Assembly (NCBI RefSeq): GCF_902500225.1
Contig: NZ_LR722653.1
Location: 191,909-255,908, forward strand
Reading direction: 5' to 3'
Length of the DNA: 64,000 nucleotides
Origin: Buttiauxella massiliensis
Lineage (GTDB): Bacteria; Pseudomonadota; Gammaproteobacteria; Enterobacterales; Enterobacteriaceae
Below the pieces are notes generated by a model. That model was given only the letters and a program-made list of their open reading frames with translations, searched no databases and had not been told where the DNA came from. Position 1 is the stretch's first letter; every line of letters starts with the position of its first letter. Below, piece by piece: positions 1-64,000 of this stretch. Made by a program: the position numbers and the translations under genes.

Positions 1-2
1 GC

Positions 3-2225
3 AGTATCAACAGCTATTCGATGGAAAAACGCTATTACACCAGCAAAGGCGATGTCGTATGGGCATTGCTGGCGGTGTCTATCGTGCGTGATATTGACGG
101 CACGCCGCTCTATTTAATCGCGCAGATTGAAGATATTAACGATCTCAAGCATACCGAGTGGGTGAATAAACGCTTGATGGAGCGCATTACACTTGCCAAT
201 GAAGCGGGTGGCATCGGTATCTGGGAATGGGATCTTGGCAGCGACGTAATCAGTTGGGACAAACGTATGTTTGATCTCTATGAAGTTCCGGCACATATGA
301 AACCCACCTACGCTCTGTGGCTTGAATCTATCGTCGCCGATGACGCGCCAATGGCTGAGAAAACAGTTCGCGATGCTTTGAAAGCTCGAGTGCCTTTCAA
401 GATGGAATATCGTATTCATGTCAAAGAAGGCATTCGCCATATTCGCTCACTCGCAAACCGGGTGTTGAATAAAAATGGTGATGTTGAGCGCCTGCTCGGC
501 ATCAACATGGATATGACGGAAGTTAAACAGCTGAACGAAGCGCTGTATCAGGAAAAAGAACGTCTACACATCACGCTGGATTCAATAGGTGAAGCGGTTA
601 TTTGTACCGATGTAGATATGAATATCACCTTTATGAACCCGATTGCCGAAAAGCTCAGCGGTTGGCCACAACAGCAGGCAATCGGTCAACATATTCTGGC
701 CATTCTGCACATCACGTTTGGCGATACCGGGCCCGTGATGGAGAATATTCATAGTGGCGATTATGCGCGAACGACCATTGAACACGATGTCGTTCTGCAT
801 TGCCGCAATGGCGGCAGTTACGATATTCATTACAGCATCACACCACTAACAACACTGGATGGGCAAAGCATCGGCTCGGTACTGGTCATTCAGGATGTTA
901 CCGAATCGCGTAAAATGCTTAAACAGTTGAGCTACAGTGCCTCACATGATGGCCTGACTCACCTGGCAAACCGTGTCAGTTTCGAAAACCACCTCAAGCG
1001 GTTATTGCAGAGTGCTGGAGAAAACCGCCAGCGCCATGCGCTCGTGTTTATCGACCTCGACCGGTTCAAAGCAGTGAATGATACCGCAGGGCACGCTGCG
1101 GGCGATGCGTTGCTGCGCGAGCTCTCCTCTTTGATGCTAAGCATGTTGCGAACAGGTGATTTCCTGGCTCGCCTGGGCGGCGATGAATTTGGTTTGTTAC
1201 TCCCAGATTGCTCTTCTGACAATGCGCGCTATATTTCTGAGCGTATTATCCAAAGCATTAATGACTATCACTTTACATGGAACGGGCGTTTGCACCGCAT
1301 TGGCGCCAGCGCGGGGATTACCCAAATTGATGCCGATAACAGAATTGCCTCTGAAGTGCTTTCTCAGGCAGATATCGCCTGTTATGCCTCGAAAAATGGT
1401 GGTCGCGGCCGTGTGACCGTCTTTGAATCTTCTCAGCATGAGATTCGCAAAGAAGATCAACATATGACCGTCGATGAGCAAAAGCGCATCATCAACGAGA
1501 ACCCGATCCTGATGGTAGCCAGAGGAGTTGCCCCGCCACGCGTCCCGGAATCAACCAGTTTCTATGTGGTGTCATTACGTTTCTGGGGAAGTGATAATGT
1601 CGTGATTGATGAGTCCCCGTTCCGCGCAGCCGTTACCGACAAAGAGTTGCAATGCGCTCTCGACCTGAGGGTTTTTAACGAATTCTTCAGCAAGTTTTCT
1701 CAACAAGTAGCAAGCAAAGGCTTTGGCATCGCGCTTCCTATTTCTTCCCTGGGCCTTGCGAATGATAAAGTTGTCGACGAGCTGTTAAGAGGCTTATCCC
1801 GCAGTCCACTACCTGCTCGTCTGTTACACCTGATGGTCAATTGTGAAGTGTTGCAAAGTGATGATGAGAAAATCGACAGTAACCTGAAAAGGCTGCGCGA
1901 TAGTGGATGCCAGTTGATCCTAAGCCACGTAGGCCGAGACCTGGATATCTTTAAACACGTCTCACGCCAGCGCTTCAGCTACATCATTGTGGATGAAGAA
2001 CTGATTAGTAATGTTCACTGCAATCTGATGGATGAAATGATGGTGACCATCATTCATGGCCACGCCCAGCGCCAATCATTACAAACGATCGCGGGGCCTG
2101 CCGATATGCCAATGGTGATGGATACGCTGTCAGGCATTGGCATTGACCTTATTTTCGGTGAGGCCGTGACCCAACCAACCCCGCTGGAAATACTGCTGAA
2201 CACCAGCTATTTCGCGATTAATTAA
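3..2225 (+). CDS. yegE: Diguanylate cyclase YegE, C-terminal part (5' truncated by window)
   Basis: The reading frame is open to the window edge, so the N-terminal part (a MASE1 membrane sensor in E. coli YegE, about 1,100 residues in all) lies outside. Counting from the first in-window Met (position 21), two PAS/PAC modules are visible (about residues 54-170 and 183-300). A GGDEF domain follows with an intact GGDEF signature at residues 386-390 (bases 1176-1190), so c-di-GMP synthesis is expected. The last 220 residues resemble an EAL domain but lack the ExL and DDFGTG motifs; a degenerate EAL is also a feature of E. coli YegE. The gene converges on alkA with 7 bp between the stops and no obvious terminator. 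Confidence 0.93.
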   Translation, partial: SINSYSMEKRYYTSKGDVVWALLAVSIVRDIDGTPLYLIAQIEDINDLKHTEWVNKRLMERITLANEAGGIGIWEWDLGSDVISWDKRMFDLYEVPAHMKPTYALWLESIVADDAPMAEKTVRDALKARVPFKMEYRIHVKEGIRHIRSLANRVLNKNGDVERLLGINMDMTEVKQLNEALYQEKERLHITLDSIGEAVICTDVDMNITFMNPIAEKLSGWPQQQAIGQHILAILHITFGDTGPVMENIHSGDYARTTIEHDVVLHCRNGGSYDIHYSITPLTTLDGQSIGSVLVIQDVTESRKMLKQLSYSASHDGLTHLANRVSFENHLKRLLQSAGENRQRHALVFIDLDRFKAVNDTAGHAAGDALLRELSSLMLSMLRTGDFLARLGGDEFGLLLPDCSSDNARYISERIIQSINDYHFTWNGRLHRIGASAGITQIDADNRIASEVLSQADIACYASKNGGRGRVTVFESSQHEIRKEDQHMTVDEQKRIINENPILMVARGVAPPRVPESTSFYVVSLRFWGSDNVVIDESPFRAAVTDKELQCALDLRVFNEFFSKFSQQVASKGFGIALPISSLGLANDKVVDELLRGLSRSPLPARLLHLMVNCEVLQSDDEKIDSNLKRLRDSGCQLILSHVGRDLDIFKHVSRQRFSYIIVDEELISNVHCNLMDEMMVTIIHGHAQRQSLQTIAGPADMPMVMDTLSGIGIDLIFGEAVTQPTPLEILLNTSYFAIN

Positions 2226-2232
2226 CTCGCTT

Positions 2233-3078
2233 TTAAGTACCTGGAACCCAGCCCTCACTATACCAAATATGCAATAACGCGTAGGAGCGCCAGGGCTTCC
2301 AGCGTTCGGCGTAACGGAGAATTTGAGTTGGCGTCATACCAGGAAATCGCTGCTTAATCAGATAATCGTCTGGTAAGAAAACATCATTTGCCTGCCAACC
2401 ACGCAAAGCAATGTAGTTTGCCGTCCAGCGACCAATCCCTGGATAAGTGACGAGCGTTTTCACACCTTGCTCAACATCTGTAGGGCTATGGAGTGGAAAC
2501 TCGGCTTTTACCATTTGTTGCGCCAGATGAATGATCGCAGCGCCACGCTTTAAGGGCATACCAAGCGGTTTTAGCTCTTCAGGGCTCAACGATGCCAGTC
2601 GTTCAGGGGTGGGGAAAATTCGCCAATCAGGAAAATCCACCAGCGGTTCACCAAAAGCCTGCGCCAGTTTACCGGCAAGTTTTGCCGCCATTGCCACGCT
2701 CACCAGTTGCCCTAAAATCGCGCGGACAGACTGCTCGAAGGTGTCCATGCAGCCTGGCAAACGAAGGCCAGGCCTTGCAGTCGCTAGATCACCAAGACTT
2801 TCAAGAATGGTATGGGGCTGACAGTCAAGATCGAGCAGTTGTTTCACTTTCTGCAAAACCACATCGGCAACCGGCTCCAGACCCGCACTCAGCCTCACTT
2901 TTAGCTGGCAGGCTTTTTCATCAGGCTCAAGCGTAACCAGCCCTTGATACTTCCCTGACGCAAAGCTGCGGCAGTAATACTCATCGGTGACAATCTCGAC
3001 GCCACTAACCGCTCGCCCGGCCAGGAAACCAAACATCCACTTCCAGTCGTAAGGTGGGGTGTACTCCAGTTGATACAT
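2233..3078 (-). CDS. alkA: DNA-3-methyladenine glycosylase II AlkA
   Basis: This base-excision repair enzyme removes alkylated purines and pyrimidines from DNA. The 281-residue protein matches E. coli AlkA (282) end to end. It has an N-terminal AlkA domain (PPYDWKWMFGFLAGRAV), a helix-hairpin-helix (TYPGIGRWTANYIALRGW, residues 211-228), and the catalytic Asp at residue 238 in FLPDDYLIKQRFPG, the same number as in E. coli. The start is supported by the family N-terminus MYQLEYTPPYDW. The gene is divergent from yegD across 133 bp; in E. coli alkA is part of the Ada adaptive response, and a possible Ada box lies upstream. Confidence 0.97.
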   Translation of the reverse strand: MYQLEYTPPYDWKWMFGFLAGRAVSGVEIVTDEYYCRSFASGKYQGLVTLEPDEKACQLKVRLSAGLEPVADVVLQKVKQLLDLDCQPHTILESLGDLATARPGLRLPGCMDTFEQSVRAILGQLVSVAMAAKLAGKLAQAFGEPLVDFPDWRIFPTPERLASLSPEELKPLGMPLKRGAAIIHLAQQMVKAEFPLHSPTDVEQGVKTLVTYPGIGRWTANYIALRGWQANDVFLPDDYLIKQRFPGMTPTQILRYAERWKPWRSYALLHIWYSEGWVPGT

Positions 3079-3107
3079 TGTCTCTTCCTGTCGTTAGCTA
3101 TCGCAAT

Positions 3108-3142
3108 AGCATAGGCGCACGCCACTAATAATGCCTTGCTTT
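3108..3142 (-). promoter_or_regulatory. Possible Ada-responsive alkA promoter
   Basis: On the minus strand AAAGCAAG (3135-3142) is one base from the E. coli alkA Ada box as I recall it (AAAGCAAA). It overlaps where a -35 would sit, 17 bp upstream of a candidate -10 TATGCT (3108-3113). The 5-bp stem GCTAT/ATAGC lies just downstream. Only short motif matches support this. Confidence 0.35.
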
Positions 3143-3211
3143 GATATTCAGTTGCCCGATGCGCCACATTCCGCTAAAGTCGCCCCCCTTCTTCACCGGC
3201 ATGGGGATTAT

Positions 3212-4570
3212 ATGCAATTTATTGGCTTCGATTATGGTACTGCAAACTGCTCGGTAGCAGTAATGCGTGACGGCGTTCCACAGGCGCTGGAGATGGAGAA
3301 CGGCTCAAAACTGCTTCCGTCAATGTTGTGCGCTCCGACACGTGAATCAGTAAGTGAGTGGCTCTATCGCCATCACGAGGTTCCCGCCACTGGTACCGAA
3401 ACCCAGGCATTGCTACGTCGTGCGGTTTCCTTTAATCGCGAAGAAGATATCGATGTCTTGCCCAACAGTGTGCAATTTGGCTTGAGTTCCCTGCGCCAGT
3501 ACATGGAAGACCCGGAAGAAGTTTACTTCGTTAAATCACCAAAATCCTTCCTCGGCGCTACAGGCCTGAAACCTCAGCAAGTCGCTCTATTCGAAGATTT
3601 AGTCTGCGCGATGATGCTACATATTCGTAATCAGGCGCAAAGCCAGGTTGCCGAGCCGATTACTCAAGCTGTGATCGGCCGCCCGATTAACTTCCAGGGC
3701 ACAGGTGGTGATGAAGCCAATCAGCAGGCTCAAGGGATCCTTGACCGTGCCGCTCATCGCGCAGGATTTAAAGATGTGGTGTTTCAGTTTGAGCCGGTTG
3801 CGGCCGGACTTGATTTTGAAGCCACATTAAAAGAAGAGAAACAGGTGTTAGTCGTCGATATCGGCGGTGGTACCACTGACTGTTCAGTATTGCTGATGGG
3901 GCCGCAATGGCGTGCTCGTCGTGATCGCGAACAGAGCCTATTAGGCCACAGCGGTTGCCGTGTTGGCGGTAACGATCTCGACATCATGCTGGCATTCAAG
4001 CAGCTTTCCCCGTTACTGGGCATGGGCGGGCAAACTGAAAAAGGCATCGCGCTGCCGGTATTGCCGTGGTGGAACGCGGTCGCAATCAACGACGTTCCGG
4101 CGCAAAACGATTTCTACAGCAGCGCGAATGGCCGTATGCTCAACGAACTGGTGCGCGATTCGCGTGAACCTGAAAAAGTAGCATTCCTGCAAAAGGTCTG
4201 GCGCCAGCGCCTTAGCTATCGCCTGGTGCGTGCTGCGGAAGAGAGTAAAATCGCGCTGTCCGATAGTCAGCAAGTCGCCACCATGCTGCCGTTTATCAGT
4301 AAAGAACTGGGCTGCGAGATTACTCAACCGGATCTGGAAAGTGCTATCAGTCAGCCGCTGCAACGTATTCTCGAACAAGTCACACTTGCACTGGAAAACA
4401 GTGCCGTGAAACCAGATGTGATTTATCTCACTGGCGGTAGTGCTCGCTCACCATTGCTGAAACATGCATTGGCTCAGCAATTGCCGGGCATCCCACTGGC
4501 TGGAGGCGATGACTTCGGCTCCGTTACCGCAGGCCTGGCCCGTTGGGCTGATGTGGTGTTCCGCGATTAA
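3212..4570 (+). CDS. yegD: Hsp70-like ATPase-domain protein YegD
   Basis: This is a single Hsp70/actin-fold nucleotide-binding domain without the substrate-binding domain of DnaK; its client or role is not established. Phosphate-1 motif IGFDYGTANCSVAV begins at residue 4, phosphate-2 VLVVDIGGGTTDCS lies mid-protein, and the adenosine motif YLTGGSARSPLLK lies near the C-terminus. The ATG at 3212 is chosen over an in-frame ATG at 3131 because it gives a 452-residue product matching E. coli YegD (450) from its first residues. A GGGGA ribosome site also lies at 3203-3207. A small hairpin follows the stop. Confidence 0.95.
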   Translation: MQFIGFDYGTANCSVAVMRDGVPQALEMENGSKLLPSMLCAPTRESVSEWLYRHHEVPATGTETQALLRRAVSFNREEDIDVLPNSVQFGLSSLRQYMEDPEEVYFVKSPKSFLGATGLKPQQVALFEDLVCAMMLHIRNQAQSQVAEPITQAVIGRPINFQGTGGDEANQQAQGILDRAAHRAGFKDVVFQFEPVAAGLDFEATLKEEKQVLVVDIGGGTTDCSVLLMGPQWRARRDREQSLLGHSGCRVGGNDLDIMLAFKQLSPLLGMGGQTEKGIALPVLPWWNAVAINDVPAQNDFYSSANGRMLNELVRDSREPEKVAFLQKVWRQRLSYRLVRAAEESKIALSDSQQVATMLPFISKELGCEITQPDLESAISQPLQRILEQVTLALENSAVKPDVIYLTGGSARSPLLKHALAQQLPGIPLAGGDDFGSVTAGLARWADVVFRD

Positions 4571-4572
4571 TC

Positions 4573-4602
4573 AAACCGCCGTGGGGAAACCTGCGGCGTT
4601 TT
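4573..4602. terminator. Hairpin between convergent yegD and antitoxin gene
   Basis: Stem AAACCGCCG / CGGCGTTTT with a 12-nt loop lies in the 30 bp between two convergent stops. A-tract and T-tract flank the stem, so it can serve both strands. The right part overlaps the antitoxin stop. Confidence 0.6.
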
Positions 4603-4897
4603 AAATCTTGAATACCTTATTGCCTTCAGGGAGTTGCACCAGCAACGAAAGTTGCCCGCCCATTGCCTCAATATAACGCTTAAGGGTTAATAACTTGAGG
4701 TCATTCCCACGTTGTTCAATGGCGGCAATTGCAGGCTGACTCACGCCCATTTTTTCTGCTACTTGTTTTTGAGAAAGTGAAAGTTCCTCACGCATCAACT
4801 GCAAACCCGTTTCCAGAACCATTACCTGAGCCATTTTCCAGATATCAGTTTGATCTTCAGGTGAAAATTCGGATATCACGTCCTGTAATTTTTTCAT
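4601..4897 (-). CDS. HigA-type antitoxin (XRE helix-turn-helix)
   Basis: This 98-residue protein has an XRE/Cro-type HTH at residues 42-66 (LSLSQKQVAEKMGVSQPAIA) and a C-terminal segment ending in QLSLLVQLPEG, typical of HigA-like antitoxins that neutralise a RelE-fold toxin and repress their own operon. Its ATG overlaps the stop of the upstream toxin gene as ATGA (4894-4897), so the two are translationally coupled in toxin-first order, as in higBA systems. Two operator-like palindromes lie upstream of the toxin gene. No closer symbol can be given from sequence alone. Confidence 0.85.
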   Translation of the reverse strand: MKKLQDVISEFSPEDQTDIWKMAQVMVLETGLQLMREELSLSQKQVAEKMGVSQPAIAAIEQRGNDLKLLTLKRYIEAMGGQLSLLVQLPEGNKVFKI

Positions 4898-5247
4898 CTA
4901 TTTTTCTCCAGTTCATCTAAATGCCGGGAAAACTGTTCATCTGCTTTCCTGATCAAATCAAAATAAAAGTGCTTGCGCCCGGATTTATCGCCACCGCAAA
5001 GCACCACGGCGCGACGTTGCGGATCGAACGCAAAAAAGAAGCGATAAGGCTTTCCTTCCCAGTCCATTCTCAGCTCTTTCATATTGGGATAACGCGAATT
5101 TTTAACCGTATCAACCAGCGGACGTCCCAAAAGTGGGCCCCACAAAGAAAGGTTTATCAGTGCAGCGGCCAATCTTTTCCTCATGCTTATAGGCTGTTCG
5201 TGATACCAAAGATAAAAATCCTCAGTAAAGATTACTGTCCATCTCAT
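4894..5247 (-). CDS. HigB/RelE-type toxin (Gp49-like)
   Basis: This 117-residue basic protein shows the pattern of phage-derived Gp49/HigB toxins: central KELRMDWEGKPYRFFFAFDP, then RRAVVLCGGDKSGRKHFYF, and a Lys/Glu-rich C-terminal helix. Members of this family cut translated mRNA on the ribosome. The start is backed by a strong ribosome site (AAGGTGG) 5 nt upstream of the ATG. It is the first gene of the toxin-antitoxin operon inserted between yegD and mdtA, a position where E. coli K-12 carries other genes. Confidence 0.82.
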   Translation of the reverse strand: MRWTVIFTEDFYLWYHEQPISMRKRLAAALINLSLWGPLLGRPLVDTVKNSRYPNMKELRMDWEGKPYRFFFAFDPQRRAVVLCGGDKSGRKHFYFDLIRKADEQFSRHLDELEKNR

Positions 5248-5258
5248 ACCGCCACCTT

Positions 5259-5299
5259 ATAAACTATAGTTTATATCTAAAATATAAACCACAGCTTAT
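5259..5299 (-). promoter_or_regulatory. Paired operators of the HigB/HigA-type operon
   Basis: A perfect 16-bp palindrome, ATAAACTATAGTTTAT (5259-5274), is followed 25 bp on (centre to centre) by a related copy, ATAAACCACAGCTTAT (5284-5299, 13 of 16 identical). They lie 12-52 bp upstream of the toxin ATG and overlap AT-rich promoter sequence (TATAGT), the arrangement expected for autorepression by the HTH antitoxin. The second copy is itself an imperfect palindrome. Confidence 0.7.
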
Positions 5300-5392
5300 T
5301 AAATGGTTATCCGGCTGGCTACTTAACGACCATAACCTTACGAGCCGCCTCGTAAAAAACCGCCATCTCAGACTTATCCATACAGTACTTCA

Positions 5393-5410
5393 TATTTCCT
5401 CCATTTTTCC
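5393..5410 (+). promoter_or_regulatory. Candidate BaeR box upstream of mdtA
   Basis: TATTTCCTCCATTTTTCC resembles the left and central part of the E. coli BaeR consensus (TTTTTCTCCATNATTGGC), sharing the CTCCAT core and flanking T tract. It lies about 90 bp upstream of the mdtA ATG and 23 bp before a TATCAT -10 candidate (5434-5439). That promoter has no good -35, as expected for an activator-dependent promoter. The match is partial. Confidence 0.5.
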
Positions 5411-5498
5411 GCCGCCTTAACTCACTACACTAGTATCATTAGGCCTAACCCCTGAGTACGACGGGGATAATCGTTTCAGGAAGAGAAGACGTAAATCT

Positions 5499-6731
5499 AT
5501 GAAAGGCACATTCACCGTACGTGGGTTATGGATTGCAGCAGCAGTCATTGTCGTTATCGCCGCCATTTTTTACTGGCGCCATTCGAGCACGGATAACGAC
5601 ACCGCAGGTTCGCAATCAACTCAGCAGCGCCATTCCGGCAACCGCCAGGGGATGCGCGGCGGTGCACTAGCGCCGGTTCAGGCCGCAACGGCGACCAGTG
5701 AATCTGTACCCCGTTATCTCACAGGTCTTGGCACTATCACTGCCGCGAACACCGTTACTGTGCGCAGCCGTGTGGATGGGCAATTACTGGCGATTCACTT
5801 CCAGGAAGGGCAGCAGGTAAAAGCAGGTGATTTACTGGCTGAAATCGATCCAAGCCAGTTCAAAATTGCTTTAGCTCAGGCTCAGGGCCAATTAGCCAAA
5901 GATCAGGCCACATTAGCCAATGCCCGTCGCGACCTCGCTCGCTTCCAGCAACTGGTCAAAACCAACCTCGTTTCCCGCCAGGAAATGGACGCACAACAAG
6001 CACTCGTGAACGAATCTATCGGCACCATCAAAGCCGATGAAGCCGCCGTTGCCAGCGCGCAATTGCAGCTCGACTGGAGCCGCATCACCGCACCAATCGA
6101 TGGCCGTGTGGGGTTAAAACAAGTCGATGTTGGCAATCAGATTTCCAGCAGTGATACCGCCGGGATTGTAGTGCTGACCCAAACACATCCTATTGACCTG
6201 ATCTTTACCCTGCCTGAAGGTGATATTGCCACCGTGGTAAAAGCGCAAAAGGCAGGAGCAACACTGAGCGTTGAAGCCTGGGATCGGACTAATAAGCAAA
6301 AGCTCAGCAGCGGTTCATTGCTGAGTCTTGATAACCAAATTGATGTCACCACTGGCACCATCAAGCTGAAAGCACGTTTTAACAATGAAGACGACGCGCT
6401 ATTCCCGAACCAGTTCGTCAACGCGCGCATGCTAGTCGATACCCAGCAAGATGCCGTGGTTGTTCCCACTGCTGCGGTACAAATGGGCAACGAAGGCAAC
6501 TTTGTCTGGGTGCTCAATAGCGAAGATAAAGTCAGCAAACACCTGGTCACAACCGGGATTCAGGACAGCCAAAAAGTGGTGATTACCGCCGGGCTGGCAG
6601 CCGGGGATCGCGTCGTCACCGACGGCATTGATCGCCTGACCGAAGGCGCGAAAGTGGAAGTGGTTGAAGCGCAATCAGCTACAGCCAGCGACACCGAAGC
6701 CAAACCCAAACGTAACGGAGCGGCTTCCTGA
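5499..6731 (+). CDS. mdtA: Multidrug efflux periplasmic adaptor MdtA
   Basis: This is the membrane-fusion subunit of the MdtABC RND pump, which links the inner-membrane transporters to TolC. The 410-residue protein (E. coli 415) has an N-terminal membrane anchor (residues 9-26) and a low-complexity linker. A biotinyl-lipoyl half-motif pair ([12 protein letters not shown] and [15 protein letters not shown]) brackets a coiled-coil hairpin (about 120-185). A beta-barrel domain and a conserved C-terminus ([21 protein letters not shown]) follow. The stop TGA shares its final A with the mdtB ATG (TGATG at 6729-6733). First gene of mdtABCD-baeSR, behind a candidate BaeR site. Confidence 0.97.
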
Positions 6732-9700
6732 TGCAGGTGCTACCGCCGAGAGCCACAGGCGGCCCATCGCGCCTGTTTATCCTGCGCCCCGTTGCCACCA
6801 CGCTGTTGATGGTTGCCATCCTGCTGGCCGGGATTATCGGTTACCGTTTCCTGCCCGTTTCTGCATTGCCAGAAGTTGACTACCCAACGATTCAGGTGGT
6901 GACGCTGTACCCAGGTGCCAGCCCGGATGTGGTGACATCAGCCATTACTGCGCCGCTTGAGCGCCAGTTTGGGCAGATGTCCGGCCTCAAACAAATGTCC
7001 TCACAAAGCGCTGGTGGTGCATCGGTGGTGACGCTGCAATTCCAGCTCACGCTGCCGCTGGATGTCGCCGAGCAGGAAGTGCAGGCCGCGATTAACGCCG
7101 CCACTAATCTGCTGCCCACCGACCTGCCGAACCCGCCGGTTTACAGCAAAGTTAACCCAGCCGATCCACCGATTATGACGCTCGCCGTCACCTCTTCCGC
7201 GATGCCGATGACGCAAGTTGAAGATATGGTGGAAACACGTGTCGCGCAGAAAATTTCCCAGGTTTCCGGTGTCGGTTTGGTGACGCTTTCCGGCGGCCAG
7301 CGCCCGGCGGTGCGGGTGAAACTCAACGCACCCGCCATTGCCGCCTTGGGTTTAACCAGCGAAACCGTGCGCACCGCGATTACCAGCGCTAACGTCAACT
7401 CGGCAAAAGGCAGCCTCGATGGCCCGGAACGCGCCGTCACGCTGTCTGCCAACGACCAAATGCAGTCTGCGGATGAATATCGCAACCTGATTATCGCTTA
7501 CCAAAATGGCGCGCCGATTCGCCTTGGCGATGTGGCAACCGTAGAACAAGGTGCGGAAAACACCTGGCTCGGTGCGTGGGCCAACAAACAGCCTGCGATT
7601 GTGATGAACGTGCAGCGCCAGCCGGGTGCCAATATCATCGACACCGCCGACAGCATTCGTGCGATGTTGCCCGCATTAACCAAAAGTTTGCCAAAATCGG
7701 TCGAAGTGAAATTACTCAGCGACCGCACTACCAATATCCGCGCCTCGGTCAGCGACACGCAGCATGAGCTGATGCTCGCCATCGCCCTGGTGGTGATGAT
7801 TATTTACCTGTTCCTGCGAAACGTTCCGGCGACGATTATTCCTGCCGTCGCCGTGCCGCTTTCGTTAATCGGCACGTTCGCAGTGATGGTGTTTCTCGAT
7901 TTCTCCATCAATAACCTGACGCTGATGGCGCTAACCATCGCCACCGGTTTTGTGGTCGATGACGCGATTGTGGTGATTGAGAACATCTCGCGTTATATCG
8001 AAAAAGGCGAAAAGCCCCTCGCCGCCTCACTTAAAGGCGCCGGGGAAATTGGCTTTACGATTATCTCACTGACCTTCTCGCTGATTGCGGTGCTGATCCC
8101 ACTGCTGTTTATGGGCGATATTGTTGGCCGTTTGTTCCGGGAATTTGCCGTCACGTTGGCTATTGCGATTCTGATATCGGCGGTAGTGTCGCTTACGCTG
8201 ACGCCGATGATGTGCGCGCGGATGTTAAGCCACGAATCGCTGCGCAAGCAGAACCGTTTCTCCCGCGCCAGCGAACGCTTCTTCGATAGTGTAATTGCCG
8301 GTTATGGGCGCATGTTAACCCGCGTATTAAACCACCCGTGGCTCACGCTGGGAGTCGCTTTTGGCACCCTTGCTCTCACTGTTGTACTGTGGATTTTCAT
8401 TCCGAAAGGCTTCTTCCCGATCCAGGATAACGGCATTATTCAGGGTACCTTACAGGCACCGCAATCTGTCTCCTTTGCCAGCATGGCGCAGCGCCAACAG
8501 CAGGTTGCAGATGTGATAATGAAAGATCCTGCGGTCGAAAGCCTGACTTCATTTATAGGAGTGGATGGTACCAATCCATCTCTGAACAGTGCGCGTTTGC
8601 AAATCAACCTCAAACCATTGAGCGACCGTGACGACCGTATTCCGGTAGTGATTGAGCGTTTACAAACTAACGTGGCAAAAGTGCCGGGGGTCGAGCTTTA
8701 CCTGCAACCAGTGCAAGACTTGACCATCGATACAACGGTTAGCCGTACGCAGTATCAGTTTACCTTGCAGACTACTTCGTTGGATGAACTCAGCACCTGG
8801 GTGCCGCAGTTAACTGAAAAATTGCGAGCATTGCCGCAACTGGCGGACGTCAGCAGCGACTGGCAGGATCAGGGGCTGGTGGCCTATGTGAATGTTGACC
8901 GGGCCAGTGCCAGCCGCCTTGGTATCTCCATGTCAGATGTCGATAACGCGCTCTATAACGCATTTGGTCAGCGCCTGATTTCCACTATTTATACTCAGGC
9001 CAACCAGTATCGCGTGGTTCTTGAGCACGATACCAGCACCACACCGGGCCTGAGCGGATTGGATAATATTCGCCTTGCCAGCACTGATGGCGGTAGCGTG
9101 CCGCTGAGTAGCATTGCCAAAATCGAGCAGCGTTTTGCACCGTTGACGATAAACCATCTCGACCAGTTCCCATCTACGACGTTCTCATTTAACGTCACGA
9201 GCGGCCATTCGCTGGAGGATGCGGTAAAAGCGATCACGGCGGCGGAAAAAGATCTGGCGATGCCGACCGATATCACCACCCAATTCCAGGGCAGCACCCT
9301 CGCCTTCCAGAATGCGTTGGGCAGCACTATCTGGCTGATTGTTGCCTCCGTGGTGGCGATGTACATCGTGCTTGGCGTGTTATACGAAAGCTTCATTCAC
9401 CCGATAACAATCCTTTCGACACTGCCGACTGCGGGCGTAGGCGCACTCATGGCATTAATGCTGGCGGGAGCCGAACTGGATGTCATTGCCATCATCGGCA
9501 TCATTTTGCTTATCGGTATCGTGAAGAAAAACGCCATCATGATGATCGACTTCGCCCTGGCGGCGGAGCGCGAGCAAGGTATGAAGCCTTACGACGCGAT
9601 TTACCAGGCCTGTTTGCTGCGTTTCCGCCCGATTCTGATGACCACGCTTGCCGCCCTTTTGGGTGCGTTGCCGCTGATGCTTTCAACCGGCGTCGGTGCC

Positions 9701-9856
9701 GAATTGCGCCGCCCACTCGGGATTGGCATGGTCGGTGGTCTGCTGGTGAGCCAGGTATTAACGCTGTTTACCACGCCGGTGATTTATCTGCTGTTCGATA
9801 ATCTTTCGCACGCGGTGCGCCGCCGTTTCGGTCGTCGCGATGAGGAAGTGCTGTGA
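6731..9856 (+). CDS. mdtB: RND multidrug efflux transporter MdtB
   Basis: This inner-membrane proton-driven transporter forms a heteromultimer with MdtC; the pair exports bile salts, novobiocin and similar compounds in E. coli. At 1041 residues (E. coli 1040) it is full length. It has the RND pattern: a first TM segment ([19 protein letters not shown]), two large periplasmic loops, and TM4 with [19 protein letters not shown] carrying the paired proton-relay Asp residues. TM10 carries [15 protein letters not shown]. Its end overlaps the mdtC start by 4 bp (GTGA). Internal similarity between halves and to mdtC is normal for the family. Confidence 0.97.
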
Positions 9857-12800
9857 AATTCTTCGCACTGTTCATCTACCGGCCAGTCGCCACCATTTTG
9901 CTGACCGTCGCCATTACGTTGTGCGGCGTGCTGGGCTTCCGTTTATTGCCTGTCGCTCCGCTGCCGCAGGTGGATTTCCCGGTGATTATGGTCAGCGCAT
10001 CGCTGCCGGGCGCGTCGCCTGAAACCATGGCTTCGTCCGTTGCCACGCCGCTGGAACGCGCACTCGGGCGCATCGCGGGCGTTAACGAGATGACGTCTTC
10101 GAGTTCACTGGGCAGCACGCGCATCATTCTTGAATTTGCTTTTGATCGCGATATCAACGGCGCGGCGCGTGATGTGCAGGCGGCAATCAATGCCGCGCAA
10201 AGCCTGTTGCCGAGCGGGATGCCGAGCCGCCCGACCTATCGCAAAGCCAACCCGTCAGATGCACCAGTCATCATCTTGACGCTCACTTCCGACACCTTTT
10301 CCCAGGGCCAGCTTTACGATTTCGCCTCCACGCAACTGGCGCAAACCATCGCGCAAATTGACGGCGTCGGCGATGTAGACGTTGGCGGTAGCTCCCTTCC
10401 GGCGGTGCGCGTTGCACTGAATCCTCAGGCGTTGTTTAACCAGGGCGTGTCGCTGGATGCGGTGCGCAAATCGATTAGTGACGCCAACGTGCGCCGCCCG
10501 CAAGGTGCAGTCGAAGACGCTGCTAAACGCTGGCAATTGCAGACCAATGACGAACTCAAAACCGCCGCCGAATATCAGCCGCTGATTATCCATTACAACA
10601 ACGGCGGCGCGGTGCATTTGAGCGATGTCGCCACCGTCACCGATTCCGTGCAGGATGTGCGCAACGCCGGGATGACCAACGCCAAACCGGCGATTTTGCT
10701 GATGATTCGTAAATCCCAGGAAGCGAATATCATCGAAACGGTGGACAGAATCCGGGCGAAAATCCCGGAACTGCGTGAAACCATTCCGGCCTCGATAGAT
10801 TTACAGATTGCTCAGGATCGCTCGCCAACGATTCGCGCCTCGCTTGCGGAAGTTGAACAATCGCTGATTATCTCCGTCGCGCTGGTGATTCTGGTGGTGT
10901 TTCTGTTCCTGCGCTCCGGGCGCGCCACGCTGATCCCCGCCGTAGCGGTTCCGGTGTCGCTGATTGGCACCTTTATCGCCATGTATTTGTGCGGTTTTAG
11001 CCTGAATAACTTGTCGTTGATGGCGCTGACTATCGCCACCGGTTTTGTGGTGGATGACGCCATCGTGGTGTTGGAGAATATTTCCCGCCATCTCGAAGCG
11101 GGCGTTAAACCGTTGCAGGCGGCGTTGCAAGGCGTGCGCGAAGTCGGTTTTACCGTGTTGTCGATGAGCCTCTCTTTAGTCGCCGTTTTCCTGCCGCTGC
11201 TGTTAATGGGCGGTTTGCCGGGGCGATTATTTAAAGAGTTTGCTGTCACGCTGTCCGTCGCCATCGGGATTTCGCTGGTGGTGTCGATTACGCTGACGCC
11301 GATGATGTGCGGCTGGTTACTCAAGAACAAAGCGCAGCATACGCCAACCCGCAAACGGGGATTTGGGCGCGTGCTGGTCGCCATGCAACAGGGTTATGGG
11401 CGTTCGCTAAAATGGGTGCTGAACCATACCAAACTGGTTGGCGTAGTTTTGCTGGCGACCATTGCGCTGAACGTCTGGCTGTATATCGCCATTCCCAAAA
11501 CCTTCTTCCCGGAGCAAGACACCGGGCGTTTGATGGGCAACATTCAGGCTGACCAGAGCATTTCCTTCCAGGCGATGCGCGGCAAACTACAAGACTTTAT
11601 GAAGATCATTCGTGAAGATCCGTCGGTGGAAAACGTCACCGGGTTTACCGGCGGTTCGCGGGTGAACAGCGGCATGATGTTTATCTCGCTCAAGCCGCTT
11701 TCCGAGCGCAAAGAAACCGCGCAGCAGGTGATCGACCGCCTGCGTAAAGCGCTGGCAAAAGAGCCGGGAGCCAGCCTGTTTTTGATGGCGGTGCAGGATA
11801 TTCGCGTCGGCGGTCGCCAGGCCAACGCCAGTTATCAATACACGCTGCTTTCCGATAATCTCGCCGATTTGCGCACCTGGGAGCCGAAGATTCGCCAGGC
11901 GCTGGCAAAACTGCCGCAGCTCGCGGATGTGAACTCCGACAGCCAGAATAACGGCGCAGAAATGGATCTGATTTATGACCGCGAATCCATGGCGCGGCAG
12001 GGGATCAGCGTCCAGGACGCCAACGCCCTGCTCAACAACGCCTTTGGGCAACGGCAGATTTCGACCATTTATCAGCCGCTTAATCAGTACAAAGTGGTGA
12101 TGGAAGTTGACCCGCGTTATACGCAGGACATCAGCGCGCTGGACCAAATGTTCGTGATTAATAAAGAAGGCAAGGCAATACCACTTTCGTGGTTTGCGAA
12201 ATGGCAACCGGCGAATGCGCCGCTTTCGGTTAACCATCAGGGGCTTTCGGCGGCGTCGACCGTGTCGTTTAACTTGCCGACGGGCGTGTCGTTATCAGAA
12301 GCCAGCGACGCCATCGACCGTACCATGACCGCGCTTGGCGTGCCTTCCACGGTGCGCGGCATGTACGCCGGAACCGCGCAGGTGTTCCAGGACACCATGA
12401 AATCCCAAGTGATGCTGATCATCGCCGCCATCGCCACGGTGTATATCGTGTTGGGGATTTTGTACGAGAGTTACGTGCATCCGCTGACGATTCTCTCAAC
12501 GCTGCCGTCGGCGGGCGTCGGCGCATTGCTGGCGCTAGAAATATTCGGCGCGCCGTTTAGCTTAATCGCGCTGATTGGCATCATGCTATTGATTGGGATT
12601 GTGAAGAAAAACGCCATCATGATGGTGGATTTCGCCATCGACGCCCAGCGCAACGGCAACCTGAAACCGGAAGAAGCAATTTTCCAGGCCTGCCTGCTGC
12701 GTTTCCGCCCGATAATGATGACCACGCTGGCGGCGCTGTTTGGCGCATTGCCGCTGGTGCTGACCAGCGGAGATGGCGCAGAACTCCGCCAGCCGCTGGG

Positions 12801-12936
12801 GATCACTATTGTTGGCGGCCTGGTCGTCAGCCAGTTACTGACGCTGTATACCACGCCGGTGGTTTATCTGTTCTTTGATCGTTTGCGTGTACGGTTTGCG
12901 CGTAAAAGCCGTAAAGATGAGGTATTGAACTCATGA
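9853..12936 (+). CDS. mdtC: RND multidrug efflux transporter MdtC
   Basis: This is the second RND subunit of the MdtABC pump, 1027 residues (E. coli 1025). The start codon is GTG, fixed by the family N-terminus [15 protein letters not shown] and by the GTGA overlap with mdtB. RND signatures are intact: TM4 [20 protein letters not shown] with two Asp, and TM10 [14 protein letters not shown]. The stop overlaps the mdtD ATG (ATGA at 12933-12936). In E. coli MdtC does most of the drug transport while MdtB is needed for the assembled pump; the same division is likely here by homology. Confidence 0.97.
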
Positions 12937-14348
12937 CCGAATTGCCTGCCGCCGTGCGCTGGCAACTGTGGATCGTCGCCTTCGGCTTTTTTATGCAGTC
13001 GCTTGATACCACCATCGTCAACACCGCCCTGCCCTCGATGGCGGCGAGCCTCGGCGAAAGCCCGCTGCATATGCACTCGGTTATCGTGTCGTATGTGTTG
13101 ACGGTGGCGGTGATGTTGCCCGCCAGCGGCTGGCTGGCAGACCGTGTTGGCGTGCGCAATATCTTCTTCACCGCCATCGTGCTGTTTACCACCGGCTCGC
13201 TGTTTTGTGCTCACGCCTCCACGCTTAACGAGCTGGTGATGGCGCGCGTGGTGCAAGGGATTGGCGGCGCGATGATGGTGCCGGTCGGGCGCTTAACGGT
13301 GATGAAAATTGTGCCGCGCGAGCAATATATGGCGGCAATGACCTTTGTCACGCTGCCCGGTCAAATCGGCCCACTGCTTGGCCCGGCGCTCGGCGGCGTG
13401 CTGGTGGAATACGCCTCCTGGCACTGGATCTTCCTGATTAACCTGCCGGTTGGGATTATCGGCGCGATTGCCACCCTGTGGCTGATGCCCAATTACACCA
13501 TGCAGACGCGTAAGTTCGACATGTGGGGCTTTGTGTTGCTGGCATTCGGCATGGCGGCGCTGACCATCGCGCTCGATGGCGCAAAAGGTTTGGGCGTTAG
13601 TGCTTCCACCGTTTGGCTGTTGGTCGGCGGCGGTGTGGCGGCGATAACCGTTTATCTGTGGCATGCCAAAGCCAATGACAACGCGCTGTTTAATCTCAAT
13701 CTATTTAAGACACAGACTTTTTCTCTCGGCCTGTTGGGCAGTTTCTGCGGGCGCATCGGCAGCGGCATGATCCCGTTTATGACGCCAGTATTCCTGCAAA
13801 TCGGCCTCGGCTTTTCGCCATTCCATGCGGGCCTGATGATGGTGCCGATGGTGCTCGGCAGCATGGGCATGAAGCGCATTGTGGTGCAGGTGGTTAACCG
13901 TTTTGGCTATCGCAACGTGTTGGTTGCCACCACGCTCGGTTTAGCGCTGGTGATTTTGTTATTTATGGCAACCGCGCTGTTGGGCTGGTATTACCTGCTG
14001 CCTGTCGTGCTGTTCCTGCTCGGCATGGTGAACTCCACCCGTTTTTCGTCGATGAACACTTTAACGCTCAAAGACTTACCGGATGACCTCGCCAGCGGTG
14101 GCAACAGCATGTTGTCGATGGTGATGCAGTTATCGATGAGTATCGGCGTGACCATCGCCGGGCTGTTGCTCGGCATGTACGGGCATCATCAACTGACGGC
14201 AGACAGCGCCGTCGTCCATAGCGTGTTTATGTATACGTATCTCAGCATGGCGGTGGTTATCGCCCTCCCCGCGCTGATTTTCGCTCGCGTCCCGAAAGAC
14301 ACCACCAAAAATGTCGTGATTGCACGGCGCAAAAGGAGGAGCTCATGA
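12933..14348 (+). CDS. mdtD: MFS transporter MdtD
   Basis: This 471-residue DHA2-type (14-TM) major facilitator has the same length as E. coli MdtD (also known as IceT, linked to iron-citrate efflux). Visible motifs are [14 protein letters not shown] in TM1, [14 protein letters not shown] (motif A) after TM2, and [17 protein letters not shown] (motif B). It is cotranscribed with mdtABC and baeSR by 4-bp overlaps on both sides, but in E. coli it is not needed for MdtABC drug resistance. Confidence 0.95.
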
Positions 14349-15739
14349 AGCTCTGGCGGCCAGGCATTACCGGCAAACTGTTCCTCGCGATTTTCTCGAC
14401 TTGCTTGCTGGTGCTGGCAATCATGCACTGGGGTGTGCGGCTCAGTTTCGAACATGGGTTTATTGATTACATCAAACGCGGCAATGAACAGCGGCTGGAA
14501 ATGCTGAGCGACGCGCTGGGCGAGCAATACGAACAGCACGGCAACTGGCAGTTTCTGCGCAATAATGATCGCTTTATGTTCAAGCTGCTGCGCTCGTTCG
14601 AGCATGGCGATGTAGAAAATAACAACCTGCCACCGCACGGCTGGCGCACTCAATTCTGGGTCGTCGACCAGGATTATAACGTGCTGGTTGGCCCACGTGG
14701 CCCGGTGCCAACCGACGGTATGCGCCGGGCGATTAAAGCAAATGGACGTGATGCGGGATGGGTGGTCGCTTCGCCGGTTGAGCGCCTGACGCGCAACACC
14801 GATATTAATTTCGACCGCCAACAACGGCGCACCAGTTGGATCATCGTCGGCCTGGCAACATTGCTCGCCGCCGCCGCCACGTTCTTGTTGGCGCGCGGTT
14901 TGCTGGCTCCGGTGAAGCGGTTAGTCGAAGGCACACATAAGCTGGCTGCCGGGGATTTCAGCACCCGCGTCGATTCTACCAGCCAGGACGAACTAGGCAA
15001 ACTGGCGCAGGATTTTAACCAGCTCGCCAGCACGCTTGAGAAAAACCACAACATGCGCCGCGCTTATATGGCGGATATTTCCCATGAATTACGTACTCCG
15101 CTGGCGATTTTGCGCGGCGAACTGGAAGCGATTCAGGATGGCGTGCGCAAGTTCACGCCAGAGTCCGTCGCCTCGTTGCAAATGGAAGTGGCGACGCTGA
15201 CCAAACTGGTGGATGACCTGCATCAATTGTCGATGTCCGACGAAGGTGCTCTGGCGTACCAGAAACAGTCTCTGGATATCATCAATCTGCTGGAAATAGT
15301 GGCGGGCGCATTCCGCGAGCGTTTCAACTCGCGTGGCCTGAGCATCAGCCTTGAGCTACCCGACCACGCCACCATTTTTGGCGACAGCGACCGTTTAATG
15401 CAGCTCTTCAATAACCTGCTGGAAAACAGCCTGCGCTACACCGACGCGGGTGGCCAGCTAGTCATTTCCGCAGAAGTGGTGAATCAACGTTTCGTGATGC
15501 ACTTTGCCGACAGCGCGCCAGGTGTGAGCGATGAACAACTCACCATGCTGTTCGAGCGTTTCTATCGCGCCGAAGGATCACGCAACCGTGCCAGCGGCGG
15601 CTCGGGCCTTGGCTTGTCTATCTGCCAGAACATTGTTGCGGCCCACAACGGCAAGCTTTCCGCCGCGCATTCGCCTTTCGGCGGGGTTAGCATTACAGTA
15701 GAGTTACCGCTGGAGCCAGAATCGTTGAGACCTGTATGA
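14345..15739 (+). CDS. baeS: Envelope-stress sensor histidine kinase BaeS
   Basis: This is the sensor of the BaeSR pathway, which responds to envelope damage, indole, tannin, zinc and similar stress. The 464-residue protein (E. coli 467) has a TM helix at residues 14-32, a periplasmic domain, a second TM (about 160-180), and HAMP ([16 protein letters not shown]). The phospho-acceptor is His247 in [11 protein letters not shown]. An N-box ([14 protein letters not shown]) and G-box ([14 protein letters not shown]) complete the kinase. Both ends overlap neighbours by ATGA. An AGGAGGAG-type ribosome site lies in the end of mdtD. Confidence 0.96.
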
Positions 15740-16458
15740 CCGAATTACCGATTGACGAAAACACACCGCGTATTTTAATTGTTGAAGACGAGCCAAAGCT
15801 CGGCCAACTGTTGATTGATTACTTACGTGCCGCGGGATATGCGCCAGAGTTGATTACCCACGGCGACAAAGTGCTGCCTTTCGTGCGCCAGACGCCGCCG
15901 GATTTGATCCTGCTTGATTTGATGCTGCCAGGCACCGATGGCCTGACGCTGTGCCGTGAAATTCGCCGTTTCTCTGAAGTTCCGATTGTGATGGTGACCG
16001 CCAAAATCGAGGAGATCGACCGCCTGCTGGGGCTGGAAATTGGTGCCGATGATTACATCTGTAAACCGTACAGCCCACGTGAAGTGGTGGCGCGCGTGAA
16101 AACTATTTTGCGCCGCTGCAAACGCCAGCGCGACCCGGTTGCAGCCGATGAAATCAGCCCGCTGATTATCGACGAAGGCCGTTTCCAGGCGAGCTGGCGT
16201 GACAAACTCCTCGACTTAACGCCTGCGGAATTTCGCCTGCTGAAAACCCTCTCCCACGAACCGGGCAAAGTGTTCTCTCGCGAACAATTATTGAATCAGC
16301 TTTATGATGATTATCGCGTGGTGACTGACCGCACCATCGACAGCCACATTAAAAACCTGCGCCGCAAGCTTGAGTCGCTGGATGAAGAACAGTCGTTTAT
16401 TCGCGCCGTCTATGGCGTGGGTTACCGCTGGGAAGCGGACGAGTGCAGGATTGCGTGA
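15736..16458 (+). CDS. baeR: Response regulator BaeR
   Basis: This OmpR-family regulator is activated by BaeS and switches on mdtABCD, acrD and spy in E. coli. It has 240 residues, identical in length to E. coli BaeR. The receiver domain has the acidic pair (VEDEPK), phospho-acceptor Asp61 in LLDLMLPG, the conserved switch residue in VMVTAK, and Lys in ICKPYSPRE. The C-terminal winged helix carries [31 protein letters not shown] in shorter blocks typical of the family. Last gene of the operon; yegP, which follows in E. coli, is missing. Confidence 0.97.
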
Positions 16459-16510
16459 GGGTAGTTTCTGGAAGCAATTAGCGCTACAATTCCCGCCCTA
16501 AAATTGTGCC

Positions 16511-16570
16511 TAAGGCACGCGCCTTAAAATCATCGCACCCAGTGCGGTGATTTCTGACCTGAAATCAGAA
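16511..16570 (+). other. Hairpins between baeR and trhP
   Basis: Three stems fill the 122-bp gap: TAAGGC-ACGC-GCCTTA (16511-16526), CGCAC-CCA-GTGCG, and TCTGA-(7 nt)-TCAGA ending 11 nt before the trhP ATG. The first could end baeR transcripts, although no T-tract follows. The last two would lie in the trhP leader. Confidence 0.45.
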
Positions 16571-16580
16571 CGAGAAAATC

Positions 16581-17927
16581 ATGTTTAAACCAGAACTCCT
16601 TTCGCCAGCCGGAACGCTGAAGAATATGCGTTACGCTTTTGCCTATGGTGCCGATGCGGTTTATGCGGGCCAGCCGCGTTACAGCCTGCGCGTACGCAAT
16701 AACGAATTCAACCACGAGAACCTCCAGCTCGGCATCAACGAAGCTCATGCGCTGGGTAAAAAATTCTACGTGGTGGTGAATATCGCCCCGCATAACGCCA
16801 AGCTGAAAACCTTTATCCGCGACCTAAAACCGGTAATTGATATGGGCCCGGACGCGCTGATTATGTCAGATCCTGGTTTAATCATGATGGTGCGCGAAGC
16901 ATTCCCGGAAATGGATGTTCACCTCTCCGTGCAGGCGAACGCCGTCAACTGGGCGACCGTGAAGTTCTGGAAACAAATGGGGCTGACGCGCGCGATTTTA
17001 TCACGTGAGTTGTCGCTGGAAGAGATTGCCGAAGTACGCGAACAGGTTCCGGATATGGAGCTTGAAATCTTCGTTCATGGCGCTCTGTGCATGGCCTATT
17101 CTGGCCGCTGCCTGCTTTCTGGTTACATCAACAAGCGCGACCCGAACCAGGGCACCTGCACCAACGCCTGCCGTTGGGAGTACAAAGTTGAAGAAGGTAA
17201 GGAAGATGATGTCGGCAATATTGTGCATCTTCATGAGCCGATTCTGGTCCAGAACATTGAGCCAACTTTGGGCTCGGGCGCACCAACCGACAAAGTGTTT
17301 TTGATGGAAGAAGGTAAACGTCCTGGCGAATACATGACGGCGTTCGAAGACGAACACGGCACCTACATCATGAACTCCAAAGATCTGCGCGCCATTGAAC
17401 ATGTTGAGCGCCTGACCAAAATGGGCGTGCACTCGCTGAAAATCGAAGGCCGCACCAAGTCTTACTATTACTGCGCGCGTACCGCTCAGGTTTATCGCCG
17501 TGCGATCGACGATGCCGCTGCAGGAAAACCGTTCGACCCAACGCTTCTGACCACGCTTGAAGGGCTGGCGCATCGCGGTTATACCGAAGGTTTCTTACGT
17601 CGCCATAATCATGATTCTTATCAGAACTACGAGTACAGCCACTCGGTTTCTGAAAGTCAGCAATTTGTCGGTGAATTTACCGGTGAACGCCGTGACGGCC
17701 TGGCAGAAGTGAAAGTGAAGAACAAATTCCTGTTGGGCGATAGCCTTGAGTTAATGACCCCGCAGGGTAACGTCACTTTCACACTTGAGGTGCTGGAAAA
17801 TACCAAAGCGCAGCCGATTGAAGTCGCACCTGGAGATGGCCACACCGTTTGGATGCCTGTACCAGAAGATGTTTCGCTGGATTACGCGCTGCTGATGCGC
17901 AATTTGGTTGCTCAGAACGCGCGCTAA
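16581..17927 (+). CDS. trhP: tRNA U34 hydroxylation protein TrhP (peptidase U32 family)
   Basis: Formerly YegQ. TrhP is needed, using prephenate, for forming 5-hydroxyuridine at wobble U34, the precursor of cmo5U. The 448-residue protein (E. coli 453) has the U32 core: FKPELLSPAGTLKNMRYAFAYGADAVY at the N-terminus (in two blocks) and HLSVQANAVNWATVKFW. Four Cys at residues 170, 177, 193 and 197 (ALCMAYSGRC and QGTCTNACRW) presumably hold an Fe-S cluster. Downstream lies the small RNA gene cyaR, the same neighbour as in E. coli. Confidence 0.96.
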   Translation: MFKPELLSPAGTLKNMRYAFAYGADAVYAGQPRYSLRVRNNEFNHENLQLGINEAHALGKKFYVVVNIAPHNAKLKTFIRDLKPVIDMGPDALIMSDPGLIMMVREAFPEMDVHLSVQANAVNWATVKFWKQMGLTRAILSRELSLEEIAEVREQVPDMELEIFVHGALCMAYSGRCLLSGYINKRDPNQGTCTNACRWEYKVEEGKEDDVGNIVHLHEPILVQNIEPTLGSGAPTDKVFLMEEGKRPGEYMTAFEDEHGTYIMNSKDLRAIEHVERLTKMGVHSLKIEGRTKSYYYCARTAQVYRRAIDDAAAGKPFDPTLLTTLEGLAHRGYTEGFLRRHNHDSYQNYEYSHSVSESQQFVGEFTGERRDGLAEVKVKNKFLLGDSLELMTPQGNVTFTLEVLENTKAQPIEVAPGDGHTVWMPVPEDVSLDYALLMRNLVAQNAR

Positions 17928-17967
17928 GTCACTCATTGTGGGTATTTTTTCCGCGCCAGGACATTTC

Positions 17968-18010
17968 TTAGAAACCGATCACATACCGCTTCGCTGTATG
18001 CGGTTATTAT
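17968..18010 (+). promoter_or_regulatory. CRP site and promoter of cyaR
   Basis: TTAGA-AACCGA-TCACA (17968-17983) has one perfect CRP half-site (TCACA) and one weak half. Its centre falls 41.5 bp before the expected first transcribed base (G at 18017), the classic class II position. A -10 TATTAT occupies 18005-18010, 6 nt before that base. CyaR is named for activation by cAMP-CRP, so this layout agrees with its known control. Confidence 0.75.
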
Positions 18011-18046
18011 CGCCGGGCTGAAAAACATAACCCATAAATTCTAGCT

Positions 18047-18170
18047 ATATCCTAATAATTCGAATTGTAGAAAGGCGGCGACGCAGTGAATCTCCGGGAG
18101 CTTACTCAAGTAAGTGACTGGGGTGAACGAGGAAAGCCAACGCATCTACAATTTGAAGTATGACGGATAT
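18047..18170 (+). repeat. ERIC (intergenic repeat unit) inside cyaR
   Basis: The core at 18086-18130 closely matches the ERIC consensus, including GTGAATC, GGAGCTTAC and AAGTAAGTGACTGGGGTGA, the sequences used for ERIC primers. Terminal inverted repeats run ATATCC at the left to GGATAT at the right, with a longer imperfect stem (TTCGAATTGTAGA / TCTACAATTTGAA). Length 124 bp is typical. It is non-coding and would fold into a long hairpin when transcribed. ERICs are thought to insert at TA sites; a duplication is not clear here. Confidence 0.93.
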
Positions 18171-18190
18171 GTACCAGGAACCACCTCATT

Positions 18191-18227
18191 GGCCTGTGGA
18201 ATCTCCCTTCCGCAGGCCTTCTTTTTT
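18191..18227 (+). terminator. Rho-independent terminator of cyaR
   Basis: Stem GGCCTGTGGAA / TTCCGCAGGCC (one U-G pair in RNA), 6-nt loop TCTCCC, then TTCTTTTTT. Loop and arrangement match the CyaR terminator (loop AATCTCCCTT in E. coli). The two arms covary relative to E. coli, evidence that the structure has been under selection. Confidence 0.92.
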
Positions 18228-18316
18228 GCTAAACCCCGCAGACTCAGCCTGTTCTTACCCGCAAATCCCACACATAAGATACACTTTGAATTCAACTACA
18301 TTTCCCGAGGTCCGCC

Positions 18317-19216
18317 ATGGAGCAGTTTCCGGTATCGCTCGTCATTCTGAACGGCAAAGGTGCTAATAACGATATTTTGCGCAGCGCCGTCAAAGTCATG
18401 CGTGATGAGGGGTACACGTTACACATCCGCGTCACCTGGGAACAAGGTGATGCGATTCGCTATGTTGAAGAAGCATCCAGGATGGGCGTTGATACGGTTA
18501 TTGCCGGAGGCGGTGACGGCACGATAAACGAAGTGGCGACCGCGCTGGCGCAACTGGCCCCTGAACACCGTCCGGTGTTGGGCATTTTACCGCTCGGCAC
18601 CGCCAACGACTTTGCCACCAGCGTAGGCATTCCACAGGAGTTGGACAAAGCGCTGCAACTGGCAATTGTCGGCAAAGGGACGCCTATCGATCTGGTGCAG
18701 GTGAACGAATCGGCCTGGTTTATCAATATGGCGACCGGTGGTTTCGGGACGCGTATCACCACCGAAACACCGGAAAAACTTAAAGCAGCACTGGGCGGGA
18801 TCGCCTATTTCGTTCACGGCCTGATTCGCCTCGACACGCTCAAACCGGATCGCTGCGAAATTCGTGGTGAGAATTTTGAGTGGCAAGGCGACGCGCTGGT
18901 GATTGGTATCGGCAATGGCCGCCAGGCGGGCGGTGGGCAGGAACTCTGCCCGCAGGCATTGATTAATGATGGTTTACTTGAGTTGCGTATTTTTACTGGC
19001 GAAGAGTTGCTCCCGGCAATTTTTAAAACTCTGACGCAGCCGGACGACAACCCAAATATTATTGATGGGCGTTCATCCTGGTTTGAGATAACCGCCCCGC
19101 ACGACATTACTTTTAATCTTGATGGCGAGCCGCTGACCAGTCAGAAGTTCCGCATTGATATCCATCCGAATGCGCTGAGCTGCCGTCTGCCACCAAACTG
19201 CCCGCTGCTGGGTTAA
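18317..19216 (+). CDS. yegS: Lipid kinase YegS
   Basis: This diacylglycerol-kinase-fold enzyme phosphorylates lipids (phosphatidylglycerol in vitro for E. coli YegS); the true substrate is uncertain. The 299 residues equal the E. coli length. The nucleotide-binding signature [17 protein letters not shown] lies near residues 60-76, [19 protein letters not shown] follows, and the C-terminal beta-sandwich holds [10 protein letters not shown] with the conserved DGE. The start at 18317 is the family Met, and a CGAGG ribosome site precedes it. It converges on the ABC operon with 22 bp between the stops. Confidence 0.96.
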
Positions 19217-19238
19217 GCAGACGGGCAATTGAGTCGAG

Positions 19239-20021
19239 TCAGAACTGCGCCACCTGCTGGGCCATTTCACGGCTATATTGGCGGCTGGCGTTAACCAGCA
19301 TTTGCGTATACGGATTTTGCGCGGCACCGCTGATTAAATTATCGGTGCCGAGCGATTCCAGAATACGCCCGTGTTGCATCACACCCACGCGATGGCATAA
19401 ATGCGCAATGACGCCTAAATCGTGCGTCACCATTAAATAGGTGAGTTTCGATTCTTGCTGTAAATCCGAAAGTAAATTGAGAATTTCCGCCTGCACCGAA
19501 ACATCCAATGCCGAAGTAGGTTCATCAAGCAGCAGCACTTCCGGTTCAAGTATCAGCGCACGTGCAATCGCCACACGCTGACGTTGTCCACCGGAAAGCT
19601 GATGCGGATAGCGACTGCGAAATGCCCGGTTTAAACCAACTTTATCCAGCATCATATTGATACGCCGGTCGCGGTCAGTGAATCCCTGGATTTGTAGCGG
19701 CTCCTCCAGAATATCGCCGATGGTATGGCGCGGATGGAGCGAACCGTAGGGATCCTGAAACACCATTTGCACCATGCGGCACCGCTCGCGGCTGATTTTG
19801 TGCTCGAGTTCAGTTCCGTCAATCACCAACTTGCCCTGCCAGTGGGTAAATAAACCCGCCAGGCATTTCAGCACCGTGGTTTTCCCGGAACCCGACTCCC
19901 CCACCAGGCCAAAAATCTCGCCGTGCCCAACGTTAAAATTCACATCGAACAGCACCTGGTTGGTTTTCGCCCCTTCGCCAAAGGTTAAATTGAGCTGACT
20001 GACTTCAATCATGGATGACAT
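19239..20021 (-). CDS. Peptide/opine-type ABC transporter ATP-binding protein (DppF-like)
   Basis: This 260-residue cytoplasmic ATPase of the oligopeptide/dipeptide/nickel family has Walker A VGESGSGKTTVLKCL, Q-loop MVFQDPYGSLHPRHT, signature LSGGQRQRVAIARAL, Walker B VLLLDEPTSALDVS and H-switch MVTHDLG. It is the last gene of the five-gene transporter set, 10 bp after the other ATPase gene. The substrate cannot be told from the ATPase; the linked dehydratase gene suggests an organic or sugar acid derivative rather than a peptide (inference). Confidence 0.9.
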   Translation of the reverse strand: MSSMIEVSQLNLTFGEGAKTNQVLFDVNFNVGHGEIFGLVGESGSGKTTVLKCLAGLFTHWQGKLVIDGTELEHKISRERCRMVQMVFQDPYGSLHPRHTIGDILEEPLQIQGFTDRDRRINMMLDKVGLNRAFRSRYPHQLSGGQRQRVAIARALILEPEVLLLDEPTSALDVSVQAEILNLLSDLQQESKLTYLMVTHDLGVIAHLCHRVGVMQHGRILESLGTDNLISGAAQNPYTQMLVNASRQYSREMAQQVAQF

Positions 20022-20031
20022 TCGTTGCTCC

Positions 20032-20907
20032 TTATTGGGTTAGCCAACTGGCCTGGCGTTGCAGGACCGGCAGATGCGCCCGGCGCATATCCATATCCGG
20101 CAAGGCGCTAATAAGCCCCTGCGTATAGGGATGCTGCGCGTTATCGAGATCTTTTGCGGCGATTGATTCCACAACGCGCCCGGCGTACATCACCAGCACT
20201 CGGTCGCAGAAACTGCGCACCAGGTTGATGTCGTGGCTGATAAAAATCAGCCCCAGCCCACGCGATTGCACTAAATCATCCAGCAGCGCCAGCACCTGCA
20301 AACGCACTGAAACATCGAGCGCGGAAGTCGGTTCGTCGGCAATCACCATTTCCGGGTCGGTAATCAGCATCATCGCAATCATGATGCGCTGCCCCTGGCC
20401 GCCAGAAACTTCGTGCGGATAGAGGTTATAGACGCGTTCCGGCTGGCGAATGCGCACCACTTCCAGCATCTCCAACACTTTTTGTTTCGCCTCTTTATGG
20501 CCGACGCGATGGTGCGTCAGCCACGCTTCAGCAATTTGATCGCCAACGCACATCACCGGGTTCAGTGAGTATTTCGGGTCCTGCATAATCATGGAAATTC
20601 GTTTGCCGCGCACATCGCGCATTTGCGCGTCCGTGGCATTTAACAAATCCACGTCGCCAAACTGCATACGATCGGCGGTGATCTGCGCCTTTTTAGGGTG
20701 AAGCTGCAAAAGCGCCCGCCCGACGGTGGATTTCCCGGAGCCGGACTCGCCGACAATCGCCAGCTTTTCGCGTCCGAGCTGGAAGGAAACACCACGCACC
20801 GCGTGGGTTTGCTGGCGACCGTTAACGAATGTCACATTCAAGTCGCGTACATCAAGCAGTTGCGGCGAATTATTCGCTGCGAGGATCGAGGATGTCACGT
20901 AAGCCAT
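20032..20907 (-). CDS. Peptide/opine-type ABC transporter ATP-binding protein (DppD-like)
   Basis: This 291-residue second ATPase has Walker A VGESGSGKSTVGRALL, Q-loop MIMQDPKYSLNPVM, Walker B MVIADEPTSALDVS and H-switch FISHDINLV. The signature reads VSGGQGQRIMIAMML, with Gly where Gln-Gln/Arg is usual, a tolerated variant. The annotated ATG overlaps the permease gene by 38 bp and has its ribosome site (GGGAG) almost touching it. A GTG three codons later, with 9-nt spacing, is a reasonable alternative start. Confidence 0.88.
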   Translation of the reverse strand: MAYVTSSILAANNSPQLLDVRDLNVTFVNGRQQTHAVRGVSFQLGREKLAIVGESGSGKSTVGRALLQLHPKKAQITADRMQFGDVDLLNATDAQMRDVRGKRISMIMQDPKYSLNPVMCVGDQIAEAWLTHHRVGHKEAKQKVLEMLEVVRIRQPERVYNLYPHEVSGGQGQRIMIAMMLITDPEMVIADEPTSALDVSVRLQVLALLDDLVQSRGLGLIFISHDINLVRSFCDRVLVMYAGRVVESIAAKDLDNAQHPYTQGLISALPDMDMRRAHLPVLQRQASWLTQ

Positions 20908-21775
20908 CTCCCAAGAAGTTGAATGCCAGACTGTTGATTAAAATCGCCAGCCCCGGAATCGTTACTACCCACCAGCACTCCATCATGTAAGTGCGCCCGC
21001 TGGAGATCATCGCCCCCCACTCCGGTTCTGGCGGTTGTGCGCCAAGCCCCAGGAAGCCAAGTCCAGCGGCGGTCAGAATGATGCCCGCCATGTTCATGGT
21101 GATACGGATAATCACCGACGGCATGCACAGCGGCACGATGTGACGCCACAACACGCGCACCGGCGAAGCCCCTTGCAGGCGTACAGCAGAGATAAAATCG
21201 GCCTGTCGTAACGAGAGGGTTTCCGCACGCGCCAGACGGGCAATCGGCGGCCAGGCTGTGAGCGTAATGGCAATCACAACATGCTCAAGACCGGGGCCGA
21301 GTGCCGCCACAAACGCCAGCGCCAGCACCAGGCTTGGGAAGGAGATGAAGATATCGGTTACACGCATCAATACCATATCGACTTTTCCGCCGAAGTAACC
21401 GGCGGTCACACCGAGCAACAAGCCAAGCGGGCCAACGGTTATCGACACCAGTAATACGATGTAAAGCGTGATGCGTGAGCCGTAAACCAGGCGGCTAAAA
21501 ATATCGCGCCCAAACTCATCGGTGCCAAACCAATGTATGGCGTTTGGTGCAGTTAGCGCATTATTCAAATCCTGCACCAGTGGGTTAAATGGCGCTATCC
21601 ACGGGGCGAAAATTGCCACCAGCAACAACAGGAAAACAATCCCTCCTCCAATCGCCGTCAGCGGATTGCGCGCCATCTTGCCAATAAAACCAACAGCCCG
21701 CAGACCGGCACGTTTGAAGCGTAATGAACGCTCATCAGCAGCGGTGAGTTGAGGTGTTCCAAAGGAGACGGTCAT
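20870..21775 (-). CDS. ABC transporter permease (DppC-like)
   Basis: This 301-residue inner-membrane permease has an N-terminal cytoplasmic segment and a TM helix (about residues 40-62), as in the OppC_N module. The DppC/OppC core follows with FGTDEFGRDIFSRLVYGSRI and an EAA loop (DFISAVRLQGASPVRVLWRHI) that docks an ATPase. It starts inside the end of the other permease gene (ATGA, 21772-21775). Confidence 0.9.
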   Translation of the reverse strand: MTVSFGTPQLTAADERSLRFKRAGLRAVGFIGKMARNPLTAIGGGIVFLLLLVAIFAPWIAPFNPLVQDLNNALTAPNAIHWFGTDEFGRDIFSRLVYGSRITLYIVLLVSITVGPLGLLLGVTAGYFGGKVDMVLMRVTDIFISFPSLVLALAFVAALGPGLEHVVIAITLTAWPPIARLARAETLSLRQADFISAVRLQGASPVRVLWRHIVPLCMPSVIIRITMNMAGIILTAAGLGFLGLGAQPPEPEWGAMISSGRTYMMECWWVVTIPGLAILINSLAFNFLGDGLRDILDPRSE

Positions 21776-22809
21776 GATTTTGTCCTCGGATCAAAGAGTT
21801 GGTAGAGCATGTCGGAGAGCAGGTTGAGCAACACGAAGATCACCCCGACCACCAGCACACAGCCCATCACCGCATTCATATCGCCCAACAGCAAACTGCC
21901 CGTGAGATAGGACCCAAAACCCGGCCACGAGAACACGGTTTCAATTAACACCGCACCTTCCAATAAAGAGCCGTAAGCCAACGCCACCACAGTTAACAGC
22001 TGCACCAGAATGTTTCTGAAAGCATGGTTCCAGATAACCTGGCGCTCTGTTAGCCCTTTCACACGCGCAGTAATAATGAATTCCTGCGACAGTTGAGCCA
22101 GCATAAAGCTGCGCGTCATGCGGCTGATGTAAGCCAGCGAGTGGAAACCCAAAAGAGATGCTGGAAGAATCAGGTGGTTAAGTGCGTTGAAGAAGACCGC
22201 ACTATTCCCCGCCAGTAATGCATCCACCAGCAACAATCCAGTACGACGCGGGACAATGCCATCCAGCCCTAAATCAATGCGGCCTGCGCCACCCACCCAA
22301 CCGAGCCAGGCGTAAAACAGCAGCAGCCCCATCATCCCAACCCAGAAAATCGGCGTCGAATAACCCGCGAGGCTGATAATGCGCACGGCGTAATCCACCA
22401 CGCTGTTACGGCGAGCCGCCGCCCAGACACCTAGTGGAATACCAAGGCCCGCACCGACAATAATGGCCACTGTCGCCAGCTCAAGGGTTGCCGGGAAGAC
22501 ACGCAGAATGTCGTCGACCACCGGTTTCCCGGTCAGCAGCGCATTGCCCAAATCACCATGCAGTAAGCCACCAAGGTAAATCCAAAACTGCGTTGCCAGA
22601 GATTGATCAAAACCAAGCTGGTGGTAAACCTGCTGGTAGGTGCTTTGGTCTGCATCCGGGCCAACAATCGCCAGCACCGGGTCGATTGGCATCACGCGGC
22701 CAATAAAGAAGGTAAGAAGCAGTAACCCAAACAAGGTGACCAGCACCTGGCTTAAGCGCTTTGAAAAACGCCGGACACGGCCGCCCGGAGCCAGCAAGAT
22801 CATGCTCAT
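21772..22809 (-). CDS. ABC transporter permease (DppB-like)
   Basis: This 345-residue inner-membrane permease partners the DppC-like protein. It shows the DppB pattern: TM1 near residues 18-40, GRVMPIDPVLAIVG, FDQSLATQFWIYLGGLLHGDLGNAL, and the EAA loop EFIITARVKGLTERQVIWNHAFRN in the C-terminal half. It overlaps the upstream binding-protein gene by 4 bp (22806-22809) and the downstream permease by 4 bp, so the three are translationally coupled. Confidence 0.9.
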   Translation of the reverse strand: MSMILLAPGGRVRRFSKRLSQVLVTLFGLLLLTFFIGRVMPIDPVLAIVGPDADQSTYQQVYHQLGFDQSLATQFWIYLGGLLHGDLGNALLTGKPVVDDILRVFPATLELATVAIIVGAGLGIPLGVWAAARRNSVVDYAVRIISLAGYSTPIFWVGMMGLLLFYAWLGWVGGAGRIDLGLDGIVPRRTGLLLVDALLAGNSAVFFNALNHLILPASLLGFHSLAYISRMTRSFMLAQLSQEFIITARVKGLTERQVIWNHAFRNILVQLLTVVALAYGSLLEGAVLIETVFSWPGFGSYLTGSLLLGDMNAVMGCVLVVGVIFVLLNLLSDMLYQLFDPRTKS

Positions 22810-24440
22810 CCTTTGTTCTCCCCATTTTCAGCAGCAGGCGTTTTATAAACATCACGCAGGAAAGTGGTGGCTGATGGGTGCGGCTGGTAGTTCTGCACTT
22901 CGTTGCGTACCACCACCGAATCTACCATTTGTGAAAGCGGCAATAATGCAGGGATCAACTCGTCATAACGGGTCTGAATCGCCTGATACTCTTCACGCTG
23001 CTTAGTTGGGTCACGCTCCACCAGAGCTTTATCGATTTGCTGGTTCAGCGTTTTGTCATAGAAGCTGGTACGCCAACCCTGGAAGTTAGTCAGACGCGCA
23101 GCGTCACTGTTATCCGGGTTGTAGACCAGAGAGCGCAGGCTGGAATGCGGATGCGGTTCTACGCCACTGCCGCCGCGCCCAACCAGCATGTCGAACTTAC
23201 GCTCGCGCATTGCGCCGTAAATCTGGTTACCCGTGCCGGTCACGATTTTCGCGTTGATTCCCGCCTGCATCAGCGTGGATTGCACCGCGATGGCAATATT
23301 GAGGAATGGCTGATCCGCCAGCACGCGCAACGTGGTGTCGAAACCGTCCGGGTAACCGGCTTCAGCCAGCAGTTTTTTGGCCCGTGGAATATCCAGCGTA
23401 TAGCCTGGGTTCGGAAGCGTTGCAGGCATTCCTGATTGAATTGGACGCTGATGCAGCACGCCGTATCCCGGCATCAATGCTTTATTGATACCCTGATAAT
23501 CAATCAGATAGCGCACCGCTTCGCGCACTTTAGGGTTGGCGAAATGCGCTTCCTTCATGCTCATGGCAACGTAATATATGGTGCCTTTTTTTACTGCATC
23601 GACGGTCAAATCGGGATCTTTTCGCAAGGCGTTTACGTCAGATACCGCCATGTTGCTGGCAATATCCAGATCGCCTTTGGAGATCATCAGCCGTAAAGTT
23701 TGCGACTCCTGGAAGTGACGGAATACCACGCGGGAGAGTTTAGGCACGCCGCGCCAGTAATCCGGGTTGCGCTTCATACGCAATACATCTTTTGCCTGCC
23801 ATACATCAAGGCTAAATGGCCCAGAACCCGCTTCGTTGGTCGTCAACCAGCGGTTACCCCAGTCATCGTTTTGTACATGCTGTTCTACCGTTTTACTGTC
23901 CAGCACCACCACGCTTCCCAACGCCGCCAGCGAGTAAATCACCAGCTGCGGGTCGTTGGCTTTTGGCAGCGTGATTTCCACCGTCGAGGCATCCAGTGCT
24001 TTCACATGCTCATCGACGTTCTTTTTGCTAAAGCCGTAGGATTTCCAAACTGATGCCTGCGCCAGATTGAGGTGCAAAACACGGCGCATTGACCACACCA
24101 CGTCGTCTGCGGTGAGTACGTTACCAGAGTGGAATTTCACGCCATCGCGCAGGTGGAATGTCAGACGGTTGCCGTCTTCCGAGATATCCCAGGAGGTTGC
24201 CAGTGCCGGGCGCACGTTGGTGAGTTTCGCCGGGTCTAACTCCACCAGCGAGTCATAGAGGTTTACCACCAGCCCCACCACTTCGTTACCGGTCATGGCG
24301 GCCGGGTCGAGGGTGAGCAGGTTATTCATATTCATGCCGATGATCAGCTGGTCAGGTGGCGTTTTCGCCATCGCCGAGCTACTGCCGAACATGAACAGGA
24401 GCGTGAGCAACCACGCCCTCAGTCGGGAGCTTCGATTCAT
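22806..24440 (-). CDS. ABC transporter substrate-binding protein (family 5)
   Basis: This 544-residue periplasmic receptor of the SBP_bac_5 family has a signal peptide at residues 1-25 (RAWLLTLLFMFGSSSAMA, cleavage after AMA). The family pattern follows: NLYDSLVELDP, TFHLRDGVKFHSGNVLTADD, GSGPFSLDVW, and KLLAEAGYPDGFDTTL. Family 5 proteins bind peptides, nickel, opines, heme or oligosaccharides. It sits 71 bp after the dehydratase gene, separated by a hairpin that may raise its transcript level relative to the rest. Confidence 0.9.
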   Translation of the reverse strand: MNRSSRLRAWLLTLLFMFGSSSAMAKTPPDQLIIGMNMNNLLTLDPAAMTGNEVVGLVVNLYDSLVELDPAKLTNVRPALATSWDISEDGNRLTFHLRDGVKFHSGNVLTADDVVWSMRRVLHLNLAQASVWKSYGFSKKNVDEHVKALDASTVEITLPKANDPQLVIYSLAALGSVVVLDSKTVEQHVQNDDWGNRWLTTNEAGSGPFSLDVWQAKDVLRMKRNPDYWRGVPKLSRVVFRHFQESQTLRLMISKGDLDIASNMAVSDVNALRKDPDLTVDAVKKGTIYYVAMSMKEAHFANPKVREAVRYLIDYQGINKALMPGYGVLHQRPIQSGMPATLPNPGYTLDIPRAKKLLAEAGYPDGFDTTLRVLADQPFLNIAIAVQSTLMQAGINAKIVTGTGNQIYGAMRERKFDMLVGRGGSGVEPHPHSSLRSLVYNPDNSDAARLTNFQGWRTSFYDKTLNQQIDKALVERDPTKQREEYQAIQTRYDELIPALLPLSQMVDSVVVRNEVQNYQPHPSATTFLRDVYKTPAAENGENKG

Positions 24441-24471
24441 GATAGATACCGTTTTTGTAGGGTCAGTATTC

Positions 24472-24492
24472 CCCGGCGTCTTTCGCGCCGGG
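24472..24492 (-). other. Intercistronic stem-loop ahead of binding-protein gene
   Basis: CCCGGCG-(7 nt)-CGCCGGG makes a 7-bp GC stem between the dehydratase stop and the binding-protein start. No T-tract follows in the minus direction, so it looks like an mRNA-stabilising or processing hairpin rather than a terminator. Confidence 0.55.
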
Positions 24493-24511
24493 ATTATTAT
24501 TTTTACGGCTG

Positions 24512-25675
24512 TTAGTCTTTGCTTACGGTATGCGTTTCGATATACGAGAAATTAATGTCCTCACCCAAGCCCGGACGTTGTGGCAAATGCACAAAGCCAT
24601 CGGCGTCCATCGGGTCAACGATGCTGTTCAGGTAGGCTGCTGGCTCATCGTATTCAAGGAACGGGTGCAGTAAACCGCGCTCGTACCAACGGCAGTTACG
24701 AATCGCGCCAACCACCGCAAGGCTTGCCGCACCGTTGCCGTGAACTTCGCAATCCATCCCGAAAGATTCAGCAAGTGCAGCAACTTTCATGGTTGGTGAT
24801 ATGCCGCCAACGCCGTTCGCCCCGGCACGCAGGATGTCGCACGCGCCCGCTTTTACCCAGTCTGCGCGGCTATGATGTTTGCCACCGAGGCTTTCTGGCC
24901 CGACAACGTCGATAGATAAGTTCTCAGAAAGCCAGACGTAAGACGCCATGCTCTCTTCTTCCATCGGCTCTTCGAACCACGCGAAGTTGAGTTTTTCTAA
25001 TTCTTTGCCGATGTACAGCGCCTGGCTGCGGCTGTACCAGTGATAGCCATCAAGCATCAAATCGATATCCGGGCCAACGGCTTCACGCACGGCGGCACAG
25101 GCTTTGACATCCATTTTTGGATCTGGAGCGAAGGCAACCGGTGGCATCCAGGTGTGAAGTTTGATGGCTTTATAGCCGCGAGCGACCAGCTTTTCAGCGA
25201 ACTGGCCGAATTCGTCTGGCGTAGATAAACCCCCTTCCAGTTCGTCGCCGCACATGGTGCTGCCGTAAGCAGGCACTTTGTCGCGGAATCCACCAAGCAA
25301 TTTGTAAACCGGCACTTTCAGTTTGCGGCCAATTAAATCCCACAGTGCTTGCTCAACAAATGAGAGTGCACGTTCGGTAAGTTGGTGTGCGCTGCCACGC
25401 TGCCAGTGCACCAGATCCTGCCAGATGCGCTCGCGGTTAAAGGGGTCTTGCCCGACCAGAACTTTGCGGAAGAATGCATTCACTACATATGGGCGCACCA
25501 CTTCTGGTGGCGCGAAAGAGTAACCACAGTCACCTTCATCAGTGGTAATCGTCAGCATCGCCATTTTCGCAAGGCTTTCCGGGCCAGGGTGAGAATGGCC
25601 TGCACTGTCAGAAACTCGGCGGGTTGGGTAAGTAAAAACGGTTACGTTTACGGATTCTATTTTCACGGCTGTCAT
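24512..25675 (-). CDS. Enolase-superfamily dehydratase (mandelate racemase subgroup)
   Basis: This 387-residue cytoplasmic Mg-dependent enzyme abstracts the alpha-proton of a carboxylate, most likely dehydrating an acid sugar. Residues fit the mandelate racemase subgroup: Lys172-x-His174 (YKAIKLHTW), metal ligands Asp209, Glu235 and Glu261 (LMLDGYHW, WFEEPM, VGPESLGG), and an Asp280/His312 catalytic dyad (AGACDILRAG, CEVHGNG). The KLH in place of KxK is unusual and narrows the subfamily, but I cannot name the substrate. It is the first gene of the ABC transporter operon. Its upstream region holds a palindrome and a CRP-like site. Confidence 0.88.
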   Translation of the reverse strand: MTAVKIESVNVTVFTYPTRRVSDSAGHSHPGPESLAKMAMLTITTDEGDCGYSFAPPEVVRPYVVNAFFRKVLVGQDPFNRERIWQDLVHWQRGSAHQLTERALSFVEQALWDLIGRKLKVPVYKLLGGFRDKVPAYGSTMCGDELEGGLSTPDEFGQFAEKLVARGYKAIKLHTWMPPVAFAPDPKMDVKACAAVREAVGPDIDLMLDGYHWYSRSQALYIGKELEKLNFAWFEEPMEEESMASYVWLSENLSIDVVGPESLGGKHHSRADWVKAGACDILRAGANGVGGISPTMKVAALAESFGMDCEVHGNGAASLAVVGAIRNCRWYERGLLHPFLEYDEPAAYLNSIVDPMDADGFVHLPQRPGLGEDINFSYIETHTVSKD

Positions 25676-25773
25676 TGTCCCTTTGTTAATTTAAAACAGC
25701 GTTTCACCACTTACTCTATGCGTAAAAAATCACCTCCGCCTCGTTCAAAGGTGCTTAAATGCGAGTAATTTTT

Positions 25774-25787
25774 TGGACATATGTCCA
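25774..25787. promoter_or_regulatory. Perfect palindromic operator upstream of dehydratase operon
   Basis: TGGACATATGTCCA, a perfect 14-bp palindrome, lies 99 bp upstream of the dehydratase ATG. The form suits a dimeric HTH regulator (GntR, IclR or LacI type), but no regulator gene is adjacent. Function is inferred from symmetry and position. Confidence 0.6.
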
Positions 25788-25793
25788 GGGGGG

Positions 25794-25809
25794 CGTGATG
25801 CTTTTCACA
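25794..25809. promoter_or_regulatory. CRP-like site upstream of dehydratase operon
   Basis: CGTGA-TGCTTT-TCACA differs from the ideal TGTGA-N6-TCACA at one base and lies 6 bp from the palindrome. It suggests catabolite control of the uptake/dehydratase operon. Confidence 0.6.
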
Positions 25810-25903
25810 AAATGTTATGGAATTGTGATGAAGGTAACTAATGAATGTGGGAAAGTTTTTGGCGGGCGTCGCTTGCGCTAACCCGCCAGGAATACGCAGA
25901 AAA

Positions 25904-26956
25904 TCAGGCGATAGTCACTTTGCTGTTCAGATACACATCCTGCACAGCATTAATCAACTTAACACCCTCAGACATGGATTTCTTAAAGGCTTTGCGCCCC
26001 AGAATCAGCCCCATTCCACCCGCACGCTTGTTAATGACAGCGGTACGCACAGCATCTGTCAGGTCGGTTTCGCCACCAGCGGCACCACCGGAATTAATCA
26101 ACCCTGCGCGGCCCATATAGCAGTTGGCCAGTTGATAACGCACCAGGTCTATCGGGTTATCGCTGGTCAGTTTGGTGTACACACGGTCATCGGTATAACC
26201 AAAGTTCACCGCCTTGTAGCCACCATTATTCTCCGCCATCTTCTGCTTCACGATATCCGCGCCAATAGTGGCGGCCAGATGGTTTGCCTGGCCAGTAAGA
26301 TCGGCGCTTACGTGGTAATCCACACCGTCTTTTTTAAAGTCCGGGTTACGCAAATATGCCCAAAGAACAGTGACCAGCCCCAGCTCATGTGCGCGTTCAA
26401 ACGCCACTGAAATCTCTTCAATCTGGCGACGTGACTCTGGCGAACCAAAGTAAATGGTCGCCCCCACGGCCACCGCACCCATATTGAACGCCTGCTCGAC
26501 GCTTGCGTATAACGTCTGGTCGAAAGTGTTTGGGTAACTGAGCGTTTCGTTGTGGTTAAGTTTGACGAGGAAAGGAATGCGATGCGCGTAACGCCGTGAT
26601 ACCGATGCCAGCACACCATAGGTTGAAGCGACACAGTTGCAGCCCGCTTCAATCGCCAGCTCAACAATGTTTTTCGGGTCAAAGTAGAGAGGATTTGCCG
26701 CAAACGATGCTCCGGCGGAGTGTTCCACACCCTGATCGACCGGTAAAATGGAAAGGTAGCCAGTGCCAGCAAGCCGCCCGGTGTTATACAGCGTTTGCAT
26801 GTTTCGTAGCACTGCAGGCGGGCGGTTGTTATCCACCATCACGCGGTCTACATAATCCGAACCTGGCAGATACAGCTGGTCTGCCGGAATAGCCATACAA
26901 CGATGCTGTAACAAGCTGTCGGCGTCTTTGCCAAGCAACTGTGCAATATCAGTCAT
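25904..26956 (-). CDS. fbaB: Class I fructose-bisphosphate aldolase FbaB
   Basis: This DhnA-type class I aldolase cleaves fructose 1,6-bisphosphate through a Schiff base and is used mainly under gluconeogenic conditions in E. coli. Its 350 residues equal the E. coli length. Recognisable stretches are [28 protein letters not shown] and [20 protein letters not shown] (carrying the Schiff-base Lys region). The barrel end reads [13 protein letters not shown] and [11 protein letters not shown] and would bind phosphate. It is the gene that follows thiD in this direction; its 178-bp leader has several stems. Confidence 0.96.
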
Positions 26957-26961
26957 AATAC

Positions 26962-27085
26962 GCTCCCGTAAATTCAGCGAGCACCCTGCCCGCTGAGGAT
27001 GGATTCTCCTGGCCTGCTTTTGTTAAAACAGGCAGACATAATCCTGGCCGTGACTCACGGTATTCGCCACCTACGGGAGCACTTT
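26962..27085 (-). other. Structured fbaB leader region
   Basis: Between thiD and fbaB, GCTCCCGTA (from 26966) pairs with TACGGGAGC about 105 nt away. Inside lie TCAGCG/CGCTGA (around 26978-27000) and a CTGCTTTT/AAAACAG hairpin. The nested stems suggest a folded 5' leader or a terminator-promoter region; no known riboswitch pattern was recognised. Confidence 0.35.
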
Positions 27086-27134
27086 CGGTTTGTTTTATGG
27101 TGTAACGTTTTATGCCCGGCGGAGATTTACGCCA

Positions 27135-27944
27135 TTACCACCACTCGTGAAAATGATGAACCGGCCCAATTCCTTGCCCAACTTCAAGCGAATCCGCCTG
27201 TTCTAATGCCTGGGATAACCACTTTTTCGCCGCTATGATAGTTTGAGGCCAGTCGTTATAGCGTGGATAAAGTGCCGCAAGTGCGGCGGACAGTGTGCAA
27301 CCCGTACCATGGGTATGACGCGTTTGCACACGTGGTGCAGTAAAACGCTGCGCTCCACTTTGGGTAAACAACCAGTCTGGGCTTTCAGCGTCATCAAGAT
27401 GGCCGCCTTTCATCAGCACGGCCTTGCATCCCATCCCCAGCAATGCATCCCCCTGCTCTTTCATTTCACGTTCGTTGCGAGCGTGTACCGTATTCAGCAG
27501 AGCTGCCGCCTCGGGTAAGTTCGGGGTAATCAATGCCACCTGCGGTAATAACCTGAGACGTAAACTTTCTACCGCAGAAGGAGCAAGCAACGGGTCGCCA
27601 CTTTTCGCCAGCATGACCGTATCAAGCACCACGTTTTTGACTTGGTAAAAAGCCAACCTCTCGGCCACGGCTTCAACAATATCTGTTTCTGCCAGCATGC
27701 CGATTTTGACAGTGTCGATTCGAACATCACTCAGCACAGAGTCAAGTTGGGCTGCGACAAACTCAGGTTCGATACGATAAACCGACTGCACTCCACGTGT
27801 GTTTTGTGCAACCAGCGCGGTAATAACGCTGGTGCCATACGCGCCCAATGCCGAGAATGTTTTAAGGTCAGCCTGGATACCCGCGCCACCACTCGGGTCG
27901 GTTCCTGCAATAGTTAGCGCGTTAATGCGTTTAACTCCTTTCAT
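27135..27944 (-). CDS. thiD: Hydroxymethylpyrimidine kinase / HMP-P kinase ThiD
   Basis: ThiD phosphorylates HMP and then HMP-phosphate to give HMP-PP for thiamine synthesis. The 269-residue protein (E. coli 266) is a ribokinase-fold enzyme: [22 protein letters not shown] at the N-terminus, [15 protein letters not shown] mid-protein, and [17 protein letters not shown] with the catalytic Asp-equivalent region. Its ATG overlaps the thiM stop by 4 bp, so the pair is coupled and under the TPP riboswitch. Confidence 0.96.
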
Positions 27945-28729
27945 ACCAGAGCCTCCGCATTTAGTGCGTAAAGCGCATCCAGAAAGGCTGGGGTGAAACT
28001 ACCAGGCCCGCGGCTTGCAGCAATTGCCTGCTCGCCAGCACATTTCATAAACTGGCAGGCGGAGGCGACATTGTCTAACCGGGAGCCGGGCAATGAACAA
28101 CAGGCAGCAACAACCGCGGAAAGTGCGCATCCTGTGCCGACAACACGCGTCATCAACACGCCGCCACCGGCAATACTCCAGGCATTCTCTCCATCGGTGA
28201 CGTAATCCTCCTCACCGGTTACCGCAACAATTGCACCGGTAATCTGGGCAAGCTTAAGAGCAGCGGGTAGAGCTGAAAGCGCTTCTTCAGTGCTGTCCAC
28301 ACCTCGCCCACCGGTATGCTCGCCCGCAAGTGCCATGATTTCCGACGCATTGCCACGAATTGCGGCCGGTTTTGATGCAAGAATCGTGCGTGCAAATTGT
28401 GTACGAAACTCCAGGCCACCGACGGCCACAGGGTCAAGCACCCAGGGGGTAGAAGATTGGTTCGCAGCATGAATAGCTGCAAGCATTGCGGTACTGCGCT
28501 CAGAGGTGAGTGTGCCGATATTGATGAGTAGAGCGCAGGCTATAGGGCTAAATTGTGCGGCTTCTTCTGGCTCAATAACCATCGCCGGAGCCGCACCAAG
28601 AGCGAGCAAAACGTTGGCGGTAAAACTCTGCACCACATCGTTAGTCATGCAGTGAACCAAAGGGGAAGCTTGATGTAAATTGTGTAAAACCGACGCGGCA
28701 AGATGGCCGGGTAGCAGGTCAGGCTGCAT
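27941..28729 (-). CDS. thiM: Hydroxyethylthiazole kinase ThiM
   Basis: ThiM salvages the thiazole moiety of thiamine by phosphorylating HET. Its 262 residues equal E. coli ThiM. It shows [23 protein letters not shown] at the N-terminus, [14 protein letters not shown], and [18 protein letters not shown] at the active site with its nucleophilic Cys. The ribosome site CAGGAGC lies 8-10 nt upstream of the ATG, in the expression platform of the TPP riboswitch. Confidence 0.97.
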
Positions 28730-28740
28730 ATTGAAAGCTC

Positions 28741-28857
28741 CTGCCCGGCGTGAAGAAGGGATGACCTAGCAGGCATCTGACTTCCCTACGCTGGCATTAT
28801 CCAGATCAGGTGGTACGGGTATTTCTCAGCCTTCACAAAGAAGGGCACCCCGAGTCA
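28741..28857 (-). promoter_or_regulatory. TPP (THI-box) riboswitch controlling thiMD
   Basis: On the minus strand the aptamer runs from 28857 (TGACTCGGGGTGCCC) through the invariant CTGAGA (in GGCTGAGAAATACCCGTA) and GATCTGGATAATGCCAGC to AGGGAAGTCA at 28778. It matches the E. coli thiM leader almost base for base. The remaining leader to 28741 forms the expression platform and contains the thiM ribosome site, so TPP binding should hide that site and block translation. Confidence 0.97.
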
Positions 28858-28910
28858 TTTAAATCAAAATCAACTACTTGCGATTAACGTCCCGTTAATC
28901 CCTGCACAGG

Positions 28911-28939
28911 ATAATGCCAGCAGGGTGTTCGACAAACAA
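28911..28939 (-). promoter_or_regulatory. Candidate thiMD promoter
   Basis: A -35 TTGTTT (28934-28939), 17-bp spacer and -10 CATTAT (28911-28916) would start transcription near 28904, giving a 175-nt leader that contains the riboswitch. A stem GATTAACG-TCC-CGTTAATC (28872-28890) would lie near the 5' end of the leader. Confidence 0.5.
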
Positions 28940-29336
28940 GTTCTTAATCTAAGTGTATCCTGTGAAATGATGATCAACTTTCTCCAGCATCATCTTTATC
29001 CGGATTTGACTATTAATAAAAATACCGTCTCAAAATCTATTAACATAAATCTAAAAAATTAATTGATTAGCGTTTACGAATTCAACATTTATTATTTTTT
29101 ACCAACTAGTCTGAATTATTTGCACGGATTTTTTTAATTTCATAAAATACTGTTAATACATTGAAATAACTTGACCATTAAATGATCGCAATGTATTTAA
29201 AACATACTACATCAATCGCCAAATCCGTCTTGTTAGATATAATGAAATTGGCAATGGTGTGCTTTATGTGTATAACTGACAGCAAATATCTACCGTCGAT
29301 CCTTTCTTGTATAATTACATAAAATTAACATCCTAT
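28940..29336. other. AT-rich intergenic region, no gene seen
   Basis: About 400 bp between the thiM promoter and the binding-protein gene is strongly AT-rich, with many stop codons in all frames and no hairpin terminator or RNA gene that I recognise. It marks the left edge of the AT-rich stretch that runs to the fim genes. Confidence 0.5.
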
Positions 29337-30287
29337 ATGAATATAGAAAACAAAGTAGCTCATAACAAAAACAATATTGAAAAAATATTCAACCGGTTAA
29401 TTACATGTGGTTTTCTTGTTCCTGGTTTGTTTGTTTCTGTGGCTCAAGCCGAACTATCACAGACGATCGATAACATCAAAAAAACGCATCAAATAAACAT
29501 TGCCTTTCGTGATGCTCCACCCTTTTCTTATGCCGCATCGGATGGCAAAGTTGTTGGTTATGTTATCGATTTATGTAATGTTATCGTTAGTGATATCAGT
29601 AAACATCTGAACATACCTGACTTAAAAGTTAATTATATTGAGAACAAATATCTGCCAGAAAGGGATGAATTATTGCGTGAGAAAAAGGTAGATATGATCT
29701 GCTCAGTTAATGCTAACGTTAATGAATGGAAAACGATTGCAGACTATTCAAGCCCCTACACTTATTCATATACCCGATTCGCAACGTTTAAGAACAAAAA
29801 CATATCATCTATTGATCAATTAGCAGGGCACACTGTCAGTGTAACTTCGGGATCAGTTGATGCTCTTGCTCTTAACCAGACCAATCGCGAGTTAAGTCTC
29901 AATTTATTCGTCATTAAAACTCCGACCATGGAAAAAGCTTTTGAGCTGATGCGCAGTGGAAAAACATCGGCTGCCTTTATCAATGATATTTCATTAAAAG
30001 AAATCATTGAGGCTCAGAGCGATAAAAATTTATTTTCCATTAGCAATAAAGGGGTTGGGAAACCACAGTTCTTTGTCATACTACTGCCGCACGATGACAC
30101 AGAATTTAAGTCACTGGTAAATCAGAGTCTTTGTAAAATTAGAAAATCACCTGATTTTGGTAAGATTCATGACATCTGGTTTAATAAACCGATCCCTTAT
30201 TTAAAGTTAAACTTACAAACTCCTTATTCTAAAGAAATGGATAAAGTATTAACGCAGTTTGACGATTGCTTAAGGACAGGGCGATAA
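29337..30287 (+). CDS. Orphan periplasmic solute-binding protein (SBP family 3)
   Basis: This 316-residue protein resembles polar amino acid-binding proteins: INIAFRDAPPFSYAASDGKVVGYVIDLCN opens the mature protein, and DMICSVNANVNEWKTIADYSSPY and GHTVSVTSGSVDALALNQ follow the family order. An N-terminal hydrophobic stretch (FLVPGLFVSVAQA) acts as signal peptide after a longer than usual charged lead. The ATG at 29337 is preferred to an in-frame TTG at 29307, although neither has a good ribosome site. No permease or ATPase gene is nearby. It could feed a transporter encoded elsewhere or serve as a sensor; that is inference. Confidence 0.8.
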   Translation: MNIENKVAHNKNNIEKIFNRLITCGFLVPGLFVSVAQAELSQTIDNIKKTHQINIAFRDAPPFSYAASDGKVVGYVIDLCNVIVSDISKHLNIPDLKVNYIENKYLPERDELLREKKVDMICSVNANVNEWKTIADYSSPYTYSYTRFATFKNKNISSIDQLAGHTVSVTSGSVDALALNQTNRELSLNLFVIKTPTMEKAFELMRSGKTSAAFINDISLKEIIEAQSDKNLFSISNKGVGKPQFFVILLPHDDTEFKSLVNQSLCKIRKSPDFGKIHDIWFNKPIPYLKLNLQTPYSKEMDKVLTQFDDCLRTGR

Positions 30288-30664
30288 ATAATTAGTTGCC
30301 CAAGACATTAGATGACTTGAGAAATGTATTAGAATCCTGACCCTGCTACAGAAATGTCTATTTCTGGATATGTTTTCAACTCCCTTACTTATGCTTCACA
30401 CTATTACTCATTGAAAATATATCACCTCATTTTCAAACCCAAATAAAACATACAGGCACCATAAAATAACATTCACAGCATGCAAATAACATTTATTTTT
30501 GGTTAATCATACATTTCGTTTGACTCGTCACTAAAATCCATATGAAAATTAATAGCAACTTATTGGTTTAGTGTTTGTTGAATGAATCACGGATAAGATT
30601 AAAAACATCATGGCTATCATTAGACTGTTTATAATCGAAAAGTAAATCATTGTGAGTAAGTACC
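30288..30664. other. AT-rich intergenic region before EAL gene
   Basis: No gene or RNA was recognised. A TATAAT at 30630-30635 is a plausible -10 for the EAL gene, without a clear -35 at the right distance. Confidence 0.4.
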
Positions 30665-32971
30665 ATGGGGCTTAGAAGTTTTTTTGTAAAAATGGACACA
30701 CCTGTGGTCATGGAAACTGAGTTAGCTAAAAAAAACTCAAGGATCACAAAAAGTACGGCGTTTAATCAATGGAAAAATTCTCCATTGATGCAGTTTGCAC
30801 GCCCTGAAAACCTAAAAAAATACGTCGTGCTCTGCCTTTCATTTGTTCTCCTCTATTCATTTGCAGACAAACTGAGTAATAGCATTGAGATTTCTGGGAC
30901 AACTATCAGACTCTACGATCTCACGTTGCCAGTGATTTCCGCACTGCTCATTTTGTATAACAAAAAAGCCATTCCTGTTCTCACTGTGTTTGCTCTGTAT
31001 AGTTTTCACACACAATCTTTATCCCAGTTCCTTGAGACAACATCTCAGCTCACAGCGGCTTTAATCAGCACAAAAGTCTATTTCTATTTCACTGGAAAGC
31101 GTGGAGCCGTCAGTTTCGGGCGCAGTAACCTCAGCGCTCAACGCATACTTTGGCTAATATGTTTTAACACCCTTGTTTTTACTGGGCTTCAACAGTGGTT
31201 ATTACTAAAGTTTCATTTTATATCAGATATAAAGATTTTAAGTATCCCCACACTGATTAATGTGCAATGGATGTTAACATCCTGTATTACAGGTACTCCA
31301 TTCTGTTATCTCATTCTCAGAGCTTGCTACAAGCCGGCATGGTTTCTAAATTATCTTAACCAATTAAAAGTATTAATCACCTCTGGGCCTCGTGCAATTT
31401 ATCAACTAATCTGGGCAATATTGGTGGTTGGTATTATGTATTGCCTGATTTATTTGCAAGGCGATACATTAGTATTTACTGATTACAGCATAGTGTGGCT
31501 TTTACCTGTTATGCTCTGGGGTGCAATTTGTCTCGGACATGCACTAATGTCTCCCCTTTGGGTTGTCATGCTCATTTTATTGAGCGACTACATTGATAAT
31601 TACATATCAATTAATAATGAGTTTACTTTTAACCATTATGTGAGCCACCTGGCTCTTTCTTGCTCTATGATTTTTACCTTTTCACTAACAATTGTAATCG
31701 TTGGTGTCCTAGTTACACGCATTCTAAAATACATTAGAAGCCTAAAACGCATTTCTTTATCAGAACCGCACACCGGACTGCCTAATCTTCTAGCCTTAAA
31801 AAATGATATAATTCGTTACCCACACGCTGGGTTGTGTATTATTCAATGCCCTGAATTAAATACGCTAACGCAAAGCCATGGAATAATATTTCGCTTCGAA
31901 TTCGTTAAGGCTGTTTTTTCTTATTTAAGCCCATTACTTCTGGATAATGAAAAAATGTATTACAGCCCCGGGTATGGGCTGCTTCTACGCCTTAACAAAG
32001 TTGATGACGATATTATCCATCCTTACTATAAAGCGATGTCATCTTTTCGTTTTTCATGGGAAGAAATGGAGTTAGGTCTCAATTTTGGCATCGCATACAC
32101 GGTGTATGGCAAAAGTATCAATAATCTTTCTTATGTCGTGGGACAGCTTAATGCCCGTACCTATGTCTCGCTAAAGCAAGGTAAAGCAGAAGCTTTTAAT
32201 ATTCTAAATCCTCGAGATCAGGCAGTCAGTTCGGGAGCTATACGCCATCTTCTGCAAAAGTCGATTGACCGTAAATCATTTATGCTCGTTGCTCAGCCAA
32301 TAGTTTCAACTAAAAACCGCAGCCATTATTATGAAGTTCTTATTCGGATGAAGACGATCAATGAAAAAATTTTCTTCCCGGATACTTTTTTACCGGTGGC
32401 TGAGGAGGCAGGATTGCTTGCTCAAGTAGATCTAACTGTAATTGAACAAACATTTCAGTTTATGCAATCCCTGGATCAATCTAAATCTGATACTCGTTTT
32501 TCCATCAATTTGACACCTCAGTCGCTAAGTAGAAAGGATTTTCTGGATAGACTGAATGCTCTTTTAAAGAAATATTTGATACGCCCTGATCGCATTATAT
32601 TTGAAATTATAGAGTCAGATATCATCGATAATATTAATGCATCCAGTGTCCTGCAGGAGCTGCGCAAACTGGGATGCCAAATTGCGATTGATGATTTTGG
32701 TACAGGAGCATCCAGTTACTCTCGTCTAAAGACTTTAGAAGTCGACATACTAAAAATAGATGGCTCCTTCATTCGCAATGTTGTTCATGATAAGTTTGAC
32801 CGACTAATCGTCATGTCATTTTGTGAAGCGGCTAAATTTAAAGGTCTGGAAGTTGTCGCGGAATTTGTTGAAAATGAAGAAATAAAACAGATGCTAATAT
32901 CGATGGGAATCGAGTGGTTGCAGGGATATCATACAGGGAAACCTGTCCCAATTGAGTCTCTATGGTCGTAA
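30665..32971 (+). CDS. Membrane c-di-GMP phosphodiesterase, YfgF-like (degenerate GGDEF + EAL)
   Basis: This 768-residue protein resembles E. coli YfgF (747) throughout. An N-terminal block of eight or so TM helices (about residues 45-350, MASE1-like) is followed by a degenerate GGDEF domain (SPGYGLLLRL where GGDEF should be) and an EAL domain. The EAL domain keeps the main catalytic motifs: YYEVLIRM (variant EVL; YfgF has EIL), INLTPQSL, FEIIESD, AIDDFGTGASSYSRL, LKIDGSFIRN, and the final LQGYHTGKP. It should hydrolyse c-di-GMP at the inner membrane. A diguanylate cyclase gene follows 66 bp later on the same strand, and fimY/fimZ lie beyond. Confidence 0.88.
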   Translation: MGLRSFFVKMDTPVVMETELAKKNSRITKSTAFNQWKNSPLMQFARPENLKKYVVLCLSFVLLYSFADKLSNSIEISGTTIRLYDLTLPVISALLILYNKKAIPVLTVFALYSFHTQSLSQFLETTSQLTAALISTKVYFYFTGKRGAVSFGRSNLSAQRILWLICFNTLVFTGLQQWLLLKFHFISDIKILSIPTLINVQWMLTSCITGTPFCYLILRACYKPAWFLNYLNQLKVLITSGPRAIYQLIWAILVVGIMYCLIYLQGDTLVFTDYSIVWLLPVMLWGAICLGHALMSPLWVVMLILLSDYIDNYISINNEFTFNHYVSHLALSCSMIFTFSLTIVIVGVLVTRILKYIRSLKRISLSEPHTGLPNLLALKNDIIRYPHAGLCIIQCPELNTLTQSHGIIFRFEFVKAVFSYLSPLLLDNEKMYYSPGYGLLLRLNKVDDDIIHPYYKAMSSFRFSWEEMELGLNFGIAYTVYGKSINNLSYVVGQLNARTYVSLKQGKAEAFNILNPRDQAVSSGAIRHLLQKSIDRKSFMLVAQPIVSTKNRSHYYEVLIRMKTINEKIFFPDTFLPVAEEAGLLAQVDLTVIEQTFQFMQSLDQSKSDTRFSINLTPQSLSRKDFLDRLNALLKKYLIRPDRIIFEIIESDIIDNINASSVLQELRKLGCQIAIDDFGTGASSYSRLKTLEVDILKIDGSFIRNVVHDKFDRLIVMSFCEAAKFKGLEVVAEFVENEEIKQMLISMGIEWLQGYHTGKPVPIESLWS

Positions 32972-33037
32972 TTAATAAAAACTCGAATTCATATATTGCT
33001 CTATTGTGTTGATAGTTAGATTGGGAAGTAACCTTGA

Positions 33038-34477
33038 ATGATACTTACGCTTAAGAATTTTTTTTATAAATGTCATCCAATGATAACCTTATTTATAGTC
33101 ACTACGCTGACAACCGTCGTAGGTATTATTGAAAGAGTTAATGGCCCATTTTCTTTAGTTTGGTTGACCAATGCTATAACCATTGGTGTGTTATTACGCT
33201 TTTACAAACATGTTAACTGGTATCATTATTTAATTTGTTGCGTCGGCATGGTGTTGCCAGATTTATTAATCGGTACAAGCCCAAACCAGGTTTTATTGAT
33301 GACCACCGCCAACATCATCACAATTTCAATAGGTTATATCACTCTGCAGCACTTCGCTACGCGTACTGAAGAAGGCGAATGGCTGGGTAGTTTGCATAGT
33401 GTTCCGCAATGGTTATTGCTCTGCCAACCCTCTCTTATTATAGGTTCATTAGTAGGCTCAGGAGCATTATTTGCTCTGTATGGTAATGCATTTTTACAAA
33501 CAGCATTTTATTGGTACTTAAATGAGTCGCTTGATTTTATAGTATTTTTACCTGTCATTTTGGCAGCTCCAAAAATACTTAAATCTTTCGAGAATGATTT
33601 TCTGAATGCATTTCTACATATTATTCCTTCTATTTTATTATTGTTCGCCTTTATCTTCATAAAGGACAAAATATATTTCCTGATGGCGTCAATACTGATT
33701 ATCCCAACCATAATATGGCTAGCGCTTTCAGGAAATCTATTTCTAACAACCTTTGGTATCAGTATGAATGGTGCATTCTTCTTTATGTGGATCATTCACT
33801 CTACGCATGGTTATCTACATTTTTCAGAGAATATCTACATCTCTGCTGTCAGGACAATTGTTGCAGTACTGGCGCTTTGCGCGCTTACGATTGCGGTTGC
33901 CATTTCTGAACGCGATAAACTTTTTTCTAAGTTATCCCAACTAGCTAATCACGATGATTTGACCGGCATTCTCAATCGCCGGGCATTTACTAAAGCGGCT
34001 GAGGAAATTACGTCGTCATTGAACAAAGGCGATATCTGTTCAATGGTTTTAATTGATATTGATTTTTTCAAGAAAATAAATGACGTATGGGGGCATCAAA
34101 AGGGAGATAAGGTTCTCGTTGCCTTTTGCCAGCGGTTAAAACAGTTTATCCCCGACAGTCAATTATTTGGACGCGTAGGCGGTGAAGAGTTTGCCCTGTT
34201 GCTCGCTAATACCCCTGAGATAAACCACCGGGAATTAATAAATACCATTGTTAATGAACTGTCCAGAAACCCTCTTACTATTGATAATGAGCCGTTCCCA
34301 TTAACAATTAGCGCTGGTATGGCCGCCTGGTCTGAAGGGCAAAAGTATGAGACGTTGTTTAAATATGCTGACCTGGCTTTGTATCAAGCAAAAAATAATG
34401 GGCGCAATCAATGGCAGGAGTACCTGCCTTGCGAAAAAATGATCCCTAACCAAAATTTCACGCCATCATTATTATAG
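33038..34477 (+). CDS. Membrane diguanylate cyclase (MASE1-like + GGEEF)
   Basis: This 479-residue protein has about eight TM helices in residues 10-290, then a GGDEF domain beginning at ANHDDLTGILNRRAF. It holds the active-site signature FGRVGGEEFALLL and the C-terminal YADLALYQAKNNGRNQW. The residues five before GGEEF do not form an RxxD inhibitory site, so product inhibition at an I-site is not expected. The start follows a weak ribosome site (GGGAAGTAA). It is paired with the upstream EAL phosphodiesterase, giving opposing c-di-GMP activities beside the fim regulators. Confidence 0.9.
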   Translation: MILTLKNFFYKCHPMITLFIVTTLTTVVGIIERVNGPFSLVWLTNAITIGVLLRFYKHVNWYHYLICCVGMVLPDLLIGTSPNQVLLMTTANIITISIGYITLQHFATRTEEGEWLGSLHSVPQWLLLCQPSLIIGSLVGSGALFALYGNAFLQTAFYWYLNESLDFIVFLPVILAAPKILKSFENDFLNAFLHIIPSILLLFAFIFIKDKIYFLMASILIIPTIIWLALSGNLFLTTFGISMNGAFFFMWIIHSTHGYLHFSENIYISAVRTIVAVLALCALTIAVAISERDKLFSKLSQLANHDDLTGILNRRAFTKAAEEITSSLNKGDICSMVLIDIDFFKKINDVWGHQKGDKVLVAFCQRLKQFIPDSQLFGRVGGEEFALLLANTPEINHRELINTIVNELSRNPLTIDNEPFPLTISAGMAAWSEGQKYETLFKYADLALYQAKNNGRNQWQEYLPCEKMIPNQNFTPSLL

Positions 34478-34479
34478 AC

Positions 34480-34514
34480 ATTTATATCCAGGTGGTAACC
34501 GTCCGGATATAAAT
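34480..34514 (+). terminator. Inverted repeat after diguanylate cyclase gene
   Basis: ATTTATATCC (34480-34489) and GGATATAAAT (34505-34514) form a perfect 10-bp stem with a 15-nt loop, 3 bp after the stop. No T-tract follows, so it may be a weak terminator or a 3' stabilising hairpin. Confidence 0.45.
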
Positions 34515-34621
34515 ACCCACCTCCCGTCCCTTGGTTATTGTTTTAAGAAACCCCTTATATTTACTTAAGTCAATTCTAATATCTAACCTCATTATTTCAT
34601 GTCAGGATTTATCGCAACGAT

Positions 34622-34657
34622 ATAATCGTAAGCTATATAAAATCAGCTTACGATTAT
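34622..34657. promoter_or_regulatory. Perfect 13-bp inverted repeat upstream of fimY
   Basis: ATAATCGTAAGCT (34622-34634) and AGCTTACGATTAT (34645-34657) are exact inverted copies around a 10-bp AT-rich centre. It lies about 145 bp upstream of the fimY start in a 322-bp gap with no other gene. Lack of a T-tract favours an operator for a dimeric regulator, possibly with a promoter in its centre, over a terminator. Confidence 0.55.
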
Positions 34658-34799
34658 CAGCGGTATTGACAGAGAGTCTATTTCAGCACTGACAGGTGCT
34701 GTTGATGAAAAAATATGGAAATGATGATTGATGCACCACTGACTCACGCCCGAATCGCTATTCACAGTCCTTTTCTTTGCGCTGCGAGTTACTGAAGAT

Positions 34800-35546
34800 T
34801 TGTACATAGCCGCGCGCAAACGTAGATTTCGACGCATCAAAAATGGCGATCTGACACATTTTCATAGCCGGTTGGCCCCGATTGTCTTTGACCGCATTGA
34901 GTCACTACAACAACAAATGTATGCAAAGCAGTTGCCTGAACCAGTCGATATCATCCTCGTGACCAGTGACTACTACTTGTCGCTGGCACTGACTGAGTAC
35001 TTTTTTAAGTTCCAGCGAACTCATGTCTGCGCACACCTGGAGGAGGCTGAGGTGATGCTTAAACAAAACCCGCAACCGCGAGTGTTCATCGATCTGGATG
35101 GTGTAAGCGAGCCAGCAATTGATGTTCTAAATATGATCAGGCAATGGCAACAAACCTGGCCACGCCTGAATATGATGCAGCTGACTGCCTGCCGTTGTAT
35201 TGAAGTCGCCCGACTGATCGATGCGGCATCAATCTTCCCTGTGGTGGAACGGCGACTGAGAATTACCGATCTGCTTATTCTGCTGACTCAGAAGCGAGCC
35301 CGGCAAGATTGGTCTATTGCTCAGGATGGGTCACATTCAGTCCCACTTTCAAAGCGTGAATGGAATATTCTGCTGGCCGTGGCAAAAGGAGAGTCGCTGA
35401 AAACCATTGCTGGGTCATTAAACAAACCCTACCACTCTGTGGTTTACACCCTTGGGCGGGTTACCGCTCGTATTGGAGCAGGGAACAACAAATCACTGAT
35501 ACATTTGCTGAATAAATTGTCCTGCGCTTCATCCGCCAACGTGTAG
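34800..35546 (+). CDS. fimY: Fimbrial regulator FimY-like (LuxR-type C-terminus)
   Basis: This 248-residue protein sits next to fimZ and ends in a LuxR/GerE-type helix-turn-helix (LSKREWNILLAVAKGESLKTIAGSLNKP in blocks, about residues 185-240). The middle has a receiver-like VFIDLDGVSEPAIDVLNMI, without a full set of phospho-acceptor residues. Size, position and domain type match Salmonella FimY (240 residues), which with FimZ activates fimA. The start is TTG. The first codons include ATA, AGA and CGA, rare codons of the kind that make Salmonella fimY depend on the fimU tRNA. Without an alignment the name rests partly on context; an ATG at 34917 is a shorter alternative. Confidence 0.72.
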   Translation: MYIAARKRRFRRIKNGDLTHFHSRLAPIVFDRIESLQQQMYAKQLPEPVDIILVTSDYYLSLALTEYFFKFQRTHVCAHLEEAEVMLKQNPQPRVFIDLDGVSEPAIDVLNMIRQWQQTWPRLNMMQLTACRCIEVARLIDAASIFPVVERRLRITDLLILLTQKRARQDWSIAQDGSHSVPLSKREWNILLAVAKGESLKTIAGSLNKPYHSVVYTLGRVTARIGAGNNKSLIHLLNKLSCASSANV

Positions 35547-36137
35547 CCACGCTAACTAACCGACTTCCGAGTGAAAGCCAGGAAACGACTTATTTTCAAT
35601 GCTCGCGATTTGTTAAATAAGAACAGTTTATTAACAATTACAACTATTCCTGGAGAATCAGTTTCCCGCTAACTATGCCGCTTCCCGAACATTAACCACG
35701 TAATCACTCTGTGCTACGGATAACAAATAGGAAACATTCGAGACTTCTCACTATTCTTCATGTTCAAAACAATCTTTTTCCCCAAATATTTCACTTAACA
35801 CAGACGCACACACCAAATAACAATTAATTAACCAATTTAATTAGAATTTGATCACAGCATTATTCCCCGAGCATAACAGTGGCCTTTTTCTTAAATAATA
35901 TGGCTGTATAATCAACCTATTCATTTATCTAATTTGAATAGATTTATTTTCTTATTGAAATAATTTTTTGTTTCACTCGCAGTCATTAGAAAATAGTACT
36001 TATGAAGGAATTTTTTAAGTTCAAGGGAGCATCTTGCATACATTATAAAATACGAAACAGTGAAACACCCTTTCACTTTCGCCGCCAGTGACTTTGCGTC
36101 AATGCGATATGTTCCTCAAAAAATTAGAGGCAAGAAT
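35547..36137. promoter_or_regulatory. fimY-fimZ intergenic control region
   Basis: 590 bp without a gene, very AT-rich towards fimZ. A TATAAT at 35907-35912 lies 226 bp upstream of the fimZ ATG. Just after it a perfect inverted repeat CTATTCA/TGAATAG (35917-35941) could be an operator or leader hairpin. The long leader resembles the extended untranslated region expected for a regulated fimbrial activator. Confidence 0.45.
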
Positions 36138-36770
36138 ATGAAACCTGCATCCGTAATTATTATGGACGAACACCCTATTGTCAGAATGTCGATAGAGGTA
36201 CTGCTACAGAAAAATAAAAATATTGATGTGGTGATGAAAACCGACGACAGCCGGGAGGTGGTCAACTATATGCGCTCCCACTCTGTCGATTTAGTGATTC
36301 TCGACATTGAACTGCCGTCCATTGATGGCTTCACTTTATTAAAAAGAATCAAGAGCATACAAGCTGACACTCGTATACTGTTCTTATCTTCCAAGTCTGA
36401 GAGGTTTTATGCGGGCCGTGCTATTCAGGCCGGGGCAAATGGGTTTGTCAGTAAAAGGAAGGAGCAGGAAGATATCTATCATGCGGTAGAAATGTTGCTT
36501 GCAGGGTATTCATTTTTCCCCTCCGAAACGCTGGAGTTAATCAGTAATCCGGGTTCTCGCAACGGAGTGACTGACGATACGCCATTATCAAACAGAGAGA
36601 TAACCGTATTACGTTACCTTGCCAATGGTTTATCCAATAAGGAAATTGCCGAACAACTTCTGCTGAGTAACAAAACCATCAGCGCGCATAAATCTAATAT
36701 ATTTTCCAAGCTACATGTCACATCGATTGTCGAGCTTATCGATTACGCCCGAGTAAAAGAATTATTATAA
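36138..36770 (+). CDS. fimZ: Fimbrial response regulator FimZ
   Basis: This NarL/LuxR-family regulator activates fimA transcription in Salmonella. The 210-residue protein matches Salmonella FimZ closely from MKPASVIIMDEHPIVRMSIE on. Phospho-acceptor Asp lies in LVILDIELPS, switch residues in ILFLSSKSE, Lys in GFVSKRKE, and the GerE HTH reads LSNREITVLRYLANGLSNKE. The ATG at 36138, with AGAGG 7 nt upstream, is chosen over an in-frame GTG at 36060 because it gives the family N-terminus. It is convergent with the fimA-F operon. Confidence 0.95.
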   Translation: MKPASVIIMDEHPIVRMSIEVLLQKNKNIDVVMKTDDSREVVNYMRSHSVDLVILDIELPSIDGFTLLKRIKSIQADTRILFLSSKSERFYAGRAIQAGANGFVSKRKEQEDIYHAVEMLLAGYSFFPSETLELISNPGSRNGVTDDTPLSNREITVLRYLANGLSNKEIAEQLLLSNKTISAHKSNIFSKLHVTSIVELIDYARVKELL

Positions 36771-36790
36771 CTGCTCATCCCATCGCTTTT

Positions 36791-36956
36791 TTAAATTAAA
36801 AAACCGGGTTATTGCCTAACACCATTCACTTAAGCTAACGAATGAGGGGGAACGCCGGGATTTGGTTCCCGGAGGGACGTCAAACCCGGTGGTCGCCCCG
36901 GATATTTCACTCTTAAACTAACAGGGGTAGGTTCGCGCCCGGTTTTTTTAATTTAA
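36791..36956. terminator. Long inverted repeat with structured interior between fimZ and fimF
   Basis: TTAAATTAAAAAACCGGG (36791-36808) and CCCGGTTTTTTTAATTTAA (36938-36956) pair over 18 bp, giving a bidirectional terminator whose loop is 129 nt instead of a few bases. The interior holds a stem CCGGGA-(6 nt)-TCCCGG (36855-36872). A rival stem, ACCGGGTT (36803-36810) with AACCCGGT (36883-36890), would break the outer one. Two related segments, TTCACTTAAGCTAAC and TTCACTCTTAAACTAAC, are also present. It could be a terminator invaded by a small element, or a structured RNA. Confidence 0.6.
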
Positions 36957-36974
36957 TGACGCCTGAGAGGCTTT

Positions 36975-37493
36975 CTAATAATAACTAATCATAAACGTAG
37001 CATCTGCGTCGGCTTGCCCGGCTTGCGGGTTATCGGCAAGCGCGATGTAATTTGCAAAAAAGGTTAATTCCGCATTTCCGTTGGCATCGACTGGCACATC
37101 CTGGCTTGCCTGCTCAAGGGGCAGACGGGTTTTATCTTTATCGCGCAACTCGACTGCCACATTTGTCGCCCCACTCGAGTTATTAAGCCCCAGTAAACCG
37201 GGGTTACCCGTGGCTTGCTTCCCAGAAAAGGTGATTGACGCGGCACCCGGCGGGCAGCCGTTCAGCTTTAACGTGAAAGGTATGCTTTGCGTAGTGCTGC
37301 CTGTAGTGCGCAGTTGTTTGGTCGGCCAACGCCCAAGCTGCACTGTTTTATTGTCATCCCCAATTTCGACGTAACAGCTGAAATCCACCACGTTGCCACG
37401 AAGTTCTATATTGATGGCGCCGAGCGAAGTGTCAGCCTGAGCATGACTCGCCAGACTTGCCGCCAACCACAGCAGCATCGCAATTTTAGTCAT
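36975..37493 (-). CDS. fimF: Type 1 fimbrial minor subunit FimF
   Basis: This 172-residue pilin-like adaptor at the fimbrial tip has signal peptide MTKIAMLLWLAASLASHAQA. The mature pilin fold starts with a donor strand (SLGAINIELRGNVVDFSC), two Cys that would form the usual disulfide (FSCYVEIG and LNGCPPG), and the chaperone-binding C-terminus ATFMISYY. The ATG at 37493 is preferred to one 27 bp upstream because it starts the signal peptide. It overlaps the fimH stop by 8 bp, coupling the two. It is the last gene of the fim operon, as in Salmonella fimAICDHF. Confidence 0.9.
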   Translation of the reverse strand: MTKIAMLLWLAASLASHAQADTSLGAINIELRGNVVDFSCYVEIGDDNKTVQLGRWPTKQLRTTGSTTQSIPFTLKLNGCPPGAASITFSGKQATGNPGLLGLNNSSGATNVAVELRDKDKTRLPLEQASQDVPVDANGNAELTFFANYIALADNPQAGQADADATFMISYY

Positions 37494-38490
37494 AATCCAC
37501 CCGCAAATAGCCCCGCGCACTAAACGGCCCTTCCGACGGTTTGTTCCCTGTCACGCTTACCGGCCAGGCCCGAATCCCCACTTGCGCCGCAGCAGCATCG
37601 TCGAGACGGAAATTGATTTTGCTGCCAAAATTGTTAGGAATAAATGGCGTTCCGCTGCTATCGGCGACGATAAACCCGAGATCGTTATTATTTGAAACCA
37701 TCATATTACCGGACGCTTTCTCCGCCTCCACCCGCAGAGAAAGATAGGCCTGCGCCGCCACATTGGTGCATTTAATAGCGATGGTTTTAGTTTGCGGCGT
37801 CACACCTTGCGGTCGATTCCCGGCCCCGGCCTGGCTAAACAGCGCAGCACCAATGTCGCCAAAATCAAATTCAACGATTTGCCCGGCGTTGATTTCACAG
37901 CTTTGTGGCACTTCAATTTTTCCGCTGTAGCTAATGGTATAAACCGGAGTGGTGAGTGGGTCGGTGTTTCGCGTCGTGACATATACCGTAAACATGGTCT
38001 GCCGTGGAATCGGCACCATATTGATAAAACGCCTTGTCACTTTGAGTTTAAAAACCAGCTTCGAATCCTGAACCGGAAACGGCTGCTGTTTGGACACATT
38101 GCCGTGGGTTCCCATCTGAATATAGTTGCGCGGCGGGTAAAATTGCCCGGCGTAGCTGTCCGTGATACTCATCGCCCCTTCGAGATAATCATTGAGCTTG
38201 ATGTACTGGTAACCGCCGATCACTTCTTGCACCGGCAAGGTACTCACGTAACTGCGCATCGTGGTGTTGCCGGTGGTTCCTTGCGGACAAGTGGCATTGA
38301 CACCGACCCAACCCGACTTTTCGGCGAGGGTGATGATTTGCCCGACATTATTGTTTGCGCTGGTGAAGACGTCAGACAGATCGTAAAAAATATCCGCTGG
38401 CACGCCATTGGAGTTTTGGCAGACAGTGGCAAACGCCGGAAGCGCACATACCCACAGCGCGACTCCTGCTAAAGATGTCATCAATTTCAT
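37486..38490 (-). CDS. fimH: Type 1 fimbrial adhesin FimH (Salmonella type)
   Basis: This tip adhesin should bind mannosylated host glycoproteins. The 334-residue protein (Salmonella 335) has signal peptide to about residue 22 and lectin domain ATVCQNSNGVPADIFYDLSDVF, SGWVGVNATCPQGTT, MSITDSYAGQFYPPRNYI. The pilin domain follows with CEINAGQIVEFDFGDIGAAL and LFSQAGAGNRPQGVTPQTKT, nearly the same as in Salmonella, ending ARGYLRVDYD. It is unlike E. coli FimH, placing the locus in the Salmonella/Citrobacter fim lineage. Confidence 0.95.
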   Translation of the reverse strand: MKLMTSLAGVALWVCALPAFATVCQNSNGVPADIFYDLSDVFTSANNNVGQIITLAEKSGWVGVNATCPQGTTGNTTMRSYVSTLPVQEVIGGYQYIKLNDYLEGAMSITDSYAGQFYPPRNYIQMGTHGNVSKQQPFPVQDSKLVFKLKVTRRFINMVPIPRQTMFTVYVTTRNTDPLTTPVYTISYSGKIEVPQSCEINAGQIVEFDFGDIGAALFSQAGAGNRPQGVTPQTKTIAIKCTNVAAQAYLSLRVEAEKASGNMMVSNNNDLGFIVADSSGTPFIPNNFGSKINFRLDDAAAAQVGIRAWPVSVTGNKPSEGPFSARGYLRVDYD

Positions 38491-38507
38491 AAACAGATCC
38501 CTGAATC

Positions 38508-41075
38508 CTATGAACAGGTCGCACTCGCCACGACGATTGCCTGAGTCAGGCTTTCAGGCGGTAATGTAAATGGTGCGAAACACTGTGATCCTTTGCTCTC
38601 GCCCCACTGAATCAGCAGTTTTCCCTGGAGTGGCAAGCCGCTAAGGTAAATTTGCCCGTCATCGCCGACCATACTGGTGATGCCTGTGGTTTCTTCGCGC
38701 ACCACAGAGCCGAACGGTACCGCTCGCCCACTACGGGTTACGTTGATGATTGCCCGCACGCCCACGCGCGCCTTAAATTCCGCACGCACCAATGCGCCTT
38801 CCGTAGGCACCACACTGCTGACATTGTTTTCAATGTCGGTGTGGTTATCCATGGTGTTGGTATCGAGAGCGATACGGTTGTGGCGATAAACCGTGGCGTA
38901 AGGCATCACCGCGTATCCGCGCCAGTCAGTTTTCACCCCGGTCTGGTTTTCGACGCCCACCCCGCTGGCTCCCGGCGCTTTTATTAACACGTTGGTGTCA
39001 CCAAGCGGCTGGCTAAACGTGATGCCATCGGCGTGACCCACCACGCCGCCAGAAGCCTGCCAGTTGTAGTCGTGTTGGTCGCGGTCGTAGTTGTAGCCTA
39101 GCCCCAATGTGCCGTAGGTAGCCTGCCAATTAGCCGTGGCACTTCCGCTGTAACCGTTAGTGTCGCTGTGGCCTTGAGTGACACTGTAATTGAGGTTTCG
39201 GTCTTCAAGTAATGTTCCGCCGATACCTGTTTGCACGGTAGCATCGCCATCTGAGTTGTTACTGGCAGCAAAAGTGGCGTAAGCGTGATCGATGGTGCTG
39301 GTGCGCGAATAGCCATGCCCCAGCAAGGTGCTGAATGGCACCGAAAGGTTAAAGGCCATAATGCGATCGCTATCGGCGATCCCGACGGATTTACTCCACG
39401 ACATAGAAAGTGAGTAGCTGATCCCGCGCCAGCCGCTGGCATATCCGGCCTGATACCAGGTATTGTTCTGGCTGGTTTCCCAGTAAGTTTGCTGGCTGCC
39501 TGAAACATAGAGTGACCCGTAATCACCCAGTGATTGAGAAACGTTGATTTGAAATCGACCGCGCTTGCTATAACGCAAGTTGTGGTAGCTCTGCACAACC
39601 GGCTCATTTTTGCGTCCACCATCCGCTTCATCGGCGTATTCGTAGCCTTCGATATTTTTGTATGCCACCTCATCGAGCGTATAAAAACCACGCGTGGAAT
39701 AGCGGTAACCCAACAGCTGGAAGTTAGTGCCGTAACCGCTGAGGGATTTGGCGTACAGGAACCGTAGCGACTGGCCTTGATGGTCGCTGTCATCTGCAAG
39801 TCGGCTGCGGGCGTGGGTAATATCCATTGAAAGCGCCCCCCACTCCCCGAGGTTTTTCCCGGCCCCCAGCGCCACGGAGGTATAGTCTTCGGCTAGCTGA
39901 GTACCGCCATAGGCGGTAAAACCGTAGGGTAAACCCGCAATCAGCGTGGCCTGGGTGAAGAATGGCGTATCCTGCTGGTCGCTTCCGCTACGGAAATTCC
40001 CGGTCACCAGGTCGAATTTCAGCCGCCCTTCCCGTTGCAATAACGGGACAGTGGAATAAGGCACGGTGTATTTTTGCTGGGTACCATCTTTTTCTTCGAG
40101 AGTGACCTCCAGGTCGCCGCTGGAAGAGGTGGGGTTCAGGTCACTGATGGTAAATGCACCCGGTGAAACGTAGCTTTGGTAAATCACAAAACTGTTCTGG
40201 CGAATGGTGATTTTGGCGTGGGTACGTGCGATACCGCGTACCGTTGGCGCGTAACCTTGCAGGCTGTCGGGGTACATACTGTCAGCCGAATAGAGCCGCG
40301 CCCCGCGAAATCCCAGACTGTCGAACACATCGCTACCCGTGTTGCTGTCGCCTAATACCAGCTCGCTTTTGAGTGGAATAATCGTCCGTTGAGCATAGGT
40401 GCTGATGTTGTTCCAACTGTTAGTGTGGTAGCCATCTCCGCGAGTGTAGTTCCAGGCACCGCTGTTACGCAGCCGCCAGGCTCCGTAGTTCAGGCCACTT
40501 TGCAGGCTTAAATAATAGTTATCGTCGTCGCTGCCATGGTTGCCGGTAAAGCTGTAGTTGAGGAGCGCTGCCGGAATCCCTTCGTCCCACTCCTGCGGCG
40601 GTATATAGCCCCGGGCGCTGTTAAGCAGCGATGCCTGCGGCAAGCTGATATCCAGGCGTAGTTTGGCAAAATCAAAATTTGTCTCAGAATCAGGGATAAG
40701 CACCGCGATCGGTACACATTCCCCGGACTTAAACTTCGCAAGCGCCGGATAAGCGAGCATGTTCAGGCCCAGCCGCTTCAACCAGTCAGTGTCAAGGCAC
40801 GGTACCAGGCCGCTCGATTTTGCTTTTCCGCCACTGGCGTCGCTGGCAATAAAACGGAGATCCTGGGTCGAGATAAATTCATCGTTACGCCAGATGTCCA
40901 CGCGATAGACACCCGGTGCCTGATGGCTACCTTTTTCAAAACGCGATAAATCTGCCATGGCGGCATCTTCTGCCGACAAAAACCCAGGGTTAAAGTAGCT
41001 TTCCCCGGAGCTGATTACCGGCCACAGCGCGGCCACTATCATCGCCGCAAGCGGGGGGACTGACTTGTTGATCAT
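38508..41075 (-). CDS. fimD: Fimbrial outer-membrane usher FimD
   Basis: This 855-residue usher of the PapC/FimD family assembles subunits at the outer membrane. It has a signal peptide (about 24 residues) and the N-terminal chaperone-binding domain ([24 protein letters not shown]). The 24-strand barrel includes the plug region and [18 protein letters not shown], and C-terminal domains include [24 protein letters not shown] in two blocks and a closing Cys pair ([15 protein letters not shown]). It lies 17 bp upstream of fimH and 34 bp after fimC. Length is normal; no frameshift seen. Confidence 0.94.
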
Positions 41076-41109
41076 CTGCCAGATATCCTTGTTGCGCAGA
41101 TTACCTGCA

Positions 41110-41808
41110 TTACAGCATTACGCCCGCTTGCACAGGCGTCACCGCGCCATAGTCATTGACGGTCTGGAAGGAGATAGCACCTTTTAGCGCGGGTGAAACC
41201 GCCACTTGCGACACGCTTTTTGGCGCGACCAGGGTATTAGCCAGTTTTTCGTTGCCAATTTTAAGATTGACGGTGCTGACGTAATACGGTGAAGGATTGT
41301 GAACGCTCAGTTGCCCGCCGTTGCGGCTAAAGCGCAGTTGTTTTAGCGCCTCTTCTGGCTGCATTTTCAAGTTTTGAGGACGCACAAACAGCTTGATGCG
41401 CGACAAAATCGCCAGTTGCAGTACGTTGCTGCCGTCGAGATTATTTTTATCGACCGAGGGAATCGCTTTCACGTTCATCCAGAAAATAGTTTCGCGGTCT
41501 GTTGGCAACGGTGGCCCGGCGTAAATAATACGCAGTGTGTTTTCGCTCGATGGCTCACTAACAAAAAGCGGAGGCGTGACAATAAAACTTTTATCTCTGG
41601 CACCTGTACTATTTTCAATCCACGAGTTCACCAGAAAGCGTTCTTTGCTATCGCTATTATTAATTGAGAGCGAAGTTTGTTTTGCCTCGGCAGGATAAAT
41701 AACCCGTGTTGCACCCAGTGCAACGCCACCGGCAGCTTGTGCATTAAAGCAAAACATTAACAGGCACAGCATTATGGCCGAGCCTTGTTTAAATAAAGTC
41801 GTCATCAC
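41110..41808 (-). CDS. fimC: Periplasmic fimbrial chaperone FimC
   Basis: This 232-residue PapD-like chaperone donates a strand to fimbrial subunits. Signal peptide runs to AQA (about residue 25). Two immunoglobulin-like domains carry [22 protein letters not shown], the signature [20 protein letters not shown] and [16 protein letters not shown], with conserved Arg and Lys for anchoring subunit carboxylates. It lies 114 bp after fimA; the fimI gene found here in Salmonella is absent. Confidence 0.93.
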
Positions 41809-41875
41809 ACGGCACCATCATTATTACTAATATTAAAATGTTTAATTCAGGAATAATGAATTTCTGTTCGTTAAT

Positions 41876-41900
41876 AAAAGAAGCCTCATTTCTGAGGCTT
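41876..41900 (-). terminator. Partial terminator between fimA and fimC
   Basis: On the minus strand the 8-bp stem AAGCCTCA/TGAGGCTT with loop GAAA (41881-41900) is followed by CTTTTATT. Placed after the major pilin gene, it should let most transcripts end there and a fraction read into fimCDHF, giving the usual excess of FimA. Confidence 0.8.
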
Positions 41901-41922
41901 GCGTTATCCCTGCAAAACTTAA

Positions 41923-42474
41923 TTATTCGTATTTCATTACAAATGTCGCATCAGCGTTGGCCTGGCCTGCTGTAGCGATGGCTGCGGTAGATTTATAGCG
42001 CGCGGTGAACGGCAAGGTGTTCGTCCCGTCAATCAGTGTCTGCGCGGTGGAGAAGACAGAACCATCCGGGGTCAACACTTTCGATTTGCTGTCGAGGATT
42101 TCGATACCGACGCCGCCTGCTGTGGTGCTGTTGTCACCCGAGTTAATCGCCAGAAGCGTAGGGTCGGTGCCGTCAGTCTGGCCTGAGAATGAGACAGAAG
42201 CCAGGGTGGAGACTGTGGTGTCGCAATCGTTAAGCACGATGGTGAATGGGATCTGCGCGGAAGTGTCACCCACTTTAGTAAATGCAGCCGTACGGTATTG
42301 GCCCAGTTTCACCGTTTGATCGGAAGACTGCGTGCTCACCGCACAGGCCGCATTCACTAGTTCACCTTTAAAGTGAACCGTACCGCCATTTACTGTCACT
42401 ACATCGGCCTGAGCTGCACCGCTCACTAATGCAATACCTGCAACCAAAGAGGACGCAATTTTGCTGAATTTCAT
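41923..42474 (-). CDS. fimA: Major type 1 fimbrial subunit FimA
   Basis: This 183-residue pilin forms the fimbrial shaft. Signal peptide [23 protein letters not shown] is followed by a donor strand ([19 protein letters not shown]). The Cys pair lies in NAACAVST and LNDCDTT, and the C-terminal motif [10 protein letters not shown] carries the penultimate Tyr. A good ribosome site (AAAGGAAT) lies upstream. A DNA inversion switch (fimS) and fimB/fimE recombinases, as in E. coli, are not seen; control is expected through FimY/FimZ. Confidence 0.95.
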
Positions 42475-42507
42475 CGAGATTCCTTTAATTATTAAATTAC
42501 CCTATGT

Positions 42508-42580
42508 GAATAATGCATCCTTCATTATTCCAGTGAATAACCGGGGTCATATATAGCCAACCCGCTCACCTCAATCCTTA
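42508..42580 (-). promoter_or_regulatory. fimA promoter and leader hairpin
   Basis: On the minus strand a -10 candidate TATATA (42550-42555), with a poor -35 (GATTGA region near 42573-42578), would give a leader of about 68 nt. The leader holds a perfect 8-bp stem GAATAATG/CATTATTC with a 7-nt loop (42508-42530), likely a 5' stabilising hairpin of the pilin mRNA or a regulator site. A weak -35 fits dependence on FimZ. Confidence 0.5.
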
Positions 42581-42599
42581 AGGAGACATTTATTTATCG

Positions 42600-42900
42600 T
42601 CAGCAATGAAGTCTAAATTAATATTTAAAACACCATCTCTTCGACGATGAGCAATTTAAGTTAAATAAATATTTAATAACATGTAACAAACCTTTATCTT
42701 GCCTCAGTAATGTCCTATTAAGCTCTAAGATATCGACCTACGACTTCCGGATGGATGAGTGATGCTGACGAAGAAGCACCATGAAGGGTGACGCTTGGTG
42801 AATTAAGCAGATAAAACCTGGTACACTCAGCGCCAATTCAAGATATTCTTAGCAAATTGTTTTTACGCCGCTAATTTATTGATTCACTGGATCTGTCCTG
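42600..42900. other. Intergenic region between divergent fimA and channel gene
   Basis: The fimA-proximal half is AT-rich and should hold the FimZ-responsive region; the other half precedes the channel gene (GGTACACTCAGC near 42820 contains a possible -10). No small gene or RNA was recognised. Confidence 0.35.
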
Positions 42901-45327
42901 ATGATACCAAAAATGTTAAAAATGCCTTTGCTGCTGTTGGCATTGTTGTCTTGTTTAATGGTGATGCCTTTCCCGTCTCATGCGGATGACCCTACCGGGC
43001 AAACAGCCAGTGAAGAGCCGGTTAAGATCAATGCCAGCACGGTCATTCCCGCGTTGCAAAAGCGCCTGGATTCACTTAAGCAGCGAGTATCCGCGGCAAA
43101 AACCGATAAACAATTCACCAGCCTAAATGACGATTCGCAAAAATTGGTGAGTGAAGCCGATAAGCTCGCCGTTGCACTGGCACCACAATTAACTCAGGTT
43201 CAGGCACAATTGGATGTTCTTGGACCGGCACCGGCACCAGGGGCACTGGCCGAAACGCCGCAAGTTGTTAGCCAACGCAAACAACTGAACAACAGTAAAA
43301 CCTTGCTCACCACACAAATCGAGCAAACCAAAGCCATTGCAGTTGCCGCGCAAAACCTCTCTTCGCAAATTTCTGGATTGCGCCGCGATGCGCTCAAAAC
43401 ACAAATTGCCCTGAATACCGGCAGTATTCTTGGCGAAAAATTCTGGTCACCCGTATTCGAACCCAACGACAAAGACGCTGCACGCTTCGGTGAATTTGGC
43501 ACTCAGATTAGTGATGCCTGGGCCGAGGCCTGGAGCGATGAATGGCGAATAGGTTCGGGTATCTATTTGTTACTCGCGCTGGGGATTGGGGTGTTTGGTC
43601 GTTTCGGGCTGGATAAACCAATGAACTGGATTCTGCCTCGCTGGCTGCCGCAAGGCCGTTTTCGCCGCAGTTTCCTCGCCTGTTTCACAACCTTGAGTAC
43701 AACACTGACGCTGGGTATCAGCATACAATTGCTGTGCTATACCTTCACGCGCCTGCCTGATACCTCGCCATGGGTTAATGAGTTTGCAGGACAATTGGTC
43801 GAGCTGACCTATTTTTCCGCGGTGATTGCCGGTCTTGGCATCGCATTGCTCTCCAATAGTCACCCTTCCTGGCGTCTGCCGGGTATTGCCGACCCGCTGG
43901 CAAAAACGCTGGCGTCATTCCCGATTTTACTGGCAGCCTTCATATTTATCTTCGGTATCATCGAGCAGTTGAACTCGCTGGTTGGAGCGAGTATCGATGC
44001 CACGTTATTTGGTAATGGTCTGGCCGCTTTGCTAGTTGCGCTCAATTGCCTGATTGCACCTGTTCGCGTCAACCGAATACGCAGGAAAATGCGTGCCGAA
44101 GGCGAGCAAACAGAAGCGCGTTCAACCGTTGCGGGCCTTATTCACCTCGTCATCAGCCTCACCGCTTTTGTTATCCTGCTGGCGCTGTTGATTGGTTACA
44201 TTCCACTGGCCCGTTTCGTCACCTTTGAATTGTTGTGGATTGGCCTGGTGGTTTGCAGCCTGTATCTGCTGATTCACTTCGTGGTGGACTTGTGTGAAGC
44301 AGTATTCTCTCCGTCAACCCACAGCGGGAAAATCCTTAAAAGCACGCTGAGTCTCAACGACCGCCATCTGTCGCTTGCCGCGACTCTGTTCTCAGCGGTT
44401 GGGAAGACATCACTGCTGGTAATGGCAGCAGTCGCTTTGCTTAACGGTACCTTTGGCACGACAACGCCGATGGAGTTACTGACTAAAATCGCGGATATGT
44501 GGGGTGGTAAAGGCCTCGAAGGGATGAATATCATCCCGGCTCATGCACTTAATGCGGTGTTGTGTCTGGTGGTGGGCTGGTACGTTCTACGCTCAACTCG
44601 TCGCTGGCTGGATAACGATTTCCTGCCAAAAACCAATATGGACCGCGGCCTGCGCGCTTCGCTGGTAACACTGTTCACTAACGTCGGTTACGTGCTGATT
44701 ATCATGCTCACGTTGTCGATGCTCGGTATCGAATGGAACAAACTGGCATGGATAGTCAGCGCCCTGTCGGTTGGTATCGGTTTTGGCTTGCAGGAAATTG
44801 TGAAGAACTTTATTTCCGGCTTGATTTTGTTGACCGAGCGTCCGGTAAAAGTGGGCGATCTGGTTAGTATCAGCGGTGTTGAGGGTGATATTCGCCGTAT
44901 CAACGTACGTGCCACAGAGATTCAATTGGGTGACAAATCAACGGTCATTGTGCCGAATTCCCAGCTTATTTCGCAGAACGTACGAAACGCCACGATGGGC
45001 AATGCGCAAGGTGTGGCAACTATATCTCTGACTTTCCCATTGGATATCGACCCTGAGCAAGTCCGTAATTTACTGCTCGAGGCGTATAACCTGCATGAAT
45101 CGATTCTGGAAAACCCTCAGCCCTCAGTCAGCTTTAAAGAACTGGGGCCAACCGGGATTGTGCTGAGTGTTACCGGTTATGTGAACAGCCCGCGAATGGT
45201 CAGCTCAACGCGCAGTGACCTGCTTTATGAGATCCTCAAAATGCTGCGCGCGGCAGGTATTAGTCTTAGCCAGACACAAACGATGATCCTTGAGCAGCCA
45301 ACAAGCAAAGTTGTAACCGAAGAGTAA
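42901..45327 (+). CDS. MscS-family mechanosensitive channel with DUF3772 domain
   Basis: This 808-residue inner-membrane protein starts with a signal peptide (to about residue 28, SHA). A long periplasmic alpha-helical domain (DUF3772; VIPALQKRLDSLKQRVSAAKTDKQF and following, residues 45-200) comes next. About ten TM helices follow, then the MscS core: pore helix IGFGLQEIVKNFISGL and beta domain VGDLVSISGVEGDIRRINVR with IVPNSQLISQNVRN. The family releases solutes during hypo-osmotic shock. It resembles MscK/MscM in layout but is not one of the seven E. coli MscS-type proteins I can recall, so no symbol is given. Confidence 0.88.
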   Translation: MIPKMLKMPLLLLALLSCLMVMPFPSHADDPTGQTASEEPVKINASTVIPALQKRLDSLKQRVSAAKTDKQFTSLNDDSQKLVSEADKLAVALAPQLTQVQAQLDVLGPAPAPGALAETPQVVSQRKQLNNSKTLLTTQIEQTKAIAVAAQNLSSQISGLRRDALKTQIALNTGSILGEKFWSPVFEPNDKDAARFGEFGTQISDAWAEAWSDEWRIGSGIYLLLALGIGVFGRFGLDKPMNWILPRWLPQGRFRRSFLACFTTLSTTLTLGISIQLLCYTFTRLPDTSPWVNEFAGQLVELTYFSAVIAGLGIALLSNSHPSWRLPGIADPLAKTLASFPILLAAFIFIFGIIEQLNSLVGASIDATLFGNGLAALLVALNCLIAPVRVNRIRRKMRAEGEQTEARSTVAGLIHLVISLTAFVILLALLIGYIPLARFVTFELLWIGLVVCSLYLLIHFVVDLCEAVFSPSTHSGKILKSTLSLNDRHLSLAATLFSAVGKTSLLVMAAVALLNGTFGTTTPMELLTKIADMWGGKGLEGMNIIPAHALNAVLCLVVGWYVLRSTRRWLDNDFLPKTNMDRGLRASLVTLFTNVGYVLIIMLTLSMLGIEWNKLAWIVSALSVGIGFGLQEIVKNFISGLILLTERPVKVGDLVSISGVEGDIRRINVRATEIQLGDKSTVIVPNSQLISQNVRNATMGNAQGVATISLTFPLDIDPEQVRNLLLEAYNLHESILENPQPSVSFKELGPTGIVLSVTGYVNSPRMVSSTRSDLLYEILKMLRAAGISLSQTQTMILEQPTSKVVTEE

Positions 45328-45528
45328 ATACCTGGCCGCAATGTGCTAAACCGGATTGCGGCCATCATTTATCATTATTAAGAATATTCACCACAAAACC
45401 CATTCACCAATTTGATATAAATCAGTATCGGTCATCTCGCCCGGCAGCATTATCTCGCTCCGGAAATATTTCCCTTCTCATATTCGCGCTTGTGAATAGA
45501 TTGAGAACAAATTCTGATAAGAGAGTTA

Positions 45529-45912
45529 ATGATGAGCAAACTGAAAACGTTAGTGATGGTTCTGGGTTTTGTCGCTTTTTCTGCTAGTGCCAGCTTGCCG
45601 CTGTTTAACGGCAAGGGTCAGCCGGGTGATGTGCATATCGACCAGGGCGGTCCGGTTTACCTGAACGGTAAAGAAATGAAGCTGAAGAAAGTTAACGATA
45701 ACTACTATGAAGCCACCGGCCAGGGCATTGTGCTGTCTATATCCACAACGCCAGACGGCAGTGCAGATGTGAGCTGGACCGGCAAACATCGCGCAAACGG
45801 TGTGATTGTTTCTGCAGAGCAAGCCGCCATTGACGCTAAAGGCGTATCCGGTCGTCCGCTGGATTGCAGCCGTAGTGACCTGACCAAAGCAGAAGCGAAA
45901 GCCTGCCAATAA
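45529..45912 (+). CDS. Small secreted protein of unknown function
   Basis: This 127-residue protein has a clear signal peptide (KLKTLVMVLGFVAFSASA). The mature part is about 100 residues, beta-rich, with GDVHIDQGGPVYLNGKEMKLKK and a C-terminal motif LDCSRSDLTKAEAKACQ. Two Cys spaced 14 residues apart there resemble the short Cys motif of LprI-type secreted proteins, but the match is weak. No family was recognised. A start at the second ATG (45532) is equally possible with the GAGAG ribosome site. Confidence 0.75.
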   Translation: MMSKLKTLVMVLGFVAFSASASLPLFNGKGQPGDVHIDQGGPVYLNGKEMKLKKVNDNYYEATGQGIVLSISTTPDGSADVSWTGKHRANGVIVSAEQAAIDAKGVSGRPLDCSRSDLTKAEAKACQ

Positions 45913-45941
45913 AAAAAACCGGTCATGGAAGACCGGCTTTT
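45911..45941. terminator. Bidirectional terminator
   Basis: CCGGTC-(6 nt)-GACCGG (45919-45936) is flanked by an eight-A tract on the left and a CTTTT tract on the right, between convergent genes. It can end transcripts from both sides. Confidence 0.85.
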
Positions 45942-45964
45942 AGCACTGTTCAAATCAATTGCTA

Positions 45965-47584
45965 TTAAGACAACAACTCAATTGGTTCTGAATTCCCGCG
46001 AGCACGCCACAGCACGTACCAGCGTTTTTCCGACATACGCAGAATAATGGTTGCGCCAATCATCAGTCCGATTGAAGCCATTAGCTGGTTAGAAACACCA
46101 AACAATGCCCACACTGAGTTGATATCGCCAGAGTTCAGCAAATAGCCCCACAACAGGCAAGCGACGATGCTGCAACCAATTGCACCCGGCATCCAGTTAG
46201 TGCGTTTGAGTGGTGGCCAAATATCGCCGAGGAAATCTTGCAGCAAGTAACGTGCAACGCGAGTACCGGAGTCTACGGCAGTCAGAATAAACACCGCTTC
46301 AAACATCACGACAAACTGGAAGAAGTAGGATGCCAGATGGCTGAACCACGGAATACGCGTAAAGATATCAGCCATACCGACGGCAAGTGTTACAGCCCCA
46401 CCAGTACGTCCATAAAGGTCAAGACCGATAGATTCGCTAAGCTGCGGCAAATTCACCACATCCATACCAAGGCCAGCAAACACTTCGCGCGAGGAGTTAA
46501 TGGCAAAGTAGTCAGCAGGGTGCAACGAGGTGGCAGCGATAAGCGCCATCACGCCAACTACACATTCCGCAAGCATCGCACCGAAAGCAACGGGCAGAAT
46601 ATCGTTCCATTTGTCGATTTGCTTAGGCGTTGTACCGGAACCGATAAATGCATGGAAACCGGAAATCGCGCCGCAGGCGATGGTGATAGAAATAAACGGC
46701 CATACCGGTCCTGCCAGCACAGGGCCATTACCGTGGATAAACTGCGTCACCGCCGGGAACTGAATTTCTGGGTTGATGAACACCACACCAACGACCAGCG
46801 CACCGAAAACACCGATTTTCATAAAGGTTGAGAGATAACCACGTGGTGTCAGCAGCATCCAGACAGGCAGCGCAGTGGCGAAGAACGCGTAGAACGGCAG
46901 CACCAGGCTCACTGTTGAGGCACGAAGGCTCAGCCACTCGCCAAATGAAGATTCCTGAATATATGGGCCAATGATCACACAGGCGAAGATAACAATGATC
47001 CCAACCCAGGTTGCACCGCGCATACTGCCGGTATAACGCTCCCAGAGGCCAACGCAAATCGCTACAGGGATAGTCATAAACACCGCGAACATGCCCCATG
47101 GGTTACGTTCGAGTGCATGCACCACCACCATCGACAAACCCGCCATGGTAATGGTGATGATGATGATGAATAGCATCGCAAGCCCGGTACACCAGCCAGC
47201 AACCGGGCCAAGTTCCGCTTTTGCCACTTCTGAGAGTGACTTCCCGCGGTGTTTCATCGAGGCGAAAAGCACTACGGTGTCGTGCACCGCACCACCCACC
47301 ACACAACCGATAAGCAGCCATAAGAAGCTCGGCAGATAACCGTATTGTGCCGCCAGAACAGGGCCTACTAACGGCCCTGCTGCCGCAATTGCGGCAAAGT
47401 GGCTGCCGAAGTTAACCCATTTTTTTGTCGGGACGTAGTCTTTGCCGTCCTCAAGAACATGTGACGGTGTGATTTCTGAGTCATCAGCATTCAGAACTTT
47501 ACGGACGAAAAACACCCCATAAAGACGATAGCAGATGGTCAGAACACACAAAGTCGCGATAACAAAAGTTAGTGCGTGTTGCAT
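45965..47584 (-). CDS. CstA-family carbon-starvation/pyruvate-type transporter (short form)
   Basis: This multi-pass inner-membrane transporter of the CstA superfamily includes the peptide/pyruvate carriers CstA and BtsT. It has 539 residues, against about 700 for the E. coli proteins. Family stretches are NFGSHFAAIAAAGPLVGPVLAAQYG, IGCVVGGAVHDTVVLFASM, FHAFIGSGTTPKQID and ALFGVSNQLMAS. The ATG at 47584 is preferred to one 18 bp upstream because GGAG lies 6 nt before it. The short form lacks the C-terminal extension. The gene stands alone; substrate unknown, pyruvate or peptides being the family guess. Confidence 0.88.
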   Translation of the reverse strand: MQHALTFVIATLCVLTICYRLYGVFFVRKVLNADDSEITPSHVLEDGKDYVPTKKWVNFGSHFAAIAAAGPLVGPVLAAQYGYLPSFLWLLIGCVVGGAVHDTVVLFASMKHRGKSLSEVAKAELGPVAGWCTGLAMLFIIIITITMAGLSMVVVHALERNPWGMFAVFMTIPVAICVGLWERYTGSMRGATWVGIIVIFACVIIGPYIQESSFGEWLSLRASTVSLVLPFYAFFATALPVWMLLTPRGYLSTFMKIGVFGALVVGVVFINPEIQFPAVTQFIHGNGPVLAGPVWPFISITIACGAISGFHAFIGSGTTPKQIDKWNDILPVAFGAMLAECVVGVMALIAATSLHPADYFAINSSREVFAGLGMDVVNLPQLSESIGLDLYGRTGGAVTLAVGMADIFTRIPWFSHLASYFFQFVVMFEAVFILTAVDSGTRVARYLLQDFLGDIWPPLKRTNWMPGAIGCSIVACLLWGYLLNSGDINSVWALFGVSNQLMASIGLMIGATIILRMSEKRWYVLWRARGNSEPIELLS

Positions 47585-47736
47585 AACCCACTCCATTGGC
47601 AAAGGTAAAAAGTTCAGCGCTATGCTGGCATGGGTTGGTTACGCAATAGGCGGGAGTTTTGGTGAGCGGTTGAATGGGGAGTTAAGCGGTTGCAAATGGG
47701 GGGAGCGGTTTTGGATTTCCTCTTGTCAGAGTGAGT

Positions 47737-47913
47737 CCTATGCCCGGACGGTGGTTTTCCGTTCACCTAAAAGTACTTCGATCCTTCATAAATCTGCGAA
47801 CGGTGAACGTGCCAGGTGGCTCACGCCAGCCCCCTTACCCGTTCACCGTTCATTGATATTTATGGGAAAGGAGAACTTCCAGGTGAACGGAACACCGCCA
47901 TACCCGGCATAGG
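47737..47913. repeat. 177-bp near-palindromic element
   Basis: The segment starts CCTATGCC and ends GGCATAGG, and its two halves are imperfect inverted copies over about 75 bp each. Matching blocks include CCGTTCACCT, AAGT, CATAAAT and GAACGGTGAACG against the reverse complement of the right half. It would fold into one very long hairpin with a centre near 47820. Size and form resemble ERIC/YPAL-type non-coding repeats, but the sequence is not ERIC, REP or BoxC. It lies between the cytochrome c gene and the CstA-like gene, in the 3' region of the former. Confidence 0.75.
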
Positions 47914-47927
47914 CCCCAACCCCCAGT

Positions 47928-49172
47928 TTACTTCTGCGCTGGTCTCAGCGCCTTAACCTGATCCACCGTCACATCCCCCGGCAAACCACCCCATGTCACA
48001 CGCAGATAATTCACCAATTCGGCAATTTGCTCGTCGTTCAGACGATCACCAAACCCTGGCATACTTTGCATACTCTCCCCGTTCGGGAAGTTTTGCGCAG
48101 GCAGGCCGTCCATCACCGAAACGATCAGGTTCTTCGCATCCGGCTGGCGCAGCGTCGCGTTGTTCAGCATCGAAACCGCAACGTGCGGTTTGCCCTCGCC
48201 TTCACGGGCGTGGCAGCCAGCACACTGATCCAGATACGTCATGCGCCCTGCTTCTTTGCCCTGGCCGAGTTTCGCCGGGATCGCCGCCGGAGGCGCTTCG
48301 CCCATCAGGTACGTCGCCATCGCTTTTTGATCTTCAGGCGTCAAATGCTGCGTGCTCAGATCAACCACCATGTGCATTTCGCTAAACGCGCTGCCCTGTG
48401 GCGCAATGCCGGTGGTGAGGAATTGCTTCACATCGTTCGGCGTCCAGCCGCGTTGCGCTAACGCTTTCGGCGTAATATCCGGGGCCATAAAGCGCCCAAG
48501 TTCCCCACCCTGCATCGCTTTGTCGAGCTTCATCTGGCCGAGTAATCCGCGCTCGGTATGGCATTCGCCACAGTGCCCAAGCACATCAGCCAGATAACGC
48601 CCACGCTGCCAGTCGGCAGAGTTGCCGGTGGAAATAGCAGGCAGTGGATTTTTATCGTGGAACAGGATATTCCAGCCAATCAGCGCGATACGCTGGTTGA
48701 ACGGGAAGCTCATTTCGTTATCCGGCGTCTTCACGTCTACCGCCGGGCGGGTCATCAGATACGCATAAATATCGTCAGAATCCTGGCGCGAAATGTTTTT
48801 GTACGAGGTGTATGGCATCGCCGGGAACAGATGGCGTCCGGTTGGGCCAACGCCCTCGGTCAGCGCTTTGTAGAAATCATCTTTCGTCCAGCGACCAATC
48901 CCGTAATCAGCCGACGGCGTGAGGTTACTGCCGTAGATCGTGCCGTATGGGGATTCCAGCGGATAGCCACCCGCCAGCGGTGCGCCGCCGGATGCCGTGT
49001 GGCAAGCCGCGCAGTCAGCCGCTTTAGCAAGATAACTGCCGCGCTCGATTTGCTCTTTGCTGGCGGTGACTTTTTGCACCGGGCCGTCATACGTGCGGTA
49101 TTCCCGCCAGTACAGAATCGCCACAATAATGGCGATAATCACCAGTACGATTAGCGCGAGACGCTTTTTCAT
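47928..49172 (-). CDS. Triheme cytochrome c subunit of molybdenum hydroxylase
   Basis: This 414-residue protein has an N-terminal membrane anchor or signal (residues 3-21) and three heme c sites: CAACH (54-58), CGECH (201-205) and CAGCH (317-321). Each lies in its own cytochrome c domain. It matches the electron-acceptor subunits of membrane-linked aldehyde and alcohol dehydrogenases of acetic acid bacteria. It should pass electrons from the Fe-S subunit to quinone or terminal oxidase in the periplasm. It is the third gene of the operon, overlapping the Fe-S gene by 4 bp (49169-49172). Confidence 0.92.
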   Translation of the reverse strand: MKKRLALIVLVIIAIIVAILYWREYRTYDGPVQKVTASKEQIERGSYLAKAADCAACHTASGGAPLAGGYPLESPYGTIYGSNLTPSADYGIGRWTKDDFYKALTEGVGPTGRHLFPAMPYTSYKNISRQDSDDIYAYLMTRPAVDVKTPDNEMSFPFNQRIALIGWNILFHDKNPLPAISTGNSADWQRGRYLADVLGHCGECHTERGLLGQMKLDKAMQGGELGRFMAPDITPKALAQRGWTPNDVKQFLTTGIAPQGSAFSEMHMVVDLSTQHLTPEDQKAMATYLMGEAPPAAIPAKLGQGKEAGRMTYLDQCAGCHAREGEGKPHVAVSMLNNATLRQPDAKNLIVSVMDGLPAQNFPNGESMQSMPGFGDRLNDEQIAELVNYLRVTWGGLPGDVTVDQVKALRPAQK

Positions 49173-49723
49173 TTCACCGCCTCCTTCACCAGCCCCGGCG
49201 TTTTCAGCACCACGTCGCGCACCGCTTCGTAGTAACGCACGTAGCCGGTGCAGCGGCAGATGTGGTTTTCCAGCGCCTGGGAAATTGCGCCTTCCAGTTC
49301 GTCGCGCTCGATTGGCTCGCGCTTGAGTTTCTCAACAAAAATCGTGGCGGCATTCACAAAACCTGGTGTGCAGTAGCCGCACTGGAAACTGTAATGATCG
49401 AGGAATGACTGCTGGATTGGCGAAAGCTCGACGACTTCGCCCTGCTCGTCAACTTTGGCGTGGCCTTCCACGGTGCGGACTTTTTTACCGTTAAAGAAAT
49501 GCGCGCCGGTAATGCAGGTGCGCACTTCTTCACTGGTGCCGCTTGGGTTATCGACAATCGCTACACAGGCGTGGCAAATGCCCTGCCCACAGCCGAGGCG
49601 CGAACCGGTCAGATAAACATATTCGTGGAGGAAATCGATCATCATCAACCCTTCCGGCACGTCAATCGGGCCGTACGGTTTGTTATTGATGGTCAGGGTC
49701 ATTGGTTTGGTTTTGATGCTCAT
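49169..49723 (-). CDS. 2Fe-2S subunit of molybdenum hydroxylase
   Basis: This 184-residue protein has two 2Fe-2S clusters. The plant-ferredoxin type uses Cys45, Cys50, Cys53 and Cys70 (GCGQGICHACV, RTC). The all-helical type uses Cys115, Cys118, Cys156 and Cys158 (CGYCTPG, CRCTGY). It is the small subunit of the xanthine oxidase family (IorA/CoxS type). No Tat signal of its own is seen, so it probably travels with the large subunit. It overlaps both neighbours by ATGA. Confidence 0.94.
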   Translation of the reverse strand: MSIKTKPMTLTINNKPYGPIDVPEGLMMIDFLHEYVYLTGSRLGCGQGICHACVAIVDNPSGTSEEVRTCITGAHFFNGKKVRTVEGHAKVDEQGEVVELSPIQQSFLDHYSFQCGYCTPGFVNAATIFVEKLKREPIERDELEGAISQALENHICRCTGYVRYYEAVRDVVLKTPGLVKEAVK

Positions 49724-52509
49724 GGTAATACCTCACGAATATTTTCAGCACGGACAGGCAAATCACGGAAACGGTGACCGGTGGCGTCGGCAAGCGCATT
49801 AACAATCGCGGCAACCACCGGGATCATCACGACTTCTGCCATGCCTTTAGGCGGATCAGTTTCCGAAAGCGCAGGCAGGATATCGCCGGTCTGTTTCCAG
49901 ACGGCAACATCGCTGGCGCGCGGCATGTGGTAACGGTTGAAGTTCCATGTGCCGTTACCCGGCCCGTCTTCGTAGAGAGGTAAATATTCGTGGAGCGCGT
50001 GGCCGATACCCATCGCCAGGCCGCCCTGCAACTGCCCGGAAACCAGTTCCGGCACGATCAAGTTGCCGCATTCCATAATTGAGTGGTGATTGAGCAGTTC
50101 GACTTCACCGGTTGCGAGGCTTACCGCAATTTCTGCCAGCGTGCCGACCGCGCTGTAGTACGTCACCGCCGCGTTGTTACGCTGGGTTGGCGGGTAGTAA
50201 ACGTGTTCACGAGCAAGCGTTACGAATTCGCCGTTGCCGTTGCGCACCGATAAACCATCAATCGGCAGGCGTCTGCTTTGCTCGCCCAGTTTGAAATCAG
50301 CTTCTGCCCACTGCCAACGGTTGAATACGTGCACCGCAGCACCGGTCATCAGCCCCATTTCGTGGGCTTTTTTCGCCAACAATTCGATGCTGAGAATTTC
50401 CATTCCGGCCGCGGTTAAGCCACCTTCAACCCAACGGGCATCGTCGATACGCACCACTAACGGAGCCGCCTGGCCGCCGCCGATTCCGGTACTCCAGATT
50501 GCCATCGCCGCAGGCCACACGCCCTGCTCGAACACTAAACGCGCCGCTTCACGCGTGCTGTGCGAGAAGTAAAAAGCCGAGTTGCTGGCGCTTGATGGCG
50601 AGCAGTAAGACGGTGACCATGCCGGGTTTGCCGCCAGTTTGTCCTGCTCTTCCTGGGACATAATGTACGGGTCGCCACTGGTGACAATCGGTAGTGTCGA
50701 CCAGTCGGTGACGGAGAAATGCGCTTCGTCGGCAGGTTTCCCCAGCCATTGCGCGCACAATACCGATTGCGAGGTCGACATGCCGGTGCCCATTTCCGCA
50801 CCGCTGTGGTGCAAAGTAATGCGACCATCGGCACTCAATTCCACACGCGCAAACGAGGTTTCGGCACCAGTGCCAAAGTCTTTTTGCACACAGCCAAAGC
50901 CGACGCCGTAGCGTTTGCCTGGGTTCTTCATTTCAAATTCGGCTTTGCGTTCAGCACGTTTCAGCCAGATTTCATGTTTTGCGGCTTTTGCCAGCACTTC
51001 ATCCACGCGAATCGCCCCGGCCGGAATAGCGCCCTGGGTGTTTTTCATGCCGGATTTCAGCGCGTTGCGCATACGGAATTCAATCGGGTCGATTTTCAGC
51101 TCGGCGGCGATTTCATCAACCATCATTTCGGTGGCGGCCATGCTTTGCAACGTGCCGTAGCCGCGAGCGGAACCCGCGTCGATAGCGCGGGAAGCGATGC
51201 CGACTGCCGACAAATCACTTTTCGGGAAGTAGTAAATGGACTGCGCAGCCGTCGCGCCGACCATGGCAACTGATGGCGTAAAGTTGCTGCGCCCGCCGCC
51301 GTTGGCGGTCATATCGCCTAAAAACGATTGCAGCACGCCGGTCTGTTTGTTGACCGCAATGGTGTAATTCATGTCAAAGGCGTGGCGTTTGATTGAGGTC
51401 TGGAACTGCTCGTAGCGGTCGTTGGCGAGGCGCACCGGATGGCCATCGCCATACATCGCGGCAACCGCGCCGTAATACGGGAAGTTATAGTGATCTTTCG
51501 AGCCGTAGCCCACGGTGTAACACGGATGCAGAATTAGCTGTTTTACCGGCGAAGTGGCTTTTGCCAGCATGCGCGGCATTTCGTCGGCCACTTCCTGCGG
51601 GGATTGCGTCGGCACCACCATATGCAGCGTTTGTGTGGCAGTGTCGAACCAGCCGTTGGCGTTATCCGGCTCAAGGGCGGCGGTGTCGATGGATTGCGTG
51701 GTGTAGCGGCGTTGTAGCACCAGCCAGTCTTCAGGCGGGTTCTTAAGTTCATCGGCAATCATGCCCGCGTAATACATGCCTTCCTGATCCAGCTTGCCGC
51801 CTTCTCGCCCTTCAGGCCAGACCGGCAAATGCTTTTTCATCGATACCGGGAAAATCGGCATGTCTTTCAGGCTGGAGAAATGATCGTCGTCTTGCGAGGT
51901 GGCGCCGCCGACGCGCACAAAGCGGAATGTGCCCCACGGGTCACGTTCCAGCGGGCCGATTTCGGCACCGTACTGGATCACTTCATCTTTGAATTTCAGT
52001 TTGTCTTTGGCAAAGCGGAAACGGGCAAAATCGTGGTAAATCAGAATGGCAACGGCTTGCCCAAGATAGGCCGGCGTTTTGCCGGTTGGCAGCAGCATGT
52101 CTTCGCCGTAGAAGGCCGGGAATGCCAGGCCATCACGCGCCAGATCCTCAGCGGTGACGATGCGATCCGGTTTCAGCTCATCGCCCAATAAAGAGAGATC
52201 GATACCGCTAAATAGCCTGTCGGCTTTAGTGGTGCGCAAAATAAAGGCGTGCGCCTGTTTCTGCGGCCAATGAGGCATGTCAATCGCACGAATATCACGG
52301 GCAAAAACTTTCTGCCCAATCACTTTTGATTGCCCGTCGATTCGGAAACGGATGCGTTTGTTTTTAGCATCCCAGTTCGGCGAGTGCAGAATTTTTTGTT
52401 CGAATAGCGCGGCGTAGGCACGGCTATAGAGAGGGGCAAGATATACCGCGACTCCGGCTACCACCGCGCGTTTAATAAAACTGCGCCGTGATGGATTAAA
52501 ATTGCTCAT
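49720..52509 (-). CDS. Molybdopterin-binding large subunit, aldehyde/isoquinoline oxidoreductase type
   Basis: This 929-residue catalytic subunit of a xanthine-oxidase-family molybdenum enzyme has a Tat signal (SRRSFIKRAVVAGVAVYLAP), so the complex works in the periplasm. Moco-binding stretches include GSARGYGTLQSMAATEMMVDE, HHSGAEMGTGMSTSQSVL and, near the C-terminus, PPKGMAEVVMIP with the family's catalytic Glu. Gene context (2Fe-2S plus triheme cytochrome c) points to an aldehyde or N-heterocycle oxidase feeding the respiratory chain. Substrate unknown. The ATG at 52509 is chosen over one 12 bp upstream because GGGA precedes it and the Tat motif follows at once. Confidence 0.92.
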   Translation of the reverse strand: MSNFNPSRRSFIKRAVVAGVAVYLAPLYSRAYAALFEQKILHSPNWDAKNKRIRFRIDGQSKVIGQKVFARDIRAIDMPHWPQKQAHAFILRTTKADRLFSGIDLSLLGDELKPDRIVTAEDLARDGLAFPAFYGEDMLLPTGKTPAYLGQAVAILIYHDFARFRFAKDKLKFKDEVIQYGAEIGPLERDPWGTFRFVRVGGATSQDDDHFSSLKDMPIFPVSMKKHLPVWPEGREGGKLDQEGMYYAGMIADELKNPPEDWLVLQRRYTTQSIDTAALEPDNANGWFDTATQTLHMVVPTQSPQEVADEMPRMLAKATSPVKQLILHPCYTVGYGSKDHYNFPYYGAVAAMYGDGHPVRLANDRYEQFQTSIKRHAFDMNYTIAVNKQTGVLQSFLGDMTANGGGRSNFTPSVAMVGATAAQSIYYFPKSDLSAVGIASRAIDAGSARGYGTLQSMAATEMMVDEIAAELKIDPIEFRMRNALKSGMKNTQGAIPAGAIRVDEVLAKAAKHEIWLKRAERKAEFEMKNPGKRYGVGFGCVQKDFGTGAETSFARVELSADGRITLHHSGAEMGTGMSTSQSVLCAQWLGKPADEAHFSVTDWSTLPIVTSGDPYIMSQEEQDKLAANPAWSPSYCSPSSASNSAFYFSHSTREAARLVFEQGVWPAAMAIWSTGIGGGQAAPLVVRIDDARWVEGGLTAAGMEILSIELLAKKAHEMGLMTGAAVHVFNRWQWAEADFKLGEQSRRLPIDGLSVRNGNGEFVTLAREHVYYPPTQRNNAAVTYYSAVGTLAEIAVSLATGEVELLNHHSIMECGNLIVPELVSGQLQGGLAMGIGHALHEYLPLYEDGPGNGTWNFNRYHMPRASDVAVWKQTGDILPALSETDPPKGMAEVVMIPVVAAIVNALADATGHRFRDLPVRAENIREVLP

Positions 52510-52712
52510 AAAACATCCCATTTAAATTTATTATTGTCTTTTTTTCAAACAATTATGCGTAGTTCTTATTCATTTCCGTAGTGAATATAAGTATATATAT
52601 TTAAGCTAAACCATGTGAGAATTAACATCTCATTTTCATAAAAAAAACATTGTTGCGCAAATTACTCATCATATTGCGTAATCAGGAAGGTAGTGAGGAA
52701 TCACCCTTGAAC

Positions 52713-53285
52713 ATGAAAGCAGGCATTATTATTGCCGCCGCAGGATGTGCCGAACGCTTCAAAAAAGCGGGCGGCGAAGGCAATAAACTTAACGCATTGC
52801 TCAACGACAGCAGCGTGTTTGCGCAAACGCTATGTAATGCACTGGCTTCTGGCCTGCAAGTGCATGTAGTGACGCGGCCGGAAAACAGCAAGGTTCAAGC
52901 GTTGTGCCTCGCACAGCAGATTCCCGTTACGCTGATTGAAAGTTCTGGGTTGGGTGAGTCGATCGCAGCCGGTGTTCGCGCGAATGCGAACTGGCAAGGC
53001 TGGCTGATTCATCTTGCGGATATGCCTTTTGTTCCACCAGCGGTGTTTGTGGAGGTGGCTGATGCACTGAAATCTCACACGCTGGTGCGGCCATGTGTGA
53101 GCACGCAACCGGGTCATCCCGTGGCCTTCGACCGTAACTGGTACAGCAAACTCAGTCAGTTAACCGGTGACAACGGCGCGCGTGAGTTGTTACGTGGCGA
53201 GTCCGTGCACCTCATCGAAATTGAAGATGCCGATTCCCAGCGCGATATTGATCTCCCATCACAACTGGTTCAAAGGAGTGAATAA
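52713..53285 (+). CDS. Molybdenum-cofactor nucleotidyltransferase (MocA/MobA-like)
   Basis: This 190-residue NTP-transferase fold protein begins IIIAAAGCAERFKKAGGEGNK, a MobA/MocA-type nucleotide loop in which the usual SxRMG is altered. It then has HLADMPFVPPAVF with the metal-binding Asp, and PGHPVAFDRNW. It probably converts Mo-molybdopterin to the dinucleotide form (CMP or GMP) needed by the divergent hydroxylase. A TTG at 52707 has a better-placed ribosome site (GAGGA, 7 nt) than the ATG at 52713, so two start codons are possible. The following gene starts 2 bp after the stop. Confidence 0.85.
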   Translation: MKAGIIIAAAGCAERFKKAGGEGNKLNALLNDSSVFAQTLCNALASGLQVHVVTRPENSKVQALCLAQQIPVTLIESSGLGESIAAGVRANANWQGWLIHLADMPFVPPAVFVEVADALKSHTLVRPCVSTQPGHPVAFDRNWYSKLSQLTGDNGARELLRGESVHLIEIEDADSQRDIDLPSQLVQRSE

Positions 53286-53287
53286 TC

Positions 53288-54256
53288 ATGCAACACATTG
53301 ATATTAGTGTGATTCACCAGGCTCGTGAATGGCTTGAACAACAACCCGTCTGGTTATGTACGGTTTTAAATACCTATGGTTCCTCACCCCGTTCACCAGG
53401 TGCGTTAATGGTGGCAACAGCCGACAAGCGTTTTTGTGGTTCACTTTCCGGTGGCTGTGTAGAAGAGGACTTTTTGCAGCGTATTGCTCAGGGTGAATAC
53501 CAGCAAGCCAGCCAGATTGTGCGTTATGGCGAAGGTGGTCTGGAACCAGGGATTGCGCTGCCCTGCGGCGGCGTGCTGGATATTCTGGTGGAATATTTGC
53601 CCGCTACGGCGGGAAATGGGGCTTATCTCGAGAAAATGGAAAATGCGCTGAGCGGCCATTTTGCCCTGCAAAAACGTCTGACGCTTCCCGAGCCTTGTCG
53701 CCACCTTGAAGTTACCGAATTTGCCGATATCACCCAGGTTGAGCGCAACGGGCAGCAGATTACTTTGCATGTCGCCGCCGCCCCGCGCCTGCTAATTGCC
53801 GGGCTTTCCAGCGTTGCGCTGTACTGCGCCGATTTTGCCAGCTCGTTGGGCTTTGAAGTCTTAGTTTGCGAGAATCGCCCTGAAGCGCTGGAAAATTTCG
53901 CCACACAGCTTAAAGCCGACATCACGCTGCTGAAACAATTTCCCGCGAACTATCTCGAACAAAATTCCTGCCACGCCAACACGGCGATTGTCGCGCTAAC
54001 CCACGATCCGCGTATGGATGACCTGACAATGATGGAAGCGGTGAATACGCCTGCGTTTTACATTGGCGCGATGGGGTCGCAGAAAAACAGTGCGAAAAGA
54101 CTCGAACGTTTGCAAAAAATCGCCGAATTAAATCCTGAAGAGTTGCAGCGTATTCATGCGCCGATTGGCCTGCCGCTGGGCAGCAAAACGCCGGCTGAAA
54201 TTGCGTTGGCGGTGATGGCAGATATTGTGAAGCGGAAGAACGAAGCGCGGGGATAG
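53288..54256 (+). CDS. XdhC/CoxI-family maturation factor
   Basis: This 322-residue protein of the XdhC family binds and sulfurates the molybdenum cofactor and hands it to xanthine-oxidase-type enzymes. It has the N-terminal motif CTVLNTYGSSPRSPGALM, FCGSLSGGCVE with its conserved Cys, and a Rossmann-type C-terminal half (LLIAGLSSVALYCADFA and YIGAMGSQKNSAKRLERL, GLPLGSKTPAEIALAVMADI). The ribosome site AAAGGAG overlaps the end of the preceding gene. Together with it, it forms a maturation operon divergent from the hydroxylase genes. Confidence 0.93.
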   Translation: MQHIDISVIHQAREWLEQQPVWLCTVLNTYGSSPRSPGALMVATADKRFCGSLSGGCVEEDFLQRIAQGEYQQASQIVRYGEGGLEPGIALPCGGVLDILVEYLPATAGNGAYLEKMENALSGHFALQKRLTLPEPCRHLEVTEFADITQVERNGQQITLHVAAAPRLLIAGLSSVALYCADFASSLGFEVLVCENRPEALENFATQLKADITLLKQFPANYLEQNSCHANTAIVALTHDPRMDDLTMMEAVNTPAFYIGAMGSQKNSAKRLERLQKIAELNPEELQRIHAPIGLPLGSKTPAEIALAVMADIVKRKNEARG

Positions 54257-54278
54257 CATCGGATATTCGAAGTTTTGT

Positions 54279-54340
54279 GTCGGATGACGCTGGCGCTTAT
54301 CCGACCTACGAAATGCATTCGTATAGTGGATAAGCGCAAT
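54279..54340. repeat. REP/BIME element
   Basis: GTCGGATGACGCTGGCGCTT followed by ATCCGACCTACG is a REP unit, and a partial inverted unit (GTGGATAAGCGCAATA) follows. It lies between convergent xdhC-type and yehS genes. Confidence 0.85.
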
Positions 54341-54345
54341 AAATC

Positions 54346-54816
54346 TTACTTCTTCGCTACGTGTACGCGTGCAGTTAAACCACGCAGGAAGTAGCGCAGG
54401 AACTGGTCGCCACATTCGCGGAAGTTTTTGTTCTCTGGGGCGCGCATCATCGCAGTGATTTCTGGCATAGAGATACGGAATTCTTGTGACGTCAGAATTT
54501 CCAGCACGTCGTCGGTTTTCAAATCAAACGCAATACGCAGTTTTTTCAGGATGATGTTATTGGTCATCTTGCGTTCGATTTTTGGTGCCGGTTTGCTTTC
54601 GTCTTTGCCGCGCTTGAAGTAAATCAGGCCGTTCAAGAAGTTTGCCATCAGGATATCCGGGCAAAGTTTAAAGTTCTCTTCGTCTTCTTTTTTGGTCCAG
54701 GTAACAATCTGCTCGGCAGTAACGGCAGTGTCGGTCAGGGCGAAGATTTTCACCATGTCGTCGTTGCCCAAATTCAGCATGTAGCGCACGCTGCGTAATA
54801 CGTCGTTATTCATCAT
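54346..54816 (-). CDS. yehS: DUF1456 protein YehS
   Basis: This 156-residue protein equals E. coli YehS in length. Two tandem DUF1456 repeats of about 70 residues are visible, each starting with an N-N-x-(V/I)-L-(R/K) pattern (NNDVLRSVRYML and NNIILKKLRIAF) and containing a (C/S)-P-(D/E)-I element. The function is unknown. In E. coli it neighbours btsR/btsS (yehTU); here the same neighbourhood is damaged. Confidence 0.95.
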   Translation of the reverse strand: MMNNDVLRSVRYMLNLGNDDMVKIFALTDTAVTAEQIVTWTKKEDEENFKLCPDILMANFLNGLIYFKRGKDESKPAPKIERKMTNNIILKKLRIAFDLKTDDVLEILTSQEFRISMPEITAMMRAPENKNFRECGDQFLRYFLRGLTARVHVAKK

Positions 54817-54901
54817 AGTGGTGATTCTCTCGTTCTAAATCTTGCAAGCGGGGGTATTTCTAAAGCGGGCAGTATATAGCGTTCTGCCGCCGCGCGCAGA
54901 T

Positions 54902-55171
54902 TTAGTAATGAAGTCGGCACTGGAAAATGGTGAGAAGGTCGTCACTAACACTATAAACCAGACGGTCAGCATCATTGATTCGTCGGGACCACAGCCCGCT
55001 TAGGTTTTCACGTAAAGGTTCAGGTTTTCCCAGTCCATCAAAAGGATTTCTTTGAGCATCTTCAATGAGTTTATTGATGCGCTTTAAGGTTTTTTTATCC
55101 TGCGTTTGCCACCAGAGATAATCCTCCCAGGCGTGATCGGTCCACGCGAGCAGCCTATTCGCCGTCTTCAT
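54902..55171 (-). CDS. yoeB: YoeB-type toxin (ribosome-dependent mRNA endonuclease)
   Basis: This 89-residue RelE-superfamily toxin resembles E. coli YoeB (84): LAWTDHAWEDYLWWQTQDKK, KRINKLIEDAQRNPFDGLGK, EPLRENLSGLWSRRIN, and the C-terminal CRLHY. The His-Tyr end and the Glu and Arg known to act in YoeB catalysis are present. The ATG at 55171 is inferred from homology; it overlaps the antitoxin gene by 17 bp. The pair lies between yehS and the btsS/btsR remnant. Confidence 0.9.
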   Translation of the reverse strand: MKTANRLLAWTDHAWEDYLWWQTQDKKTLKRINKLIEDAQRNPFDGLGKPEPLRENLSGLWSRRINDADRLVYSVSDDLLTIFQCRLHY

Positions 55172-55418
55172 CGATAATCTCTCTCCGTGAGATTTTGCCT
55201 GCCTGTGCCTGCGCAATGGATTCCATCAGGCGAGTCGCATTTGCCGGAGAACTCAGCAGATGTACGGTTTCCATCAAAGAATTGTAGTAATCCAGTGACA
55301 TCACTACCGCATCTTCAGCATCCCGGCGGGTGATAACCGTGATATCGGCATTGTCTACAACTTCATCAAGAACCGTTTTGAGCCGATTACGGGCTTCGGA
55401 GAATGTAATAACCTGCAT
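55155..55418 (-). CDS. yefM: YefM-type antitoxin (Phd/YefM family)
   Basis: This 87-residue antitoxin begins MQVITFSEARNRLKTVLDEV, the Phd/YefM DNA-binding domain. VITRRDAEDAVVMSLDYYNSL follows, and the C-terminal half (residues 55-87) would wrap YoeB. The start at 55418 has GGAG 6 nt upstream and removes 15 residues of non-family sequence. It precedes the toxin gene, the usual order, and should repress the operon with YoeB as corepressor. Confidence 0.9.
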   Translation of the reverse strand: MQVITFSEARNRLKTVLDEVVDNADITVITRRDAEDAVVMSLDYYNSLMETVHLLSSPANATRLMESIAQAQAGKISRREIIDEDGE

Positions 55419-55474
55419 GATCGCTCCACTTGTGCAATTTATGGTACAAGTATAAGTCAGCAAATGGATAAAAA

Positions 55475-55837
55475 CTAGACTGCCTTTAGCCCCAGTGCCT
55501 CTTTTAGGCTCTTCAAATAACGCCGACTCACCGGGACTGACTGCCCGTCGCGCAGCATCAACTCGGCTTGCCCGCCCACTAACGGGCCACCGAGCAAGCC
55601 GCCCATTACCGCGCCAATCGCCCGCGTGTTAGCAATGGAATCGTCGATGTGCAGCCCAAAATAGGTGCCCATAATGCAGAAAATGGAGAACGTGACGTAG
55701 CAGAGTAATTTGTGTGGTAAACGTACTGTGACCTGCATCAGCGGGATAAACAGTCGCGTTTTACTCATTAACCAGGCGATAACCAGGTAGACGCACATTT
55801 GCTGAAGCAGCAGTAACACCAGGTTAAACTCGTACAT
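55475..55837 (-). pseudogene. In-frame btsS'-'btsR fusion remnant
   Basis: The first 89 residues ([20 protein letters not shown] to [15 protein letters not shown]) are the N-terminus of BtsS (YehU), the pyruvate-sensing histidine kinase. The last 31 (QAELMLRDG through [18 protein letters not shown]) are the C-terminal end of BtsR (YehT), its LytTR response regulator. The junction is near 55571. In E. coli btsR follows btsS on the same strand, so one deletion of most of both genes explains this. The frame stays open for 120 codons, with three or so TM helices plus a LytTR tail. No kinase, receiver or complete DNA-binding domain remains. Pyruvate sensing is presumably lost. Confidence 0.88.
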
Positions 55838-55967
55838 TGCGCCCGCCATTGAGTGTTAAACGGCGCGTAACATACAACGACCCAGCTAAACTTTCTTTGA
55901 AGGGTTTCAATAATTTTGAATTGGCACCCAAGATCGTGCTGTTTATCAGACAATGGAGTAAGACATT

Positions 55968-56390
55968 TTGTTAATCAGAGCGTTTGAAGAGAGCGATCGC
56001 CCGCAATTACGCATTTTATATTTACAGACGCGCCTGAATGCCTGGACGTGGCTTGATGGCAGCACGTGGCAGCCAGAAGATTTCGACAGCACCACACATA
56101 ACGAGCAAATCTGGGTAGCTGAAGATAACGGCCAGTTGCTGGGATTTGCTTCGGTTTGGGTAGTGGATGATTTTCTGCATAGCTTGTACGTCGCGCCAGA
56201 ATACCAGGGGAAACAGGTCGGCCACGCTCTGCTTGCGAAGGTCCAGGCGGAATTTATCGGCCGAGGAACATTAAAATGCCTGGTAAAAAATGAGTCTGCT
56301 TTTGCATTTTACCAACGCCATGGCTGGCAGGTCGAATCACGCGGGGAGAGTGAAGATGGCGAGTATTTCTTGATGGGTTATGGGATTTGA
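55968..56390 (+). CDS. GNAT-family N-acetyltransferase
   Basis: This 140-residue single GNAT domain has LHSLYVAPEYQGKQVGHALL, containing the acetyl-CoA loop (Q-x-x-G-x-G/A variant), NESAFAFYQRHGWQVESRGE, and the expected beta-strand order. The start codon is TTG at 55968, with GGAG 9 nt upstream. Substrate unknown. It lies between the btsS/btsR remnant and mrp, convergent with mrp. Confidence 0.85.
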   Translation: MLIRAFEESDRPQLRILYLQTRLNAWTWLDGSTWQPEDFDSTTHNEQIWVAEDNGQLLGFASVWVVDDFLHSLYVAPEYQGKQVGHALLAKVQAEFIGRGTLKCLVKNESAFAFYQRHGWQVESRGESEDGEYFLMGYGI

Positions 56391-56431
56391 ATGAACTGGC
56401 GGGTAATGCAAGCACCTCCCGCCAGGGATCA

Positions 56432-57544
56432 TTACACGGCTCTGAACGCAATATCCGCAGGGATCACTTCGCCTTCCCAGTAAAGCTGCGCTGCAACGCT
56501 ACCCGCCAGTTGACGGTAGATAGCGGTAAACTCGCTTTCTGGACGGTTGATCACCGTTGGCTTACCGGCATCAAGATCTTCACGCAAAGTAATGTGCAGC
56601 GGCAACTGGCCCAGTAATCTGGTGTGATATTGATCCGCCAGTTTCTGTGCTCCGCCAGTGCCGAAAATCGGCTCATTGTGACCGCAGTTGCTGCAAATAT
56701 GCATGCTCATGTTTTCAACGATACCCAGCACTGGCACATCAACTTTCTCAAACATCACAATGCCTTTACGGGCGTCGATCAACGCAATATCTTGCGGCGT
56801 GGTCACCACAACAGCCCCCGTTACGGGAATGTTCTGCGCAAGTGTGAGTTGAATATCACCGGTGCCTGGCGGCATATCCAGCACCAGATAGTCGAGATCC
56901 GGCCACATGGTTTCTTGCAGCATCTGCAAGAGTGCCTTGCTGGCCATCGGCCCGCGCCACACCATGGCGTTTTCATCAGTTACCAGATAACCAATGGAGT
57001 TGGTTGCCAGGCCATGCGCCAGAATTGGCGTCATATGCGTGCCGTCGGGAGACGTTGGGCGTTCGTGTTCCGCACCCAGCATCGTTGGGATAGAGGGGCC
57101 ATAAATATCCGCATCCAGAATCCCGACTTTCGCCCCTTCGGCAATCAGCGCCAGCGCCAGGTTCACCGCGGTACTCGACTTGCCGACACCGCCTTTGCCT
57201 GAGGTCACCGCAATAATGTTCTTCACGCCATTAATGCCGGGGTGATTTTTCACACGCTTTAAGGTGGCAATGTTGTGGCTGAGTTTCCAGTCCACCGCTT
57301 TCGCCCCAGTAATGCGTAGCAAATCCGAACTGCACTGCTCTTGCAGCGCTTCAAAACCACTGCGCCAAACGAATGGCATCAATAGCTCAACATGCAGCGT
57401 GTCGTCTAACATCGCGACATGATGCAAGGCTTTAAGCGCGGTCAGATTATGTTTGAGGGTTGGGTGCTGAAAATTGGCCAGTGTCCCGGCGACCATAGCG
57501 CGTAGCTGCTCGGGGGAACGACTTGACGGGGATTGCGAATTCAT
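56432..57544 (-). CDS. mrp: Iron-sulfur cluster carrier ATPase Mrp (ApbC)
   Basis: This 370-residue P-loop NTPase (E. coli 369) binds and transfers Fe-S clusters. It has an N-terminal MIP18-like segment, Walker [21 protein letters not shown], switch [34 protein letters not shown], and a C-terminal [12 protein letters not shown] whose CxxC bridges the cluster. An AGGAG ribosome site lies 5-9 nt upstream. It is divergent from metG across about 160 bp, the conserved arrangement in enterobacteria. Confidence 0.96.
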
Positions 57545-57707
57545 CCCGGCTCCTTATGTTTTTATTGTCGGACATTGCAGTTTGTTAAGCATACCAGATG
57601 CGACCAGGCGCGATAAAATTTCCTTGATCGCCTTGCGTGGTTTACCGCAGGGCGGCTCTCAGTTAACATCTAAGGCCCTTTTCTATTTAGAAGATGCAAT
57701 TTCTACT

Positions 57708-59741
57708 ATGGCTCATACCGCGAAAAAATTATTGGTAACGTGCGCACTTCCGTACGCTAACGGCTCAATCCACCTTGGTCACATGCTGGAGCACATCCAG
57801 GCTGACGTCTGGGTCCGTTACCAACGAATGCGCGGCAACACGGTTAACTTCATCTGCGCGGACGATGCACACGGTACACCTATCATGCTGAAAGCACAGC
57901 AGTTAGGTATTACACCAGAGCAGATGATTGCCGAAATGAGTCAGGAGCATCAGACTGATTTTGCTGGCTTTAACATCAGCTACGATAACTATCACTCCAC
58001 GCACAGCGACGAAAACCGCGAGCTGGCGTCGCTGATTTATGGCCGTCTGAAAGAGAACGGTTTTATTAAAAACCGCACGATTTCTCAGCTTTTCGACCCG
58101 GAAAAAGGCATGTTCCTGCCTGACCGTTTCGTAAAAGGCACCTGCCCGAAATGTAAAGCACCTGACCAGTACGGCGATAACTGTGAAGTTTGTGGCGCAA
58201 CATACAGCCCAACCGAGCTGATTAACCCGCAATCTGTGGTTTCTGGCGCAACACCTGTGATGCGTGATTCCGAGCACTTTTTCTTTGATTTGCCTTCCTT
58301 TAGCGAAATGCTGCAAGCCTGGACTCGCTCCGGCGCGCTGCAAGAGCAAGTAGCGAACAAAATGCAGGAGTGGTTCGAGTCTGGCCTGCAACAGTGGGAT
58401 ATCTCCCGCGATGCGCCTTATTTCGGTTTTGAAATTCCGGATGCACCGGGCAAATATTTCTACGTCTGGCTGGATGCGCCAATCGGTTACATGGGTTCAT
58501 TCAAAAACCTGTGCGACAAACGCGGCGATACCGAAAGCTTTGACGAATACTGGAAGCAAGATTCCACAACCGAGCTGTATCACTTCATCGGTAAAGACAT
58601 CGTTTACTTCCACAGCCTGTTCTGGCCAGCCATGTTAGAAGGCAGCGGTTTCCGCAAACCAACTAACCTGTTCGTTCATGGTTACGTAACGGTGAACGGC
58701 GCGAAGATGTCCAAATCGCGCGGTACGTTTATTAAAGCCAGCACCTGGTTGAACCATTTTGACGCCGACAGCCTGCGTTATTACTACACCGCGAAACTCT
58801 CTTCGCGCATCGACGATATCGACCTGAACCTGGAAGATTTCGTGCAGCGCGTGAACAGCGATATCGTGAATAAAGTGGTGAACCTGGCGTCCCGTAACGC
58901 AGGCTTTATTGCCAAGCGTTTCGACGGCCAACTGTCTGCTGAAATCGCTGACCCGGCGCTATACAAAACCTTTACCGATGCGGCGCAAAGCATCGGCGAA
59001 GCGTGGGAAAGCCGTGAGTTTGGTAAAGCCGTGCGTGAAATCATGGCGCTGGCAGACGTGGCAAACCGCTACGTTGACGAACAAGCTCCGTGGGTGGTGG
59101 CGAAGCAAGAAGGCCGCGATGCCGATCTGCAAGCCATCTGCACTATGGGTATCAACCTGTTCCGCGTGCTGATGACCTGGCTGAAGCCGGTTATCCCTAC
59201 GCTTTCTGAACGTGCTGAAGCATTCCTGAATACGGAACTGAGCTGGGATGCTATCCAGCAGCCGCTGCTGAATCACAAAGTGAACAATTTCAAAGCGCTG
59301 TATAACCGCATTGAGATGAAACAGGTTGAATCGCTGGTTGAAGCCTCGAAGGAAGAAGTGAAAGCCGCTGCCGCTCCGGCAACTGGCCCACTGGCTGACG
59401 ACCCGATTGCAGAAACCATCGCGTTTGATGATTTTGCTAAAGTAGACCTGCGCGTTGCGCTGATTGAGAAAGCGGAATTTGTTGAAGGTTCTGACAAGCT
59501 GCTGCGCCTGACGCTGGATCTGGGCGGCGAGAAACGCAATGTGTTCTCCGGTATCCGTTCTGCTTATCCAGATCCGGCAGCGCTGGAAGGCCGCTTGACG
59601 ATTATGGTGGCAAACCTGGCACCGCGTAAAATGCGCTTCGGCATCTCGGAAGGGATGGTGATGGCGGCAGGTCCTGGCGGGAAAGATATCTTCTTGTTAA
59701 GCCCGGACAGCGGTGCGCAAGCGGGTATGGCGGTTAAGTAA
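57708..59741 (+). CDS. metG: Methionyl-tRNA synthetase MetG
   Basis: The enzyme charges tRNA-Met. The 677-residue product equals E. coli MetG. Motifs are [15 protein letters not shown] (HIGH type), zinc-knuckle pairs [30 protein letters not shown] (KMSKS), the anticodon-binding helical domain, and a C-terminal tRNA-binding domain ([20 protein letters not shown]). The ATG at 57708 is used, not the in-frame upstream start at 57474, because it gives the family N-terminus and the upstream part overlaps mrp in the opposite direction. Confidence 0.98.
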
Positions 59742-59748
59742 AAACAAA

Positions 59749-59777
59749 ATACCCCGGCAAGCCGGGGTATTTTTTTA
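59749..59777 (+). terminator. metG terminator
   Basis: ATACCCCGG-CAAG-CCGGGGTAT, a perfect 9-bp stem, is followed by seven T. Confidence 0.95.
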
Positions 59778-59797
59778 TGCTGTTTTCGGGATGTTTT

Positions 59798-59859
59798 GTC
59801 GGATGGCGCTGCGCTTATCCGACCTACGGCTCGGGTTTTGTAGGGTGGATAAGCGCAGG
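59798..59859. repeat. REP/BIME element
   Basis: GTCGGATGGCGCTGCGCTTA with TCCGACCTACGG is a REP unit, followed by a second, inverted partial unit (TAGGGTGGATAAGCGCAG). It starts 20 bp after the metG terminator. Confidence 0.88.
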
Positions 59860-59865
59860 GTACAA

Positions 59866-59915
59866 ACCGGCCACATGGGTAACACTTTAGACCGGACACA
59901 TGGGTAACAGTTATA
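59866..59915. repeat. Tandem 25-bp repeat, possible insertion-sequence end remnant
   Basis: ACCGGCCACATGGGTAACAC and following bases (59866-59890) are repeated directly next to themselves (59891-59915) with 20 of 25 bases identical. Read on the minus strand each unit begins TGTTACCCATGTG. Multiple short repeats beginning TGT are a feature of IS21- and IS481-type ends, so this may be a scar; no transposase is left. Confidence 0.45.
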
Positions 59916-59947
59916 AACGGTATAGCAGCGTCATCCACCAAATAAAA

Positions 59948-61168
59948 CTACGCGTCCGTCCGGTTCCCAACGCTTTTATCTTTCAAAAACACAAACATCA
60001 GGCCCAGCCAAATCACACCACCCAACAAATTCAGCAGGCTGAACAAACCATTCCCGCCTAACAGATAAGCATGTTTGCTCACTTCGATACCCACGGTGAA
60101 GATACACATCTGCAACATCCCCATCGCCGCTGAAACGGTGCCTTTGCTCATATCACTCGCAAACAGTGTCAGGCGCACCAGTCCTGCGTTAGCAAGGCCA
60201 ATACCAAATGCGTAGAGACTCAACCCGGCAGTCATCCACAAATATGCGTGCGTTGATGCCACTGTCGCCACAGCGGCAACTACCAGCCCTGGCACAATCC
60301 ACCAGCCACCCATGATAATCAGCGAACGCACGCTACGACGAGAAGTTAACCGCGCCAGCACCAGGTTGCCAATAATCAACGCGCCAAAAATTGGCACCTG
60401 CAATAAACCGTATTCATAGGTCGAGAGCTTTTCACCGCTAATGATAATAATCGGCGATTGGGCAATCCAAGCCAGCAGCGGCAGGCTGACAAAACCGATG
60501 GCCAGCGAACCGGCCACAAAGCGTCCGTTTTTCAGCACCAGTTTGTAGTCATGGCCTAAATCGCGCAGCGAGAGCTTTTCGCCCAGGCGCGTCGCAGTTT
60601 CCGGCATCGCACGATGCAGACCGAAGAATGAGAATGCCGCCAGCGCCGCAAACAACACAAACATCGTTTCCCACGGTGCGTAGTGGATCCATGCGGCCCC
60701 AACCAACGGGCCGAGCAGCGGTGCAATCAGCGCAACGTTCGCCATCAAAGCGGTGATTTTGATACACACCGCTTCCTCAAACGATTCCTGAATCGCCGCG
60801 TAACCCACCGCGCCAATAAAGCACAGGCTCACACCCTGCAAGAACCGCAGGAATGTGAACTGTTCGATGTTTTGCGCCAGCAATGTCGCAAGACAAGTGA
60901 CGATAAACCACACCACGCCGGTCAACATCACCGGGCGACGGCCAATACGGTCGGACAGCGGCCCCAGCAGCCACTGCAAGAACATGCCACCAGCCAGATA
61001 CGCGGTCATGGAGGTCGGCACCCACTCGATCCCCGCGTTGTATTGTTCGACAACCGCCAGCATGCCTGGCTGGATCATGTCATTGCCGATATACGTAGAA
61101 AATTCATAGAGCACCAGGCACAGCGGGAATAGCAGTGCCTGGCGACCCAGTCGCTTATTATTTTGCAT
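59948..61168 (-). CDS. mdfA: Multidrug MFS transporter MdfA
   Basis: This 406-residue drug/proton antiporter (E. coli 410) exports chloramphenicol, cationic drugs and alkali cations in E. coli. Twelve TM helices are visible. TM1 carries Glu22 and Asp30 ([15 protein letters not shown]), equivalent to the functional Glu26 and Asp34 of E. coli. Motif [15 protein letters not shown] follows TM2, and Arg108 lies in [18 protein letters not shown] (equivalent to Arg112). In E. coli it is next to ybjG, as here, but far from metG. Confidence 0.97.
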
Positions 61169-61264
61169 GAGAAACTCAAAGGAGAAGAAAAACGAACGAA
61201 GTGTAATAAATTGCCTGCGCGGTAGATAGTGAATTGTTATTTAAGGGAGAGAATCGCTGTTTTG

Positions 61265-61281
61265 TTTAAGGTTTTCTTAAG
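61265..61281 (+). promoter_or_regulatory. PmrA/BasR box upstream of ybjG
   Basis: TTTAAG-GTTTT-CTTAAG fits the consensus YTTAAK-N5-YTTAAK at every position. It lies directly before the -35 position of a promoter with -10 TATAGT (61305-61310). BasR-dependent control of ybjG fits its role in undecaprenyl-phosphate recycling for lipid A-modifying conditions. Confidence 0.7.
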
Positions 61282-61368
61282 AAGCTCAAAGTAGGCTGTC
61301 GTCCTATAGTCACGATGCAAGGCGTGCGGCATCATCTTCATTTGACGGGCTAAGGAACTCAAAACGTT

Positions 61369-61977
61369 ATGATCGAACAACTCAATCAGTCGCTCTTTCT
61401 ACTGATTAATGCAACACCGGATTCTTCTGAATGGTTGATTAAATTTGCCATTTTTATCGCCAAAGATTTGATTAGCATCGTACCATTACTGATTGCCATT
61501 TTGTGGTTATGGGGGCAACGCCGCCAGATGACCGCGCAACGTGTCGTGGTGATTAAGACTGCACTAGCCATCATTATTAGCGTGTCGCTGTCGTGGATTA
61601 TCGGCCATGTATTCCCACATGACAGGCCGTTTGTCACAGGCTTTGGCTACAACTTCCTGCACCACGCTCCGGATGACTCCTTCCCAAGCGACCACGGCAC
61701 GGTGATTTTCACCTTCGCGCTGGCATTTTTGTTCTGGCACCGCGTGTGGTCGGGCGTAGTGTTATTTGTGATTGGCTGTGCGATTGCCTGGTCGCGGGTT
61801 TATCTCGGCGTGCACTGGCCGCTGGATATGCTCGGCGGGTTACTGGTGGGCCTGTGTTCTTGTTTACTGGCTCAAATGGTATGGAACTGGTTCGGGGTAC
61901 AACTTCACGCCCGCCTGCATCAGGTTTATCGATTCTGTTTTGCCCTGCCAATCCGCAAAGGCTGGGTGCGTGACTAA
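61369..61977 (+). CDS. ybjG: Undecaprenyl-diphosphatase YbjG
   Basis: This 202-residue membrane PAP2 phosphatase (E. coli 198) dephosphorylates undecaprenyl diphosphate at the periplasmic face, recycling the lipid carrier for peptidoglycan and O-antigen. The three PAP2 motifs are present: HDRPFV (with upstream residues), SFPSDHGTVIF, and SRVYLGVHWPLDMLGG. About six TM helices. It is divergent from mdfA; a BasR-type box lies in its promoter. Confidence 0.95.
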   Translation: MIEQLNQSLFLLINATPDSSEWLIKFAIFIAKDLISIVPLLIAILWLWGQRRQMTAQRVVVIKTALAIIISVSLSWIIGHVFPHDRPFVTGFGYNFLHHAPDDSFPSDHGTVIFTFALAFLFWHRVWSGVVLFVIGCAIAWSRVYLGVHWPLDMLGGLLVGLCSCLLAQMVWNWFGVQLHARLHQVYRFCFALPIRKGWVRD

Positions 61978-62008
61978 CTGTTTTTGCAAAGGTAAGATGC
62001 GTTAATCG

Positions 62009-62032
62009 AAACCCGGCGATGCCGGGTTTTTC
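62009..62032 (+). terminator. ybjG terminator
   Basis: AAACCCGGC-GAT-GCCGGGTTT, a perfect 9-bp stem followed by TT, lies just upstream of deoR and overlaps its leader. Confidence 0.88.
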
Positions 62033-62048
62033 ATATTCAGAGGGCATC

Positions 62049-62813
62049 ATGGAAACCCGGCGCGACGAACGCATCAACCGCCTGATTCAGGCACTTAAAC
62101 GCAGCGACAAAATTCACCTTAAAGAGGCTTCCGCGCTACTCGGTGTCTCTGAAATGACTATTCGCCGCGATCTCAACAGTGAACCCGGTCCCGTGGTGTT
62201 ATTGGGCGGCTATGTGGTGCTCGAACCACGTAGCGTCACCGCCAACCATTATTTGTTAAGCGATCAGAAAACCCGCCGTATTGACGAGAAACGCCATGCC
62301 GCGCGCCTTGCAGCAGCAATGGTTCGCCCACATCAGACGGTATTTTTTGACTGCGGTACCACCACTCCATACATCATTGAAGCGCTGGACGATGAGCTGC
62401 AATTTACTGGAGTATGTTATTCGTTAAACACCTTCCTGGCGCTACAAGATAAACCCGGCTGCCGGGTGATTTTGAGCGGGGGTGAGTTTCATTCCAGCAA
62501 TGCGATTTTCAAGCCGATTAACTTCCAGGAGTGCCTGAACAATTTTTGCCCGGATATCGCCTTCTTCTCAGCAGCAGGCATTCACCCCCGTCACGGAGCA
62601 ACCTGTTTTAATCTCGATGAGTTGCCAGTAAAAAATTGGGCGTTAGCGATGGCGCAACAGCGTGTGCTGGTCGTGGATAGCAGTAAATTCGGCAAAGTAC
62701 GCGCAGCCTGTATGGGGCCACTTTCTGCTTTTGATTTGATTATCAGTAACGAAGAGCCTGACGCGGCGTTTGTTGAATTTGCCGCGTCGGAGAATGTTTC
62801 TTTGCAATGGTGA
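62049..62813 (+). CDS. deoR: Deoxyribose operon repressor DeoR
   Basis: This 254-residue founding member of the DeoR family (E. coli 252) represses deoCABD and nupG and is released by deoxyribose-5-phosphate. It has an N-terminal HTH (KIHLKEASALLGVSEMTIRR, about residues 20-39) and a sugar-phosphate sensor domain with FFDCGTTTPYIIEAL, CYSLNTFLALQDK and LVVDSSKFGKVRAACMG. The ATG at 62049 gives the family N-terminus METRRDERI, with AGAGGG upstream. Confidence 0.96.
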   Translation: METRRDERINRLIQALKRSDKIHLKEASALLGVSEMTIRRDLNSEPGPVVLLGGYVVLEPRSVTANHYLLSDQKTRRIDEKRHAARLAAAMVRPHQTVFFDCGTTTPYIIEALDDELQFTGVCYSLNTFLALQDKPGCRVILSGGEFHSSNAIFKPINFQECLNNFCPDIAFFSAAGIHPRHGATCFNLDELPVKNWALAMAQQRVLVVDSSKFGKVRAACMGPLSAFDLIISNEEPDAAFVEFAASENVSLQW

Positions 62814-62837
62814 AGTGTCCTTTACAACTCCTCCAAA

Positions 62838-62869
62838 ATAATTCGAGCCGCTTATGCGGCTCGAATTAT
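62838..62869. terminator. Bidirectional terminator between deoR and dacC
   Basis: ATAATTCGAGCCGC-TTAT-GCGGCTCGAATTAT, a perfect 14-bp stem, lies between two convergent genes. Each side ends in A/T-rich sequence rather than a long T-tract. Confidence 0.85.
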
Positions 62870-62877
62870 GAAGCGGA

Positions 62878-64000
62878 TCAAGCAAACCAGCTGCCGAACC
62901 AGCTATGAAACTTCATCAACACAAAATCCCACATCCGGCTAAAGAAACCACCCTCTTCGACTGCTTCCATCACCATCAGCGGGCGTTGTTCGATTGATTT
63001 ACCATTAAGCTGGAAATCGATAGTACCAACCACCTGGCCTTTCTTCAGCGGCGCGGTCAGCTGCGGTTCGGTCAGCGAGAAGCTCGCTTTCAGGTTCTTC
63101 AACTGGCCGCGAGGAATAGTGACAGAGCCACCTTCACCGGCCCCCAGATTCACTTCACTTTTATCCCCAAACCACACGCGTTGAGTAACAAAAGTGGCAT
63201 CCGGTTTAATCGGTGTAACGGTTTCAAAGAAGCGGAAGCCCCACGTCAGCAATTTTTCACTTTCATTGAAACGAATACGATCGGTTTTAGTGCCCAGCAC
63301 CACGGAAATTAAACGCATGTCACCAGAAGTCGCCGAAGCCACCAGGTTGTAGCCCGCCCCTGTAGTGGTGCCGGTTTTCATGCCATCGACGTTAAGGTTA
63401 GAGCTCCACAGCAAGCGGTTACGGTTCGGCTGCTTGATGTTGTTAAAGGTGAACTCTTTCTCTTTGTGGATGGCGTACTCTTCTGGCACATCATGAATCA
63501 ATGCCCTGCCGAGCAGCGCCATATCGCGTGCGGTACTGAATTGCCCAGGTGCATCGAGGCCGTGAACGGTCTTAAAGGTAGTGTTGGTCAGATTCAGTTT
63601 TTGCGCATAGTTGTTCATCAAACTGACGAAAGAATCCTGACTGCCTGCCACATAATCAGCGATTGCAATACTGGCATCGTTACCTGACTGGATGATTACA
63701 CCTTTATTCAAATCTTCAACCGAGACTTTATCGCCTGGTTTCAGGAACATGAGTGAGGAACCACGCAGCGCAGGATTACCGGTTGCCCACGCGTCTCTGC
63801 CAACGGTGACCATATCGGTAAGCTTGATCTTATCAGCCTTGATAGCCTGCCCAACCACATAGCTGGTCATCAGTTTAGTCAGACTCGCCGGATCGAGCTG
63901 GGAATCAGCATTGCCTTCGGCCAGAACTTTGCCGCTGGCATAATCCATTAAGATCCAGGCTTTAGCATCAACTTGCGGTGCATCAGCAGTCTGTTCTGCA
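62878..64000 (-). CDS. dacC: D-alanyl-D-alanine carboxypeptidase DacC (PBP6), 5' end cut by window
   Basis: This low-molecular-weight penicillin-binding protein trims the terminal D-Ala from peptidoglycan peptides. The frame is open to the window edge, so the signal peptide and about the first 30 residues are missing. Active-site motifs are SLTK (in [13 protein letters not shown]), SGN ([14 protein letters not shown]) and KTG ([14 protein letters not shown]). The PBP5 C-terminal domain and amphipathic anchor ([17 protein letters not shown]) follow. The position after deoR identifies it as dacC rather than dacA. Confidence 0.94.

Follow-up and report, generated by a model that had tools for sequence, protein, structure and literature searches.

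CyaR (RyeE, RF00112) is a CRP-activated Hfq small RNA of Escherichia coli and Salmonella that is treated as a class II sRNA (PMC8294330) and has nadE as a published target in E. coli (PMC4098024). Across E. coli, Salmonella and Yersinia its seed is described as conserved and its 5′ end as not conserved (PMC11795201). In E. coli and Salmonella the gene follows trhP, and a CRP site centred at -41.5, an A-rich 5′ segment, the seed GGAACCACC and a terminator come one after the other; the cyaR locus described here is laid out likewise.

The work of De Gregorio (2005) reportedly deals with ERIC elements in Yersinia mRNAs. These elements are about 127 bp long and have inverted ends bearing TA (PMC2229807). 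Core sRNAs being short and conserved, one that receives an insert exceeding its own length (122 nt into 87 nt) would be expected to be killed. In the current study, we examined a cyaR gene that carries such an insertion in a 64,000-nucleotide stretch of Buttiauxella massiliensis DNA (the window, by which we mean the whole stretch), and compared it with its counterparts in related genomes.

Results

The cyaR locus of the window consists of a CyaR gene in two parts, with trhP upstream, in the order common to the window and E. coli K-12, and yegS downstream (Table 1). A sequence-only reading had proposed that an ERIC element splits the gene while the promoter, 5′ segment, pairing region and terminator are all retained, and this was upheld when the locus was aligned with the E. 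coli allele and those of the 11 further Buttiauxella. Its placement of a CRP half-site at -41.5 with the -10 in position was likewise borne out by the promoter alignment, in which TCACA occupies 17979-17983 and the opposite half, TTAGA, is poor, as it is in E. coli; judged from sequence, the promoter is thus of the CRP type. Homology to the annotated E. coli cyaR suggests a start at 18017 and an end at 18227, which would give an RNA of 211 nt. The true 5′ part, GCTGAAAAACATAACCCATAAAT, covers 18017-18039, a 5′ hairpin is predicted at 18017-18045, and the seed and terminator together take up 18170-18227. Elsewhere in the window, Rfam places a TPP riboswitch on the minus strand (28766-28862, 75.7 bits).

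Table 1. Features of the split cyaR locus (window coordinates)
Feature	Position	Strand	Basis
trhP (yegQ), next gene upstream, also in E. coli	16581..17927	+	NCBIfam NF011996; E. coli gene order
CRP site TTAGA-N6-TCACA, centre -41.5	17968..17983	+	sequence; alignment with the cyaR promoters of E. coli K-12 and the 11 further Buttiauxella
-10 hexamer TATTAT	18005..18010	+	sequence; found in 12/12 Buttiauxella alignment rows
CyaR 5′ segment with A-rich stretch, from inferred start	18017..18047	+	homology to E. coli cyaR; fold
Left flanking dinucleotide TA, probable target-site copy	18046..18047	+	comparison with 8 empty and 3 other interrupted sites
ERIC element, 122 bp, TATCC...GGATA	18048..18169	+	genome repeats; clade with G005 and G003 cyaR-ERICs; one long RNA hairpin predicted (fold)
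AAUUU, match to RNase E consensus RNWUU, predicted paired in ERIC stem	18150..18154	+	motif scan with pairing probabilities; consensus from PMC5222698
Right flanking dinucleotide TG, first bases of CyaR 3′ part	18170..18171	+	alignment
CyaR pairing (seed) region ACCAGGAACCACCTC	18173..18187	+	Rfam alignment; column conservation
Terminator stem-loop, 11 pairs	18191..18218	+	scan; pair counts (pairing in 100% of cells; both partners changed in 1 pair)
U tract TTCTTTTTT	18219..18227	+	sequence; identical in 12/12 Buttiauxella rows
yegS, downstream neighbour	18317..19216	+	NCBIfam TIGR03702

We take the core of the insert to be an ERIC. Matches to the insert occupy at least 43 places in the window genome, its own place among them, and those elsewhere are 74-92% identical to it across part or all of its length; this count is a lower bound, 40 of 145 candidate places having been scored. 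The insert is therefore one copy of a common repeat, dispersed in the genome and bounded by inverted ends that bear TA. Its ends, TATCC and GGATA, were set by the empty sites of eight relatives at 18048-18169, so that of the earlier proposal of a 124-bp palindromic element at 18047-18170 the palindrome stands, and the ends prove one base too wide on each side. A simple scan of 17900-18330 revealed neither an ERIC-borne sigma-70 promoter nor a second terminator, as a separate short gene would have; the same scan also misses the CRP promoter.

The comparison set comprised 12 Buttiauxella species: the window genome (G000), B. agrestis ATCC 33320 (G001), a record labelled B. agrestis DSM 4586 (G003), B. 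brennerae (G002), B. gaviniae (G004), B. izardii (G006), B. noackiae (G007), strains sp. A111 (G008) and sp. B2 (G010), B. warmboldiae (G011), G005 and G009. The closest relatives of the window's yegS also belong to Buttiauxella (93-99% protein identity). An uninterrupted allele, to be sought in related genomes, was found with normal spacing in eight of the 12 (G002, G004 and G006-G011). The split, first read as the event of a single genome, is in fact common to four species, all interrupted at the same place: the ERICs of G000, G003 and G005 are complete and point the same way, and G001 has a 33-nt insert that resembles both ERIC ends with the middle gone, i.e., an ERIC remnant. Assembly error is unlikely, because the G003 and G005 assemblies consist of 2 contigs. 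The two records for the same B. agrestis type strain, ATCC 33320 (L015) and DSM 4586 (L045, flagged UNVERIFIED_ORG), differ at 15.7% of gyrB third positions and carry different cyaR alleles; one of the two labels is probably wrong, and we treated them as separate species. Among 392 genomes of the family, at least 251 of which have a CyaR match under stricter filters, the exact-flank pattern of the split occurred in two, both Buttiauxella; the sample included six of the 12 Buttiauxella, G003 being absent, and the pattern misses any split with a flank mismatch. No split cyaR was seen with a 431-base query among 5,426 E. coli genomes, where the best-ranked place covers 43% of the query and none covers 80%, a split gene being estimated at about 70%.

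The Rfam CyaR model matches the window at 18148-18223 with 59.0 bits, against a gathering threshold of 47; the eight intact Buttiauxella alleles score 84.5-98.6 bits and that of E. coli K-12 scores 100.7. The 59.0 bits come from the seed and terminator. The 5′ part of the model is misaligned onto the ERIC, whose letters occupy roughly the first 30 model positions, and the insertion has moved the real 5′ part 124 bases upstream of its place in an uninterrupted gene. Automatic annotation would misplace the 5′ end because the model takes ERIC letters for the 5′ part, and split genes of this kind are a warning that covariance-model annotation puts their 5′ ends wrong. In the usual form of cyaR the 5′ segment is joined directly to the seed; in the window allele the 122-bp insert stands between them. 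We file the gene as an interrupted CyaR variant and do not take direct joining as defining. Each of the 12 Buttiauxella genomes, the window genome included, gave one CyaR match, so no backup gene was found. A search of the window genome for a second, intact copy, which had been named as a check on the proposal, likewise returned none, and cyaR is single-copy there.

Minimum-energy folds of the three full split alleles are made up of a 5′ hairpin, a long ERIC hairpin closed at the insertion point, a small seed hairpin and the terminator, with the ERIC predicted to form a self-contained hairpin. The full inserts add about 45-55 kcal/mol of structure, and the window RNA folds at -70.5 kcal/mol (z of -4.8), as expected of a palindromic repeat. 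Such structure could recruit RNase III. The cyaR-ERIC of G003 (L012, 1377-1587) contains a predicted uninterrupted 14-pair apical hairpin, interrupted in the other two full copies, which is a candidate RNase III substrate. The mean unpaired probability of the seed is 0.65-0.67 in the full split alleles, 0.81 in G001 and 0.59-0.81 in the eight intact alleles; the seed is thus predicted to be as open in split as in intact CyaR. Across the complete fold, pairing is kept in 97.8% of 186 cells, versus 27-43% with the partner slid by 1-3 positions, and two pairs are changed on both sides; 51 of 500 shuffles were as good (17 of 500 on the covariation score), which is a weak signal.

Variation among the three full split alleles is uneven. 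Upstream of the gene, 9 of 20 columns vary from -70 to -50, and 6 of 50 vary from the CRP site to the start. Within it, the counts are 0/22 for +1 to +22, 3/9 for the rest of the 5′ segment (2/9 in the eight intact alleles), 16/122 for the ERIC, 0/26 for the seed (TGTACC onward), 3/26 for the terminator stem-loop and 0/8 for the U tract; +1 to +22 is invariant in all 12 alleles, four interrupted and eight intact. Taken together, +1 to +22, the seed and the U tract (0/56) differ from the ERIC (16/122) with a Fisher p of 0.0017, a value to be read in light of a region grouping picked after the counts were known, of three full alleles being few and of columns that are not independent of ancestry. 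With the terminator added (3/82, two columns double-counted) p was 0.0175, and with G001 added (2/56 against 20/122) it was 0.010. The conservation of these key parts could, judging from the alignments, partly reflect flank exchange with intact species. The three terminator changes preserve the helix, one pair appearing as G-C, A-U or C-G across alleles and another as U-G or U-A. The terminator had been described as compensatory-mutated; the pairs are indeed kept, but this is not special to the split allele, as the differences from E. coli are also found in intact Buttiauxella. The alternatives occur in intact species too and so may predate the insertion.

Target pairing was assessed by a simple duplex calculation that ignores accessibility and takes as input 28 nt around the seed. 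Effects on ompX, luxS and nadE had been suggested as possible, and the three fared differently. For ompX, the suggestion gained support from the duplex control: GAGGTGG precedes the ompX start in all 12 genomes, and CyaR pairs at this Shine-Dalgarno sequence in every one, with energies of -17.9 to -23.6 kcal/mol in the four interrupted genomes and at most 2 of 200 shuffles as good there (at most 11 of 200 in the eight intact). The luxS duplex reaches -12.3 to -16.1 kcal/mol in the interrupted genomes versus -17.3 to -25.8 kcal/mol in the intact ones, with 44-106 and 1-42 of 200 shuffles as good, respectively. Pairing with luxS is predicted to be weaker because the AGCU half of the extended duplex, itself a candidate, now lies beyond the ERIC. 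In the four interrupted genomes nadE offered no site better than chance (66-134 of 200 shuffles did as well), and nadE was rejected as a target in Buttiauxella generally, with 12-122 of 200 shuffles as good in the eight intact genomes versus 10 of 200 in E. coli. All of these target controls are modest, because a seed complementary to the Shine-Dalgarno sequence pairs with many starts.

One insertion of an ERIC into cyaR is likely on phylogenetic grounds, because in a tree of 60 sampled ERICs the three full copies from cyaR group together as a clade (UFBoot 99 with flanks trimmed, 96 for G000 with G005); the same grouping was recovered with flanks kept (FastTree support of 0.936). The sample comprised 30 loci from G000 (of 43 matches) and 30 from G001, G003 and G005 (of 125 match rows), picked by likeness to the window copy with the best match per locus; some entries are partial, and a neighbouring copy may stand under two entries, as L144 and L147 seem to do. 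Copies most like that of G003 and unlike that of G000 may be missing from this four-genome sample. On single-gene gyrB and trhP trees, in which support at some weak nodes falls to 0.42, the four carriers fail to come together, and their distribution takes four changes, the maximum possible with four carriers (shuffled labels average 3.5). This scatter would also be expected had several ERICs inserted independently at the same target site, and the flanking dinucleotides differ as well, being TG/TG in G005, TA/TA in G001 and TA/TG in G000 and G003. Nevertheless, with the full cyaR-ERICs in one clade and in a shared orientation, we consider independent insertion very unlikely. A single insertion with scattered carriers implies repeated loss or exchange of the allele.

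Over the 120 columns from -111 to +9, G000 differs from the intact allele of B. gaviniae by 1.8%, gaps counted, versus 24% for the next nearest allele and a median of 27.5%. This near-identical block lies before cyaR (window 17906-18025; L008 in B. gaviniae), and its likeness suggests that a short recombination tract probably covers that interval in G000. The intact alleles of G008 and G009 read CTATACC at the insertion site, matching the left flank of G000, G003 and G001, and G is found there in the other six intact Buttiauxella and in all 28 readable outgroup alleles (39 loci examined). This may hint at a trace of precise ERIC loss; CTATACC is explained equally well by a simple substitution of A for G that either preceded or followed the insertion. 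The intact cyaR of B. izardii (L009) has one extra base beside the insertion site (CTGTAACTAAG), which could be the scar of an imprecise excision.

Discussion

We consider it probable, at about 0.6, that the locus encodes a functional, enlarged CyaR. One ERIC, as the comparison of alleles shows, jumped into cyaR between the A-rich 5′ segment and the seed, and the split gene would still be transcribed from its CRP-controlled promoter into an RNA of about 211 nt. Judging from the folds, the ERIC would fold upon itself into a long hairpin and so return the 5′ segment to the side of the seed and terminator; with conservation also taken into account, Hfq binding and seed pairing would be kept. Repression of ompX is predicted to be retained, and targets with continuous pairing through the insertion point, luxS being the candidate, to be weakened. 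The split allele may then have been passed between species, or lost from them, by homologous recombination or precise deletion, and near-neutrality may account for its persistence here and in three further species, in one of them as a remnant. Its absence from 8 of 12 species fits either selection against it or neutrality. The original idea that a mobile repeat has remodelled a regulatory RNA, together with the view that this RNA still functions, thus draws support from sequence comparison, in that an old insertion remains whole in three species, the first 22 nt, the seed and the U tract are unchanged, and the terminator changes keep their pairs.

The main rival to an enlarged functional CyaR is a processed form, which the sequence-only reading had also named. 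Here the long transcript would serve as a precursor from which RNase E, or RNase III acting in the ERIC stem, releases the seed and terminator as a 3′ RNA of about 58-76 nt, and the 5′ segment would be lost, much as in the maturation of ArcZ and RprA. We regard this as possible but tentative. RNase E together with Hfq is described as freeing 3′ sRNAs (PMC5222698), Hfq-bound CyaR as being cut by RNase E in vitro (PMC8294330), and ERIC insertion into Yersinia mRNAs as unmasking a site for RNase E within the 3′ inverted repeat (PMC10969869, PMC2229807). In all four interrupted alleles the 3′ arm of the ERIC carries AAUUU, which the shortened insert of G001 keeps at 0.74 unpaired, and no RNWUU occurs in the two of eight intact CyaRs scanned (G007 and G010), E. 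coli having one at the U tail only. However, AAUUU is an ordinary component of the ERIC arm, and finding it there is not specific; in its position just ahead of the seed it is predicted to be fully paired in G000 and G003 (0.0 unpaired) and mostly paired in G005 (0.22), and the ribosomes invoked to expose the site in Yersinia are absent here. Another RNWUU match, AAAUU at nt 20 in G000 and G003 (0.71-0.74 unpaired), is made by variation of the 5′ segment. Furthermore, invariance of the 5′ end (0/22) would be unexpected were that segment discarded; since the first 22 nt are invariant with or without the insert, an intact long RNA is favoured over one whose 5′ part is thrown away, and the alignments suggest that the 5′ segment seems to be used in split alleles too.

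It is also conceivable that the split allele is broken or weak, i.e., that CyaR function has been lost or reduced and that its parts look conserved through recency or through flank replacement from intact alleles. Eight of the 12 species lack the insert, the likely recombination tract extends over the G000 promoter, and luxS pairing is predicted to be weaker in all four interrupted alleles than in all eight intact ones. Yet the three full ERIC copies differ from each other by 5.7-12.4%, so the insertion is not recent, and still none of the 56 key columns has changed; replacement of the seed beside the ERIC without removal of the ERIC would, moreover, require very local exchange. We therefore hold a broken allele to be unlikely. 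A more speculative possibility, which we consider rather doubtful, is that the ERIC is in service: its hairpin and RNase E-like arm would make CyaR processed or retargeted (ompX kept, luxS released), the allele, an exchangeable form of a core regulator, would circulate among the species of Buttiauxella, and palindrome-assisted precise loss would restore the short form, leaving CTATACC in G008 and G009 as its footprint.

On the preferred reading of an enlarged, functional RNA, CyaR appears to be modular, its 5′ part and its seed-terminator part tolerating separation by a 122-nt hairpin. The presence of both intact and split alleles among related species amounts to a natural experiment on which targets need which part of CyaR, and the split gene bears on how mobile repeats shape regulatory RNAs. 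Gene and insert are each of a known kind; what is new is their combination and its persistence across species. Among the matches listed for open PMC papers, no title or abstract opening dealt with an ERIC lying within cyaR or within any other named sRNA gene.

The closest parallels each share a part of this arrangement. In Yersinia pseudotuberculosis, CyaR has a conserved seed, a differing 5′ part and, like the split CyaR, an extra hairpin predicted upstream of the seed (PMC11795201); that hairpin is native, no mobile element being described in the accessible text of that source, whereas the Buttiauxella hairpin is an ERIC. The ERICs of Yersinia mRNAs resemble the cyaR-ERIC in being cotranscribed and structured, with an RNase E site in the 3′ arm (PMC10969869, PMC2229807), but they reportedly sit in mRNAs with ribosomes nearby, and the Buttiauxella element lies inside a noncoding regulator. 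The palindromic elements of Rickettsia in tmRNA and RNase P RNA are likewise mobile repeats inside RNA genes; they differ in that the hosts are housekeeping RNAs and the repeat family is another one (PMC2229807). Compared with the CyaR of E. coli and Salmonella, finally, the window gene has a 122-bp ERIC between its 5′ segment and its seed and a length of 211 rather than 87 nt.
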